From Armatimonadota bacterium (GTDB lineage: Bacteria; Armatimonadota; Fimbriimonadia; Fimbriimonadales; GBS-DC), in assembly GCA_013359125.1 (NCBI GenBank), contig JABWCR010000022.1, forward strand, positions 1-53,196: a stretch of DNA of 53,196 nt, in the 5' to 3' direction. A model generated the notes under the pieces. The model made no database searches. It saw only the letters and a list, made by a program, of their open reading frames with translations, and was not told the DNA's origin. Positions 1-53,196 of the stretch are shown here, one piece after another (the first letter of the stretch is position 1; every line of letters starts with the position of its first letter). A program made the translations under genes and the position numbers.

Positions 1-71
1 GTGCCCCTCCCCTGTATCCCCTCCCCAAACTCTGGCGAGTTTAGGGAGGGGAGCGAAAGGCATCGGATCGG
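1..71. repeat. Palindromic repeat element, copy 1
   Basis: This stretch is nearly identical to 223-293. It contains an inverted repeat with 15-base arms (18-32 and 37-51) around the loop TGGC, with one mismatch in this copy. The element is GC-rich and non-coding in style, like a REP/BIME-type dispersed repeat. The element may continue past the window edge. Confidence 0.7.
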
Positions 72-73
72 GC

Positions 74-137
74 CGGGAGGGCGAGCGTCCCCGCGAGCCA
101 AAGCCAACAAGCGGGAGGGCGAGCGTCCCCGCGAGCC
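74..137. repeat. Tandem pair of a 26-base GC-rich repeat
   Basis: An identical 26-base unit occurs at 74-99 and 112-137. It begins CGGGAGGGCGAGCG and ends CCGCGAGCC. Each unit can fold into a short imperfect stem (GGC-GCG against CGC-GCC). Only two copies are seen here. Confidence 0.6.
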
Positions 138-143
138 GAAAGA

Positions 144-316
144 ACGGGCCGGGCGGGAGCCCGGCGGCTTAGCAAACTTCCAATCTGTCTCGATGGCGAA
201 CATCGGTCTGTCTCGGACGATTGTGCCCCTCCCCTGTATCCCCTCCCCAAACTCTGGCGAGTTTGGGGAGGGGAGCGAACGGCATCGGGTCGGACGGGCC
301 GGGCGGGAGCCCGGCG
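144..316. repeat. Pair of an exact 23-base repeat with internal hairpin
   Basis: An identical 23-base sequence is present at 144-166 and 294-316. Its core CCGGGC-GGGA-GCCCGG forms a six-base-pair hairpin. With the elements at 1-71, 74-137 and 223-293 it makes the first 320 bases a mosaic of small palindromic repeats. Confidence 0.6.
223..293. repeat. Palindromic repeat element, copy 2
   Basis: Second copy of the element at 1-71. Its hairpin is perfect: 15-base arms at 240-254 and 259-273 with the four-base loop TGGC. The two copies lie about 150 bases apart with other short repeats between them. Confidence 0.7.
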
Positions 317-336
317 TTCCGACTGGCGTTCTGTTT

Positions 337-379
337 GAACGGGATTTTTTCGATGTGTAGCACAAAACTGAGCACGAAT
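337..379. repeat. 43-base element shared with the 3' end of pcp
   Basis: This stretch matches 52124-52166 over 43 bases without gaps, with 35 identities counted by eye. Shared blocks are GAACGGGATTTTTT, TGTAGCACAA and ACGAAT. The right copy spans the stop codon of the pyroglutamyl peptidase gene. In the same frame the left copy reads ERDFFDV-stop and the right copy ERDFLQM-stop, so it may be a gene-end remnant or a dispersed repeat. Confidence 0.5.
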
Positions 380-381
380 AT

Positions 382-433
382 CCATCTTTCTGCTTGAAAG
401 ATGGTTGGTCAACCAGCGCCGGCAAACCGGCGC
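382..433. repeat. Two adjacent hairpins
   Basis: Positions 382-390 and 396-404 form a perfect nine-base-pair stem with a five-base loop. Positions 416-422 and 427-433 form a seven-base-pair stem (GCGCCGG/CCGGCGC) with loop CAAA. They sit at the junction between the repeat cluster and the broken gene on the minus strand. No T-run follows on either strand, so simple terminators are unlikely. Confidence 0.45.
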
Positions 434-977
434 ACTCCGCAATCCTTACTAAGAATTGCCCGACAAAGGTCGTTGGAATGTGCTGAATGCCGTTCTCGAA
501 GCCGACCTTGAAGAATGCGCCGTCGGTCGTCGCGACCGGGAAGCCAATGTCGGTGATTCGAACGCTATTGGCTCTCAAAACTCCTGCCGCCCGCGTCATG
601 GAGTTCATGTTGCTAAACGACAGAGCGCCGTGAAATCGGGCGTTCTATCGCGGATCGGTCTGATGGTAGCGATGGATGTCCAGATGGCTTTCGTTCGCAG
701 GATTATTGTCTGCAAAGTCGAAGAAAAAGTTGCCGATGATCAGCGACAAGTCGGTATTGCGATAGTCGAGCTCGATGCCCATCGTTACGCGCACATACTG
801 ACCGGGTTGAGCCACCAAAGCCGTTACCGGCGCGGTAGGATGGTGATCGGTCTCGATGGCCAGCGGCGGCGGCGCATCGAACGGACCCGACAGATCGACA
901 AAAAGACGCGATGAACCCTGAGAGAGAGCAAGTCCAAAGACTAAGACAAGAAAGCAAACTGCAACAAACCGAATCAT
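430..977 (-). pseudogene. Broken secreted-protein gene with in-frame amber stop
   Basis: Reading leftward from ATG at 975-977, a clear signal peptide (MIRFVAVCFLVLVFGLALSQ) is followed by about 90 residues and a TAG at 645-647. Translation in the same frame continues without further stops as a protein-like sequence (NARFHGALSFSNMNSM, then ITDIGFPVATTDGAFFKVGF) to about 430, where palindromic repeats begin; the frame stays open to the window edge. The simplest reading is a Tyr or Gln codon mutated to TAG plus repeat invasion of the 3' end. An AAAGGA stretch lies upstream of the start. The family is not recognised. The intact 110-residue form could also be a real short protein. Confidence 0.6.
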
Positions 978-1058
978 TCTACGGCATCCTTTGCCGACTA
1001 AGTGATAGTATATGATCCGCCGCAATAAAGCGCGATTCCTTCTTTTTGGGCACGCCCC

Positions 1059-1087
1059 TTGCAATCGCGCGATTCGTATGGTATCCT
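1059..1087 (+). promoter_or_regulatory. Candidate recA promoter
   Basis: TTGCAA at 1059-1064 and TATCCT at 1082-1087 are separated by exactly 17 bases, about 40 bases upstream of the recA start. Each hexamer matches four of six consensus bases. I see no convincing LexA-type palindrome of a known class. Confidence 0.4.
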
Positions 1088-1129
1088 AATGGTATACGGG
1101 CGTCTACCGGGCGCAAGGAGGGCGTGATC

Positions 1130-2182
1130 ATGTCGGAAAAGGCAAAGGCATTGGAATCGGCTTTGGCGCAGATCGAGCGTCAGTTTGGAAAGGGGGCTTT
1201 GATGCGGCTTGGGGATGCCGCTCAGATGCAGATTGAATCGATCCCCACCGGCAGCCTTGCGCTAGATATCGCGCTGGGGGTAGGCGGCATACCGAAGGGT
1301 CGCGTGATCGAGATATTCGGCGCAGAATCTTCGGGCAAGACGACCTTGGCGCTGCATATTGTGGCCGAGGCGCAGAAGAGCGGGGGCAATGCCGTCTTCA
1401 TCGATGCCGAACATGCCTTGGATCCCGAGTACGCCAAGGCGCTGGGGGTCGATATCGACCGTCTCTACGTCGCGCAACCGTCGACCGGCGAAGAAGCGCT
1501 CGAAATCATGGACGCCTTAATCCGAAGCGGCGCGTTCGACGCTGTGGCGCTCGACTCGGTGGCCGCGCTGATGCCCAAACAGGAGATGGAGGGCGACATA
1601 GGCGATGTTGCCGTAGGCGCGCAGGCCCGACTCATGTCGCAGGCGCTTCGGAAGATCGGCGGATCGTCCGCCAAGGCCAACACTTCAGCCATTTTCATCA
1701 ATCAGATACGCGAAAAGATCGGCGTTATGTTCGGCAATCCGGAGACGACGCCCGGCGGTCGAGCGCTCAAGTTTTGGGCTTCCGTACGATTAGAAGTGCG
1801 CCGTGTGGAGAACATCAAGGCCGGCACGGACGTGATCGGGGCGCGCGCGAGGGTGAAGGTAGTCAAGAATAAGGTTGCGCCGCCTTTCCGCCAGGCCGAG
1901 TTCGACATCATCTTCGGCAAAGGCATCTCTCGATCGGGCGATCTGCTGGATTGCGGCCTAAATGCGGGAGTCCTGCAAAAAACGGGCGCCTGGATCAACT
2001 TCGAGACGGTGCGCTTGGGTCAGGGCCGGGAAAACGCGCGGCAATATCTGGACGACAATCCAGAGGTAGCCGCCGAAATCGAAAGACTGATCCTTTCCGT
2101 TTCATCGGGCGAACTGAGCAAACCGCCGACCATGGCCGCCGTCGATGCCGAAGCAGGAAGTCCTGTAGGCGCCGTCGAATAA
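1130..2182 (+). CDS. recA: Recombinase RecA
   Basis: RecA is the ATP-dependent strand-exchange protein of homologous recombination and SOS signalling. The 350-residue product has the usual length. The Walker A motif GAESSGKTT is at residues 64-72, and the hallmark segments [19 protein letters not shown]-like (with [15 protein letters not shown]), [17 protein letters not shown] and [16 protein letters not shown] are present. The start at 1130 is chosen because AAGGAGG lies at 1115-1121, eight bases upstream; longer frames to 1046 add no RecA sequence. The C-terminal tail is short and acidic, as usual. It heads a rightward run recA-recX-rny-ymdB. Confidence 0.98.
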
Positions 2183-2190
2183 TAGTCTTA

Positions 2191-2211
2191 CAGGCGAGAC
2201 GCTTGCGCCTG
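2191..2211 (+). other. Hairpin between recA and recX
   Basis: CAGGCG at 2191-2196 pairs with CGCCTG at 2206-2211 across a nine-base loop. No T-run follows, so it is not a standard terminator. In other bacteria recX expression is reduced by partial termination after recA; this hairpin could act similarly, but that is inference. Confidence 0.3.
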
Positions 2212-2236
2212 ATGATTATAGGAGCCGGGGTCCGGC

Positions 2237-2701
2237 ATGACGATCGACCAAACGATGGAAGCCAAGCGAGCTGCGGTCAGCTTGCTGAGCATAAGAGACT
2301 ATTCGACCGAAGAGCTAAAGCAAAGGCTGAACGAAGCGGGGTTTGACGAGGAGTCTGCCGCCGTTGCGATCGCTTATACGCAAGAAAAGGGCTGGCAAAG
2401 CGACGAGAAGATCGCCGAGATGCTGATCGACCGTTTGACGCAGATTCGACCCAGCGGCGATGCCAAGATCATTGACGAGTTTCAGTCGCGCGGACTGAAG
2501 CCGCCGCCGACCGAACGGTTGCCCAGCGAGTTGGATCGCGCCTGCTTGGCGCTTGCTCAAAAGTACGGCGATGCCCGTTTTGACGCCAAAGCGCTGCAGC
2601 GCTGGCGGCTCTTCCTTTCCGGGCGTGGATTTCTGCCTGACGTGATCGACGAAGCCATCCATCGTTGGCGCCCCGGTCTCCTTGACGCAGTCGACGCCTG
2701 A
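2237..2701 (+). CDS. recX: Regulatory protein RecX
   Basis: RecX binds RecA filaments and modulates their activity. The 154-residue product shows the family pattern of short helical repeats: an N-terminal A-x-x-LLSIRDYSTEELKQRL segment, then GFDEESAAVAIAYTQEKGW and the ending RFLSGRGF-like LFLSGRGFLPDVIDEAI. It lies 54 bases behind recA, the usual position for recX. AGGAG at 2219-2224 precedes the ATG at a rather long distance. Sequence conservation is low, as is normal for this family, so the call rests on length, motifs and position. Confidence 0.85.
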   Translation: MTIDQTMEAKRAAVSLLSIRDYSTEELKQRLNEAGFDEESAAVAIAYTQEKGWQSDEKIAEMLIDRLTQIRPSGDAKIIDEFQSRGLKPPPTERLPSELDRACLALAQKYGDARFDAKALQRWRLFLSGRGFLPDVIDEAIHRWRPGLLDAVDA

Positions 2702-2744
2702 GCAACGGTTAGGCGCAGGCTGCCCATCGAGGAGGCAGCGCAAT

Positions 2745-4307
2745 ATGAGTTCGTTAGAAACCGCGTTACTATCGTTGCAAGTTCTGACCATCGTCGTCCT
2801 TATCGTTGTTTGGATCACAGGGCGACAAGGGCGCGAACGCGCGCTCACCGCCATACAGGAGGCAGAGAGGCTTCGAGCCGAACTGAGCGCCGAAAGAGAC
2901 CGCTACGAGCGCGAGAAGGAAACGCTCAAGCGGGAAGCCCTGCTGGAAGCAAAAGAGAAAGCGCATAAGCAGTTGGAAGATTCAGAACGGGAAGCCGCCG
3001 AAAAACGATCGGAAATCCTTCGGTTAGAGCAAAAGATCCTTCATCAAGAAGAACAACTGGACAAGAAGCTCGAATCCCTTGAAGTCCGTGAGCAAACGGC
3101 TAAATCGCTCGAAGACGATCTCTCCAAGAAGCTGGCCGAAGTCGAGCGGCAACAGGCCCGGCATCTGGCCGAATTAGAAAGGGTCAGCGGCCTAACGGTC
3201 GAGCAGGCTCGACAGGAGTTCCTCAAACGTATCGAGGACGACGCCTGCCACGAAGCCAGCAGACTCGCTCGTCAGATCGAAGATGCCGCCCGCGAGAAGG
3301 CCGAATCGAAGTCCCGAGAAATAATCCTCGACACGATCCAACGATGCACGGTCGAGCACGTCTCTCAGAATACGGTTTCGGTCGTCCATCTGCCCAACGA
3401 CGATATGAAGGGCCGTATCATCGGACGCGAGGGTCGAAACGTGCGCCACTTTGAGCAAACGGCCGGAGTGGACGTGATTATCGACGATACTCCTGAAGCC
3501 GTGGTCATCTCCTGTTTCGATCCCATCAGAAGGGAAATGGCGCGGATCGCCTTGACGAACTTGGTGGTGGACGGACGCATCCATCCTACCCGCATAGAAG
3601 AAGAGCACGAGCGCGCCAAGTCGGAGGTCGAGCGCAGAATCTTAACTGCCGGAGAGGACGCCGCGTTTAAGTTAGGGCTCACGGGACTGCATCCCGAGGT
3701 CGTTCGCGTAATGGGCCGGCTCAAATACCGCACTAGCTACGCGCAGAACGTGCTCGATCACTCGGTCGAGGTCGCGACGCTGGCCACGACGCTCGCGGGC
3801 GAATTGGGCGCGAACACGGCCTTGGTCAAGCGATCGGCCTTTTTGCACGACATCGGCAAAGCGCTGGATCAAGAAGCCGAAGGGCCGCATGCCATTATCG
3901 GCGCCGATTTTATTCGCAGGCATGGCGAAAACGAAGCTGTGTGCAACGCGGTAGCAGCCCACCATTACGAGGTCGAGCCGAGAAGCTTAGAGGCGCACAT
4001 TGTGATCGCGGCCGACTCCATCTCGGCAGCGCGACCGGGCGCTCGGAGGGAGTCGCTCGAAAGCTACATCAAGCGTCTGGAGAAGCTGGAACACATCGCC
4101 GATTCCTTTAACGGGGTCGATAAGGCCTATGCGATTCAGGCCGGGCGAGAGATACGCGTGTTGGTGCGACCAGACCGAATCAGCGACGACGAGGCGCACA
4201 GCCTTTGCAAGGAGATCGCCAAAAAGATCGAGGAAGAATTAGAGTATCCCGGCCAGATTCGGGTTACCGTGATCCGCGAACTTCGCGCCCACGAGGTGGC
4301 TAAGTAG
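2745..4307 (+). CDS. rny: Ribonuclease Y
   Basis: RNase Y is a membrane-anchored endoribonuclease that starts mRNA decay. The 520-residue product has one N-terminal membrane helix (about residues 6-27), a long charged coiled coil to about 190, a KH RNA-binding domain with the GREG loop near residue 227, and an HD domain with H368-D369 in LHDIGKA. All are in the usual order. The start is set by GAGGAGG at 2729-2735, nine bases upstream of ATG; an in-frame upstream start inside recX is rejected. ymdB follows two bases downstream, a conserved pairing. Confidence 0.97.
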   Translation: MSSLETALLSLQVLTIVVLIVVWITGRQGRERALTAIQEAERLRAELSAERDRYEREKETLKREALLEAKEKAHKQLEDSEREAAEKRSEILRLEQKILHQEEQLDKKLESLEVREQTAKSLEDDLSKKLAEVERQQARHLAELERVSGLTVEQARQEFLKRIEDDACHEASRLARQIEDAAREKAESKSREIILDTIQRCTVEHVSQNTVSVVHLPNDDMKGRIIGREGRNVRHFEQTAGVDVIIDDTPEAVVISCFDPIRREMARIALTNLVVDGRIHPTRIEEEHERAKSEVERRILTAGEDAAFKLGLTGLHPEVVRVMGRLKYRTSYAQNVLDHSVEVATLATTLAGELGANTALVKRSAFLHDIGKALDQEAEGPHAIIGADFIRRHGENEAVCNAVAAHHYEVEPRSLEAHIVIAADSISAARPGARRESLESYIKRLEKLEHIADSFNGVDKAYAIQAGREIRVLVRPDRISDDEAHSLCKEIAKKIEEELEYPGQIRVTVIRELRAHEVAK

Positions 4308-4309
4308 CG

Positions 4310-5095
4310 ATGCGCCTCCTCTTCTTTGGCGACATCGTGGGAAAGCCGGGGCGAAGAGGCGTTGCCGAACTCCTGCCGGTTTGGCGGCAGCGATACGCTC
4401 CCGATGCCATCATAGCAAACGGGGAGAATGCGGCGCACGGGCTGGGCATCACGCCGAAGATCGCCGACGAGCTCTTCGAACTCGGGGTCGAGGCTCTCAC
4501 TCTGGGCAATCACACCTGGCATCACAAGGAGATCATCCCCTATATCGATCAGGAGCCGCGACTTGTCCGCCCGGCCAACTATGCGCCAGGCTGTCCCGGA
4601 GCAGGGTATCGAATCTTGAGCGTTCTAGACAAGAAGCTGGCTGTGGTCTCGCTCATTGGGCGAGTCTTTATGGATTCTGCCGATTGTCCCTTTCGCGCGT
4701 TCGATCGGCTGGAAAACGAGATCGAAGCCAATGTCCTGTTCGTCGATTTTCATGGCGAGGCGACCAGCGAGAAGATGGCTTTCGCGCTCTATGCGGATGG
4801 CCGGGCGAGCGCTGTGATCGGCACGCACACTCATGTGCAGACCGCGGACGAGCAGATTCTTCCGGGCGGCACGGCCTTTTTGACCGACGTTGGCATGTGC
4901 GGACCTTGGCGCAGCGTGATCGGGATGGAGGGCGCGGTGATCGTCAATCGATTCTTGACTGGAATGCCCGCCAAGTTCGAGGTGCCGGACAGCAACCCTG
5001 TGGTCAGCGCCGTTCTGATCGATTTTGACCGAACGAACGGCAAGGCGCTCGCTATCCAGCGCCTTCAGCATCGTCCGGATCCGGCTGTGCCTTAG
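4310..5095 (+). CDS. ymdB: YmdB-family metallophosphodiesterase
   Basis: Members of this family are dinuclear-metal phosphodiesterases active on 2',3'-cyclic nucleotides and often sit next to rny. The 261-residue product carries the metal-ligand motifs FFGDIVGKPGR at the N terminus, ANGENAAHG, LGNHTWHHKE and GTHTHVQTADE. It starts two bases after rny, so the two are almost certainly co-transcribed. Its last 44 bases overlap the antiporter gene on the other strand, end to end. Confidence 0.93.
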   Translation: MRLLFFGDIVGKPGRRGVAELLPVWRQRYAPDAIIANGENAAHGLGITPKIADELFELGVEALTLGNHTWHHKEIIPYIDQEPRLVRPANYAPGCPGAGYRILSVLDKKLAVVSLIGRVFMDSADCPFRAFDRLENEIEANVLFVDFHGEATSEKMAFALYADGRASAVIGTHTHVQTADEQILPGGTAFLTDVGMCGPWRSVIGMEGAVIVNRFLTGMPAKFEVPDSNPVVSAVLIDFDRTNGKALAIQRLQHRPDPAVP

Positions 5096-6350
5096 GCTGC
5101 GGCCTAGGGATGTCGAATCCCGCTTCGTCTACTCTGCCGAGCAAAGACTCCTCCTCGTCAGTCAGTTCAGGTTGCGCAACAGCCTCCTCGCCCGGCGGCG
5201 CCTGCAATCCAAACAGGTACTTTAGCACGGGAGCGACCAAGACCGATGTCAGCAGGCTCATCCCAATGATGATCGCATAGACTTCGTCGCTAAATATCCC
5301 GTGCGACAGACCCAGGCTGGCCACGATGATGCCCACCTCGCCGCGAGGCACCATACCGACGCCCACGATGGCGGCGCCCCGCCTGCCCAAAGAGAGGGCG
5401 CCCAATCCGCATCCTATCAGCTTGCCCGCAATGGCCAAAAGCGTTACAACGAGCAATGAGACCACGACGCTCATCTCGCCAAATTGAGATACGGCAACTT
5501 TGGCGCCCGTTACTACAAAGAAGAAGGGCACGATGAAGGCCATGATCGGTTGAATCTGCTTCTCAAGCGCATGCCGCTGCTTTGACTCGGCCATCATCAT
5601 GCCAGCAAGAAATGCGCCGATAATGGCCGCCAAACCGATGTTGGCCGCCGCCGCGCCCAACCCCAGACAGGCTGCCAGAGACAGCGTCAAGGGCGACAAG
5701 GGATTGATCGGAGCGTCCAACAGTTGAGATCGTCGCCCTACCACTCGCAACCCGATAAAAACGATCAGCGCGATAAATCCTAAGGCTTGGACGACCACGA
5801 TGCTGAGCCGGAACAAATCGACGCCCTTGTCCTCTTGGAGAGAGGTTACAATGCCCAGCAACAGCATGGCCAGGATGTCGTCGATGACCGCCGCGCCTAA
5901 TATCACTCGGCTCTCGATCCGTCCCAAGACGCCCAAGTCGTGCAGCACTCTGGCTGTGATGCCCGCCGAGGTGGCCACAAATGCGGCGGCAATGAACATC
6001 GACTTTGCGGTGGGATAGCCCGACCAATGCGCCCACAAGGCGCCCATGACGAACGGAACCACAATGCCTAAAACTCCGACCGTCATGGCCGACCGGCCGA
6101 CCTTTTTCAGGTCGCCGGCCCGGGTTTCCAAGCCTACAGAGAATAAGAGGATCACCGCCCCTATCTCGGCGAGCGCCTCCATAGGGGCATTGATCGCCAG
6201 CCAGCCGAGCACAGAGGGACCGATAATCGCCCCCGCTGTAATCTCGCCGACAACGGCCGGCAGCTTAGCGCGTTGGGCGACCTCTGCGCCAACCTGAGCC
6301 GCGATGTAACAGGTGAATAATCCGAGGAGGATGCCAGAATCTGCAGCCAT
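5052..6350 (-). CDS. Kef-type cation/proton antiporter (CPA2 family)
   Basis: This 432-residue integral membrane protein has about twelve hydrophobic segments. The family's paired acidic residues appear in AAVIDDILAM in the sixth or so helix, and the N-terminal segment TAGAIIGPSVLGW is typical of CPA2 exchangers. The last 50 residues are soluble, acidic and proline-rich, without the TrkA-N domain seen in full Kef proteins. It probably exchanges Na+ or K+ for H+. It is divergent from the cyclase gene by 62 bases and its 3' end overlaps ymdB. No clear Shine-Dalgarno is visible before the chosen start. Confidence 0.9.
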   Translation of the reverse strand: MAADSGILLGLFTCYIAAQVGAEVAQRAKLPAVVGEITAGAIIGPSVLGWLAINAPMEALAEIGAVILLFSVGLETRAGDLKKVGRSAMTVGVLGIVVPFVMGALWAHWSGYPTAKSMFIAAAFVATSAGITARVLHDLGVLGRIESRVILGAAVIDDILAMLLLGIVTSLQEDKGVDLFRLSIVVVQALGFIALIVFIGLRVVGRRSQLLDAPINPLSPLTLSLAACLGLGAAAANIGLAAIIGAFLAGMMMAESKQRHALEKQIQPIMAFIVPFFFVVTGAKVAVSQFGEMSVVVSLLVVTLLAIAGKLIGCGLGALSLGRRGAAIVGVGMVPRGEVGIIVASLGLSHGIFSDEVYAIIIGMSLLTSVLVAPVLKYLFGLQAPPGEEAVAQPELTDEEESLLGRVDEAGFDIPRPQPKAQPDPDDAEGAG

Positions 6351-6396
6351 CTGACTTTCGAAGTTCTCTGTCCGAAGGACGACTCCTGTCTGCGGC

Positions 6397-6402
6397 TATA
6401 AT
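6397..6402 (+). promoter_or_regulatory. Perfect -10 box of the cyclase gene
   Basis: TATAAT ends ten bases before the ATG, which would leave a leader of about four bases. No Shine-Dalgarno is present. The same ten-base spacing occurs at the dipeptidase gene. Confidence 0.5.
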
Positions 6403-6412
6403 TCTCGCTGTC

Positions 6413-9046
6413 ATGCGGCTTCCAAAACCTCGCGGACTCCTCCGAATCGAGAACCGAACATCAAGAGCCGTCTTCTGGATTGCGACCGGCGCTCTGGTGT
6501 TCTTGGTCGTTCTCGCGGCACTCTCAGGAATTCGGCCAGCCGCATGGGCGGCCTTTGGACTTTGGCTCTTCGCGAACGTTCTGCTCTCGTCTATCGGCAT
6601 CGTCTGGGGCGCGTTGCATCCCAGGTGCCTTATCTTGGTGGCGCCGACCGCATGGCGTTGGAGCTTCTGGACGGCGCTGGCCAACTGTCTGTGGGCGCCC
6701 GGAATGTTGGATCGAGCGCTAGCGGAGTCGTATCAAACGTCCATGTCTGCCGGGCTGAGCGCGCTCGTTTCCCTTTTTGCCTTTGTGTTTCTCCTGCCGC
6801 TTGGCATCTTTCTGACCTACACCGCCGCCAGTGTTGGCGCAATGGTCGTTGGAAACCACCCCGATCAACGGCAAGAGGCGGTACGGGCGGCCCATGCCGC
6901 ATGGTCATGGGCATGGCTGGGGATTCTGACATTGTTAGCGCTGGCCTATATGCCGGTAGCAGCGGCCTACAATGCGATCGCGGCCGCAATGATCATCGGC
7001 TCTCCGGTTTTGGCCGTCGCTACGAACGCAATGTTGCGGGCCAAAGGCCTGACCGCCGGAGACGTGCTCAGAGGTTGGAGCCGAAAGCTAAGCCAGAAAC
7101 TGACCGTCCAAAGGCGTTCCGGACGACGGTTGGACCTCCGCGGCGCCGCCCTGGGGCTCATCGCCGGCATGGCCTCCTTACTGATCGCCAGCGCCTATGC
7201 GCTCAACCCGCTGCAAGCTTGGGCATTGCTCTGGGCCGTGCAGTTCAGAAACGCCCCGCTCATTTCAGAGCGACCGAACAACACGCTCTATGCCTCGATC
7301 GACCCAAAGGCGGTCGAGTCGCAAGATCAGATCGTGTTAGTGGAATGGGACGACGAAAGCAGACGGCGCGCCGTGTCCGACAGTTCGATATCGAAACTAA
7401 TGGCCGAAGCGGTCGATAAACTTAAGGCCGCCAAGAGGGTGATTCTGTTTGCGCCGTTGGTCGATCCCAACGCTCAGACCAGCGAGCCGGTAGTCGTGCC
7501 GGGTCCCGAATCGATCAAGCGCGCCGAAAGGGACATGCCGCTGGTAGCCGATGCGATGAAGCGCGCCAAGAACGTGCTCTTGGGTCTGCCTGGAAAAGAC
7601 CTGCCGGCGACAGGGAGCCGCTACGTCGGCCCCTTGGATTCGGGATATTTAATCTTTGCGGCCTCGGCCATCGGCACGTCCGACTTGACCGCCTTCAAGT
7701 CGGGACGGCTTCCCGCTATCGAGGTCAATCCGCCCGTCGGGGCACGCTCGATAGCGCTGGTCGCCGCGGATCGTTCGTCCGTCGACGGACGAGAGATCTC
7801 TCGGGGACGCGCATTGATCGACTTTGCCAGCCCAAGGCCCGGCTCGGGGTTTCGGCGCATATCGCTTTCCACTGTGCTTTCGGGACACGATCTGGCGCTT
7901 CATGCTCGGGAGGCGGGCAGTTTCTCGCTCGCGTTGGGAGACGAATCGTCGATGGAAGCCAAACCGGGCATGGCGACCTGGGTAAAGCCCGAGGAGTTCT
8001 TTAAGGAGAAGATCGTCTTCCTAACTCCTATCTACACTCACTTGAGAGAGACGCCGATCGGCATGATGAGCGATGCCGAAACGCTGGCCCATGCGACCTC
8101 GACCGCTTTGGCCGACCGGTTCATCAGCACGCCCGCAGGCTGGCAAACGATCGCCATCGTGCTCCTTGCAGGAATGATCGTCGGGGTGCTGTGCCAGAAT
8201 CGCGACCCGTTGCTGGCCAGCTGGCGATCCTTGGCCGTGGTCTTCTTGGCGGCCACGCTCACTATCTTCATGTTCCTCTTCCAGCGAACATGGATCGACC
8301 CCGTCGCACCCGCCGTGGCTGCTCTTATCAGTTACTTTGCCGTTACGCAGTTCACGTTCGGCCTCAGGCGATCGGACTTGGAGCGCAATCGCGGATTGTT
8401 GCAGCGATTCGTCGCGCCGCAGGTTATCGACGAGCTTTTGGACGACCCCGAGAGCAACTTGGGACTGGGCGGCACGCGAAGGCAAATTTGTGTGCTCTTT
8501 GCCGACATTCGCAACTTTACGCCCTTTGCCGAGCAGGTTTCGCCAGAAGAGGTCGTTCGGATCACCAACCTGTACATGACCGCGCTGACCGACGCGCTGC
8601 ACCAGCACGGCGGCCTGTTAGACAAGTACACGGGCGATGGTTTGATGGCGCTGTTCCGAGTCGAGAACGACCCCAAAGTAACGGTGCAAAGCGCCGTGGC
8701 CGCAGCCTTGGCCATGCATAAGGCTGCTCTCGTATGCGCCGAACGGATGCGCGCAGAAAAACTGGAACCGTTGGAAATCGGCATCGGCCTGCATTATGGC
8801 GAGGCGGTCGTCGGGCTGATCGGCAACCCTAATCAGTTCAACTACACGGCGCTCGGACACACGGTCGTGGTCAGCCATCGATTGCAGACATTGGCACGGG
8901 GCGGCGACACAGTGCTCAGCGAGGAGACCTATCTGCTCATCAACGACCAGTTTTCTGCAGAAGCCGACGAACCGGTGCAGATTAAGGGTCTCTCGCAAAG
9001 CGTCAGGCCCTACCGAATATCGCAAAAACCAGCCTTGCTGCCTTAG
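6413..9046 (+). CDS. Membrane CHASE2-class III nucleotidyl cyclase, atypical catalytic motif
   Basis: The 877-residue protein has a helix-rich N-terminal half (to about residue 270), a CHASE2-like extracytoplasmic sensor segment (about 270-575), further membrane helices, and a class III cyclase domain from about 680. Both metal-binding aspartates are present (D698 in FADIRNFT, D742 in YTGDG), as is the purine-recognising lysine K738. The second catalytic motif, normally GDxVNxAAR, reads GHTVVVSHR (815-823): the specificity Asp is His816, the transition-state Asn is Val819, and Arg823 is kept. It may therefore be weak, altered or regulatory. The gene ends overlapping the D-aminoacylase gene by four bases. 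Confidence 0.88.
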   Translation: MRLPKPRGLLRIENRTSRAVFWIATGALVFLVVLAALSGIRPAAWAAFGLWLFANVLLSSIGIVWGALHPRCLILVAPTAWRWSFWTALANCLWAPGMLDRALAESYQTSMSAGLSALVSLFAFVFLLPLGIFLTYTAASVGAMVVGNHPDQRQEAVRAAHAAWSWAWLGILTLLALAYMPVAAAYNAIAAAMIIGSPVLAVATNAMLRAKGLTAGDVLRGWSRKLSQKLTVQRRSGRRLDLRGAALGLIAGMASLLIASAYALNPLQAWALLWAVQFRNAPLISERPNNTLYASIDPKAVESQDQIVLVEWDDESRRRAVSDSSISKLMAEAVDKLKAAKRVILFAPLVDPNAQTSEPVVVPGPESIKRAERDMPLVADAMKRAKNVLLGLPGKDLPATGSRYVGPLDSGYLIFAASAIGTSDLTAFKSGRLPAIEVNPPVGARSIALVAADRSSVDGREISRGRALIDFASPRPGSGFRRISLSTVLSGHDLALHAREAGSFSLALGDESSMEAKPGMATWVKPEEFFKEKIVFLTPIYTHLRETPIGMMSDAETLAHATSTALADRFISTPAGWQTIAIVLLAGMIVGVLCQNRDPLLASWRSLAVVFLAATLTIFMFLFQRTWIDPVAPAVAALISYFAVTQFTFGLRRSDLERNRGLLQRFVAPQVIDELLDDPESNLGLGGTRRQICVLFADIRNFTPFAEQVSPEEVVRITNLYMTALTDALHQHGGLLDKYTGDGLMALFRVENDPKVTVQSAVAAALAMHKAALVCAERMRAEKLEPLEIGIGLHYGEAVVGLIGNPNQFNYTALGHTVVVSHRLQTLARGGDTVLSEETYLLINDQFSAEADEPVQIKGLSQSVRPYRISQKPALLP

Positions 9047-10629
9047 CCGTTCTTTCGCAGTACGGCGCCCGGTCGCGCGCCCGTCAGCTCGCCGTCGCGC
9101 AAAACCCAGCGGCCGTTGACGATCAGTCCGGCGATTCCTTCTGACAGTTGATGCGGCTCGGTAAAGGTCGAGCGATCTTGTATCCGCTCGGCATCAAAGA
9201 TCGCCACGTCGGCCCGATTGCCTGTCCTTAGCAGCCCGCGATCCCGAAGGCCTAACCGCCGAGCGGGCATTCCGGTCATCTTATAGACGGCTTGTTCCAA
9301 GGTCAACAGGCGTTCTTCTCTGCAATAGGTTGACAAGACCCTGGGGAACGCGCCATAACAACGGGGGTGCGGGCGTTCTTTGCCCATCGATCCAAACGGA
9401 TCGTAGCCGACGGCGTCCGATCCCACCATGACGAGAGGATGCTTGAGCACAGTGCGAACGTCATCCTCGGAGATTGCGAAGTAGGCGACGCTCGCATGAC
9501 CGTGCTCTTCGACCAAAAAGTCGATCACGAACTCCTCGGGCGCCTTCCGCTCTGATCGAGCGACTTCGGCGACGGATTTGCCCTGCCATTCGCGATGCGT
9601 GCGGCAAGAACCGATGGAGGCCGCCTCATAGTCCAGGTCGGCCTGGCGCATCTCGCCGATGATTCTCGCCCGCGCGTCGGCATCGATCAGTCTCCGCATC
9701 GATTCCTCAGGCGTGCCGTCCCGCGCCCAAGCGGGCAACAGCGCGACCATCATCGATGTTTGAAAGGCCGTGTAAGGGTAGACATCGGCCATGATGTCCA
9801 TTCCGTTGGCACATTCCTCCTCGATCCTGGCCAATGTGCGATTCACCTTGCCCCAATTCTTTCGCCCCTCGGCCTTGTGATGAGACAGTTGCAGCGGAAC
9901 CTGGGCCCGCTTGCAGATTTCGATCGCCTCTTCGACGCACTCTTCCAGAAAGTCGCCCTCGCTCTTCAGGTGGCTGGTGTAGTAGCCGTTGCCTTCGGCG
10001 GCGATTTTGGTCAGTTCCACCAGTTCGTCCGTCTCGGCAAACGATCCGGGCGTGTACTCCAGACCGGTCGAGAAGCCCCACGCGCCCGCCTCCATGCAAT
10101 CCGCGACTTCTCGCTTCATGGCCAGCATCTCGCCCTCGTCCGGCGCTCTCTGAGCAAACTCCATCGCTTGCTTGCGCAACGTGCCATGAGCGCACAATGG
10201 CAAGTAGTTGATCGCAATGCCGGTCTCCTCGACTCGCTTCAGATGACCCGCCAAGCCCTTCCAATCGACCTCGACGCCGTGCGGCTTCAGCCATCGCTGC
10301 TCCATTGAAAAGACCGGCGAATCGTCCACCTGGCCGCCGCCAATGCCGCAATTGCCGACCACGACCGAACCGATCCCCTGATAAACCATGCTCACTTGGC
10401 ACGGATTGTGCAGGATCGATAGATCGCAATGGGTGTGCACATCGATAAAGGCTGGGCAAATTACAAGGCTCGCGGCGTCATACTCGACGCCCGCCGCCCA
10501 GTCGGACAAATTGCCCATAGCAACGATCTTGTCGTCCAAAATCGCCAGGTCGGCTTGGGTTCCCGGCGCCCCGCTGCCGTCGACCAAAAGGCCATGGCGA
10601 AGCAGAATGTCGCATCGGAGGGAACTCAT
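9043..10629 (-). CDS. N-acyl-D-amino-acid deacylase (D-aminoacylase)
   Basis: This amidohydrolase family removes acyl groups from N-acyl-D-amino acids, for example from peptidoglycan-derived or racemised peptides. The 528-residue product has the metal motif DVHTHCDLS, the metal-binding Cys in VVGNCGIG, the His in LSHHKAEGRKNWGK and the catalytic Asp in MVGSDAVG, in the family order. Length is normal. The ATG lies six bases after TAGAAT, so the transcript is probably leaderless. It faces away from the first PPC protein gene. Confidence 0.92.
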   Translation of the reverse strand: MSSLRCDILLRHGLLVDGSGAPGTQADLAILDDKIVAMGNLSDWAAGVEYDAASLVICPAFIDVHTHCDLSILHNPCQVSMVYQGIGSVVVGNCGIGGGQVDDSPVFSMEQRWLKPHGVEVDWKGLAGHLKRVEETGIAINYLPLCAHGTLRKQAMEFAQRAPDEGEMLAMKREVADCMEAGAWGFSTGLEYTPGSFAETDELVELTKIAAEGNGYYTSHLKSEGDFLEECVEEAIEICKRAQVPLQLSHHKAEGRKNWGKVNRTLARIEEECANGMDIMADVYPYTAFQTSMMVALLPAWARDGTPEESMRRLIDADARARIIGEMRQADLDYEAASIGSCRTHREWQGKSVAEVARSERKAPEEFVIDFLVEEHGHASVAYFAISEDDVRTVLKHPLVMVGSDAVGYDPFGSMGKERPHPRCYGAFPRVLSTYCREERLLTLEQAVYKMTGMPARRLGLRDRGLLRTGNRADVAIFDAERIQDRSTFTEPHQLSEGIAGLIVNGRWVLRDGELTGARPGAVLRKNG

Positions 10630-10635
10630 TCGGGA

Positions 10636-10641
10636 ATTCTA
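10636..10641 (-). promoter_or_regulatory. Leaderless -10 box (TAGAAT) of the D-aminoacylase
   Basis: Minus-strand TAGAAT ends exactly six bases before the ATG at 10627-10629, placing the expected transcription start on the A of ATG. No Shine-Dalgarno is present. Confidence 0.55.
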
Positions 10642-10649
10642 CCCGTCGG

Positions 10650-10655
10650 TATAAT
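10650..10655 (+). promoter_or_regulatory. -10 box of the first PPC/dockerin-like gene
   Basis: TATAAT lies 29 bases before the ATG, with AAAGGAGG in the leader at about 10666-10673. It is only eight bases from the oppositely oriented TAGAAT box of the D-aminoacylase, so both promoters cannot be occupied at once. Confidence 0.5.
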
Positions 10656-10684
10656 GTTGATTTGGAAAGGAGGACGTTCGCCCA

Positions 10685-12055
10685 ATGGGCTTTAGCAAAC
10701 TCTATTTGACGCTGGCAGCCTTAGCAACTATCAGCCTCTGCGGCCATGCGGTATTGACCGAAGAGGAGCCGAACGACGGCCCCGCTCAGGCGCAGACGAT
10801 CGCCCGAGGAGCGACGGGCTGGTCGGACTTTGGCAACTTTCAGTTGGGCCCCCAGGACAACGACCTCGACTGGTTCAAGGTTCAGTTGGAAGCCGGGGAA
10901 CAGATCGTGCTGCAGACGGACGGTTTGTCCTGCGGCGATACCGACACGGTAGTGGCCGTCATCAACCCGGACGGCACGCAGGTAGTGGCCTTTAACGACG
11001 ACGGCGGACCCGGATTTGGCTCGCGCATCGAGCATATCGTTACACAATCTGGACTTTACTACATTGCGGTCGTCGGCTTTCACGACGTGGTCGGACAGGC
11101 CAGCGTCGACTACTATCTGGCCGATCATCCCGAAAACGGATGTTATCGATTTGACATTCTGATTCAAGAAGCGCCGCCGCTGCCCATCGCCATCGAGCTT
11201 CGGGACGGCAATTCGCTCTTCTTCATCGGCCCTAACTTCATATCCGGCAGCAGCATCCGCACGGGCGGGTCGGGCGGCTTGGGCGATCACAAGTCGGGCG
11301 CGCTAGACCACATGTTCCAACATTGGTATTGGTATCGGGCTACCGGCATGAGCCGAGAGTTTGCGATTTCGAACTTTGTGAGCGCCGATGTGGTCTCTCC
11401 GAGAGAAACCAGCGTCTTCTATCGCGAGCCAGAGGGCATCGACTTTGACACCAACTGGCAAATCCGAGAGATGGGCCAAGACCCGGACGGCAACTTCAGA
11501 AACTACGTCCAGATTACGATTCGGGCTATGAACCGAACTGCGCTCCCCACGACTCTCGATCTTTTCTCCTACTCAGATTACGACCTGGACATCACCTCGA
11601 ACGACGATTCGGCCCAGTCGCCCAGGCCCAACCACATTCAGATCGTCGATATTGCCATTGTGAACAAGATTTCCAACAGCCAGCCCTTCGCTTGGCAGAT
11701 CGGTCAATGGCCCGCCATCAGGAACTCTTTGGCCGACGGATTTGTTACGAATCTAACAAACGGCGTCTCTCCATTCGGCCCAGGCGACTTTTCGGGCGCG
11801 ATGCAGCAGCGGATGGCTTTGCAGCCTGGCGCGACCGAGACGACCGTCATTTATCTATGTTTGAACATGGGGCTGCCCGGCGATACGAACGGGGATGCTT
11901 GCGTGGACGATGTTGACTTGGCGCAAGTCTTAAGTTTGTTCGGCCTGTCGGATCAAGATGCAGGGTACGATTTGGAGGCCGACTTCAACCGAGACGGCAT
12001 CATTGACGACACGGACTTAGCGATTGTGTTAGACTTCTTCGGCGTCGGATGTTAA
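10685..12055 (+). CDS. Secreted PPC-domain protein with dockerin-like C terminus, paralog 1
   Basis: The 456-residue product has a signal peptide (residues 1-22), a bacterial pre-peptidase C-terminal (PPC) beta domain (about 23-160; EEEPNDGPAQAQ, DWFKVQLEAGEQI), a middle domain I do not recognise (about 185-390; LDHMFQHWYWYR, LDLFSYSDYDLD, SPFGPGDFSGA), and a dockerin-like module (about 398-456) with two calcium-loop repeats (DTNGDACVDDVD and DFNRDGIIDDTD). It ends in GVGC. No protease or glycosidase active site is visible. It is the first of three tandem paralogs and has a strong ribosome-binding site. Confidence 0.85.
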   Translation: MGFSKLYLTLAALATISLCGHAVLTEEEPNDGPAQAQTIARGATGWSDFGNFQLGPQDNDLDWFKVQLEAGEQIVLQTDGLSCGDTDTVVAVINPDGTQVVAFNDDGGPGFGSRIEHIVTQSGLYYIAVVGFHDVVGQASVDYYLADHPENGCYRFDILIQEAPPLPIAIELRDGNSLFFIGPNFISGSSIRTGGSGGLGDHKSGALDHMFQHWYWYRATGMSREFAISNFVSADVVSPRETSVFYREPEGIDFDTNWQIREMGQDPDGNFRNYVQITIRAMNRTALPTTLDLFSYSDYDLDITSNDDSAQSPRPNHIQIVDIAIVNKISNSQPFAWQIGQWPAIRNSLADGFVTNLTNGVSPFGPGDFSGAMQQRMALQPGATETTVIYLCLNMGLPGDTNGDACVDDVDLAQVLSLFGLSDQDAGYDLEADFNRDGIIDDTDLAIVLDFFGVGC

Positions 12056-12073
12056 TATAAGGAGAACCTTGCG

Positions 12074-13426
12074 GTGATAAAAAGCGGACTGTTGGCCCTT
12101 CTCTTCTCTCTTGTCGCTCTCCCTAGCTTGGCCATTTTGACCGAGCAAGAACCAAACAACAACCCTTCGGAAGCTCAGACGATCACCCCAGTCGGCTCGT
12201 TCTACACCGATTTCGGCGATTTTGCGCTCGATCCGATGGGCGACAGAGACTGGTTCAAGGTGCCGCTTTTGGCAGGGCAGCAGATCACGATCGTTACGGA
12301 CGGTCTCTCCTGCGGAGATACCGACACGGTCGTTTCGATCATCAATCCGGCTGGCGACCGCGTCTTGGCGCTCAACGACGACGGCGGTCCTGGCCTGGGT
12401 TCGCAGACAGTGTTCGCCGCCACCTCTCCGGGAGAGTACTACGTTGCGATCACGGGATTTCACGGCGTTGCCGATCAGGATACGGTCGAGTACTACACCA
12501 GCGACCACTTTGAGGAAGGCTGCTATATCTTTACGATCACGGTCGAGCCGGCGCCGCTCTCCATCAACTTGACCGACGGAGAAACCGGTTTTCGCATGGG
12601 GGTTAACTCAATCTCGCTGCCGAGCAATCGGACAGGCACGGGCGCCGGGTCGGGCGACTACAACAACGGCCTAGACCATTTGTTCCAGCATTGGTATTGG
12701 TATCGCCCGCAGGGAGCAACCCGCGAGTTTGCGCTGACAGCGCTTAGCGGCGGCACGCTGGTGGCGCCCAACGAAGTCGTCCTCACGTACACTGAGCCTG
12801 AGGGGATCACCTTCGATGGCCGTTGGTACTTGAAACAGATGGGCATCGACCCGGTTACGACGCTGCCCAGAAGCTATGTGGAGATCTGGATGCAAGCGAC
12901 CAACACGACCGGTTCGCCCATGTCGCTCGATCTTTTCACCTATACGGACATGGACATGGACAACACGCCCAGCGACGATACGGCCGAATTGGCATCCCCT
13001 ACCTGGATGAGAATCGGCGGCTTCACACGGGCCGGCTTCCATACCAACGCGCCGCCCAATCGATGGCAGATCGGTGCCTATCCGACCATTCGAGGCAATT
13101 TGACCAATACAACGGTCGAGAACCTGACCAACTCGGGCTCGCCTTTTGGCCCGGGAGACTTCACGGGCGCCTTCCAGAACACATGGACCTTAGACCCCGG
13201 AGCGTCGGCAATGGTCGGTTTTGTTCTGGCGCTGAACATGGGGCTTCCGGGCGATGCGAACTTGGACGGTTGCGTAGACGACACCGATCTCGCACTTGTT
13301 TTGGCGCTCTTTGGTCTCTCAACCGACGATGACGACTACGACCCCAACGCAGACTTTAATCTGGATGGCGTTATAGACGATTCCGACTTAGCGATTGTAT
13401 TGGGATTCTTCGGATACGGCTGCTAA
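12074..13426 (+). CDS. Secreted PPC-domain protein with dockerin-like C terminus, paralog 2
   Basis: Same architecture as its neighbours: signal peptide, PPC domain (TEQEPNNNPSEAQ, DWFKVPLLAGQQI), the unknown middle domain (LDHLFQHWYWYRPQ, SPFGPGDFTGAF) and two dockerin-like loops (DANLDGCVDDTD, DFNLDGVIDDSD), ending GYGC. It has 450 residues. The start is a GTG with AAGGAG nine bases upstream, 18 bases after paralog 1, so the two are probably one transcript. Function is unknown; the calcium loops suggest Ca2+-stabilised folding or docking outside the cell. Confidence 0.85.
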   Translation: MIKSGLLALLFSLVALPSLAILTEQEPNNNPSEAQTITPVGSFYTDFGDFALDPMGDRDWFKVPLLAGQQITIVTDGLSCGDTDTVVSIINPAGDRVLALNDDGGPGLGSQTVFAATSPGEYYVAITGFHGVADQDTVEYYTSDHFEEGCYIFTITVEPAPLSINLTDGETGFRMGVNSISLPSNRTGTGAGSGDYNNGLDHLFQHWYWYRPQGATREFALTALSGGTLVAPNEVVLTYTEPEGITFDGRWYLKQMGIDPVTTLPRSYVEIWMQATNTTGSPMSLDLFTYTDMDMDNTPSDDTAELASPTWMRIGGFTRAGFHTNAPPNRWQIGAYPTIRGNLTNTTVENLTNSGSPFGPGDFTGAFQNTWTLDPGASAMVGFVLALNMGLPGDANLDGCVDDTDLALVLALFGLSTDDDDYDPNADFNLDGVIDDSDLAIVLGFFGYGC

Positions 13427-13455
13427 CTTTGCGCTCGGAAGGGTGAAAACCGGGG

Positions 13456-13516
13456 TATACTATTTGTCAACGCGCTGACAAGAGTCCGTCTGCCCTTGCG
13501 CCTAACTTGAGCGCAA
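13456..13516 (+). promoter_or_regulatory. Promoter and structured leader of paralog 3
   Basis: TATACT at 13456-13461 is followed directly by the inverted repeat TTGTCA-N6-TGACAA (13464-13481), which would overlap the transcription start and could be an operator. A second hairpin (TTGCGC 13496-13501, GCGCAA 13511-13516) lies in the leader, ahead of AAAGGAGGT at 13536-13544. I see no good -35 box. Confidence 0.35.
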
Positions 13517-13555
13517 TTGGCAGTCGGCACAGCCGAAAGGAGGTAGTTTCTACTG

Positions 13556-14920
13556 ATGAAAAGATTTAACCGAATTTTGCCGCTTATAGCGGCAAGCCTC
13601 GTCATGAACGGCGCCTTCGCCGTTTTGACCGAGCAAGAGCCCAACGACGATTCTAGTCAAGCACAGGTGATCACCCCGGCCGGTTTCCCATGGACCGATT
13701 CGGGCACTTTCGCCTTTGACTTTGCCGGCGACAACGACTGGTTTAAGATCCCCTTGCAAGCCGGACAGAACATCCGCGTAACGACCAACGTAACGGGCTG
13801 CGGTACCGATACCGTCGTGGCGATCATTAACCCCGCCGCCGACACGGTGCTGGCCTTCAACGACGACTTTAGCGGGCTCAGCTCGCAGGTCTCCTACAAC
13901 GTTACGGCCGATGGCGACTACTACATCGCTGTTACCGGCTACCATGGCGGCGGTCAAAACGTCGTCTCCTACTACACGGGCGTCCACACTAACGCTGGCT
14001 GCTACGGCTTCCAGATCGAACTGCGATCTGCGCCGCCGCAGATGAACCTGCTCGACGGCGCAACCCGTTGGCAGATGAGCGAAGCGGCGATCAGCTCCGC
14101 AGCTAACCGCACCGGCGCAGGCGGTGGTCTGGGCACCTACGACGACGGCCAGGACCATCTCTTCCAGTACTGGCACTGGTATCGAACCAGCGCTTCGACT
14201 CGCGAGCACGCCATGAGCACACTGACAGGCGGAAACAACCCTGCTCAGAACGAAGCTAACCTGACCTACACCGAGCCAGACGGCGTTACGTTTGACACCA
14301 ACTGGGTCTTGCACGAGATGGGCATCGATTCCTTCTCGTTCGCTCCGCGCTCGTACATGATGGTAACCGTAACCGCGACCAACACGACGGTCGATCCAAT
14401 GACGCTGGATCTGTTCAGCTATCTGGACTACGACATGAACGCATCGGTTGGCGGCGACAGCGCCGAGTTGGTTACACCGACTTGGACGCGCATTACCGAC
14501 ATTTCGTTCGGCGGCCACCACGCCAGCAGCCCTCCCAGCCATTGGCAGATCGGCGCCTTTGCAACGGTTCGCAACGTGCTGACCGACGCCTTCGTTTCGA
14601 ACCTGAGCGACTCCGGTTCGCCGTTCGGCCCGGGCGACTACACCGGCGCTTATCAGCACACGATGGGCTTGGGCGGCGGTCTTCTGGGCGCTGGCGCAAG
14701 CGCAAGCGTGTCCTACATCGTCTCGATGAACATGGGTGTGCCCGGCGATGTCGACGCCAATGGTTGCGTGGACGACACCGACTTGGCGACCGTGCTCAGT
14801 CTGTTCGGCCTGACCTCGTTTGACTTCGGCTACGATGAGAACGCCGACTTCAACCGCGACGGCATCATCGACGATACCGACCTGGCCATCGCTCTGCAGT
14901 TCTTCGGATTCGGCTGCTAA
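13556..14920 (+). CDS. Secreted PPC-domain protein with dockerin-like C terminus, paralog 3
   Basis: The 454-residue product repeats the family plan: signal peptide, PPC domain (TEQEPNDDSSQAQ, DWFKIPLQAGQNI), unknown middle domain (QDHLFQYWHWYR, SPFGPGDYTGAY) and two dockerin-like loops (DVDANGCVDDTD, DFNRDGIIDDTD), ending GFGC. Unlike paralogs 1 and 2, codon use is strongly biased: most leucines are CTG and aspartate, tyrosine and asparagine codons mostly end in C. It also has its own leader, an extended AAAGGAGGT site and a strong terminator. These features fit a highly expressed extracellular protein. Its function is unknown. Confidence 0.87.
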   Translation: MKRFNRILPLIAASLVMNGAFAVLTEQEPNDDSSQAQVITPAGFPWTDSGTFAFDFAGDNDWFKIPLQAGQNIRVTTNVTGCGTDTVVAIINPAADTVLAFNDDFSGLSSQVSYNVTADGDYYIAVTGYHGGGQNVVSYYTGVHTNAGCYGFQIELRSAPPQMNLLDGATRWQMSEAAISSAANRTGAGGGLGTYDDGQDHLFQYWHWYRTSASTREHAMSTLTGGNNPAQNEANLTYTEPDGVTFDTNWVLHEMGIDSFSFAPRSYMMVTVTATNTTVDPMTLDLFSYLDYDMNASVGGDSAELVTPTWTRITDISFGGHHASSPPSHWQIGAFATVRNVLTDAFVSNLSDSGSPFGPGDYTGAYQHTMGLGGGLLGAGASASVSYIVSMNMGVPGDVDANGCVDDTDLATVLSLFGLTSFDFGYDENADFNRDGIIDDTDLAIALQFFGFGC

Positions 14921-14946
14921 TAGTCGATCCTTACAGGAAGTAAGCA

Positions 14947-14976
14947 TAGGGCGGACCGTACGGTCCGCCCTATTTT
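14947..14976 (+). terminator. Rho-independent terminator, perfect palindrome
   Basis: A perfect 26-base palindrome (14947-14972, TAGGGCGGACCG and its complement) is followed by TTTTC. It ends the three-paralog cluster. It may also act on the leftward transcript of the TIM-barrel gene, because the stem is symmetric and an AGAAAATA stretch gives Ts on the other strand only weakly. Confidence 0.8.
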
Positions 14977-14977
14977 C

Positions 14978-15862
14978 TTAAGAAGGGTTGGGAGTATAGG
15001 TTCCGCCTCGGCACGACTTCAAATATTCCAACGCCCGCACTTGGCCGGTAGTTTCCAGTTCGTCTCGATAGATGTGATCGTGCCAGCCCTCGATGTCGAT
15101 AGCGCCCACAAACCCGCCTTCGCGGAGGATGGTGATAATGTCGGTCCAGTTGCTATCGCCAAACCCAGGCGTGCGGTGCCAAACCCATTGCTCGCCGCCT
15201 CGCAATCCCTTCGTCTTCAGCACGTCATGGGCAATCGTGGCGTCTTTGCCGTGCACATGGTAAACCCGACCGACCCATTGGCGCAACTGCGGGATGGGAT
15301 CGATGAGGCTCACCATTTGATGGCACGGCTCCCACTCCAACCCTAGCGCGTCCGAGCCGACCGCGTTGAACATCATCTCCCAGGCTCGCGGGCTGTGCGC
15401 GATGTTCCACTTCGGCGTTTCCCAAGTTCCGCCCATGTCGCAGTTCTCGAATGCGATCCGGACGCCCTCGTCCGCCGCAACCTTTGCAAGGCGACCGAAT
15501 ACTTGGGCGAATCTCTCGATGCCTTGGTCTACTGGACGATCTTCTAACGCGCCCGCAAAGCCGCAGACCACGTTGCACCCAAAATGGCGCGCCGACTTGA
15601 TCACGGTCTCCCAATCTTGCGCCGTCTTTTCGTCCTGCAACGGGTTGCCATAGATACCGACGCTGCTGATAACGGCGCGTCCGGCCAGAGCGTCCTTGCT
15701 TTCCGATGCCAACCGCGCCAAATCGACATCGCCGATGTACTGCCATAGGGTCAGCTCAAAACTCTCGAAGCCGTGCACAACCATTTGTTTGAGGTAGTCT
15801 GCGCCGCGGTCCATGGGCGCAAGGGTGCCAATGCGTATATCCTGGTGATTGATTCGCGACAT
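14978..15862 (-). CDS. Sugar phosphate isomerase/epimerase-like TIM barrel
   Basis: The 294-residue product belongs to the AP-endonuclease-2-type TIM-barrel superfamily (xylose isomerase-like). Supporting segments are IGTLAPM at the N terminus, IAFENCDMGGTWE, LGLEWEPCHQM, VYHVHGKDA and GAIDIEGWHD, which hold the metal-ligand Glu, His and Asp residues. AAAGGAG precedes the ATG. TATAAT at 15898-15903, inside the end of the upstream GH2 gene, gives it its own promoter. The substrate is unknown; the GH2 and ABC permease neighbours suggest sugar catabolism. Confidence 0.85.
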   Translation of the reverse strand: MSRINHQDIRIGTLAPMDRGADYLKQMVVHGFESFELTLWQYIGDVDLARLASESKDALAGRAVISSVGIYGNPLQDEKTAQDWETVIKSARHFGCNVVCGFAGALEDRPVDQGIERFAQVFGRLAKVAADEGVRIAFENCDMGGTWETPKWNIAHSPRAWEMMFNAVGSDALGLEWEPCHQMVSLIDPIPQLRQWVGRVYHVHGKDATIAHDVLKTKGLRGGEQWVWHRTPGFGDSNWTDIITILREGGFVGAIDIEGWHDHIYRDELETTGQVRALEYLKSCRGGTYTPNPS

Positions 15863-15897
15863 CCGTTCGCTCCTTTCGTTGTAAAGTTTGGAGCCGA

Positions 15898-15903
15898 ATT
15901 ATA
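15898..15903 (-). promoter_or_regulatory. -10 box of the TIM-barrel gene
   Basis: Minus-strand TATAAT overlaps the stop codon of the GH2 gene and lies 35 bases before the TIM-barrel start, leaving a leader with an AAAGGAG site. Confidence 0.45.
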
Positions 15904-18067
15904 GCCCTTCGCGCAAAATGGCCAAACCGGCATCGATGTACTGCCCGCCCGTAGTCTGCCTGCAGTGGACGGCCAGTACGTTCTTCCCAGCCTTGATCTC
16001 GCCTTTGATCGCGACGAACTTGTAGGCAGTCGTGTAGCCTTTCAGTTCGGCGACCAGTTGGCCGTTGAGATAGACCTCGGCATCCTCATCGTGATGAATG
16101 GCGAGCGATAGACCCTTGATCGGTCGATCCGTCTGAAAAGACCGCCGGATCCAAATGTCCTGGGTGTTCCACTCCGTGCCGATTATTGCCCCGGGCGTGC
16201 CCTTTGTGCCAAATCCGCCGACACCTTTGCCCCACTCCGTATCGTCGAAGTTTGGCGAAAACCAACCATCGCCGGGCTTGGTGGTTGAGAAGGCCCAATC
16301 GTTCTTTGATGCCTGGGCGGTCGATACGATCCAATCGATCGAGATCGGTTTGGCCAGAAGCGCGTTGTGTTTCTTGACGCGCTCCGGATCGATCTTGACG
16401 ACTTTCCGATCGTAGGTCATGAGGCCGTTCACTTCGATCTCAACATCGGTCGTTTGGGTGTAGACCGCCGCTGTCAGTCCCTGCGCTGCGAGGAGGCGCA
16501 ACTGCTCCTGCAATTCGATATACGCCTTCTGCAACTCGGCTTTCGTTTGATACGATCGATAGCCCCAGTTCTTCTCATCCTGCCAGGTGTGGCCGCTCAA
16601 TGGGAGGCCTAAACCGCCATACTCGCCCAGCATCGCGGCGCGTTTCGGCTCTAACGGCGGCATACCAGGACCGGGATAGACATGGATATCCATCGCGTCG
16701 CCAGCGCCCGCATCGGTCCATCCGCTCGCGTTATTGACCAAGCGAGAGGGGTCGAGCTCCTTCACCATCTTAGCGATCCGAACCGTGTCGTACTGGCCCC
16801 AGCCTTCGTTAAAGGGAACCCACATGACGATCGAGGGGTGAACCCGCAGCGCCTCTATCATCGTCTTCAGTTCGATCTCGAACTGCCCCTTGGCTTCAGG
16901 ATTGTCGCCAGAGAGCATCGTGTTCGGCATATCCTGCATCACCATGAGTCCCAGCTTGTCGCACCAGTAGTACCAGCGGGCCGGCTCTACCTTGACGTGC
17001 TTCCGCACCGAGTTGAAGCCCATCTTTTTCGTCATATCCAGATCGAACTTCAGCGCCTCGTCGGTCGGAGCGGTATAGATGCCGTCTGGCCAAAAGCCCT
17101 GATCGAGCGGGCCGTGCACAAAGATCGGTCGGCCATTGAGATGGATTCGGTTGACTCCCTCTTCGTCTCTTTTGACCTCGATTCTCCTCAATCCGAAGTA
17201 GCCATCGACCTGATCGACGACCTTGCCCGCGCCCAGAACCTCCAGTCGATAGTTGTAAAGGAACGGGCTTTCAGGGCTCCATAATCGCGGACTAGGCACG
17301 CTGAACTCAAATGGTCTGCCAGGCACAACGGTCTCGCTAACAACCCTCTTTCGGCCCTCTAAGACAGTCAGCCGCATTGAGCCGCCAGCCCGTGCATGAA
17401 CGACAACTCGTTCGCCTTCGATCCATTCAAAGCGCGCGCTTTCGACGCCCTTGTCGTGTACAGGCTCCAGCCAGACAGACTGCCAGATGCCGGAATTGGG
17501 CGTATACCAAATGCCCTCGGGCTTCAGTACCTGTTTGCCCCGAGCGATCGGTTGAGTATCGGTCGGATCGGTAACCTTGACTACGATCTCGTTCGATTTG
17601 CCCAGCGCCAACGCGTCGCTGACATCGAAACTAAACGGATCGTAACCGCCTTTGTGCGATCCGACCGATTTGCCATTCACCCAGACTTCGCACGACCAAT
17701 CGACCGCCCCGAACCGGAGCCAAACGCGCCTGCCGGACCATTTAGCCGGCACGACAACCGCACGCCGGTACCAAAGCGCTTCCGTCGGCAACAACGCTCG
17801 CTGAACGCCAGAAAGCGCCGATTCGATCGGAAACGGCACGTGAATTTTCCCTTGCCATGCTGCAGGCTGAGCGGCACCAATAGGCACAACGCTGTAATCC
17901 CAAAGTCCGTTCAAGTTCGCCCAATCCTTCCTCGTCATCTGCGGGCGAGGGTGCTCTTGGTGGGTCTTGCCAGGCTTGGCTTTGTCCGTCCAAGGCGTTG
18001 TGAGCGGCGGGGATTTGGGTTCGAAGTCTTGAATCATGGCAAATAGGCAAAGGCCGAGTATCAACAT
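15899..18067 (-). CDS. Glycoside hydrolase family 2 enzyme (beta-galactosidase-like)
   Basis: The 722-residue product has a short hydrophobic N terminus that may be a signal peptide, the GH2 jelly-roll domain (WYRRAVVVPAKWSGRRVWLRF, SHKGGYDPFSFDVSD), the immunoglobulin-like domain, and the TIM barrel. The acid/base is Glu421 in PFNEGWGQ and the likely nucleophile is Glu482 in GEYGG. A further C-terminal beta domain (about 590-722; DDTEWGKGVGGFG, IHHDEDAEVYLNGQ) resembles a second carbohydrate-binding jelly roll. Activity could be beta-galactosidase, beta-glucuronidase or related. It is divergent from the sugar permease genes by 71 bases. Confidence 0.9.
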   Translation of the reverse strand: MLILGLCLFAMIQDFEPKSPPLTTPWTDKAKPGKTHQEHPRPQMTRKDWANLNGLWDYSVVPIGAAQPAAWQGKIHVPFPIESALSGVQRALLPTEALWYRRAVVVPAKWSGRRVWLRFGAVDWSCEVWVNGKSVGSHKGGYDPFSFDVSDALALGKSNEIVVKVTDPTDTQPIARGKQVLKPEGIWYTPNSGIWQSVWLEPVHDKGVESARFEWIEGERVVVHARAGGSMRLTVLEGRKRVVSETVVPGRPFEFSVPSPRLWSPESPFLYNYRLEVLGAGKVVDQVDGYFGLRRIEVKRDEEGVNRIHLNGRPIFVHGPLDQGFWPDGIYTAPTDEALKFDLDMTKKMGFNSVRKHVKVEPARWYYWCDKLGLMVMQDMPNTMLSGDNPEAKGQFEIELKTMIEALRVHPSIVMWVPFNEGWGQYDTVRIAKMVKELDPSRLVNNASGWTDAGAGDAMDIHVYPGPGMPPLEPKRAAMLGEYGGLGLPLSGHTWQDEKNWGYRSYQTKAELQKAYIELQEQLRLLAAQGLTAAVYTQTTDVEIEVNGLMTYDRKVVKIDPERVKKHNALLAKPISIDWIVSTAQASKNDWAFSTTKPGDGWFSPNFDDTEWGKGVGGFGTKGTPGAIIGTEWNTQDIWIRRSFQTDRPIKGLSLAIHHDEDAEVYLNGQLVAELKGYTTAYKFVAIKGEIKAGKNVLAVHCRQTTGGQYIDAGLAILREGL

Positions 18068-18126
18068 GGCCTTTAATTCGTCCCAGGCCTTGGCCGACCT
18101 GCAGGAGCGAGACGGCCTGCGTCGAA

Positions 18127-18132
18127 TAGTTT
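18127..18132 (+). promoter_or_regulatory. Possible leaderless -10 box of the permease operon
   Basis: TAGTTT ends six bases before the ATG, the same spacing as the five clear TA[G/T]AAT cases elsewhere. The box itself is weaker. Confidence 0.3.
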
Positions 18133-18138
18133 CGGCTC

Positions 18139-19011
18139 ATGAGCGACGCCTGGCTGAAACGCTCCTTTCTGGCGCCTACCCTCATCCTGTTGATCGGTCT
18201 GAACATCTTCCCGCTCATCTGGTCGCTCTATCTTAGCTTTCACGATTACAATGCTACCGGCAGCGCGGCCCCGGTCTACGTGGGCACGGAAAACTTTCGC
18301 AGCATTCTGAACGACCCCACCACATGGCGATACTTTCAGACGACAGCCACCTTTGTAACCTGCGCGGTCGGCTTAGAGTTTCTATTAGGATTTGGTCTGG
18401 CCATGCTGTTCAACAGAGCCTTTGCCGGACGCGGCTTTTGGCTGACGCTCGCACTGCTGCCGATGATGCTCTCGCCCGCGATCGTCGGCCTGTTTTGGAA
18501 GTTTCTGCTCGACCCGACCTGGGGCTTCATCACCCATGCAATCTCGATTGTAACGCGCCAGTCGCCTCCCGAATGGCTGACCGACCCGGACAACGTGATG
18601 AAAGCGCTGGTATTAGTGGACGTTTGGATGTGGACTCCGTTCATGCTTCTGATCTCGCTTGCCGGGTTGGCCGCCGTGCCCAAATCGCTCTACGAGGCCG
18701 CCTCCGTAGACCGCGCTTCGGCCCTTTTTCGATTCTTTCGAATCACACTGCCGATGATTGCGCCGTTGCTCTTGGTCGCGCTGCTTTTTCGCACTATGGA
18801 TGCTTTCAAACTGTTCGATATGGTTTACACGCTGACCAACGGCGGACCGGGCGACGCTAGCGAAACGGTCTCGGTATCGCTATACCGCCTGGCGTTTCAA
18901 CAATTCGATACCGGCAAGGCTTGCGCTCTGGCCTACATCATGCTAGTGATCGTGATCGCGCTCAGCAATCTCTACGTGCGAATGCTGGTCAAGATCAAGG
19001 GAGAACTCTAA
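18139..19011 (+). CDS. ABC sugar transporter permease, MalF/UgpA type
   Basis: This 290-residue membrane protein has six helices and the permease EAA loop (EAASVDRASALFRFFRITLP) that contacts the ATPase. The ending DAFKLFDMVYTLTNGGPG is typical of the MalF/UgpA sugar permeases. The second permease gene starts on the next base after its stop. No substrate-binding protein or ATPase gene is nearby, so these must be encoded elsewhere. Confidence 0.95.
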   Translation: MSDAWLKRSFLAPTLILLIGLNIFPLIWSLYLSFHDYNATGSAAPVYVGTENFRSILNDPTTWRYFQTTATFVTCAVGLEFLLGFGLAMLFNRAFAGRGFWLTLALLPMMLSPAIVGLFWKFLLDPTWGFITHAISIVTRQSPPEWLTDPDNVMKALVLVDVWMWTPFMLLISLAGLAAVPKSLYEAASVDRASALFRFFRITLPMIAPLLLVALLFRTMDAFKLFDMVYTLTNGGPGDASETVSVSLYRLAFQQFDTGKACALAYIMLVIVIALSNLYVRMLVKIKGEL

Positions 19012-19878
19012 ATGGAAGGCTGGAGCCTGCTCAAGCACCGCCTGGCTGTCGCGCTGATCATTGCGATCTCGCTTGTTTACCTGTTGCCCATCGTCTGGAT
19101 CGGCGTAACCTCTATCAAGCCGCGCGAACTGATGACCAAGCCGGATGTGATCGCGTTCAAGCCGACGCTGGAACATTACGAGCGGCTTTGGATTGTGAAG
19201 GCCGGTCGAGGCGAGACGGAACGAGTTGTCGGCAGATCGGACTATCCCCGCCACTTTTCCAATAGCCTGATCATCACCGCTTTGAGCACACTGTTGGCCG
19301 TAACGCTGGGCACTTTGGCCGCCTATGCCTTCTCGCGCTTTAAGGTCAAAGGCAAGACCGACCTGATGTTTTTCATCCTCAGCACGCGCATGTTGCCGCC
19401 CGTGGCCGTAGCGATTCCCATCTATCTGATGTACACCAAATTTCTGGGCTGGTACGACACGCGGATCGGGCTGATCGTGCTTTACACGGTTTTCAATCTC
19501 TCGTTTGCGGTCTGGCTGATGAAGGGCTTTATCGACGAGATTCCCAAAGACTACGAAGAGGCAGCCATGGTGGATCGGCTGTCGCGCTTTAAGGCCTTCA
19601 TCAAGGTCGTTCTGCCCCAATCGGTTACAGGCCTGGCGGCGACCGCCGTTTTTTGCGCGATCAGCGCTTGGAACGAGTTTGCGTTCGCGCTCTTTCTAAC
19701 TCAGGACAAAGCGCGCACGGCACCGCCCAGCATCCCCAGCGCGATCGGCACCGCTGGCATCGAATGGGGACAGATCGCAGCGGGCACTTTCCTCTTCTTG
19801 CTTCCGGTCGCGCTCTTTACCTTCATCATGCGCAATCACCTGTTGAGGGGCATCACTTTCGGAGCGATCAAGCGATGA
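19012..19878 (+). CDS. ABC sugar transporter permease, MalG/UgpE type
   Basis: The 288-residue partner permease has six predicted helices and an EAA loop (EEAAMVDRLSRFKAFIKVVL). ISAWNEFAFALFLT and the ending HLLRGITFGAIK are typical of MalG/UgpE proteins. Its start abuts the first permease's stop, and its stop overlaps the TPR gene start (ATGA). A charged insertion near residues 60-72 (KAGRGETERVVGRS) is somewhat longer than usual. Confidence 0.95.
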   Translation: MEGWSLLKHRLAVALIIAISLVYLLPIVWIGVTSIKPRELMTKPDVIAFKPTLEHYERLWIVKAGRGETERVVGRSDYPRHFSNSLIITALSTLLAVTLGTLAAYAFSRFKVKGKTDLMFFILSTRMLPPVAVAIPIYLMYTKFLGWYDTRIGLIVLYTVFNLSFAVWLMKGFIDEIPKDYEEAAMVDRLSRFKAFIKVVLPQSVTGLAATAVFCAISAWNEFAFALFLTQDKARTAPPSIPSAIGTAGIEWGQIAAGTFLFLLPVALFTFIMRNHLLRGITFGAIKR

Positions 19879-20588
19879 GCGAAGATTTCTACTCTTGGTG
19901 GGATTACAGCGACCCAGCGGCGACCGAACGACGGTTTAGAGACTACCTGCCGAACGCTGGCAAGCAGGCGACTGAGGTCCAGATTCAGATTGCCCGGACG
20001 CTTGGTTTGCAAGGGAGATTCGACGAGGCGTTCGACCTGTTGGACGAAATCGAACCGCTCATCGCCAATCCAACCGAGCGCGTTCGGTTTCATCTGGAGA
20101 AAGGTCGCGCGCTGAACAGTTCCAAGATGCCGGAAGAAGCCGTCGAGCAGTTTCGGGCGGCCTACACTTTGGCCATTGACGCAGAATTGCACGATTTGGC
20201 TGCCGACGCCGCCCACATGATGGCCATTGCGCTGCCTTTAGATAAACAGATCGAATGGGCTGAGAAAGGTCTGGCAATCGCAGAACACCGCCCGGAAGCC
20301 GAGCGCTGGAAAGGACCGTTGCTCAACAACTTAGGCTGGACCTACATGGACCTGGGCCAGCCGGATAAGGCGTTGAGCGCCTTTGAAGAAGCGCTGGAGT
20401 TTCGGCGAACAATGGGGCAAGCGGAACCGACCCGTATCGCAGTTTGGTGCGTGGCCAGAGCGCTGCGAGAGCTTTGCAGACCCGAGGAAGCGCTGACCTT
20501 ACTGCGCCAAATAGAGCCAGAAAAGGACGATCCCTATGTATCTGAGGAAATTGCTAACTGCCTGGCAATGATCGAGGGAAAGACCTAA
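19875..20588 (+). CDS. TPR-repeat protein
   Basis: The 237-residue product lacks a signal peptide and is built of helical tetratricopeptide-like repeats; the clearest are around LLNNLGWTYMDLGQPDKALSAFEEAL and LGLQGRFDEAFDLLDEI. It overlaps the upstream permease by four bases and so is translated with the transporter. It probably acts as a cytoplasmic scaffold, but its partner is unknown. The last four bases overlap the end of the convergent sensor kinase gene. Confidence 0.8.
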   Translation: MSEDFYSWWDYSDPAATERRFRDYLPNAGKQATEVQIQIARTLGLQGRFDEAFDLLDEIEPLIANPTERVRFHLEKGRALNSSKMPEEAVEQFRAAYTLAIDAELHDLAADAAHMMAIALPLDKQIEWAEKGLAIAEHRPEAERWKGPLLNNLGWTYMDLGQPDKALSAFEEALEFRRTMGQAEPTRIAVWCVARALRELCRPEEALTLLRQIEPEKDDPYVSEEIANCLAMIEGKT

Positions 20589-22360
20589 GCCGCGTCGATG
20601 TTCGTCTTCCACACTGGGATTTCGATATAGAACTGCGCGCCGCCCATCGAACTTTGCTTGACGCCGATAGCGCCATTGTGCTTTCGCGCAATGTCGAAGG
20701 AGATCGACAGCCCCAATCCCGTGCCCTTGCCCGGCTCTTTGGTCGTAAAGAACGGGTCGAATATCTGTGCAGCGGCTTCGTCCGAAACGCCCGGGCCGTT
20801 GTCGTCCACCTCGATTCTGACTCTCTCGCCATCTTCGGTCAATCGAGCCACGATATGAATCTTGGCCTCGTTCGTCTCTTCCAAAGCATCTCGGGCGTTG
20901 GCCACTAAGTTGATGATCACCTGCTCGATCGAGTTGCCGTTGGCCCAGATAGGCGGCAGATCCTCGGCGATCTCTTCTGTCAACTCAATGTCGCGGGTGC
21001 GCAGCTGCTCCTTAAAGAGCACCAGCGAGTTTTCGATGGTCTCTCTCGGACAAATCGGCTCGAAGTCGTCTCCGGGCTTCCGGGCAAACGAACGCAAATG
21101 GTCGATGATCTGCGTCATGCGGTAGGTTTGGCGCTCCATCAGTTTGATGTCGTGCGTCAGCTGTTCGTCCTCGGCTATTTTGGGGTCCGAAAGGCACTGT
21201 TGCGATATGGCGCGTATGATGGCCAGCGGCTGGTTGAGCTCGTGCGCAACGCCCGACGCCAACGTGCCGACCGAGGCCAGCTTAGACGCCTGAACCAACT
21301 GGGCATCCTGTTGCGTTACCTTGTTGTTAAGCGACCCGATGTTTTGCTCCAACTCGTTCATCATTTCGTTAAAGCGACGAGCGACATCGTCAAACACATC
21401 GCCGTTGTTGGAAACCGACAATCGCCTTGAAAGGTCTCCGTTCTCGATGGCTGCCAGCGCCTTGCGCCAATCGGACATGCTGGAATGAGCCGACCAGCCG
21501 ATAATGACCGCCACGCATACGCCCGCCAATAGGATGACAAAAGGAGCAGAAACGACCAGGCTTCGGGCTGTTCTGTCGATGACCGAGCCCGCAGGATCGA
21601 CATACAGCACACCGATGCGAAACATCGGCTTGCCGTTCGCCTCAAAGGTAGTAAACGCCCAGCGGCTTTTGCGATCGACAAAGGCGATAGTTTCGCCGGA
21701 GCCTGCTGTCTCCGGCGCCTTGGACACCGACTTGCTGAGTGCAACGACTTTGCCCGATGGGTCGGTCAGACACAGCGGCAGCCTCGTCCAATGCTCGATC
21801 ATGCCCGCGAAGTCCTTGTCGATGCGCTTGGCCATCGCAAACGCGCCGACGATCGGACCAGAGCCGTCGCCCTTTCTCATGGGCGCCAGAGAATAGGCGT
21901 AACTGGCGCCTTTGCCATTGAAAAACGTGAAACCGCTCGTAACTTCTTTGACGCCCTTTAACACCTCGGCTTTAGGTATAAAGCGCTCGGTCGGCTTGAG
22001 CTTTACGCCGCCGATCGCCATCCGATTGCCCTTTGCATCGTAAACAGCCATGACATCCGGTTGGATCGCCCAGTTGGCCTCAAAAATATTCTCGCGAAAC
22101 CAGGTCTGATCGTTGGTCTTGATCGCATCGTAAAACTCGTACCATTGCGAGTTGTCGTCTACGTGCCGTTCGAGTTCGAACAGGATGTTCTGAGCAACAA
22201 TTCGGGTCGTTTTGATCGCCTCGTGAGCGTTCTTATCGACGGAAGATCGGAGCGCGGAGTTGGATGCCTGGAGACCGATGAGAAAGAACGCGATCAAGCA
22301 AAGCATGACCGCCGCGCCCGCAACCAAGCCTAATCTGGCCGAAAACGAAAACCGCCTCAC
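20585..22360 (-). CDS. Membrane sensor histidine kinase (CHASE4-HAMP-HisKA-HATPase)
   Basis: The 591-residue protein has membrane helices at about 9-31 and 268-290 flanking a CHASE4-like extracytoplasmic sensor domain (WYEFYDAI and WFRENIFEANWAIQPDVMAVYD are typical). A HAMP segment (about 291-345) follows, then HisKA with phospho-acceptor His373 (SGVAHELNQPLAIIR), then an ATPase with N-box near 480-490, DDNGPG at 519-524 and GKGTGLGLS at 544-552. No response regulator is adjacent. It is the last gene of a leftward run after the glycosyltransferase and GH2-like genes, 14 bases behind the latter. Confidence 0.93.
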   Translation of the reverse strand: MRRFSFSARLGLVAGAAVMLCLIAFFLIGLQASNSALRSSVDKNAHEAIKTTRIVAQNILFELERHVDDNSQWYEFYDAIKTNDQTWFRENIFEANWAIQPDVMAVYDAKGNRMAIGGVKLKPTERFIPKAEVLKGVKEVTSGFTFFNGKGASYAYSLAPMRKGDGSGPIVGAFAMAKRIDKDFAGMIEHWTRLPLCLTDPSGKVVALSKSVSKAPETAGSGETIAFVDRKSRWAFTTFEANGKPMFRIGVLYVDPAGSVIDRTARSLVVSAPFVILLAGVCVAVIIGWSAHSSMSDWRKALAAIENGDLSRRLSVSNNGDVFDDVARRFNEMMNELEQNIGSLNNKVTQQDAQLVQASKLASVGTLASGVAHELNQPLAIIRAISQQCLSDPKIAEDEQLTHDIKLMERQTYRMTQIIDHLRSFARKPGDDFEPICPRETIENSLVLFKEQLRTRDIELTEEIAEDLPPIWANGNSIEQVIINLVANARDALEETNEAKIHIVARLTEDGERVRIEVDDNGPGVSDEAAAQIFDPFFTTKEPGKGTGLGLSISFDIARKHNGAIGVKQSSMGGAQFYIEIPVWKTNIDAA

Positions 22361-22374
22361 GCACTGTTTATTCC

Positions 22375-24804
22375 CTATCTCAAGGCGATTCTTGCGACGA
22401 ACTTGCGAAGAAGGCTACGGCCAAACGGCGTATTGCCAAGCGCGAGGGTTGTTGCGATGAGGCATCCCTTTCCAACATTAGCCTCAAAGACATAATAGTG
22501 GAGCGCATAGGTTCGAGCATCTACGCGCATGAGGATCGGGCTGAGCTTGGTTTCTAGCTTCTGAGCGCACCGATCGGGAATGAAGGCACGGTCGGTCGAA
22601 ACATCGAGATATGCGCCTTGGTTGGAATCGTCGATAGCGACCGATTCTGAAACGCCCTCGGGAGTCAGTCGAAAGCACTCGCGCCAGAACGGAAGATGAT
22701 CGGCAGGCAGACCGGTAGCGCCCGACTGAACGTAAAGCGCGCTGCCGCCTTCCTTCAGATGACGGACGATACGCTCGTCCCATCGGGTCGCGACCAACGT
22801 CCTAGAGTTCTCCGCATTGTGCGCAAGGAAACCGAGGGCGCTTTCGGGATCATACAGAGCAAAGTCGCTGGGCAGATCGCGCTCGAATATGGAGACGAGC
22901 CATTGATCGCTCACCGATAGATCGTTGGACTGAAACGAGGCCAGCACCTGCGCCACTCCCTCTTTGTTCGGCCAGGCAACGACCATCTCGGTCAGATGGC
23001 TGACGCCGGGTTTGATGGATACTTTCTTGACCTTCCTCGCATTGCCGTCTTCCGCACCGATGACTTCTACCGTAAGCTCCCCGCGCAACAAATCCGCTCC
23101 GCCGTTGGACGCGCCGATCGCGATCAGGCGCTGAGAACTCGCAAAGGCCGTGTGAGGGTTCACCTCGATCGGCCGGTCGCCGCCCGCAATCCACTCTCGC
23201 GCCCGTTCGGTATCTAATAACAGGGCCAGTTCCTGGTTGCAGGCGCTGGCAAGTCTGGGTCGGCCCTCGTCATCGAGAAATCCGTTCGCCGCGATGGGAG
23301 TGTCTTCTATCGAGGTCGTTACATATCCCGCCAACTGAGGCAACGAGCGTATCCGCTGGATGGCCGTTTGGTACATGAATCGGGATTGGCGCTCAGAACT
23401 TTGCCTCATTTGTTCTTCTAATCCGGACAGCCCAACCGCCTCGATTCTCTCGTTTTGATAGGGCGCATTGTGCAGCCAGCGAATGCCGACTGGATTGACC
23501 GCTTCGTCTTTGGAACTCCACCAAGCGTCTCCGATTGAGCGGTAGACTTCGCAATCGTTGAACTCGCCTTGAAGCCAGGGCTTGGGCTTGCGCAATCCGA
23601 TGCCAAACGACGAAAATAGCTGCGGCTGATGGTGAAGGTCGCCATACAGGTGATAGTCGTAAAAGTCCGCCGGTTCGTCCAATCGCCCATGATACGCCTC
23701 TGCCCCGCCGCTGTTAGATGCGATCAGGCGGCTGCCGGTCATCTGCCGCACCAGCCGGTAAAGACGTTTGAGAAAGCCCTTTGGCATATCTCGCATCTCG
23801 CAGCCGAGCGTCCACAGCACGATGCTGGGATGCCGACGCAACCGCCGAACGATGCGAGCGCACTCCTGTAGGACCCTCTCTTCGTCTGCAATGCGTATCT
23901 GCCAGAGCGGAAGCTCCATCCAGACCAACATCCCGAGCCGATCGCATACATCAAAAAGTTCGTTCGGCGGTGCCCAAAGGCAGAACTTAACCCCGTTGTA
24001 ACCGCTCGCCTTTATGGCCAGCAGCTTGTTCTCGAATGCCTTTGGATCGCGTTCTGGCCCCGCGCTTTTGGCCGTCCATCCCCAATGCAAGATGCCGCGG
24101 AAAATGAACTCCTTGCCGTTCAATGACAAGCGCGCGCCCTTGGGCTTGGCATCCGAAACGGCGAGCGGATAGGTCGCGATATGTCCGACCTCTCCGTTCT
24201 TCAGCGCCTTGACTTCGATCGACCGCATGTTGGGCCACTCGGTTGGCTCGCTCGTCTCGACGATCAGTTCGTCAAAGTCTCCTTGCGCCTCCACTTTCCG
24301 GTTCTTTCGGATAAATAGGTCCTTGATAACTGCCTGACCGGTTTCGATCAGCCAAACGTCTCTCCAAAGGCCGCCAAAGGTCGTAGAGACATAGGGCAGA
24401 AAACCGCTCAGGACATCAGGAACGGGATAGGTCGGCCCGCCGTTCTTGATAACCTCAACTTCAAGCACATTGTGCTCTTTGATCGCGTCGGTAATCTCAA
24501 ACGCAAAGTCGTCCCAAATGCCTTCGTGCGACCCGAGCTCGACACCGTTCAAACATGTCGATAAGTAGTAGTTTGCGCCGTCAAACTTTAACCAATAGCG
24601 TCGGCCTGGCATCGGCCTGGCGTCGAATGTCAGGTCCAGTTTCGCAGGGCCTTCGATGCGCTTGTCGACGCCCAAGTCTTCCCATACAAATGGAACGCTA
24701 ACCTGCAGGTTCTGATCGCCAATAGCCAGCGTCCAACCGTTCGTGAGCCTGCGAGAACGACCCTCGTTCGGCCAGACCGAGTTGTAAACGTTATTGAAGC
24801 GCAT
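22375..24804 (-). CDS. Divergent glycoside hydrolase family 2 protein
   Basis: The 809-residue product has GH2 sandwich segments (DDFAFEITDAI, GGLWRDVWLIETG), a TIM barrel (GILHWGWTAKS, GVKFCLWAPPNELFDVCDRLG) and a long unassigned C-terminal region. The acid/base position is Glu336 in TLGCEM, where the usual preceding Asn is Cys335; the nucleophile candidate is Glu414 in QGEFND. There is no signal peptide. The start at 24804 is preferred over an upstream ATG because it lies in a 14-base overlap with the upstream glycosyltransferase gene. It could be a mannosidase-like or inactive GH2 relative. Confidence 0.8.
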   Translation of the reverse strand: MRFNNVYNSVWPNEGRSRRLTNGWTLAIGDQNLQVSVPFVWEDLGVDKRIEGPAKLDLTFDARPMPGRRYWLKFDGANYYLSTCLNGVELGSHEGIWDDFAFEITDAIKEHNVLEVEVIKNGGPTYPVPDVLSGFLPYVSTTFGGLWRDVWLIETGQAVIKDLFIRKNRKVEAQGDFDELIVETSEPTEWPNMRSIEVKALKNGEVGHIATYPLAVSDAKPKGARLSLNGKEFIFRGILHWGWTAKSAGPERDPKAFENKLLAIKASGYNGVKFCLWAPPNELFDVCDRLGMLVWMELPLWQIRIADEERVLQECARIVRRLRRHPSIVLWTLGCEMRDMPKGFLKRLYRLVRQMTGSRLIASNSGGAEAYHGRLDEPADFYDYHLYGDLHHQPQLFSSFGIGLRKPKPWLQGEFNDCEVYRSIGDAWWSSKDEAVNPVGIRWLHNAPYQNERIEAVGLSGLEEQMRQSSERQSRFMYQTAIQRIRSLPQLAGYVTTSIEDTPIAANGFLDDEGRPRLASACNQELALLLDTERAREWIAGGDRPIEVNPHTAFASSQRLIAIGASNGGADLLRGELTVEVIGAEDGNARKVKKVSIKPGVSHLTEMVVAWPNKEGVAQVLASFQSNDLSVSDQWLVSIFERDLPSDFALYDPESALGFLAHNAENSRTLVATRWDERIVRHLKEGGSALYVQSGATGLPADHLPFWRECFRLTPEGVSESVAIDDSNQGAYLDVSTDRAFIPDRCAQKLETKLSPILMRVDARTYALHYYVFEANVGKGCLIATTLALGNTPFGRSLLRKFVARIALR

Positions 24805-25987
24805 AGAACCAAGCGTATAGCGACATGAACGGCCAGACGAGCGCAAATACATGAAGCGCCCATGCGCGTTGTTTTTGGGGTGCAAGCCGCTCTAATCCCA
24901 GAGCCAGGAATAGCCCGATTGCGCCCAGCGCCGGAAAGAAGTATCGACCTTGCGCCTGAAAGAAGACCGTTATGAAGGCCAGAAACGCAAACAGAGCCAG
25001 CATGAAGAGCACGCCTGCGGGCATCGCAAGTTCCATCTCCTCCTTTGGCGAGCCTTGCCGACGGCGCAAGAACAATCCCGCGACGGCCGCCACCATCACA
25101 GCCAACGCAAGCAAGTAGAAGGCATCGGGCAAGAAAAGCGGTCGCCCTGTGTTCGCTGTCTCGGGCGCGCCGTACGCAAAGAAGAAGCTGCGAAACGTCC
25201 AATCGGCCACCAACTGCAGATAGCCTGTCGGCGTCATGCCCGCTTCATAGAAATCGGACGGTTTTGCAGTGCCCTGAAACGCCTGAACAAACGTTTTCTG
25301 CAAGAGCGGATCGTTATACACCACCGCGTTTCGAACGTACCAGCCTGCACCGATCGCAATCCCCAGCAGCAGAGCCAGAGCTGCGGGCTTCAACTTAGGC
25401 CACTCGACCTTCTGATCCAACCGCTTCCACAACAGCCAAAGAACAACGAGCGGAACAAGCAAAACGCCGGTCGTCTTGGTCAGCAGCGCCAGCCCGATCC
25501 ATAGTCCCAACAGCCACGACGGTCGCGTCAGTTGCCAAAGCGCCAGTGCAAACCACAGGTTCGTCATCGCGTCGTTATTGACCGACGAACAGATCGCAAC
25601 GTTCATGGGCAGCGCCGCAACAAACATCCCGGCGAACCATCCAACCTCCTTTCGCAAGGTCGACGCCCATCTCCAAACGACCAGAGCCGTCAACAACCCG
25701 CACAGAACTCCAAGCCATCGAACGGAGCCTTCACCGACAATTCTGTATAAGATTGCAGATGTGAAATAATACATAGGCGGTTGATGCGATTCATACCCCG
25801 CGCCCTCGTAGCCCTCAAAAACTGCCGGTCGCCAATGTTCTGCGATGTGCTTCACATACTGAAGGTGCGCGCCCTCGTCCGGCGTGTTGGCATAGCCGTT
25901 GTTACCGAGCGGCGTGCTCCAAATGTAGAGGGCGCAAAGGGCAACTTGGGTCAACCCGATCAAACCAGGCGCCAGCCAGCGTCGCAT
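24791..25987 (-). CDS. GT-C glycosyltransferase, family 39-like
   Basis: The 398-residue membrane protein has about ten hydrophobic helices. The first extracytoplasmic loop carries the acidic motif TPDEGAHLQYVKHI followed by ESHQPPMYYF, as in lipid-phosphate-sugar-dependent GT39/PMT-like transferases. It likely glycosylates a lipid or protein outside the membrane. It heads a leftward operon with the divergent GH2 protein and the sensor kinase and is divergent from the thioredoxin gene by 44 bases. Confidence 0.82.
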   Translation of the reverse strand: MRRWLAPGLIGLTQVALCALYIWSTPLGNNGYANTPDEGAHLQYVKHIAEHWRPAVFEGYEGAGYESHQPPMYYFTSAILYRIVGEGSVRWLGVLCGLLTALVVWRWASTLRKEVGWFAGMFVAALPMNVAICSSVNNDAMTNLWFALALWQLTRPSWLLGLWIGLALLTKTTGVLLVPLVVLWLLWKRLDQKVEWPKLKPAALALLLGIAIGAGWYVRNAVVYNDPLLQKTFVQAFQGTAKPSDFYEAGMTPTGYLQLVADWTFRSFFFAYGAPETANTGRPLFLPDAFYLLALAVMVAAVAGLFLRRRQGSPKEEMELAMPAGVLFMLALFAFLAFITVFFQAQGRYFFPALGAIGLFLALGLERLAPQKQRAWALHVFALVWPFMSLYAWFYALQ

Positions 25988-25995
25988 CGCGACCG

Positions 25996-26001
25996 GTTAT
26001 A
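25996..26001 (-). promoter_or_regulatory. -10 box of the glycosyltransferase operon
   Basis: Minus-strand TATAAC ends eight bases before the start codon, leaving almost no leader. Confidence 0.4.
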
Positions 26002-26019
26002 CCTGACAGGCAAGAATGG

Positions 26020-26025
26020 TAGAAT
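26020..26025 (+). promoter_or_regulatory. Leaderless -10 box (TAGAAT) of the thioredoxin gene
   Basis: TAGAAT ends exactly six bases before the ATG. It shares the context GGTAGAATC with the purS and ALDH-like promoters. Confidence 0.55.
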
Positions 26026-26031
26026 CTATAT

Positions 26032-26454
26032 ATGAAGACGAACCAGATATTCGTCGTGGTGTGCGTAGCCGTAGCGGGCTTTGTGTTCTGGCACGCCCTG
26101 TTTGGCCGTGCTGGCTGGAGCCCCGATTTTCAAGACGATTACGAAGCAACTTTGGTCAAAGCGATGGATCAAAAGAAGCCTTTAGTGGTTAAGTTTTATG
26201 CCGACTGGTGCCCGCCGTGCAAGGAGATGGACAAAAACGTCCTTCCAAGCCAGGAGGTTCGCGCCGTAGCCGACCGAGCGCTATGGGTCAAAGTCGATGT
26301 GGACCAGCAGGGCAAGTTGGCCGATGATTTTGGCGTGCAGTCGATTCCAACGACCCTGATTATCGACCCAAAGGGCAACATCATCCATCGATTGGTCGGC
26401 CCGCCCAGTCCGACCGAGCTTGCCGAGAAGATTCTCTCCGTCGCTGGATCATGA
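26032..26454 (+). CDS. Membrane-anchored thioredoxin-like protein
   Basis: The 140-residue product has an uncleaved or lipid-free N-terminal helix (residues 5-25) and a thioredoxin fold with the redox motif in KFYADWCPPCKEMDK, then the cis-proline loop in VQSIPTTLIIDPKG. It resembles the C-terminal domain of DsbD-type proteins or an extracytoplasmic thioredoxin. The stop overlaps the next gene (ATGA), linking it to Fe-S assembly. The start codon lies directly behind a TAGAAT box without a ribosome-binding site. Confidence 0.9.
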   Translation: MKTNQIFVVVCVAVAGFVFWHALFGRAGWSPDFQDDYEATLVKAMDQKKPLVVKFYADWCPPCKEMDKNVLPSQEVRAVADRALWVKVDVDQQGKLADDFGVQSIPTTLIIDPKGNIIHRLVGPPSPTELAEKILSVAGS

Positions 26455-26783
26455 ACGAACTGCCCATTAAAATCAGCCAAGCGGCCATTCAAAGAATCAA
26501 GAAGATTCTGGCCGATCAGGGCGCAACTCGTTTGCGCGTTGGAGTGCGGGCGGGCGGCTGTTCGGGGCTTGAATACGTCATGAAAGCCGAAGGCCAAGTT
26601 CGAGACTCTGACGCTGTTTATCGGTTGGATGGCTTCGAGCTCGTGATCGACCCCAAGAGCCTAAAGGTATTGGAAGGCTGCGAGCTGGACTACACGGGCG
26701 ATCTGTTGGGAAGCTCGTTCAAGTGGAACAACCCCAACGCCAAGCGGGGTTGCGGCTGCGGAACCTCATTTTCGCTGGGTTAG
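26451..26783 (+). CDS. IscA/ErpA-type iron-sulfur cluster carrier
   Basis: A-type carrier proteins deliver Fe-S clusters to client enzymes. The 110-residue product has the three conserved cysteines: one in GGCSGLEY and two in the C-terminal GCGCGTSF. The length is normal for IscA/ErpA/SufA. Which subtype cannot be told from sequence alone. It is translated with the thioredoxin gene. Confidence 0.93.
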   Translation: MNELPIKISQAAIQRIKKILADQGATRLRVGVRAGGCSGLEYVMKAEGQVRDSDAVYRLDGFELVIDPKSLKVLEGCELDYTGDLLGSSFKWNNPNAKRGCGCGTSFSLG

Positions 26784-26840
26784 AGTTTGGCCAATCCGTG
26801 GCATGAGCCCTTTGGCGCGTAGGCGGAGAGGGGGAAGACC

Positions 26841-27875
26841 ATGCCAGAGATGCGACGCGATCCGCTCACTCGGCGGTGGACGATCATTGCGACAGAGCGG
26901 AGCAAGAGGCCGCACGACCTAAAAAAAGCCGACGATGTCGGCATCGCTATTCCCGATTTTGTGCCCAACTGCCCGTTTTGCCCGGGCAACGAAGCGATGA
27001 CCCCGCCCGAGGTGATGGCTTATCGGCGCGAGGACAGCGCCTCCAATGGAACCGGCTGGTGGGTGCGCGTCGTACCGAACAAGTTTCCTGCGCTGGCGCC
27101 CGAAGGCGAACTGACGCCCGAAGCGGCAGGAGTCTGCGACCGCATGAACGCCGTAGGCGCGCACGAGGTCATTATCGAAACGCCTCGCCATGACGAAAAT
27201 CCTGCCAACATGCCGGCCAACCAGTTTCGAGAATCAATCTGGGCCTATCGCGACCGATGCCTGCAACTGATGACCAATCCAAGGCACAAGAGCCTGATCG
27301 TTTTTCGCAATCACGGCAAGCCTGCGGGCGCCTCTCTCGAACATCCGCACACCCAATTGGCGGCCCTGCCCATTATCGTGCCAGAAACCGCATCGCTGGT
27401 CGATGCCTTCGCAGAGCATCAGCGCCTTCGCGGGCGTTGCGCTCTGTGCGATCTGATCGAACAGGAGCAGAGAGACAACGAGCGGATCATCTTAGAGAAC
27501 GAACGATACCTCGCCTATGCGCCTTTCGCCTCCCAATCGCCCTACGAAACCTGCATTGCGCCCAAAGCATGCCATGCCGACTTCATGATGGAATCGCAGG
27601 AGTCGTTAGACGAATTTGCCCAGATACTGCAGGAGCTTTGCCGCAGATACGATCATGCGTTCGGCGATCCGCCCTATAACTACATGATCATGACAGCGCC
27701 TGTAAACCGCTCGCGCGAGATCGCCTTTCATTGGCGATTGGTGATGATGCCAAGGCTGACAGTCGCTGCAGGATTCGAGATGGGCACCGGCGTTTGGATC
27801 AACGTCGCATCGCCCGAATCGGCGGCTCAGGCGCTTAGGGAGGCCGTCCGTCCGCTCCAGACCGAAAAGGTATAA
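26841..27875 (+). CDS. galT: Galactose-1-phosphate uridylyltransferase
   Basis: GalT converts galactose-1-phosphate and UDP-glucose to glucose-1-phosphate and UDP-galactose. The 344-residue product has the zinc motif CPFCPGNE, the segment [20 protein letters not shown] containing the nucleophilic HPH triad (with HTQ instead of the usual HGQ), the second-domain CALC pair, and the C-terminal HWRLVMMPR. The start follows a GAGAGGGGG stretch. The product could also handle related nucleotide transfer, since some short bacterial GalT relatives are ADP-specific. Confidence 0.9.
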
Positions 27876-27876
27876 T
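27871..27876 (+). promoter_or_regulatory. -10 box in front of thiG
   Basis: TATAAT overlaps the galT stop region. It is followed after four bases by ATGGAATGA, a two-codon frame whose stop overlaps the thiG start (27886). A transcript starting here would have almost no leader. Confidence 0.4.
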
Positions 27877-27885
27877 CCCGATGGA

Positions 27886-28653
27886 ATGAGCCTGACGATC
27901 GCCGGAAAGTCGTTTCAGTCGCGGCTGATGGTCGGCACCGGCAAATACCCTGACGCCGCCGTCATGGCGCGCTCTATCGAGGCCTCGGGAGCAGAAATTG
28001 TAACCGTTGCCCTTCGACGCATCGATTTGGACGCCCCCAAGCGTTCCATCTTGGACGATCTCGATTGGAGCCGCTATCAGATTCTGCCGAACACAGCGGG
28101 GTGCAAAACGGCAGAAGAAGCCGTGCGCACGGCGCGATTGGCCCGCGCGATGGGGCTGAGCGACTGGATCAAGGTCGAGGTGATCCCCGACCCGAAGTAT
28201 CTCTTGCCCGATCCGATCGGTACTTACGAAGCTTGCAAAATCCTTGTCGACGAGGGCTTTACCGTTCTGCCCTACATCAATGCCGACCCCGAGTTAGCCC
28301 GGCGTCTAGAGCAGATCGGTTGCGCGACGGTGATGCCGTTGGCTGCCAGCATTGGCACCGGACAAGGCTTTTCAGTCAGCCTGGAGCAGATTCGAATCAT
28401 CGTCGAAAACGCCTCCGTGCCCGTCGTGGTGGACGCTGGGCTGGGCGTGCCGTCCGAAGCGGCGATGTCGATGGAAACCGGTTGCGACGCCGTGCTGGTC
28501 AATACCGCGATCGCCAAAGCCCAAGACCCTGTTCGAATGGCGGAGGCTTTTCGATTGGGCGTCGAGGCCGGACGATTAGCGTTCGAAGCCGGCCGCATTC
28601 CAAAACTGCCCTATGCCTCAGCCTCAAGCCCTCTCGAAGGCGCAGTTCGCTGA
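27886..28653 (+). CDS. thiG: Thiazole synthase
   Basis: ThiG builds the thiazole phosphate of thiamine from deoxyxylulose phosphate, dehydroglycine and ThiS thiocarboxylate. The 255-residue TIM barrel has MVGTGKYPD, the Schiff-base lysine Lys96 in WIKVEVIPD, the LPYINADP segment and the C-terminal [20 protein letters not shown]-type phosphate loop. It heads a tight run thiG-thiE-thiS-thiO-nadE. The thiE frame begins inside its last 41 bases. Confidence 0.97.
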
Positions 28654-29179
28654 TTTTTGGCCGCGGCGGCCGCTGATGCTGGTCGCCGATCTAAGCCGCT
28701 ACCAGCGAGCCGTCTGGCAGAAGACCATTCCTGCCGCCGTTCGAGGCGGAGTCAACGTAGTAAGATTTAGAGGCCAATGGGACGCTATCATCCACGCTCC
28801 GGGCGCATTGACGATTGTGGACGGCGTCAGCCACTTTCCAGAGAGCGAGATGAAGGAAATAGGCAGCGCCTTTGGCGTATCGGTTCACAGCGTCGATGCG
28901 GCTGTCAATGCGCAGGGACTGGGAGCATCCTATTTGCTGTTCGGGTCGGTTTTCAGTACAGAAAGCCATCCCGAACGCGAGGCGGCCGGTTTAGACGCCC
29001 TGAATGCAGTTTGCCAGGCCGTTAGGATACCGGTAGTGGCGATCGGAGGCATCAACGCCGGTAATGCCAAAATCTGCATTGAGGCAGGCGCGTCTGGCGT
29101 CGCCGTGATCGGCGCGATTGCAGGGTCGGCAGACCCAGAACTCGCTGCGATAGAATTGAGAGAAGCGATCAATGATTGA
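28613..29179 (+). CDS. thiE: Short ThiE/TenI-like thiamine phosphate synthase family protein
   Basis: The family joins thiazole and pyrimidine moieties (ThiE) or isomerises the thiazole (TenI). The 188-residue product has the C-terminal hallmarks [27 protein letters not shown]-like [16 protein letters not shown] and [11 protein letters not shown]. It is about 25-30 residues shorter than typical ThiE, with the stretch after VVRFRGQ missing and the VND motif reduced to VDG. The start inside thiG is preferred since the first beta strand (RPLMLVAD) precedes the next ATG at 28676. Whether it is a synthase or a TenI-like isomerase is open. Confidence 0.8.
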
Positions 29180-29375
29180 ACTGACCATAAACGGAAAGCC
29201 CGCGCGAATAGATGAAGGCGCAACGGTCGCGAGCCTTTTGGAATCAAGAGGCATCAACCCGAAGATCGTCGTGGTGGAGCACAACTTCGAAATCTTACCC
29301 AGAGAGAAGTACGCCGAGACGCTCTTGCACCAGGGCGATAACCTCGAAATCGTTACGATGACGGCAGGCGGATGA
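29172..29375 (+). CDS. thiS: Sulfur carrier protein ThiS
   Basis: ThiS is the ubiquitin-like carrier that donates sulfur to ThiG as a C-terminal thiocarboxylate. The 67-residue product has the fold pattern [26 protein letters not shown], and ends in AGG with the required Gly-Gly. It overlaps thiE by eight bases and thiO by four. The adenylating enzyme ThiF is not in this window. Confidence 0.95.
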   Translation: MIELTINGKPARIDEGATVASLLESRGINPKIVVVEHNFEILPREKYAETLLHQGDNLEIVTMTAGG

Positions 29376-30487
29376 GCGCGCAAGACCCGATTGTTGTGAT
29401 CGGCGCAGGTGCGGTCGGTAGCGCCACGGCTTACGAACTTGCGAGACGAGGACGGCCAACGGTCGTGCTAGAAAGCCTTTCGGACGGCGGCGCAACGTCG
29501 GCGGCTTCGGCAGGTCTGATCAATCCACTGAGCATGTTCGAGCCCGAATTGGCCGAACTGGGCCTGATCGGGATGAGACTCTATGACGAGTGGTCGGCGC
29601 GGTTGCTCAAAGACGTTCAGATCGATATCGAGTGGTTGAAAACCGGCTCGATCCGAATCGCGCTGACCGACTCCGAGGCCAAGACCTTTCGAGAAGAAGC
29701 AAAACGGCTCAAGACGCTAGAGCCCGGCGTCGAGCCGTTGTCGCCCGACGAGGCGCGCAAGATCGAACCGCTGATCGGGCCAAACTGCCGCGGAGCAATC
29801 CTCGTGCCGGGCGAAGGGAATGTGTCGGGACTGCACCTGGTGCGCGCGTTGCGCGCGGCGGCTATCTTGCACGGCGCAGAGCTCTATCGGGGCCGGCCCG
29901 TTGTGGGCTTTGAGACAAAAGGATCGACAGTAACCAAAGTTACAAGCGCGGGCGGGAGCGTTCAGGCGAGCGCGGTCGTGTTGGCTGCGGGCGCATGGGC
30001 AGAGCCGTTGCTGAAGAACTTAGGCGTACAGATCGGCATCAAACCGGTGCGAGGGCAGCTCCTCATCTTGGCCGACGCGCCCAAGCCATTGCGACATATC
30101 TTGGGATCGGTACTCAATTACGTCGCGCCAAAGCGCAACGGCACGATCACCCTGGGCGCGACTGTCGAGGACGCAGGCTTCGATCTCCGCGCCACTGCAG
30201 ACGGCTTCGCGCAACTGCTGGGCAGTTTGGCCGCAACCTATCCGGCGCTGGGCAACGCCACGGTTACCGGTTTTACAGTCGGCCTCCGTCCTGGATCGCC
30301 GGACGGTTTGCCGCTGATAGGACGACTGCCCGGCTACGACAACGTTTACCTGGCGGCCGGCCACTATCGCCACGGCATCATGCTAGCGCCTGTAACAGGA
30401 ATTGCAATCGCCGATCTGATCACGGAAGGCCGAACAACTCTGCCTATCGAGCATCTCCATCCTTCACGCCTGGTGAAGGATGCATGA
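29372..30487 (+). CDS. thiO: Glycine oxidase ThiO
   Basis: ThiO oxidises glycine to the imine used by ThiG, the oxygen-dependent route to thiazole. The 371-residue DAO-family flavoprotein has the dinucleotide-binding motif VVIGAGAVGSATAYELA at the N terminus, the substrate-side segment PVRGQLLILAD, and the ending GHYRHGIMLAPVTG. Its presence instead of ThiH suggests an aerobic organism. It overlaps thiS and nadE by four bases each. Confidence 0.93.
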   Translation: MSAQDPIVVIGAGAVGSATAYELARRGRPTVVLESLSDGGATSAASAGLINPLSMFEPELAELGLIGMRLYDEWSARLLKDVQIDIEWLKTGSIRIALTDSEAKTFREEAKRLKTLEPGVEPLSPDEARKIEPLIGPNCRGAILVPGEGNVSGLHLVRALRAAAILHGAELYRGRPVVGFETKGSTVTKVTSAGGSVQASAVVLAAGAWAEPLLKNLGVQIGIKPVRGQLLILADAPKPLRHILGSVLNYVAPKRNGTITLGATVEDAGFDLRATADGFAQLLGSLAATYPALGNATVTGFTVGLRPGSPDGLPLIGRLPGYDNVYLAAGHYRHGIMLAPVTGIAIADLITEGRTTLPIEHLHPSRLVKDA

Positions 30488-31332
30488 AGGTCATCCGTCA
30501 GCCGGTATTCGATCCCGATGCGGCGCTTAGGCTCTGCAACGATTCGGTAGCCGTCTGGCTGACTCGGTTTCTGCGCGAAGAGGTTACTCGCCGTAGAGGC
30601 TTCAAGAAGGCCGTTTTGGGCCTCAGCGGCGGGGTCGATTCTGCACTGACAGCCTATCTTTGCGCCCAAGCCTTTGGTCCCGAAAACGTGGTTGCGCTCA
30701 GGATGCCCTACAAGATCAGCAGCCCGGAGAGCTTGAGCCATGCGCAACTGGTCGTCGATGCGCTGGGCATCCAGGAGCGGACGCTGGAGATGACCGCCAT
30801 GGTAGACGGCTATTTGGAACACGAGCCGGACGCATCGCCCGCTCGCATTGGCAATGTCTGCGCGCGAGCGAGAATGATCGCGCTCTTTGATCAGTCTGCC
30901 AAGTTGAGCGCGCTGCCCATCGGTACGGGCAACAAAAGCGAGCGGCTGTTCGGCTACTTCACTTGGCACGCGGACGATTCGCCCCCGGTGAACCCTCTGG
31001 GCGACCTCTTTAAGACCCAAGTTTGGGCATTGGCGCGACATCTGGGCGTGCCGAGCGAGATCGTGGAGAAACCGGCGACCGCAGACTTGATTCAGGGCCA
31101 AACGGACGAGGGGGACTTTGGCATTTCGTACATCAAGGCGGACCGCATCCTGCATTGGCTGCTGTTGGGCTATAAGCCCGCAAGGCTGGTCGAACTGGGC
31201 TTTGACAGCGCCGAAGTGGAACTGGTTAAAAGCAAGGTGGACGCCACACATTGGAAGCGCCGTCTGCCCGCCACTGCCATGCTCTCGACGACCGCGATCG
31301 GAGAGTACTACTTGCGCCCGGTCGACTATTGA
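30484..31332 (+). CDS. nadE: Ammonia-dependent NAD synthetase
   Basis: NadE amidates nicotinate adenine dinucleotide to NAD. The 282-residue product has the PP-loop [15 protein letters not shown], the segment [23 protein letters not shown] and the ATP/NaAD-binding [20 protein letters not shown]. There is no glutaminase domain, so free ammonia is the donor. Its ATG overlaps the thiO stop, placing NAD synthesis in the thiamine operon. The 3' end overlaps purQ by seven bases on the other strand. Confidence 0.96.
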
Positions 31333-32024
31333 GTGCCCACAAGCGCGCTTTCGACCGACCGAAAGATGGCCAAACCGTCCGACGATCCCAGCAAATCGCT
31401 GCTGGCTCGTTCGGGATGCGGCATCATGCCCAATATGTTTCCCCGCTCGTTAACGATGCCTGCGATCGCGCTCATCGATCCGTTCGGATTGCTCGCATCG
31501 TCAAGCTCTCCAAGCGCGTTCGCGTAACGAAATGCGATCTGGCCGTTTGATTCCAGCCTTTCGAGGGTCTCTGCGTCGCACACATAGCGTCCGTCGCCAT
31601 GGGCGATCGGAATCCTCAAGAGTCGGCCGGATTCGATGCCCTGAGTAAATGGCGAACGGCAACTTTCCACGCGCAACGTTACGGTATCGCTGATGAACTT
31701 GAGACCGCTGTTCTGGGTAAGCGCGCCGGGCAAAAGTCCCGCCTCGCAAAGCACTTGAAAACCGTTGCAAATGCCGACGACCAGACCGCCCTGCTCGGCA
31801 AACCGCTCCACGGCGGGCATAATCGCGGCAAACCGAGCGATGGCGCCGCATCGCAAATGGTCGCCATACGAAAAACCGCCCGGCAGCACGACCAAATCGA
31901 CACTGCCCAACTCCGTCTCGCCGTGCCACACATAATCCGCATCCCAGCCCATTCGGTCGCGCAGGCAAATCAGGGCGTCGGCATCGCAGTTGGAGCCGGG
32001 AAAGACGACGACCGCAGCCTTCAT
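31326..32024 (-). CDS. purQ: FGAM synthase glutaminase subunit PurQ
   Basis: PurQ supplies ammonia to PurL in the fourth step of purine synthesis. The 232-residue class I amidotransferase has [12 protein letters not shown] at the N terminus, the nucleophile Cys86 in GICNGFQVL, and the His-Glu pair in MPHPERAS. The start overlaps the purS stop (ATGA). Residues 1-232 match the usual PurQ length of about 225-230. PurL is not in the window. Confidence 0.96.
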
Positions 32025-32260
32025 GGTTCGATCTCGAACCGGTAGTTCTCGATGACCGGGTTGGCCAGCAATTTGCGGCACATAGCGTCGGTCTCTTCGT
32101 GCAGATCGCCGTTGGGCGCCAACTCGATCTCTAAATATTTGCCGACGCGAGCGGAGGCGACGTTCTCAAATCCAAGACTCTTGAGCGCTTGCTCGAGCGT
32201 GCGTCCTTGAGCGTCTAAAAGCGTGGGCTTAAGGGTAACGTAAACACGGGCCTTGGGCAT
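32021..32260 (-). CDS. purS: FGAM synthase subunit PurS
   Basis: PurS bridges PurL and PurQ in the three-part FGAM synthetase. The 79-residue product has the typical pattern [36 protein letters not shown] and [16 protein letters not shown]. It overlaps purQ by four bases. TAGAAT lies exactly six bases upstream of its ATG and no ribosome-binding site is seen, so translation is probably leaderless. Confidence 0.96.
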
Positions 32261-32266
32261 GTCGAG

Positions 32267-32272
32267 ATTCTA
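32267..32272 (-). promoter_or_regulatory. Leaderless -10 box (TAGAAT) of purSQ
   Basis: Minus-strand TAGAAT in the context CAGGTAGAATC, six bases before the purS ATG. Confidence 0.55.
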
Positions 32273-32317
32273 CCTGGTGGGCAGGATTCAAACCCAGATC
32301 GCGGAAATGATATTGAG

Positions 32318-33565
32318 ATGACAGAATATCTGATCGGAGCTTTATTCGGGATCGCGATCGGCGGTTTGATCGCCTTCTTTGTCTGGCGCATCGCTCAGGA
32401 GCGCATTCGTCCGTTCGACGAGACCAAAGCCGAGTTGGAAAAGGCTCGCAACGATTTGGAAGCGCTTAGAATCGAAATCGCAAAGGTCGATGAACGTCTT
32501 AAGGCGAGCGAAGAGAGCGAGATGCGAATGCGCGAGGCGTTCAAAGCGCTTTCGGCAGACACTCTGGAAGCGGCGACCAAATCCTTCCTCGACTTGGCCG
32601 AACAACGGTTCAACGTGCATCAAGAAAAGTCGATCGGCGAGTTGGAGCAGCGCAAGCAGGCGGTCGATAGTCTGGTTAAACCGATCAACGAATCGGTCGG
32701 CAAGGTGCAACAGCATCTTCACGACTTGGAGACCAAGCGCGAAGGCGCCTACTCCGCGTTGCAAGAGCAGGTCAAGGCGATGATGGACGAGGCGCGGCGG
32801 CTTTCGGGCGCATTAAAGAGCCCGACTTCGCGCGGAAATTGGGGCGAAGTGCAGTTGCGTCGCACGGTCGAGCTGGCCGGCATGACCAACTATTGCGACT
32901 TTGAAGAGCAATCGACCTTCGACGGCACGGATCGCAGGCTGAGACCGGACATGATCGTAAAGATGCCCAACGGCCGAGTAGTCGCTGTCGATGCCAAGAC
33001 GCCGCTCAGCTCCTTCATGGAGGCGTTCGAGGCTAAAGATGAAGAGGAACGCGCCAGGCTGATCAAACAGCATGCCCAACAGGTTCGCAGTCACGTAGCG
33101 TCGTTAAGCAAGAAGGAGTACTGGGATGCGATCGGGCAAACGCCAGAGTTCGTCGTGCTCTTCCTGCCGGGCGAGGTTTACTACAACGCTGCCCTGGAGC
33201 AAGATCCCAGTCTAATCGAGTTTGGAGCCGAAAAGAAGGTCCTGATCGCCACGCCGCCGTCTTTGATCGGGCTTCTGAAGGCCGTGGCCTATGGTTGGAG
33301 CCAGCGACTCTTGGAAGAGAACGTCCGAGAGATCAGCAACGCGGGCAAGGAGCTGTACGATCGTCTGCGCACTATGGCCAACCATCTACACGATGTCGGC
33401 AAGAAACTGAACGGAGCGGCCGAAAGCTACAACACACTGGTCGGTTCCTATCAGACGCGCGCACTGGTATCGGCGAGAAAACTCAAAGAGCTCGGCGTCG
33501 CCAGCAAGACGGATCTTCCAGACATACCGCCCATCGACACCCAAGCCCGCGAGATCGAACCTTAG
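32318..33565 (+). CDS. rmuC: RmuC-family DNA recombination protein
   Basis: RmuC proteins are linked to suppression of recombination at inverted repeats; the C-terminal part is nuclease-like. The 415-residue product has an N-terminal membrane helix (about 4-24), a coiled coil (to about 160) and the RmuC core with LKSPTSRGNWGEVQL, GMTNYCDFEEQSTFDG, RPDMIVKMPNGRVVAVDAKTP and EFVVLFLPGEVYYNAAL. It starts the rightward run rmuC-rodA-PII. No clear ribosome-binding site is seen. Confidence 0.93.
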   Translation: MTEYLIGALFGIAIGGLIAFFVWRIAQERIRPFDETKAELEKARNDLEALRIEIAKVDERLKASEESEMRMREAFKALSADTLEAATKSFLDLAEQRFNVHQEKSIGELEQRKQAVDSLVKPINESVGKVQQHLHDLETKREGAYSALQEQVKAMMDEARRLSGALKSPTSRGNWGEVQLRRTVELAGMTNYCDFEEQSTFDGTDRRLRPDMIVKMPNGRVVAVDAKTPLSSFMEAFEAKDEEERARLIKQHAQQVRSHVASLSKKEYWDAIGQTPEFVVLFLPGEVYYNAALEQDPSLIEFGAEKKVLIATPPSLIGLLKAVAYGWSQRLLEENVREISNAGKELYDRLRTMANHLHDVGKKLNGAAESYNTLVGSYQTRALVSARKLKELGVASKTDLPDIPPIDTQAREIEP

Positions 33566-33581
33566 GTAACCTTAAGGCCAA

Positions 33582-34679
33582 ATGCGCTCTCAGCGACCGC
33601 GACGGATCGATTGGCCCCTCGCGCTTTCGGTCCTATTGCTCGTACTCGTCGGTTTAGCAACGCTCTACAGCGCAACAGTCGGCTGGCGCGATGCGGCTTT
33701 CAAACGGCAGGCCATGTGGCTCGTCCTCTCAACACCGCTTGCCGTCGGATTGGCGATGATCGACCCCAAAGTCTGGTCGCGCCGATGGGTCTGGATCTAC
33801 GCTCTCAATTTACTGCTCTTAATCCTAGTAATGCTGACCGCCGAGCGGATCAAAGGCGCGCAACGGTGGCTGGCTCTGCCTGGAGGCTACCAGATTCAAC
33901 CTTCCGAATTGGCGAAGGTCTTTCTGGTCATCACGCTGGCGACGGCGCTCAGCCGAATGGGAGAAGAAATCAAGACTCTGCGCGGATTTCTGCTGTCGCT
34001 CGTCCATCTGGCCATCCCGATGGCGCTGGTCTTCAAACAGCCCGACTTGGGCACGTCGCTGGTGTTAGGCGCCATCTGGCTGGCCATGGTATTTGTAGCA
34101 CAAGCACGAGCAAAACACATCCTAGCCACAGTCGCGGCAGGAGCCTTGGCATTTATCGGCATGTGGCACTTCGACGTACTGAAGGATTATCAAAAGAGCC
34201 GCGTGATCTCCTTCATCAACCCCGAGGCCGACGCGCGCCAGACAGGCTACCACCTGATCCAATCGAAGTACGCCATCGGGAGCGGTCAGCTGACCGGACT
34301 CGGCTATCTGCAAGGCGCTCAAAAGAAGCTGAGATATATCCCCGAACAGCACACCGATTTCATCTTCAGCGTGATCGGCGAGGAGCTCGGCTTTCTGGGC
34401 GGCACGGCGCTCTTAGCGCTCTTTGGTTTCTTTCTCTTTCGAATCTGGAGGATCATGATCGCCGCCAGCGAACCGATCTATAGCTTCATGGCCGCAGGGC
34501 TGTTAGCGATGTTCGCGTTCCATATTGTCTCGAATATCGGTATGACCATGGGACTGTTTCCGGTTGTTGGCATCCCGTTGCCGTTCCTCAGTTCCGGCGG
34601 TAGCATGATGCTGGCCTCGATGTTGGGAGTTGGCCTGCTATTGGGATTGAGCGGCCGCGGCAGCGGGTTGAGATTCTGA
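33582..34679 (+). CDS. rodA: SEDS peptidoglycan glycosyltransferase RodA
   Basis: RodA polymerises lipid II during side-wall growth with a class B PBP. The 365-residue protein has about ten membrane helices and SEDS signatures: KGAQRWL, IQPSELAKV, KQPDLGTSLV, RQTGYHLIQSKYAIGSG, PEQHTDFIFSVIGEELGF and GIPLPFLSSGGS. The pattern fits RodA better than FtsW. It is 16 bases behind rmuC and two bases ahead of the PII-like gene, so all three are probably co-transcribed. No mreB or PBP gene is adjacent. Confidence 0.93.
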   Translation: MRSQRPRRIDWPLALSVLLLVLVGLATLYSATVGWRDAAFKRQAMWLVLSTPLAVGLAMIDPKVWSRRWVWIYALNLLLLILVMLTAERIKGAQRWLALPGGYQIQPSELAKVFLVITLATALSRMGEEIKTLRGFLLSLVHLAIPMALVFKQPDLGTSLVLGAIWLAMVFVAQARAKHILATVAAGALAFIGMWHFDVLKDYQKSRVISFINPEADARQTGYHLIQSKYAIGSGQLTGLGYLQGAQKKLRYIPEQHTDFIFSVIGEELGFLGGTALLALFGFFLFRIWRIMIAASEPIYSFMAAGLLAMFAFHIVSNIGMTMGLFPVVGIPLPFLSSGGSMMLASMLGVGLLLGLSGRGSGLRF

Positions 34680-34681
34680 AC

Positions 34682-35008
34682 ATGAAGGCGATAGTCTGCT
34701 ACGTGAGACCCCACAAGTTAGAAGAAATCAAGACTGCCTTGGTCGATTTGGGCGCAATGGGTATGACCGTCTGCGACGCTCGCGGATGCGGATCGCCCCG
34801 AGCAGACGACCCGGATTGGGTGATCCGAATGCCGGTGCGAACGAGGCTGGAACTGGTCGTCCCGGACGACCGAGTAGAAGAGACGATCGAGATGATCCTG
34901 CGCAACGCTCGTACAGGCCAGGCAGACGACGGCAAAATCTTTGTGCTACCGATCGAGAGCGCGATACGAGTCCGGACCGGGGAGGAAGGCGAGATCGCCG
35001 TTACTTGA
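34682..35008 (+). CDS. PII-like signalling protein with shortened T-loop
   Basis: The 108-residue product has the PII ferredoxin-like core: MKAIVCYVRPHKLEEIKTAL, GMTVCDARGCG, RTRLELVVPDDRVEETIEMIL, ARTGQADDGKIFVLPIESA and RVRTGEEGEIAV. The T-loop between DARGCG and the next strand is only about a dozen residues and lacks the Tyr that is uridylylated in GlnB/GlnK. The segment RTGQADDGKIFV for nucleotide binding is kept. It may sense ATP/ADP with another partner. Its last 63 bases overlap nadB on the other strand. Confidence 0.85.
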   Translation: MKAIVCYVRPHKLEEIKTALVDLGAMGMTVCDARGCGSPRADDPDWVIRMPVRTRLELVVPDDRVEETIEMILRNARTGQADDGKIFVLPIESAIRVRTGEEGEIAVT

Positions 35009-36553
35009 GAGCGCCAACCGCGTCGGTCGGCGATAGTCGTCGTTCGGCGCCGGATAGTCGATCGTGTAGTGCAAGCCGCGGCTCTCTTTGCGCCAAATCG
35101 CCCCGGCCACTATCAGAGAGGCGACGGTAACAAGACTTCTGACCTCGAATCCATCGGGATCGGCAGAACGTGCGGGCGAGTCGAGCGTTCGAGCAATCTC
35201 CTCTAACCGCGCATGAGCTTCAGTCAGCCAAGCATTGGATCGCACGATGCCCGCGCAGCGCTGCATCAAAGCTCGAATTTCTGAGCGAATTTCTCCGGAC
35301 GGAACATCGGAAACAGAGATTGCCTCAGAGCCTAAGTTGGGCAATTGCGGCAGTTCGATCCCTGCAATGTGCTCGCTGGCCTGCCGAGCAAAGACCAATG
35401 CCTCCAAGAGCGAGTTGCTGGCCAATCGATTGGCGCCGTGCACGCCGGTGCAGGCCGCCTCTCCACAGGCAAACAGGTTCGGGATCGACGTGCGGGCGTA
35501 CAGGTCGGTCTCGATTCCTCCGCACGAATAGTGCGCCGCCGGCACAACGGGAATAGGCCGCTCGACGGGGTCGATGCCCTGTCGTCGGCATGCCTCGGTG
35601 ATGGTCGGAAACCGCCTCTCGATGCGCTCCTTCCCCAAGCGCGCCATATCCAAAAGCACAAACTCGTCGCCTGTTTTGTGAAGCTCGGCGTCGATCGCCC
35701 GTGCGACGATGTCTCTAGGCGCCAGTTCCGCTCGAATGTCGTAGTCGGGCATGAACCGATAGCCGTCCTTTCGGATCAGCAGAGCCCCTTCGCCTCGCAC
35801 AGCCTCCGAAATCAAGAAGGAGCGATTGTGCGAACCGTAGAGACTGGTGGGGTGAAACTGAATGAACTCCATATTCGAAACGACCGCGCCTTGCACCGCG
35901 GCGATAGAGATGCCGTCGCCCGTGGCGATGGCCGGATTGGTGGTATGCAGATAAACCTCGCCGCAACCGCCCGTTGCGATCAGCGTGCACCGCGCATGAA
36001 TCGCGGTCGTCTTGCCATCCCTTAAAATGCTTGCGCCCCAGCACTGCCCGTCCCTTATTACTAGGCTGGTGGCGCAACACCGTTCGTGCAGCGTGATTTC
36101 TGGATGATCTCGAATGGCTGTCAGCAGCGCTCTTTCAATTTCTGCGCCCGTCTTATCGGCGCGATGAGCGATGCGATGTCTGCCATGCCCCCCTTCTCGC
36201 GTCAGGTCTAAACCGTAGATGTCTCGTCCGGGGCGGGCGCGGTCGAATTGGCAGCCGATGTCCAATAGCCATTGCACCATCTCGGGGCCGCGTCGAACCA
36301 ACAGCTCGACCGCCTTCGGATCGCAAAGGCTGGCGCCCGCCGAAAGCGTGTCGCGATAGTGATCCTCGACCGCATCGTCCTCTCCCACCGCCACCGCTAT
36401 CCCGCCCTGCGCATAGTTGGTGTTCGATTCAAAGCTTTCCTTCTTGGTTATGATAGTAACTTGTCCGTATGGCGCGGCGCCCAAAGCAAAACTTAGCCCC
36501 GCAATGCCGCTGCCAATGACAAGAATGTCGGTCTTTATCGCTTCCTGGCTCAA
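34946..36553 (-). CDS. nadB: L-aspartate oxidase
   Basis: NadB oxidises L-aspartate to iminoaspartate, the first step of de novo NAD synthesis. The 535-residue flavoprotein has the FAD motif ILVIGSGIAGLSFALGA, the active-site segments NYAQGGIAVAVGEDD, REGGHGRHRIAH and EFIQFHPTSLY, plus ACTGVHGANRLASNSLLEAL. I place the start at TTG 36551-36553, which overlaps the rex stop, with GAGGAG ten bases upstream; no suitable ATG exists. Quinolinate synthase (nadA) and nadC are not in the window. Confidence 0.95.
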   Translation of the reverse strand: MSQEAIKTDILVIGSGIAGLSFALGAAPYGQVTIITKKESFESNTNYAQGGIAVAVGEDDAVEDHYRDTLSAGASLCDPKAVELLVRRGPEMVQWLLDIGCQFDRARPGRDIYGLDLTREGGHGRHRIAHRADKTGAEIERALLTAIRDHPEITLHERCCATSLVIRDGQCWGASILRDGKTTAIHARCTLIATGGCGEVYLHTTNPAIATGDGISIAAVQGAVVSNMEFIQFHPTSLYGSHNRSFLISEAVRGEGALLIRKDGYRFMPDYDIRAELAPRDIVARAIDAELHKTGDEFVLLDMARLGKERIERRFPTITEACRRQGIDPVERPIPVVPAAHYSCGGIETDLYARTSIPNLFACGEAACTGVHGANRLASNSLLEALVFARQASEHIAGIELPQLPNLGSEAISVSDVPSGEIRSEIRALMQRCAGIVRSNAWLTEAHARLEEIARTLDSPARSADPDGFEVRSLVTVASLIVAGAIWRKESRGLHYTIDYPAPNDDYRRPTRLALSSNGDLAFLPGPDSYRALDR

Positions 36554-37200
36554 TGCGAAAATCGCTCCTCTTCGGCCTGATGCAACCGAAAAGAGAGTAC
36601 CGCCAACTCCTGCAAAAAGTAGGCGTTTCGCACATACACCTTCGGAGAAGTCTTGAGGTAGACCGGCGCAAAGTTCATGATCGCCTTGATCCCCGCCGCA
36701 ACGAGGAGATCGGCGACATCCTGGGCGTTCTGAGCCGGTACGGCGAGCAGCGCGATCTTTGCGTCGATCGCATCGTTGACTTTGCACAGTTCCGAGATGT
36801 CGCGCACGATCAGTCCATTGAAGGAAGTTCCGATCTTCTTGGGATCGTTGTCAAAGACTGCGGCAATATGAAAATTGTAGGCGGAAAAGCCCGGATAAGC
36901 TGCCAAGGCGGCCCCCAGGTTTCCAGCCCCGATCAGCAAACAGGTCTGCTCGTGGTCGATCCGCAGGATAGACGCGATCTGGCTAAGGAGTTCTGACACG
37001 TCATAGCCGACCCCGGGTTTGCCAAAACCGCCGAAGAAGGAGACGTCCTTTCGAAACTGGGCCGCACCGATGCCTGCAGTCTGCTCAATGTCGGCCGAAG
37101 AGACTGTCTCAACGCCTTGCGCCTGCAGTTCGCTCAGCAGTTGCAGATAGGTGGCCAAACGTTCCAGCGTCGGCGCGGGGGCAGAGGGCTTCGAACTCAT
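36550..37200 (-). CDS. rex: Redox-sensing transcriptional repressor Rex
   Basis: Rex binds DNA when NAD+ is high and is released by NADH. The 216-residue product has the N-terminal winged helix (TLERLATYLQLL, VSSADIEQTAGIGAAQFRKD, FFGGFGKPGVGYDV), the Rossmann motif LLIGAGNLGAALA, and the domain-swapped C-terminal helix. It starts 15 bases after rpoD and its stop overlaps the nadB start, so rex is translated with both. I see no clear Rex-type operator of the TTGTGAA class near the operon promoter. Confidence 0.95.
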   Translation of the reverse strand: MSSKPSAPAPTLERLATYLQLLSELQAQGVETVSSADIEQTAGIGAAQFRKDVSFFGGFGKPGVGYDVSELLSQIASILRIDHEQTCLLIGAGNLGAALAAYPGFSAYNFHIAAVFDNDPKKIGTSFNGLIVRDISELCKVNDAIDAKIALLAVPAQNAQDVADLLVAAGIKAIMNFAPVYLKTSPKVYVRNAYFLQELAVLSFRLHQAEEERFSH

Positions 37201-37215
37201 CCCCGCGTCCAGCCT

Positions 37216-38547
37216 TTACGGCTCCGGTTGAATATGGGTCAGCGCATCCTCTAACTCCAATCCGCGGTTGCGCCGGAGGTCCTCGATCTGTTTGCCCAGA
37301 TTGTTCAGCTTGCGCATGGCGCGAAGCTCGATCTGCCGCACCCGTTCTCGCGTTACGTTCAATTCGGCCCCGACCTCTTCCAAAGTGCGCTGCCGTCCGT
37401 CGTCCAAACCAAAGCGCAGACGAACGACAACGCTCTCCTTCTGAGTCAGCTTGTCCAAGATCATGTCCAGCTGCTCGCGCTGAATCAGACTGTGGGTAAC
37501 GTCCTGGGGCGACGGCATGTTGGTCGACTGGATAAAGTCCCCCAAAGAGGAGTTGTCCTTCTCGCCAACGGGCGTCTCCAGAGAAAGCGGCTCGATAGCG
37601 ACGCGGCGCATCTCGCGCACGCGATCCGGCGGCATGTGGCGCATCGCCTGGCCCATTTTCTCGCGCACTTCCTCTTCGGTCGCCTCGCGCTGAAGCTTGT
37701 TCCGATAATCCTGCCGCACGCGCTCCTGAGCGATCTCGTTCGAAATCTCTTCGTCGGTAGGCTCGCGATGAAGCTCTTGCTGCAACCGCTGCTCCGTCTT
37801 GACCACCTTATTGATCAACTCGGCCACATAGACCGGAATTCGGATCGTGCGCCCCTGGTTGATGATCGCGCGAGCAATGGCGCGCCGAATCCACCAAGTG
37901 GCATAAGTGCTGAATCGGAAGCCCTTCTCAGGGTCGAACTTCTCGACGGCGCGAATCAGGCCCAGATTGCCTTCCTGGATCAGGTCGGCCAACGGGATGC
38001 CCTTGGCGCTGTACTTCTTAGCGATACTGACCACCAAGCGCAGATTCGACTCGATCAGCTTCTTCTTGGCCTCGTCGATTTCGTTCAGGCGCAGATCCAT
38101 CTCCAAGCCGGTCATATTGGCGGCAGAGGCCCATTCGCTCTTCTTGGGATCGCGCTCAAGGTCGTTTCGAAGCTTTTCGCGCAAACGAATCAAGGCTTCG
38201 CCTTCCTGCACCAACTTGGCCAAGCGAAGTTCCTCGCTGGCGGTCAGCAGGTGTGAACGACGAGTCTGGAGCATCCACAGCTCCAGCTCGACGTTGTCCT
38301 CTTCGAAGGTAGTCTCTTCTTCGACGCCCCAGCCGTATGTCTCTTCCTCTTCGGCGGCCAAATCGTCATCGACCTTGGGCAACAGAGCGCCCAACTCCTC
38401 ATCGACGACCTCTTCGGCAGTGAGACCTGGCTGTTCTTCTATGTAAAGCGTATCCGAGACTGGGTTGCTTCGAACGATGGCGCTTCTCTTGCGATTCTTC
38501 CCCTCAGATCCTGTCATCACGTTTAGTTCTTCATCTACGATCGGCAT
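37216..38547 (-). CDS. rpoD: Primary sigma factor RpoD/SigA
   Basis: The 443-residue protein has an acidic non-conserved N terminus (to about 90), region 1.2 ([19 protein letters not shown]), region 2 ([46 protein letters not shown]), region 3 and region 4 with the helix-turn-helix [19 protein letters not shown]. All match a housekeeping sigma-70. GGGAGGTG lies before the ATG. It is the first gene of a leftward operon rpoD-rex-nadB. Confidence 0.97.
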
Positions 38548-38778
38548 TTGGCTTCACCTCCCGGTCGCATCCTGCGGACCGGACATTGTGACGCGCGTCC
38601 TTGTCCCGTTCCCGTCTTAGCCGACCTGAGCCCCGTTTCCTATATCTATACGCCTTATGCGGGCGCTAAGTTTCCGTACGGCATCCCGCAGAAAGGCCAG
38701 TATTCGTCTCAGTCCGGCAACGGCGCGCACCTGTTATATTAAACGCAAGGCGCGGGGATTCCTGCCGGAGCGAAAAAT
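38548..38778 (-). promoter_or_regulatory. Long untranslated leader of rpoD
   Basis: About 225 bases separate the predicted transcription start from the rpoD ATG. I see no convincing ORF on either strand (short frames have no ribosome-binding site) and no known riboswitch pattern. Another AT-rich stretch (TTTAATATAAC at about 38730-38745, minus strand) could be a second promoter. Confidence 0.35.
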
Positions 38779-38807
38779 AGTATAACAAGAAATCTCGGAA
38801 TTGCCAA
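38779..38807 (-). promoter_or_regulatory. Sigma-70 promoter of rpoD-rex-nadB
   Basis: On the minus strand TTGGCA (38802-38807) and TATACT (38779-38784) are separated by exactly 17 bases, five of six consensus matches each. This is the best two-part promoter in the window. Confidence 0.65.
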
Positions 38808-38835
38808 CGGGTAATTTGCGGGTAAAGGCGGCGAT

Positions 38836-38911
38836 TGGAGGCGCGGAGCGGATTCGAACCGCTGAATAGGGGATTTGCAGTCCCCCCCCTTAACCACTTG
38901 GGTACCGCGCC
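38836..38911 (-). tRNA. tRNA-Cys (GCA), CCA encoded
   Basis: Minus-strand cloverleaf with acceptor GGCGCGG/CCGCGCC, anticodon loop CTGCAAA (anticodon GCA), T-loop TTCGAAT and U73 followed by CCA. U73 is the discriminator base expected for Cys. The run of Gs entering the anticodon stem is long but pairs with TCCCC. Confidence 0.95.
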
Positions 38912-38924
38912 TCGCCGAAGCTGA

Positions 38925-38930
38925 AGTATA
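38925..38930 (-). promoter_or_regulatory. -10 box of tRNA-Cys
   Basis: Minus-strand TATACT lies 13 bases before the tRNA 5' end, just after the stop codon of the DUF255-like gene. No -35 match is clear. Confidence 0.4.
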
Positions 38931-38932
38931 CC

Positions 38933-40591
38933 TTAAGGCAGTTCCATCAGCCTCTGCAGGCTAGCGGCAAGCGAGGCGGTCGTCAAGGGAGCTTCCGCCA
39001 TGCTCCCGGCAAAGGCCGCAATCAGATTCTCAGCGCAATCTCGATACTTCTTTTCGCCGGTCATTCGTGCCGCCGCGATCAAGACATCGGCTACCACCGC
39101 GTTGTCGCTCGGAAGGCCCTCGTCCGTTCCCCAAGCAAGAGGCGTAACGACGACCGATCCATATTGCCGCAGATGCGAGACGTCGTAAAATGCACCGTTC
39201 GAACCCGGCGCGCAGCACCGTTCGATAGCCTTATCCAAAAGCCGAATACCCCATGCTCTAATCTCCGGATCGCCGATTAGAGCGCTCAGCTCCAGCGCTG
39301 CTAACACGGCCCAAACATCGTCTGCCACCCAGTCTTGGGTCTGCCGATGAGCGGTGTGATAGATAAACTGATTAGCCGACAGCAACGATTGAAGGGTTCT
39401 AAAGGTGCGTTCTGCGGCGTCTCGCACCCACTCCGTTTGCTCGCTAACCGGCATGACTCGCGCGAAACGGCAAAGCGCTACAATGGCTGCCCCCTGCGCG
39501 TCGGCCTTGAGAGTGGTATCGATCTGACTAATTCGCGAGTCGCGCTGCCCAGACGCAGAACCGGTCAAGATCGATGGCTGGAACAAGGCCGCGTTCCGAA
39601 ATCCTGCAGGCCGTTCGCCCCACAGATCGCGGCGCAGAAATTCTACGATGTCCAGCGCAGTTTTCGCAATCGCCGGATCCTTGGTCAGATCGTAAAGGTC
39701 GCAGTAGACATCGAGATAGAGCGCATTGTCTATTGCGCGCTTGGCTCTAAAGGGCAACTGCCCTTTTCCGGCGCCCTGATCGACAAAGAAGCCAAACCCC
39801 CTATCGTCCCAGCGAGCGCTCTTCCTTTGGTCCCAAAGCAACTGAAGCGCCATGAGGCGAACGCTCCGAATGTCGCCGCCGGCACGCGCGACGGCAAAAC
39901 GAAGCGTCGTGAGCGGCCTGGCAGCGCCTGGCGTCGCTTGCGAGAGCGAATTCATGATGTCGGAAGAGAGCCGATCGAGAAGCTCCTCGCTCACGGGTCC
40001 TGCATCGGGGATGCGCGTCAGCGCCATCTTCATCTGCTCGGCCCGCTGACGGGTGGCTTGAGGCTGGTTCTTATAGAGCCGGAAAAACTGGTCGAGCGCT
40101 CGTCCCAAATTAGTTCGCGAATCGACCGCGATTGCAAAGATCGCGATGCCTTCTGGATCGAGCGTCAATCCTACCGGAATTCCCCGACGCACGCCCAACA
40201 CCTCTGCCTGATTCAACAAGTGCCGAGCCACTTTGGGGCTCGAATCGAAATCTACTTTGACCGGTATGGCTTGGGTGTTAAGAAGGTTGGCGATGCCCTC
40301 GTCGTGATAAACGTCCTCGTTCGCCCAAGCGGCGCCGGCCGACCAAGAAGCGCCTAACTCGGCATAGACCGGCTTGCCGCTCCTTTGCGCCTCTTCAAAG
40401 ACCTCGGCGCCCCACTCTCTCCACTCGATCGGCTGATTGCTACAGCTTCGAAGGTAGAAACTAGCCGAATGAACGAGCGGGTTGGGGCTTTGCTCGCGCT
40501 CGATGACGCGCGCATACCGCCCCAGCCAACCCATGCAGAGGATCAAAAAGGCGACCGCGCTGAGAACGCGAAACCGCGGCTCCCGCTCCAT
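38933..40591 (-). CDS. DUF255/YyaL-like protein lacking the thioredoxin cysteines
   Basis: The 552-residue product resembles the DUF255 (SSP411/YyaL) family: an N-terminal membrane helix, then NPLVHSASFYL and WREWGAEVFEEAQRSGKPVY matching the thioredoxin-like domain, and a C-terminal alpha-barrel resembling a cellobiose-epimerase fold. At the position of the usual CHWCH motif it reads SWSAGAAW (about residues 83-90), so no redox cysteine pair exists. KVDFDSSPKVARHLL and IPVGLTLDPEG continue the fold. Its role is unknown; loss of the motif rules out thiol-disulfide chemistry at that site. Confidence 0.75.
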   Translation of the reverse strand: MEREPRFRVLSAVAFLILCMGWLGRYARVIEREQSPNPLVHSASFYLRSCSNQPIEWREWGAEVFEEAQRSGKPVYAELGASWSAGAAWANEDVYHDEGIANLLNTQAIPVKVDFDSSPKVARHLLNQAEVLGVRRGIPVGLTLDPEGIAIFAIAVDSRTNLGRALDQFFRLYKNQPQATRQRAEQMKMALTRIPDAGPVSEELLDRLSSDIMNSLSQATPGAARPLTTLRFAVARAGGDIRSVRLMALQLLWDQRKSARWDDRGFGFFVDQGAGKGQLPFRAKRAIDNALYLDVYCDLYDLTKDPAIAKTALDIVEFLRRDLWGERPAGFRNAALFQPSILTGSASGQRDSRISQIDTTLKADAQGAAIVALCRFARVMPVSEQTEWVRDAAERTFRTLQSLLSANQFIYHTAHRQTQDWVADDVWAVLAALELSALIGDPEIRAWGIRLLDKAIERCCAPGSNGAFYDVSHLRQYGSVVVTPLAWGTDEGLPSDNAVVADVLIAAARMTGEKKYRDCAENLIAAFAGSMAEAPLTTASLAASLQRLMELP

Positions 40592-40607
40592 AACGACTTA
40601 TTATGGC

Positions 40608-41336
40608 TTAGACCCTTCGAACAGCCTCGCGAGTGTACGCCAAACACGCCTGAATGTCTGGCACCGGATTGTCCGGATTCTCCTCGTACTCCAATGCAAG
40701 AACGCCGTTGAATCGAGCGGAGCGAAGCGCCTTTAAGAAGCCGACCGTATCCAGATCGCCCTGGCCTAACACGGTCCAAGCGCGCCTATCCTTGACGTCT
40801 TTAAGATGAGCGCCGTAAACGCGGTCGGGCCAGCGCCGCACAACGGCCGAAGGATCGACCCCAGAACGCAAGAAGTGGCCGGTGTCGACGCAAAGGCCGA
40901 TGATCTTCGGTTCCTTGGTCATCACAGCCTCGAGATGCTCGATTCGATCATAACGGCTGCCTGGGCCGTGGTTGTGAATGGCGATCCTGACCTTGTATTC
41001 GTTGGCCATCTTGGCCAGATAGCGAAAGCTCTCGGGAGCCGGATCCGCCGATATCGTCTCGATTCCCATATACTTGGCAAACTGAAACGTCCGCAGAGCT
41101 GCCTTCTCGTCGGCGCCAAACGAAACCACGCCGTAGCCGAGCAATCGAACCTTGCTGTCGGCCAGCGCTTTTCGATGCTCATAGATGCGCCTGACCAGAT
41201 TTTCCGTTGGAATGTGCTCCGGATAGGCCTCCCAAAAGCCAATCCCCAACTGATGGGTCGTCCTCAATGCATCCGAAAGCTTCTGCCCCCGCAGGCTGTA
41301 GCTCTGAATGCCCATCTTAAAAGGTCCGTACTGCAT
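40608..41336 (-). CDS. Sugar phosphate isomerase/epimerase-like TIM barrel
   Basis: The 242-residue product belongs to the same xylose-isomerase-like superfamily as the gene at 14978 but is not a close copy. Segments MGIQSYSLRG, GFWEAYPEHIP, RIAIHNHGPGSRYD, IGLCVDTGHFLRSGVD, VYGAHLKDVKD and GVLALEYEENPDNP carry the metal ligands. GGAGG lies upstream of the ATG. It starts 16 bases before the DUF255-like gene's 5' side in reverse order and reads leftward, away from plsY. Confidence 0.85.
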   Translation of the reverse strand: MQYGPFKMGIQSYSLRGQKLSDALRTTHQLGIGFWEAYPEHIPTENLVRRIYEHRKALADSKVRLLGYGVVSFGADEKAALRTFQFAKYMGIETISADPAPESFRYLAKMANEYKVRIAIHNHGPGSRYDRIEHLEAVMTKEPKIIGLCVDTGHFLRSGVDPSAVVRRWPDRVYGAHLKDVKDRRAWTVLGQGDLDTVGFLKALRSARFNGVLALEYEENPDNPVPDIQACLAYTREAVRRV

Positions 41337-41412
41337 GTTTGATCGCCTCCGTGGCCAGAGTTCTGCGCGTTCGCAGGAAATCCTTCAAGAGCGCCTAACC
41401 GGTAAAGGCGGC

Positions 41413-42483
41413 ATGGGCATAGAGACTGGAATCTTGGCGATACTGGGAAGTTACTTCTTGGGTTCCATTCCTTTTGGCTTCCTTGTTGCGCGATGGCTCT
41501 ACGGGGTCGACATTCGACGGCACGGCAGCGGAAACATCGGCGCGACCAATGTCTATCGGACCCTTGGCCCGGCTCCAGGATTGGTCGTCTTCGTATTGGA
41601 CATTGGCAAGGGCTGGCTGCCCGCGCAGCTGGCCGCCAATGCAGGAGGGCCGAGTTGGGGCGTCGCGTGCGGCGTTGCGGCGATCGTCGGTCATAGTCTC
41701 TCGCCGTTCCTTCGATTCAAGGGCGGCAAGGGCGTGGCTACGGGCGGGGGCGTTGTGATCGGCGTGGCCCCTCTGGCCGCGCTGGTCGCCATCTCGCTTT
41801 TCGTGCTTGCGCTGACCCTAGGGCGATGGGTGTCGCTGGCGTCGATCATTGCTACCGTCTCGGTGCCGGTCGCTGCTTGGGCGTTCGGCTACTCTCCGGT
41901 CGTTGTCGGCGTTACGGGCGCGGCGGCGGCGCTCATCGTCTGGCGGCACCGCGAGAACATAAAGCGACTGATGCAGGGTACGGAACCCAAACTAACCTGG
42001 CGCAAGACGGCTCTAACGCCCGGCGAGGCGGCCAAGAGAATCGCGCTTTCGGGCTTCCAAGGCGAACCGCTGGACCCTCAGTTAGCTTTGCCGCCCGCGC
42101 TATTGGAGGAGGGAGGCGCCTTCGTTCAGGCTTGGCAAGCGGGCCGTCTGATCGGACAGGCGGGCGACGCTTTTCCGACCGAACCGAATCGGGCTGTGCA
42201 AATTTGGACGGCCGCTCGCCAGCTCTCCGATCGATCGAGCGCCGACCGTCTCGTCGTCTTTGTCGCCGGCAGCCCCGATTCAAAACCCGACCACGCTTCG
42301 ATTACGCTCGCGCAATACGATGTGCAGGGTCAGCGGATCTGGGCCCTGCCGCTGAACGAAATTGAGTCGGCCGCCGATGCGCTCGGCAGAATCTGTGCGC
42401 TCCACGGCCTCGACCCATCTTTGGCGACCCTTCTGCTTTCCTGTCCGGCCCAGCGATTCGAAATCCAAATCACGTCAACATAG
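41413..42483 (+). CDS. plsY: PlsY acyltransferase with unknown C-terminal extension
   Basis: PlsY moves the acyl group from acyl-phosphate to glycerol-3-phosphate at the membrane. Residues 1-200 hold the family motifs LGSIPFGFLVARW, RRHGSGNIGATNVYRTLG, VFVLDIGKGWLPA and GHSLSPFLRFKGGKGVATG. Usual PlsY proteins end here. This product continues for about 155 residues (LTPGEAAKRIALSGFQGEP, VVFVAGSPDSKPDH, IWALPLNEIESAAD) with mixed helix/strand character and no membrane segment. I do not recognise this part. The start with AAAGG just upstream is preferred over a 35-codon extension to 41308. Confidence 0.9.
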   Translation: MGIETGILAILGSYFLGSIPFGFLVARWLYGVDIRRHGSGNIGATNVYRTLGPAPGLVVFVLDIGKGWLPAQLAANAGGPSWGVACGVAAIVGHSLSPFLRFKGGKGVATGGGVVIGVAPLAALVAISLFVLALTLGRWVSLASIIATVSVPVAAWAFGYSPVVVGVTGAAAALIVWRHRENIKRLMQGTEPKLTWRKTALTPGEAAKRIALSGFQGEPLDPQLALPPALLEEGGAFVQAWQAGRLIGQAGDAFPTEPNRAVQIWTAARQLSDRSSADRLVVFVAGSPDSKPDHASITLAQYDVQGQRIWALPLNEIESAADALGRICALHGLDPSLATLLLSCPAQRFEIQITST

Positions 42484-42540
42484 CAGGATGCTCGGCGCCT
42501 CGCCGCATGGCATAAAGCCTCTGTGGGGAGGTGTTGAACT

Positions 42541-44304
42541 ATGCGATACACAGCATACTTCGCTGCCGCGCTGCTAATATGCGGCTCGGCATTCTCGCAA
42601 GGCTCGAATCGTACGATGCCGACCGAGATCGATTACTTGATGGGCACGGGGAACATGGAAATCGACTTTGACTGGAATTTCCGACCCGACCTGGTCTCCG
42701 ATGGATGGACGCTGACAAACGGATCCAACTGGTGGAACGCCAGGCTGTATCTGGACTATGGGATGGAATACGGCTTTAGCTATGAGGGCGCCGGCTGCCA
42801 ACAGATCGGGTTCAACCGATGGGTGGACGGCCCTGCGACAGAGCATACTATCGGCACGTTCCCCATCTCTGTAAACTCAAGCCTGTTTCCACAAAGCGGC
42901 GAACCAATGCGACTGACTTATGCGATGAAGGGTCGCAACATCCTCAACGTTCGATATGGCGTCGAACTTTCGACCACCTATGCGAACGGCACGACTACCT
43001 GGACATGGCTTGAGCAGCCCAACCTGGTTCCAGGCGCCAACTGGCAATTGCGCCAAGTGGACTTTGCCGTGCCGCAAGGCGCCGTCAGAATCAAGCTTAA
43101 CTTCAAGTTTCTGTTCGATCCTGGCCATGTGCGCGGCTATGTGAACCTGGACGCCGTCAAGCTGACGAGCGGACGCGGCCTTCCGGTCGCACAGCCGGGC
43201 ACAAGAGCTCTCAAGCTGGCCAAGTTCTACTCCAATAGCGTCGATCACCTGCAGGACGCCGCTATGTACGACCTGTTCATTGTGCCGCATCATGCAGAGG
43301 CGAAGCTGAAGGCCCTCAAGCCGACGGCCAAATTCCTCTTCTATGCGCTGGGCTGGCAGTCGCTGGAGCTGTTGGACAACGTTCAGCGGGCTGACATCGC
43401 CCATGACCTGTACTCCTTTGGCTGGGCAAGAAACAATCGCCCCGACTGGTTCCTGCGCGACCTCAACGGCGCGTACATCACTCGACCTTGGGGAGGCTAT
43501 CGAGTCGAGTACCTGATGGACTATGGCGACCGCAACGTCCGGCAGTTCGCGCTGGACAACCTGGACGCCATGATCCACAACTCGTTCGGAAGCCCCAACA
43601 ACTATCCCGACGGAGTGTTTTTCGATAACTTCTCGCTGCCCGTCTACAAGCAGTCGACGAAGTATCAGACCCTGCAACAGCGAATCAGCGCGACGGCAGA
43701 CTGCATCGGCCATTTCCGAAGCCACTATCACAACAAGGGAATGCAGGTGTTTGCCAACCTGTCTCGCGGAGATACGCCCAACGGACCGTACACGACCATC
43801 ATGCCTCTGCTGGACGGCTACATGTTGGAAGGCTTTATGGTGCACGCTTACGACCACTCCTTCCATACGCCCGACCGAGCCGCCTGGCATCTAAGAACCG
43901 TCAATTTCAACCCAGACAAGACCGCCATCTTGATGGCGCGCCGATATGCCAGCGACCCGAAGCGATACGACTACGTGATCGCCGGCATGTATCTGGTCAA
44001 CCATGAGAACGTATACGCCTCCCTGTGGGCCGATAACGCCGAGTCCCGCATGGAGCTGACCCCAGAGCTGAACTTGTCAATCGGACGACCGGTTGGCGCC
44101 AACTACACAATCCGCGACGGCGCCGAAAACACGGGCGCTCTGTTTATGAGGGCCTATGAGGCCGGCACCGTCCTGGTGAACACTCACCCGACCAGAACCT
44201 TTAGCTACACGCCACCGACCAGCGTCCGCGACTATCGCGGCCGATACTACCCAGCCAACGTGCCGATCGCCATCGGACCGAACTCAGGGCTGATACTCTT
44301 CTAA
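42541..44304 (+). CDS. Secreted putative glycosidase (GHL15-like TIM barrel)
   Basis: The 587-residue product has a signal peptide (residues 1-19), an N-terminal beta-sandwich-like region (about 30-225), then a region resembling putative glycosyl hydrolases of the GHL15 type: RPDWFLRDLNGAYITRPWGG, YLMDYGDRNVRQFALDNLD, PDGVFFDNFSLP and FANLSRGDTPNG. The Asp residues in GVFFDNF and VEYLMDYGD are catalytic candidates. GGGGAGGTG precedes the ATG. The assignment is from motif memory only; substrate is unknown. Confidence 0.6.
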   Translation: MRYTAYFAAALLICGSAFSQGSNRTMPTEIDYLMGTGNMEIDFDWNFRPDLVSDGWTLTNGSNWWNARLYLDYGMEYGFSYEGAGCQQIGFNRWVDGPATEHTIGTFPISVNSSLFPQSGEPMRLTYAMKGRNILNVRYGVELSTTYANGTTTWTWLEQPNLVPGANWQLRQVDFAVPQGAVRIKLNFKFLFDPGHVRGYVNLDAVKLTSGRGLPVAQPGTRALKLAKFYSNSVDHLQDAAMYDLFIVPHHAEAKLKALKPTAKFLFYALGWQSLELLDNVQRADIAHDLYSFGWARNNRPDWFLRDLNGAYITRPWGGYRVEYLMDYGDRNVRQFALDNLDAMIHNSFGSPNNYPDGVFFDNFSLPVYKQSTKYQTLQQRISATADCIGHFRSHYHNKGMQVFANLSRGDTPNGPYTTIMPLLDGYMLEGFMVHAYDHSFHTPDRAAWHLRTVNFNPDKTAILMARRYASDPKRYDYVIAGMYLVNHENVYASLWADNAESRMELTPELNLSIGRPVGANYTIRDGAENTGALFMRAYEAGTVLVNTHPTRTFSYTPPTSVRDYRGRYYPANVPIAIGPNSGLILF

Positions 44305-44330
44305 ACGCGGATACGATCTGCGAACCCATT

Positions 44331-44361
44331 GGGGCAATCGGGCGTAGCCTGATTGCCCCTT
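44331..44361 (+). terminator. Terminator-like hairpin after the glycosidase gene
   Basis: Positions 44331-44343 pair with 44347-44359 (GGGGCAATCGGGC, one G-T pair) around a three-base loop. Only TTCGT follows, so termination may be partial. Confidence 0.6.
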
Positions 44362-44384
44362 CGTATGTCAATATGAGGGTAACC

Positions 44385-45209
44385 ATGAAGACTGCTCTGC
44401 TCGCCATAACCCTTTTAAGCATCGCAAACGCTCAGACGACGATCGACGAAGCCGAACTTCAAATGAAACTCGACCAGGCAGCCACGCGGCTTGGAAAGTC
44501 GAACGCATGCCCCAGCGCGGACGAACTGGAAAGAGGCTTGAGCTTCTCTCAGTGCAAGGTGTCGGCGCCGTCCAAGGCAACGCGAGAAACCACCTTGGCA
44601 GAGCTTTACAACCAGCGACTCAACAGCGTCCTCTGGATCGGCACGACAGAACCGTGCGACGACTGCCCAATGTGGCACTTCTCGGGCGTGGCGTCTGCCT
44701 TTGTCGTCGGCGATAACGGTGAGTGCGCAACCTGCCATCACGTATTTGAAGACATGAAGAGAGGCGCATTCCTGTTGGCGGCCGCCTCGGACGGTAAGGT
44801 CTACCCGATCAAAGAGGTGCTCGCCGCCAGCCGCAAAGACGACATCGCCATATTCAAGATCGACGCCGTCGGCTTAAAGCCGGTGCCCCTAGCTTTAAAT
44901 ATCGCTGCCGGAGAAAACATCGCCGCGCTGACCCATCCGCACGGACGGCCCTTTTTTCTCTCATCCGGCATCGTCTCTCGTCGTGCGATTATGGAGGACA
45001 GACGCTCCAAGCGAGAAATGCTGCAGGTAACCTCGCCCTTTGCCATTGGATCTAGCGGCGGTCTGATAATGGACATGAAAGGAAACGCCGTCGGCATGGC
45101 GGCCTCCACAATTTCCGTCTATGCCGAGCCACAACGCCGCAGAGAACCCCAGATGACCTACTACAACTGCGTGCCCGCAGAGGCGATCCTCAAGTTGATG
45201 GGGAGGTAG
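44385..45209 (+). CDS. Secreted trypsin-like serine protease
   Basis: The 274-residue product has a signal peptide (MKTALLAITLLSIANA) and a chymotrypsin-fold domain with a likely catalytic triad His119 (CHHVFED), Asp153 (KDDIAIFKID) and Ser224 (IGSSGGLIMD). The C-terminal PDZ domain of DegP-type proteases is absent. It carries an unusual number of cysteines, including CDDC and CATC just before the catalytic His, which could form disulfides or bind metal. The start at 44385 is preferred since GAGGGT lies just upstream; a start at 44373 would add four residues. Confidence 0.8.
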   Translation: MKTALLAITLLSIANAQTTIDEAELQMKLDQAATRLGKSNACPSADELERGLSFSQCKVSAPSKATRETTLAELYNQRLNSVLWIGTTEPCDDCPMWHFSGVASAFVVGDNGECATCHHVFEDMKRGAFLLAAASDGKVYPIKEVLAASRKDDIAIFKIDAVGLKPVPLALNIAAGENIAALTHPHGRPFFLSSGIVSRRAIMEDRRSKREMLQVTSPFAIGSSGGLIMDMKGNAVGMAASTISVYAEPQRRREPQMTYYNCVPAEAILKLMGR

Positions 45210-45214
45210 ATCCT

Positions 45215-45883
45215 CTATCCATCCGCATCCAGCGCCGGGCTCGAGCGAGAAACCGAATTCTGCGCCAAAAACTTGAACAGCTGCGCCTTGTTGGCAAATC
45301 CCAGCTTGGACATAATGTGCGCTCGATGAATCTCCACCGTCCGATGGCTGATGCCCAAGGTCTTGGCAATCTCGGCATTTGTCATGCCGTGCTCCAGCAG
45401 CCCGACCACGTCTCTCTCGCGAGGCGTCAAGAGCGCAAACGGACCGCCGGCCGCCTGTGTAGCCAAAAAGTCTTGCGCCTTTCCCTCCAACTCTGGAGGA
45501 TAAAAGAAACTTCCGCCTTCGACCACCCTCTTAGTCGCTTCAATGATGGTGTCGGTCGGCGCGCTCTTGTCCACATAACCTTGTACGCCCAACTTGATCG
45601 CCTCGGCTACGTAGGCCGTCTCCACATGCATCGATACCACCAGAGTAACCGGAGAATAGGACTTCCGCTTTAGCTGCCTCAGCGCGTGCAAGCCAGAAAT
45701 GTCCGGCAGCCCAATGTCCAGAATCAGCACATCCGGTTTGAGCTTGGGCGCCAGTTGGATCACTTCGGCAGCATTGGACGCCTCGCCGACGATAGTAAAA
45801 CCGGGCGATTCCTCCAAGGCCCTCTTAAGGCCAGACCGGACGACTCCGTGGTCGTCCGCCAACATAACTCGGATACCCTGCAC
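45215..45883 (-). CDS. NarL/LuxR-family response regulator
   Basis: The 222-residue product has a receiver domain (acidic pair in VMLADDHGVVR, phospho-acceptor Asp in LILDIGLPDISG, Lys in GYVDKSAP) and a LuxR helix-turn-helix (LTPRERDVVGLLEHGMTNAEIAKTLGISHRTVEIHRAHIM-type, in LTPRERDVVGLL and ISHRTVEIHRAHIM). The start is GTG at 45881-45883. It lies 17 bases behind the sensor kinase, its probable partner. TATTCT lies seven bases before the GTG, so it may also be transcribed separately. Confidence 0.95.
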   Translation of the reverse strand: MQGIRVMLADDHGVVRSGLKRALEESPGFTIVGEASNAAEVIQLAPKLKPDVLILDIGLPDISGLHALRQLKRKSYSPVTLVVSMHVETAYVAEAIKLGVQGYVDKSAPTDTIIEATKRVVEGGSFFYPPELEGKAQDFLATQAAGGPFALLTPRERDVVGLLEHGMTNAEIAKTLGISHRTVEIHRAHIMSKLGFANKAQLFKFLAQNSVSRSSPALDADG

Positions 45884-45900
45884 AGTGCATAGAATACCTT

Positions 45901-47862
45901 CTAAGCCCTCTTTGAACGCTTCTCCTTAGCAATCGGCAAGGAGATTCTCACCGTAGCTCCTTCTCCCGGAGAAGACTCTAAACCGAATATGCCTCCCCAT
46001 CGGGCCGCGCGCTCCATCATGCCGCGGATGCCCAGTCCTTCATATCGATCCCGAGCGCTTTCTGGATCAAAACCAACGCCATCGTCGCTGACCTCGATGG
46101 CCAGCGCTTCTCGGCCAACGTCGATCGCAATCTTGACCTTGGTCGCTTTAGAATGGCGCACAACGTTGTTGACCGCCTCTTGCACCGTGCGATAAACGTC
46201 CTGCTGAAGTTCCTTCGAAAGCTCGACGTGGCCCAGATCTATCCTGAGGTGCGGCTGCAATCCGGTCGCCAGACGAGCGTTCTCAGCCAACTCCGTAACC
46301 GCAGCTTCCAAACCGAGATCCTCGAGAACGGACGAGCGCAGACCGGTCGACACTTCTCGCACCTTTCGAATGAGATCGCCCACTACGCTCTTGGCTCGAT
46401 CCATCAGGTCTGGAGTCACTCCCGACCGCTCGCACTGCTCGATGGTGTGGCTGAGAGCCGTTAGATACTGGGCCACTTCATCGTGCAATTCCGACGCAAT
46501 GCGTTTTCGCTCGTCCTCTTGAGCCCTCTGGAGCCGATCGGTCATGGCGATCAGTTCTTCCGTCCGTCGCCGAACAGCCGTCTCCGCCCTATGTCGGTCG
46601 CTGATGTCCCGCACAATCGAGGCGACTCCCACCCCCAGCACCTGAACGAGCCGAGCCTCGAACCACCGACGTTGGCCGTCCTTGGCGTTGAGTGCGAACT
46701 CAAAAGTATTAGGCGAGCGGCTCTGCGCCATGTCGGGCAACAGACCTTTAATCCGCTGAGCCAACTCGGGATGAAGGCATTGATCGTAGGTCTTGCCGTT
46801 GATCGGATCGCAGTCCGGCAGTATAAGGCCAAAGCCCGCGCTGTCCTGGTGCTCCAACAGTCGACCGTCCTTGCCGATCAAAAAGTACAGATCGGGCAGC
46901 GCGTTCATAACGGCGGTCAATCGCCCTTCTGCCAGACGGTGCTCCGTTACGTCGCGCCCCACGGTCTGGTACTCGACCACATTCCCCTCACCGTCGAACA
47001 TCGCTCGGTCCACCCAGATCAGGTCACGCATCTCGCCATTAGCATTGGGCGCGGGAAACTCGATCGATCGCGTCGGATTGTCCGCCGTCATGATCTGCTT
47101 GCCTTGCTCTATAGCCTCTTGTGCGGCGTCCCGTATTGCCGGGTCGGCAATCTCCAAAAGATCGCGTCCGATGCATTCGGCCTCGCTCCTTCCAAAAAAA
47201 CGGCAAAAAGCCTCGTTGACAAACGTGAGCGTCCGATCCGGCAGCCAACGGCACACCAACTCGGTCTGATCCTGGACCACCGCGCGATACCGCCGCTCGC
47301 TTTCGGCCAGCCGATTGAGATACTCCACCTCGTCAGTAACGTCCCGAGTGTGCACGAATACGATGTCGGGAAGCACCGGCTGATAGACGACATCCAGCCA
47401 TCTCGAGATCTTCGAAAACTGATAGTAATACAGCATCCGCCTTTGAATGCGCTTGCCCTTGGCGATCGATTCTAACAAGTCGTCGAACACATGGAGTTGA
47501 TCCTTGAAAAAATCCCTCGCTCGAATGCCAACGATGTGCTGGATCGTGCCTTGGGTGAGGTCGATCGCAGCCTCGTTGTGCCCGATCAGTTCAAAATCGT
47601 CTCCAACGTGCTGCCAAACGAACGCGGGCTGAGGCGTCCCCCTGTAATACTCCTCGTACCGTTTTCTCCACGGCCGCTCTTCCACATCGTCCACTGCATA
47701 AGCCAGCCGAAAACCCTTGCTGAGTTCTGTAGTCTTGAAACCGTGAGATTCGAGGCAATCGGCCGTCAAACCGACTTGGCAATGGGCGTTCTTAGCGACA
47801 ATCTCGCCTCGATCGTTCAGAACGAGCGCAGGAAACGGCAATTGGTCGATCGATAGGTCCAT
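45901..47862 (-). CDS. Multi-PAS sensor histidine kinase (HisKA_3, NarX/DegS type)
   Basis: The 653-residue soluble kinase has about four PAS-like segments (from residues 1-65, 75-190, 195-315 and 320-435; examples LPFPALVLNDRGEIVAKN and QTELVCRWLPDRTLTFVNEA), then the HisKA_3 dimerisation domain with His460 in ASELHDEVAQYLTAL, then an HATPase (VNNVVRHSKATKV, VSDDGVGFDPESA, GLGIRGMMERA). There are no membrane helices, so it likely senses a cytoplasmic redox or small-molecule signal. The start at 47862 lies four bases after the SDR stop. It pairs with the regulator downstream. Confidence 0.93.
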   Translation of the reverse strand: MDLSIDQLPFPALVLNDRGEIVAKNAHCQVGLTADCLESHGFKTTELSKGFRLAYAVDDVEERPWRKRYEEYYRGTPQPAFVWQHVGDDFELIGHNEAAIDLTQGTIQHIVGIRARDFFKDQLHVFDDLLESIAKGKRIQRRMLYYYQFSKISRWLDVVYQPVLPDIVFVHTRDVTDEVEYLNRLAESERRYRAVVQDQTELVCRWLPDRTLTFVNEAFCRFFGRSEAECIGRDLLEIADPAIRDAAQEAIEQGKQIMTADNPTRSIEFPAPNANGEMRDLIWVDRAMFDGEGNVVEYQTVGRDVTEHRLAEGRLTAVMNALPDLYFLIGKDGRLLEHQDSAGFGLILPDCDPINGKTYDQCLHPELAQRIKGLLPDMAQSRSPNTFEFALNAKDGQRRWFEARLVQVLGVGVASIVRDISDRHRAETAVRRRTEELIAMTDRLQRAQEDERKRIASELHDEVAQYLTALSHTIEQCERSGVTPDLMDRAKSVVGDLIRKVREVSTGLRSSVLEDLGLEAAVTELAENARLATGLQPHLRIDLGHVELSKELQQDVYRTVQEAVNNVVRHSKATKVKIAIDVGREALAIEVSDDGVGFDPESARDRYEGLGIRGMMERAARWGGIFGLESSPGEGATVRISLPIAKEKRSKRA

Positions 47863-47866
47863 GAAC

Positions 47867-48640
47867 TCACCAAATGCCCCGAAAACCCGCGCCATCGACC
47901 GGAATCGCGGCTCCAGACAGATATTGATTCAGATCGGACGCCAAAAAAGCGATCGTCGCCGCCAACGATCTTGGATCGCCGGGACGCCCGGTAGGCAAAT
48001 TGGAGTGAGTGCGAGCGGCCATCTCCTCTGGCGCAATTCCAGCTCGCGCGGCGCGCTCAGCCACCAATTCCGTCCAACGGTCGGTAGAAAACGGCCCGGG
48101 CAGTACCGCATTCACAAAGACGTTGTCCCCAGCGCAAGCCCGAGCCATCGAGCGCACTGCGGCCAAAGCGCCGGCCCGATACACAGCCGACAACGCCAAA
48201 TCGTCCGCTGGCTCCCGTGCGCTCATCGACGAGATCGTAACCACCCGCCCCCATTTGCGCCGCCTCATCCCAGGCACAAATGCGCGGGTCAAACGCACAA
48301 AGGACATCAAAACCAACTGGTGTGCCCTCTCCCACTCGCCATCGTCAAACTCGAAGATACTTCCGGCAGGCGGGCCGCCCGTATTGTGAACCAGAATATC
48401 CACCGGTCGATCCCCGATCTCGCGGACAAGGGAAGCGATTGATCGAGGATCGGAAAGATCGCAAACGATAGGCAAGACCTCTCCGCTCAATCGATGCGCC
48501 GCATCTTGTATTCGAGCAGAATCGCGGCTGCAAATAACGAGCCTGGCGCCTTCCTGAGCCAATCGCTGCGCCACCGCGAACCCCAATCCCGTGCTGGCGC
48601 CCCCAACAAGCGCGGTCTTGCCCTCGATCCCAAGATCCAT
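47867..48640 (-). CDS. Atypical short-chain dehydrogenase
   Basis: The 257-residue Rossmann protein has the cofactor motif GGASTGLGFAVAQRLA, the NAG-like segment VHNTGGPPAG, the active-site Ser in TISSMSAREP and the ending GAAIPVDGAGFRG. At the catalytic YxxxK site it reads LSAVYRAGALAA, so neither the Tyr nor the Lys is at the usual place. This matches a known subgroup of 3-oxoacyl-ACP-reductase-like SDRs with altered active site. TATAAT lies exactly six bases before its ATG. It is 18 bases downstream of the ALDH-like gene. Confidence 0.85.
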   Translation of the reverse strand: MDLGIEGKTALVGGASTGLGFAVAQRLAQEGARLVICSRDSARIQDAAHRLSGEVLPIVCDLSDPRSIASLVREIGDRPVDILVHNTGGPPAGSIFEFDDGEWERAHQLVLMSFVRLTRAFVPGMRRRKWGRVVTISSMSAREPADDLALSAVYRAGALAAVRSMARACAGDNVFVNAVLPGPFSTDRWTELVAERAARAGIAPEEMAARTHSNLPTGRPGDPRSLAATIAFLASDLNQYLSGAAIPVDGAGFRGIW

Positions 48641-48646
48641 GTCGGG

Positions 48647-48652
48647 ATTATA
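48647..48652 (-). promoter_or_regulatory. Leaderless extended -10 box (TGCTATAAT) of the SDR gene
   Basis: Minus-strand TATAAT preceded by TGC ends exactly six bases before the SDR ATG. It starts a separate transcript for SDR-kinase-regulator. Confidence 0.6.
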
Positions 48653-48657
48653 GCAAA

Positions 48658-49530
48658 CTACCAGGCGACCGGATGCCAGACGGTCTGAATCTCAACAAAA
48701 GGCTCGATGAAGCCCAACCCGCGACCCTTCTCTGTCGCCCACTCCTTAGCAGTCAGCATCGGCGACGAATGAACCCGCTTGATCGAATCGGCCGCCGCAA
48801 TCTCAATCCCCCTCCGATCGCCCTGGACGCCGCACAACTCGAGCGCATCGATATCGACGTGCCCTGCCAAGTGCGGCAAGAGTTCGGCCTGGCGCCCGGA
48901 AAGAAAATTCAACGCCCCGGCCGGAAGGTCGGACACCTCTAACGCCTCGGATAGCGCCAGTCCAGGCACAGGGTGTCGTTCGGGCAACAAAGCGACGACC
49001 GAGTTGCCGCCCGCCAATATCGGAGCGATCAGACTGACCAAAGAGAGCAAGGGCGCTTCGTCCGGACAGACGACGCCGACCACGCCGGTAGGCTGAGGTT
49101 CGGAGAAATTATGCATCGGGTGCGCGACGGGATTCACGCTGGAGACCAGTGCCGAGAACTTGTCCGTCCACCCGGCATAGTAGATCCACCGATCCACCAT
49201 TGCGACGGTCTCAGCGCGCGCAGAGGCAATCGTCTGCCCGGTCGATTCTGCCAAGACTCCGGCCAGCTCCTCCGCCCGTCCCTCCAACATCTCGGCCATT
49301 CGATAAAGCACCTGTCCGCGATTATACGCAGTCATCTTAGCCCAAGCAGTCTGTCCCTTCCGAGCGGCCCCAACAGCATCGCGCAGGTCCTTTCGCGAGG
49401 CCAACGGCACATTGGCCAAGAATCGACCCTTTGCCGTCTCAACCTCGTAGGTGCGGCCCGATTCGCTGCGCGCAAACTCCCCGCCGATCCACAGTTTATA
49501 GGTCTTCAGCGCCGACGCCCGCTGGCTCAT
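48658..49530 (-). CDS. Half-length, non-catalytic aldehyde dehydrogenase-like protein
   Basis: The 290-residue product matches the N-terminal cofactor-binding half of ALDH enzymes (KLWIGGEFARSESGRTYEV, WAKMTAYNRGQVLYRMAEML, PTGVVGVVCPDEAPLLSLVSLI, APILAGGNSVVALLPERHP). It has no catalytic-domain Cys region and ends FIEPFVEIQTVWHPVAW, like the C-terminal pseudo-ALDH unit of ALDH16-type proteins. This looks like a native short family rather than a truncation, because the ending is distinctive. No full ALDH lies in the window. TAGAAT is six bases upstream of the ATG. Confidence 0.82.
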   Translation of the reverse strand: MSQRASALKTYKLWIGGEFARSESGRTYEVETAKGRFLANVPLASRKDLRDAVGAARKGQTAWAKMTAYNRGQVLYRMAEMLEGRAEELAGVLAESTGQTIASARAETVAMVDRWIYYAGWTDKFSALVSSVNPVAHPMHNFSEPQPTGVVGVVCPDEAPLLSLVSLIAPILAGGNSVVALLPERHPVPGLALSEALEVSDLPAGALNFLSGRQAELLPHLAGHVDIDALELCGVQGDRRGIEIAAADSIKRVHSSPMLTAKEWATEKGRGLGFIEPFVEIQTVWHPVAW

Positions 49531-49558
49531 TGGCCGATTCTACCTGCCTGGGTATAAT
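49530..49558 (+). promoter_or_regulatory. Promoter of the dipeptidase operon
   Basis: TTGGCC (49530-49535) and TATAAT (49553-49558) are 17 bases apart. TATAAT ends ten bases before the ATG, leaving about a four-base leader, and no ribosome-binding site is seen. Confidence 0.5.
49537..49542 (-). promoter_or_regulatory. Leaderless -10 box (TAGAAT) of the ALDH-like gene
   Basis: Minus-strand TAGAAT in the context CAGGTAGAATC, six bases before the ATG. It overlaps the promoter region of the divergent dipeptidase gene. Confidence 0.55.
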
Positions 49559-49568
49559 CTCGCCCAAC

Positions 49569-50924
49569 ATGTCCCTCGACCCGAACGCATTGCGACAATG
49601 GACGGACGATCACCTTGACGAGCTCATCTCCGACTTCCAACGCCTGTTAAACGCGCCCAGCGTAGAAGGTCCGGCAGAACCGAACGCCCCGTTTGGCGCC
49701 GCCGTTCGCCAAGCCATGGACGTTACGCTCGATCTGGGCAAGAAGTTTGGCTTCCGATGCAGAGACTTCGACGGCTACGCTCAGGACATGGAGATCGGCG
49801 ACGGAGAAGAGTTCGTCGCCTCGCTCGCCCACGTAGACGTGGTTCCTCCCGGCAACGGTTGGGATTCTGACCCTTGGGCCGCCGAGATTCGAGACGGTTA
49901 CATCTATGCCCGAGGCGCCGAGGACGACAAAGGCGCCGCCATGGCCAGCATCTATGCCGTCCGTGCTCTAAAAGAATTAGGGACGCCCCTCAAGAGGCGC
50001 GTCCGCATCGTGATCGGCGGAGACGAAGAAAGCGGGTTTTGCTGTGTCGAGCACTATCTTAAAGTCGTTCCCGAGCGCCCGGTCGCCGGATTTAGCCCGG
50101 ACGGCGCATGGCCGTTCGTATTTGCCGAGAAAGGCATTTTGAATCTAAAGATCGAGAAAAAAATCGCGTCTGCCCACATTGCCAAGGCCGAAGGCGGCGA
50201 GCGGCACAACATGGTGCCCGACCGAGCCAGCGCGACAGTCAAAAGCGCCGAGATTCCTGCAACCCTGCCGGAAGGCGTCTCCGCCGTCGCTCAAGGCGAC
50301 CATGCCGTATGGACCGCGGCCGGCAAATCGGCTCACGGCAGCCGACCCTCCCTGGGCGTCAATGCCGTCGCTCTGCTGCTCGAAGGCCTCCAATCGCTCA
50401 ATCTGCCGGACAACGACGCTTGGCTGAACAACGCGCTCAAAATAGCCCGATCTCAAGACGGCGATGCCCTGGGAATAGAGCACGAAGACGAAGTAACCGG
50501 CCCCCTGACCTCTAACTTAGGCGTGTTCAGCTACGACGGCCAGACCGCGCGAATGACGATCAACATCCGATACCCGGCGACCTGGTCGCTGGGCGAACTG
50601 ATGGCGCGATGCGAGCCGACCGTGAGAGCGATGGGCTTCGAGGTGGTCTCTGTCGACGATTCGCCCCCTCACTACGTGCCTCAGGACAACCCCTTCCTAC
50701 AGGCTATCGGACGGATTTACCGCGAAGAAACCGGCGACGAGACGCCGCCGCAAACGATGGGCGGAGGCACCTACGCGCGCGTTCTGCCGCCCCTCGTCGC
50801 GATCGGCGCCGGATTCGAAGGCGACGGCGCCGCGCACGAGCCCAACGAGCGCATCGCTATCGAAAGTATGAGAAAACTGACCTATCTTTACGCGAGGATG
50901 CTCTATGAACTGGCGAACCTATAA
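49569..50924 (+). CDS. M20 family dipeptidase (PepV-like)
   Basis: PepV-type enzymes are cytoplasmic zinc dipeptidases that cleave Xaa-Xaa dipeptides. The 451-residue product has the metal-ligand motifs SLAHVDVVPPGNGW, RGAEDDKGAAM (bridging Asp), GGDEESGFCC (catalytic and ligand Glu), FSPDGAWP and the C-terminal AAHEPNERI His. The inserted lid domain is present. The start at 49569 follows the promoter; an extension upstream is rejected because it runs into the divergent gene. It leads the rightward run with dedA and pcp. Confidence 0.92.
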   Translation: MSLDPNALRQWTDDHLDELISDFQRLLNAPSVEGPAEPNAPFGAAVRQAMDVTLDLGKKFGFRCRDFDGYAQDMEIGDGEEFVASLAHVDVVPPGNGWDSDPWAAEIRDGYIYARGAEDDKGAAMASIYAVRALKELGTPLKRRVRIVIGGDEESGFCCVEHYLKVVPERPVAGFSPDGAWPFVFAEKGILNLKIEKKIASAHIAKAEGGERHNMVPDRASATVKSAEIPATLPEGVSAVAQGDHAVWTAAGKSAHGSRPSLGVNAVALLLEGLQSLNLPDNDAWLNNALKIARSQDGDALGIEHEDEVTGPLTSNLGVFSYDGQTARMTINIRYPATWSLGELMARCEPTVRAMGFEVVSVDDSPPHYVPQDNPFLQAIGRIYREETGDETPPQTMGGGTYARVLPPLVAIGAGFEGDGAAHEPNERIAIESMRKLTYLYARMLYELANL

Positions 50925-50927
50925 CCG

Positions 50928-51566
50928 ATGTTAGACGCGATCTTAGCGCCTATAATGAAGTGGACGACCGGCGTCATCTCTGCCGGAGGCTACACCGCCG
51001 TCGCGGGCCTGATGGCTATCGAAAGCTGCAGCATCCCTCTCCCCAGCGAGCTGATCATGCCGTTTGCAGGCTTCTTGGTCCACAAAGGCGAGATGAACCT
51101 CTTCTGGGCCTCTATAGCTGGCGCGTTCGGATGCATGGTCGGCTCGGCGGTCAACTACTGGGTCGGCGCCATCGGTGGCCGACCGTTCATAGAAAAATAC
51201 GGACGCTATGTGCTGATCCGAAAGAAAGACCTCGACCGCGCAGACCGATGGTTCGCAAAATGGGGCCTCTGGGCGACCTTTATCGCTCGAATGCTGCCCA
51301 TTATCCGCACGTTCATCTCCTTTCCTGCGGGCGTCAGCCGCGTCCCCTTCATACCGTTCCTGATCTTGGCCTTTGTCGGCTCGGTGCCCTGGTGCTACAT
51401 GCTGGGTCTGGTCGGGCTAAAATTGGGCGAAAACTGGACCCACATTCGCGACTATCTGCACGGCTTTGACCTGATCATTGCCCTCGTGCTGCTGGGCCTG
51501 TTCGCCTTCTGGCTCTACCACCATCTAAAGCCGGAAAAGGACGAAGAGCAGAAAGAAGCGGCATGA
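50928..51566 (+). CDS. DedA-family membrane protein
   Basis: DedA proteins act in lipid flipping and membrane homeostasis. The 212-residue product has several hydrophobic segments, the re-entrant-loop signatures SIPLPSELIMPFAGFLV and ARMLPIIRTFISFPAGVSR with the conserved Arg residues, and YWVGAIGGRPFIEKYG. It begins three bases after the dipeptidase stop, and its stop overlaps the pcp start. Its C terminus is charged (KPEKDEEQKEAA). Confidence 0.93.
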   Translation: MLDAILAPIMKWTTGVISAGGYTAVAGLMAIESCSIPLPSELIMPFAGFLVHKGEMNLFWASIAGAFGCMVGSAVNYWVGAIGGRPFIEKYGRYVLIRKKDLDRADRWFAKWGLWATFIARMLPIIRTFISFPAGVSRVPFIPFLILAFVGSVPWCYMLGLVGLKLGENWTHIRDYLHGFDLIIALVLLGLFAFWLYHHLKPEKDEEQKEAA

Positions 51567-52147
51567 GCCTTCTGATCACCGCCTTCGAGCCTTTTGACGG
51601 CGATACGATCAACTCTTCGCTCGAAGCGATGCGCGCCGCTATGCCCTATTTGCCGCAAGCCCGATTCGCCGTTCTGCCCGTCGAATACGACATGGATGTT
51701 GAAGCCTCGCGGGCAGCGATTGCCGAATATGACCCCAAAGTTGTGCTACACCTGGGACAATCCCGCTCCGACAAGATTCAGATCGAGCGGATAGCGATCA
51801 ATCTCAAAAGAGCCTCGCGCGGCGGGCCGCTCGTGCCGATCGATCCTACAGGGCCTGCGGCGCTTTTCTCAACCCTGGACAGCCAAGCGCTGGCCGAGCG
51901 CTTGGCGAGTCTGGGCCTGCCCGTAGTCGAATCAGCTCACGCAGGAACCTACATGTGCAACCACATCCTCTACCGAACTCTGCAGGACGCCGCAGATTCG
52001 AGCCTAATCGCCGGTTTCATGCACCTGCCCAGATTGCCGGAACAGGCCAAGGATGAGGGTCCGAACTTGCCTCTGGAGACATTGAGGGACGCGGTGATCA
52101 AGGCGGGTCAGTGGCTTTATCGCGAACGGGATTTTTTGCAAATGTAG
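51563..52147 (+). CDS. pcp: Pyroglutamyl-peptidase I
   Basis: Pcp is a cytosolic cysteine peptidase that removes N-terminal pyroglutamate. The 194-residue product has the Glu-Cys-His triad: Glu75 in QIERIAIN, Cys132 in GTYMCNHILY and His154 in FMHLPRLPEQ, and the N-terminal ITAFEPFDGDTINSS. Its ATG overlaps the dedA stop. The last seven codons coincide with a repeat-like element shared with 337-379. With the dipeptidase it forms a small peptide-scavenging operon. Confidence 0.93.
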   Translation: MSLLITAFEPFDGDTINSSLEAMRAAMPYLPQARFAVLPVEYDMDVEASRAAIAEYDPKVVLHLGQSRSDKIQIERIAINLKRASRGGPLVPIDPTGPAALFSTLDSQALAERLASLGLPVVESAHAGTYMCNHILYRTLQDAADSSLIAGFMHLPRLPEQAKDEGPNLPLETLRDAVIKAGQWLYRERDFLQM

Positions 52148-52166
52148 CACAATTTTGAGTACGAAT
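52124..52166. repeat. 43-base element shared with the left edge
   Basis: Second copy of the element at 337-379 (35 of 43 bases by eye). It spans the pcp stop codon. Confidence 0.5.
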
Positions 52167-52199
52167 CGCGCCTATAAATCCGGGCGAAAAGGGGGAAAT

Positions 52200-52275
52200 T
52201 GGTGGAGCGGAAGGGATTCGAACCCTCGACCTCTAGAGTGCGATTCTAGCGCTCTCCCAGCTGAGCTACCGCCCC
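52200..52275 (-). tRNA. tRNA-Ala (CGC), CCA encoded
   Basis: Minus-strand cloverleaf with acceptor GGGGCGG/CCGCTCC, including the G3-U70 pair that identifies alanine tRNA. The anticodon loop ATCGCAC gives anticodon CGC, the T-loop is TTCGAAT, and A73 is followed by CCA. A TATAAT box on the minus strand lies just upstream. Confidence 0.95.
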
Positions 52276-52285
52276 AACGCTAGCG

Positions 52286-52291
52286 ATTATA
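52286..52291 (-). promoter_or_regulatory. -10 box of tRNA-Ala
   Basis: Minus-strand TATAAT, preceded by GG, ends ten bases before the tRNA 5' end. No -35 match is clear. Confidence 0.5.
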
Positions 52292-52447
52292 CCCAAGCCG
52301 ATCGATCCAGACGCTCGGCCAAAAGCCGGTGATTTGACCGGTATGAACCTCTCTGCCTCCAAAACCAAGCAGATATGTGATATAACTTCTGCGTAGGGGT
52401 TGCGACCAAGGCCGCAGCCCTTCTCGCTATCTAACGGAGGAAATCAC

Positions 52448-53196
52448 GTGTCAAACAAACTGGCCCTATTGGGACTATTCTTCGCGCTCACCGCGGCCAT
52501 CGCCGCCGCACAGCCTTTCACCTACCAAGGGTTTTTGAGAGATAACGGCAGCCCGGCTACAGGATCCTACAACATGACCTTTCGCCTCTACCCGGTCAAT
52601 GCAGGGGGAGCTGCCCTGGCCACCGTCGGTCCTGTCTCCGTCAACGCCTCTAATGGCTTGTTCTCTCAAGACCTCGACTTCGGCGTCGTCTGGACCGGAG
52701 CCGACCGCTATCTGGAGATCCAGGTGGGCGGCACGATCCTGACGCCTCGGGTTAAGATCAACCCAGCCCCATACGCCTCGTTCGCCCTGCGCCCCTGGGA
52801 AACGCTTAGCTCGAACGTCTTCTACAACACGGGCAAAGTCGGCATTGGAACAAACTCGCCGACCCACTCGCTGACCGTCCAGTCTTCCACGTCTGAAACC
52901 CTAAGGCTTATCGGCCCAGGCGCGCTCTATGGGTTTAGCGGCCGCATCAACTTCGGCGACGGCAACTTTGTCCACCTGGCAGAAGACGAAGACGACAGGC
53001 TCGCCATCCATGCCAACAGAATTGCCCTAATGGGCGGCAATGTCGGCATCAACATCCTTAACCCGACCGCTCCTCTGCACATCCAGTCGAATGCGATCGA
53101 TCGGGCGCTCTACGCCGACTACGCGGTGGCGGTGCCCCGCGCGGGCGGTGTCGACACCATCCCGTTCACCAGCCGGCCGCTGCCCGATCTGCCGAA
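52448..53196 (+). CDS. Secreted fibre-like surface protein, partial
   Basis: The frame starts at GTG 52448 after GGAGG (52436-52440) and runs off the right edge after 249 codons. It has a signal peptide (about residues 1-21), then QPFTYQGFLRDNGSPATGSY and a beta-rich region. GKVGIGTNSPTHSLTV and GNVGINILNPTAPLHI are two units of the pattern G-x-VGIG-x-x-x-P found in phage tail-fibre and large bacterial surface proteins with an intramolecular-chaperone end. TATAAC at 52381-52386 is a possible -10 box. The host setting argues for a chromosomal surface protein. Confidence 0.75.
   Translation, partial: MSNKLALLGLFFALTAAIAAAQPFTYQGFLRDNGSPATGSYNMTFRLYPVNAGGAALATVGPVSVNASNGLFSQDLDFGVVWTGADRYLEIQVGGTILTPRVKINPAPYASFALRPWETLSSNVFYNTGKVGIGTNSPTHSLTVQSSTSETLRLIGPGALYGFSGRINFGDGNFVHLAEDEDDRLAIHANRIALMGGNVGINILNPTAPLHIQSNAIDRALYADYAVAVPRAGGVDTIPFTSRPLPDLP

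Follow-up and report, generated by a model that had tools for sequence, protein, structure and literature searches.

A two-loop C-terminal dockerin with paired cysteines, carried by three tandem secreted proteins, is a probable retention tag of an Armatimonadota family

Dockerins are defined by their binding to cohesins. In the cellulosomal type I class (PF00404) the module is carried on secreted proteins, its two ends are clasped head to tail through ring stacking, and residues Ser11 and Thr12 contact the cohesin (PMC4728124). A second class, the GC-type dockerin (NF041540, dockerin_GC), already exists in NCBIfam and describes a two-loop C-terminal dockerin with a Gly-Cys end. The "planctosome" is a proposed cohesin/dockerin complex of freshwater Planctomycetes, in which dockerins are found on secreted proteins beyond cellulose degradation (PMC6461901). 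Among other C-terminal tags, the PEP-CTERM/exosortase system (TIGR02595, PF09721) labels secreted proteins genome-wide with a short motif, a hydrophobic helix and a basic end. The module described here resembles type I dockerins in its two DxNxDG loops with helices, C-terminal site, secreted carriers and probable head-to-tail closure, the GC-type class in its Gly-Cys end, and PEP-CTERM in its genome-wide use, although it is predicted to fold around calcium and has no transmembrane segment.

The stretch of DNA analysed (the window; 53,196 nucleotides, contig JABWCR010000022.1 of assembly GCA_013359125.1) contains three tandem genes for secreted paralogs with one shared plan (Table 1). This arrangement had been claimed in an earlier note on the same DNA, and was confirmed by the open reading frames, a full-length alignment and Pfam matches; every conserved anchor listed in that note is present in the three-paralog alignment, and the signal peptides support its prediction of secretion. 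Over their full length, proteins 2 and 3 are 47-52% identical to protein 1 and 55% identical to each other, with a mean column identity of 70% in the three-paralog alignment, and the DNA of the cluster forms a threefold in-register repeat. This likeness exceeds chance by far. The intergenic gaps span 18 and 129 bases and a hairpin follows gene 3, thus the three genes may form one transcript. A 465-aa open frame on the minus strand (window 13550-14947) was regarded as a mirror of gene 3 and an effect of composition. The 16S of the genome has an exact match to the EUB338 site, as opposed to its planctomycete variant. Landmarks elsewhere in the window include a RecA gene (1046-2182) and two tRNA genes (38839-38911 and 52203-52275), and the remaining genes scanned are housekeeping, sensor kinase and glycosidase-like genes.

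Table 1 Features of the three-gene cluster, in window coordinates.
Feature	Position	Strand	Details
Gene 1	10685..12055	+	ATG start, 456 aa; signal peptide, PPC, middle domain, GC-type dockerin
PPC domain, gene 1	10865..11074	+	PF04151
Middle domain, gene 1	11171..11872	+	about 234 aa
GC-type dockerin module, gene 1	11876..12052	+	
Loop-1 Cys406 codon, gene 1	11900..11902	+	proposed partner Cys456, 12050-12052; invariant column
Gene 2	12074..13426	+	GTG start, 450 aa; plan as gene 1
PPC domain, gene 2	12242..12457	+	PF04151
Middle domain, gene 2	12551..13243	+	
GC-type dockerin module, gene 2	13247..13423	+	
Loop-1 Cys400 codon, gene 2	13271..13273	+	proposed partner Cys450, 13421-13423
Gene 3	13556..14920	+	ATG start, 454 aa; plan as gene 1
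PPC domain, gene 3	13730..13939	+	PF04151
Middle domain, gene 3	14030..14737	+	
GC-type dockerin module, gene 3	14741..14917	+	
Loop-1 Cys404 codon, gene 3	14765..14767	+	proposed partner Cys454, 14915-14917
Terminator-like hairpin	14946..14973	+	12-bp stem, T-rich tail, directly 3' of gene 3; consensus scan only

The PPC domain scored above the Pfam cut-off in all three proteins (E values of 1.7e-7 to 4.4e-7; 31-32 bits against 25.9), and the genome has no PPC match besides these. Two further cysteines, Cys83 (10931-10933) and Cys153 (11141-11143) of protein 1 with their equivalents in genes 2 and 3, are invariant in the paralogs; sited within and just past the PPC domain, they may form a second disulfide.

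Dockerin_1 (PF00404) was matched above the cut-off by the C-terminal modules of genes 1 and 3, and slightly below it by that of gene 2 (21.8 versus 22.9 bits). When 24 modules were scanned, all matched PF00404 (best E value 3.8e-9) and 23 matched NF041540 at E<=1 (best E value 2.2e-8, which by scale would correspond to more than 29 bits). Against NF041540 the modules of the window reach 15.6, 14.1 and 9.2 bits, short of its 29-bit cut-off, and one further aligned module scores 25.6 bits, so the module is best described as a variant near that class. All three window proteins end in Gly-Cys, as do most of the 122 C-terminal modules of their own genome, and PEP-CTERM (TIGR02595) gave no match in the three window proteins. 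Loop positions 1, 3, 5 and 12 are conserved in both repeats, revealing two DxNxDG-type loops as putative Ca sites. The nearest solved structures are cellulosomal dockerins, and an AlphaFold prediction of the module from the three window sequences gave no usable model (pLDDT about 49). A closer likeness of the two repeats within a protein than between proteins, which would be a sign of dual binding, was not seen (0.63 within and 0.61 between proteins).

The distribution of the module was analysed in the genome of origin (2.82 Mb in 47 contigs), using protein 3 as query and then a profile built from the matching tails. Protein 3 matched about 135 places, nearly all of the matches being confined to its residues 390-454. 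The profile search found 127 distinct modules, of which 122 lie within 20 aa of a C-terminus and 5 are internal; by a rough estimate, 4-5% of genes are tagged. The passengers are varied and include beta-propellers (SBBP, WD40), GSDH, PQQ and Ig-like domains and other secreted proteins. A signal-peptide-like N-terminus was detected by a simple rule in 106 of 109 complete carriers, and by a stricter rule in 84/96 carriers versus 64/216 other open reading frames at the same loci. All 18 genomes of the family searched contain the module, in 13 to more than 100 copies each, while the same threshold gave 54 in the sister family, mostly 0 to 14 in a third family and none in a fourth. The three window proteins are thus tandem-duplicated passengers of a lineage-wide C-terminal tag. 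Two statements of the earlier note require revision: its proposal that they form an undescribed system of their own is not supported, the tail being common to about 120 secreted proteins, and the absence of a sorting signal is probably incorrect, since the dockerin-like tail is itself a genome-wide tag and most likely the sorting or anchoring module.

Other arrangements of the module were also observed. At L081 (C15:44000-61000 of the same genome), paralogous proteins of about 560 aa, encoded in tandem, end in dockerins that have no Cys and that follow a common segment, WLSKR..V.L..GG.AYL. At three loci (L037, L214 and L217) internal dockerins, mostly without the Cys pair, directly precede RHS-like repeats (WxYxYDxxGxL).

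Analysis of cysteines in the 122 modules showed that 75 have both a Cys at loop-1 position 7 and a terminal Cys, 31 have neither, 16 have a terminal Cys without the position-7 Cys, and none has the loop Cys alone (Fisher p 1.7e-17, with the modules counted being paralogs). In most of the 16 a substitute Cys is present a few residues ahead of loop 1, at position 6 of the loop or in the linker; the pre-loop version occurs mainly on SBBP propellers (RYC..GD), and one or two modules have no evident partner. The sister genomes gave a similar pattern, with both Cys in 50 modules, a terminal Cys without the position-7 Cys in 8, neither in 2 and the loop Cys alone in 0, and the 8 exceptions have a Cys at position 6 (5), upstream (2) or none seen (1). 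The co-occurrence is as predicted for a disulfide, which the earlier note had suggested as a closure of the module, and we infer that the loop-1 and terminal Cys are bonded. The head-to-tail closure of known type I dockerins makes the geometry of such a bond plausible (PMC4728124). A tree of these short modules, built on 40-odd usable columns, is poorly resolved and offers only one supported independent pair for a phylogeny-corrected test. The tag does not require the putative clasp, since modules with neither Cys exist in the genome (31/122) and 29 of 30 C-terminal dockerins outside the family are without the pair. The sole extra-family module with both Cys (L196, in sister-family genome G018) is possibly an independent gain. 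Some modules at four loci of the own genome (L016, L027, L028 and L083) have paired Cys or a CxxC motif in the inter-loop linker, which suggests further disulfide variants.

A cohesin partner was searched for with PF00963. Neither the own genome nor six other genomes of the family gave a match, even at E<=10, in agreement with the lack of a cohesin reported in the earlier note; a sister-family genome gave one sub-threshold match (E value 0.067). The lack of a cohesin match in the seven family genomes searched distinguishes the family from the planctosome proposal, which includes cohesins, and from type I dockerin systems. It differs from the latter also in its non-cellulase passengers, in a load of about 120 copies in 2.8 Mb, and in a closure through a probable disulfide in place of ring stacking. 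A further difference lies in loop positions 9 and 10, which are Asp in 95-100% of the GC-type modules in both repeats. This acidic pair adjoins the cohesin-contact positions of type I dockerins, suggesting a conserved surface for another partner, although its conservation could instead be structural.

The middle domain provided the main reason for regarding the module as a sorting or anchoring tag, since one extracellular domain travels with either of two tails. PEP-CTERM is the tail of every middle-domain homolog fetched from outside the family (16 of 16); of those fetched from within it, 26 have a GC-dockerin tail and at least four a PEP-CTERM tail. The own genome itself encodes 27 PEP-CTERM matches and an exosortase, so that the two tails are co-resident. 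The GC-dockerin therefore occupies the place of PEP-CTERM in relatives, in the sense of equivalent position and setting only, and it is probably another means of sorting proteins to the surface or anchoring them there, by docking to a non-cohesin receptor. A second domain that occurs with either tail is seen in a 194-aa protein of the same genome (L008; C1:262910-263434), which is 35% like the N-terminal half of gene 3 and has a PEP-CTERM end. In the literature checked, "GC-type dockerin" is not mentioned, and neither "PEP-CTERM" nor "Fimbriimonad" appears together with dockerin. Within that scope, a partner of the GC-type class, the putative clasp, the missing cohesin and the replacement of PEP-CTERM have no earlier description.

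The earlier note had not recognised the middle domain and had proposed a profile search and a structure prediction. No Pfam or NCBIfam family scored over the cut-off when 28 and 21 members were scanned, which upholds that part of the note; the domain is not unique, however, as a profile search of the phylum found homologs in 57 of 291 genomes and 27 genera. By its sequence distribution it is an unnamed, phylum-wide extracellular domain. AlphaFold prediction from the three window paralogs gave a poor model (pLDDT 47.5), with which Foldseek returned ExoMA2, GH94 and GH116 at E values of 0.02-0.5. Profile comparisons gave TIGR01577 (E value 0.0036), Glucodextran_N (PF09137, E value 0.057) and glucodextranase chain 1ug9 (E value 0.11), and hhalign against 1ug9 gave P 0.005, compared with 0.57 for the reversed sequence, on a 1ug9 fragment that was the one chosen by the search. 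A PDB profile search with another alignment (A5) returned T-cell receptor and picornavirus VP1 chains only, at E>=0.01, and these were judged to be chance matches. The beta-supersandwich domain of those glycosidases is not the catalytic one. None of these weak, concordant matches is significant alone; together they hint at a non-catalytic beta-supersandwich like domain N of glucodextranase for the middle domain, with the difference that the window proteins have no attached catalytic domain. They weakly favour this fold over a known adhesin, for proteins to which the earlier note gave a putative structural or adhesive role.

We propose the following mechanism. Tagged proteins would be exported by their N-terminal signal peptide, after which the module would fold with Ca2+ and be closed by oxidation beyond the cytoplasm. 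The Cys of calcium loop 1, or one immediately ahead of that loop, would form a disulfide with the Cys at the extreme C-terminus and lock the ends of the module together, and the surface bearing the acidic pair at loop positions 9-10 would dock to an envelope receptor with no recognisable cohesin. The GC-dockerin would then do for its passengers what PEP-CTERM does for their relatives in neighbouring families, and the window proteins would display a PPC domain and a beta-rich, probably beta-supersandwich, non-catalytic domain at the cell surface. That the disulfide-clasped two-loop dockerin is a general, receptor-docked C-terminal retention tag of the family is a reading in which we have moderate confidence. 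More tentatively, and with a little less than even expectation that it is correct, this cohesin-independent tag may be the general cell-surface sorting system of the family, descended from the Cys-less dockerins of sister families, having taken over PEP-CTERM passengers and docking to a receptor of a novel protein family.

Several other explanations were weighed. The module could be merely a stabilising cap, Ca- and disulfide-locked and partnerless, on proteins that are released into the medium. The lack of any receptor or cohesin match and the persistence of Cys-less versions are consistent with this, but the presence of one conserved module on about 120 unrelated passengers, the conservation in both repeats of an acidic pair that standard Ca ligands do not need, and the replacement of the module by PEP-CTERM in homologs all point to recognition, and we regard such a cap as improbable. 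The terminal Gly-Cys might instead be the substrate of a sortase-like or myxosortase-like enzyme that cleaves or lipidates it, with the dockerin as the recognition handle, in analogy to MYXO-CTERM and GlyGly-CTERM. The precedent here is MYXO-CTERM, whose tails have an invariant Cys and direct the surface sorting of proteins (PMC11980579). The strict C-terminal position of the module would suit an enzyme of this kind, as would the 64 of the 91 terminal Cys that have no residue after them. In the other 27 of the 91, however, 1-4 residues follow the Cys, because of which lipidation or cleavage fits the pattern less well than a disulfide; neither a hydrophobic helix nor a basic end follows the Cys, the terminal Cys co-occurs with the loop Cys or, nearly always otherwise, with a nearby Cys, and about a quarter of the tags have no terminal Cys. 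Processing of this type therefore appears decidedly improbable.

A true cellulosome-like system, in which ordinary type I dockerins bind scaffoldin cohesins, would account for the PF00404 match of every scanned module and for the cellulosomal nature of the nearest solved structures, and a scaffoldin could, with low probability, have escaped notice in the gaps between the 47 contigs. The empty cohesin search of seven family genomes at E<=10, with only the marginal sister-family match, and passengers among which propellers, dehydrogenase-like and Ig-like domains prevail in place of cellulases, make this the least probable explanation. Finally, the middle domain may be the active part of the window proteins, carbohydrate-binding or once catalytic and of glycosidase origin, with the dockerin merely attaching a polysaccharide-handling protein. 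The concordant beta-supersandwich matches (1ug9, Glucodextran_N, TIGR01577 and Foldseek) point in this direction; none is significant singly, the model has a pLDDT of 47.5, and the supersandwich domain is non-catalytic in those enzymes. We consider this unlikely, though with a better prospect than the preceding three; as a statement about the passenger, it can hold together with a retention-tag role of the dockerin module.

Because the two Cys co-occur, the proposed disulfide lends itself to a direct test, and a dockerin that is locked by a disulfide in nature might find use as a stable affinity tag. The lineage combines roughly 120 dockerins per small genome with no recognisable cohesin. If the retention-tag reading is true, a second receptor family for dockerins exists, and a dockerin can stand in for an exosortase-type tag.
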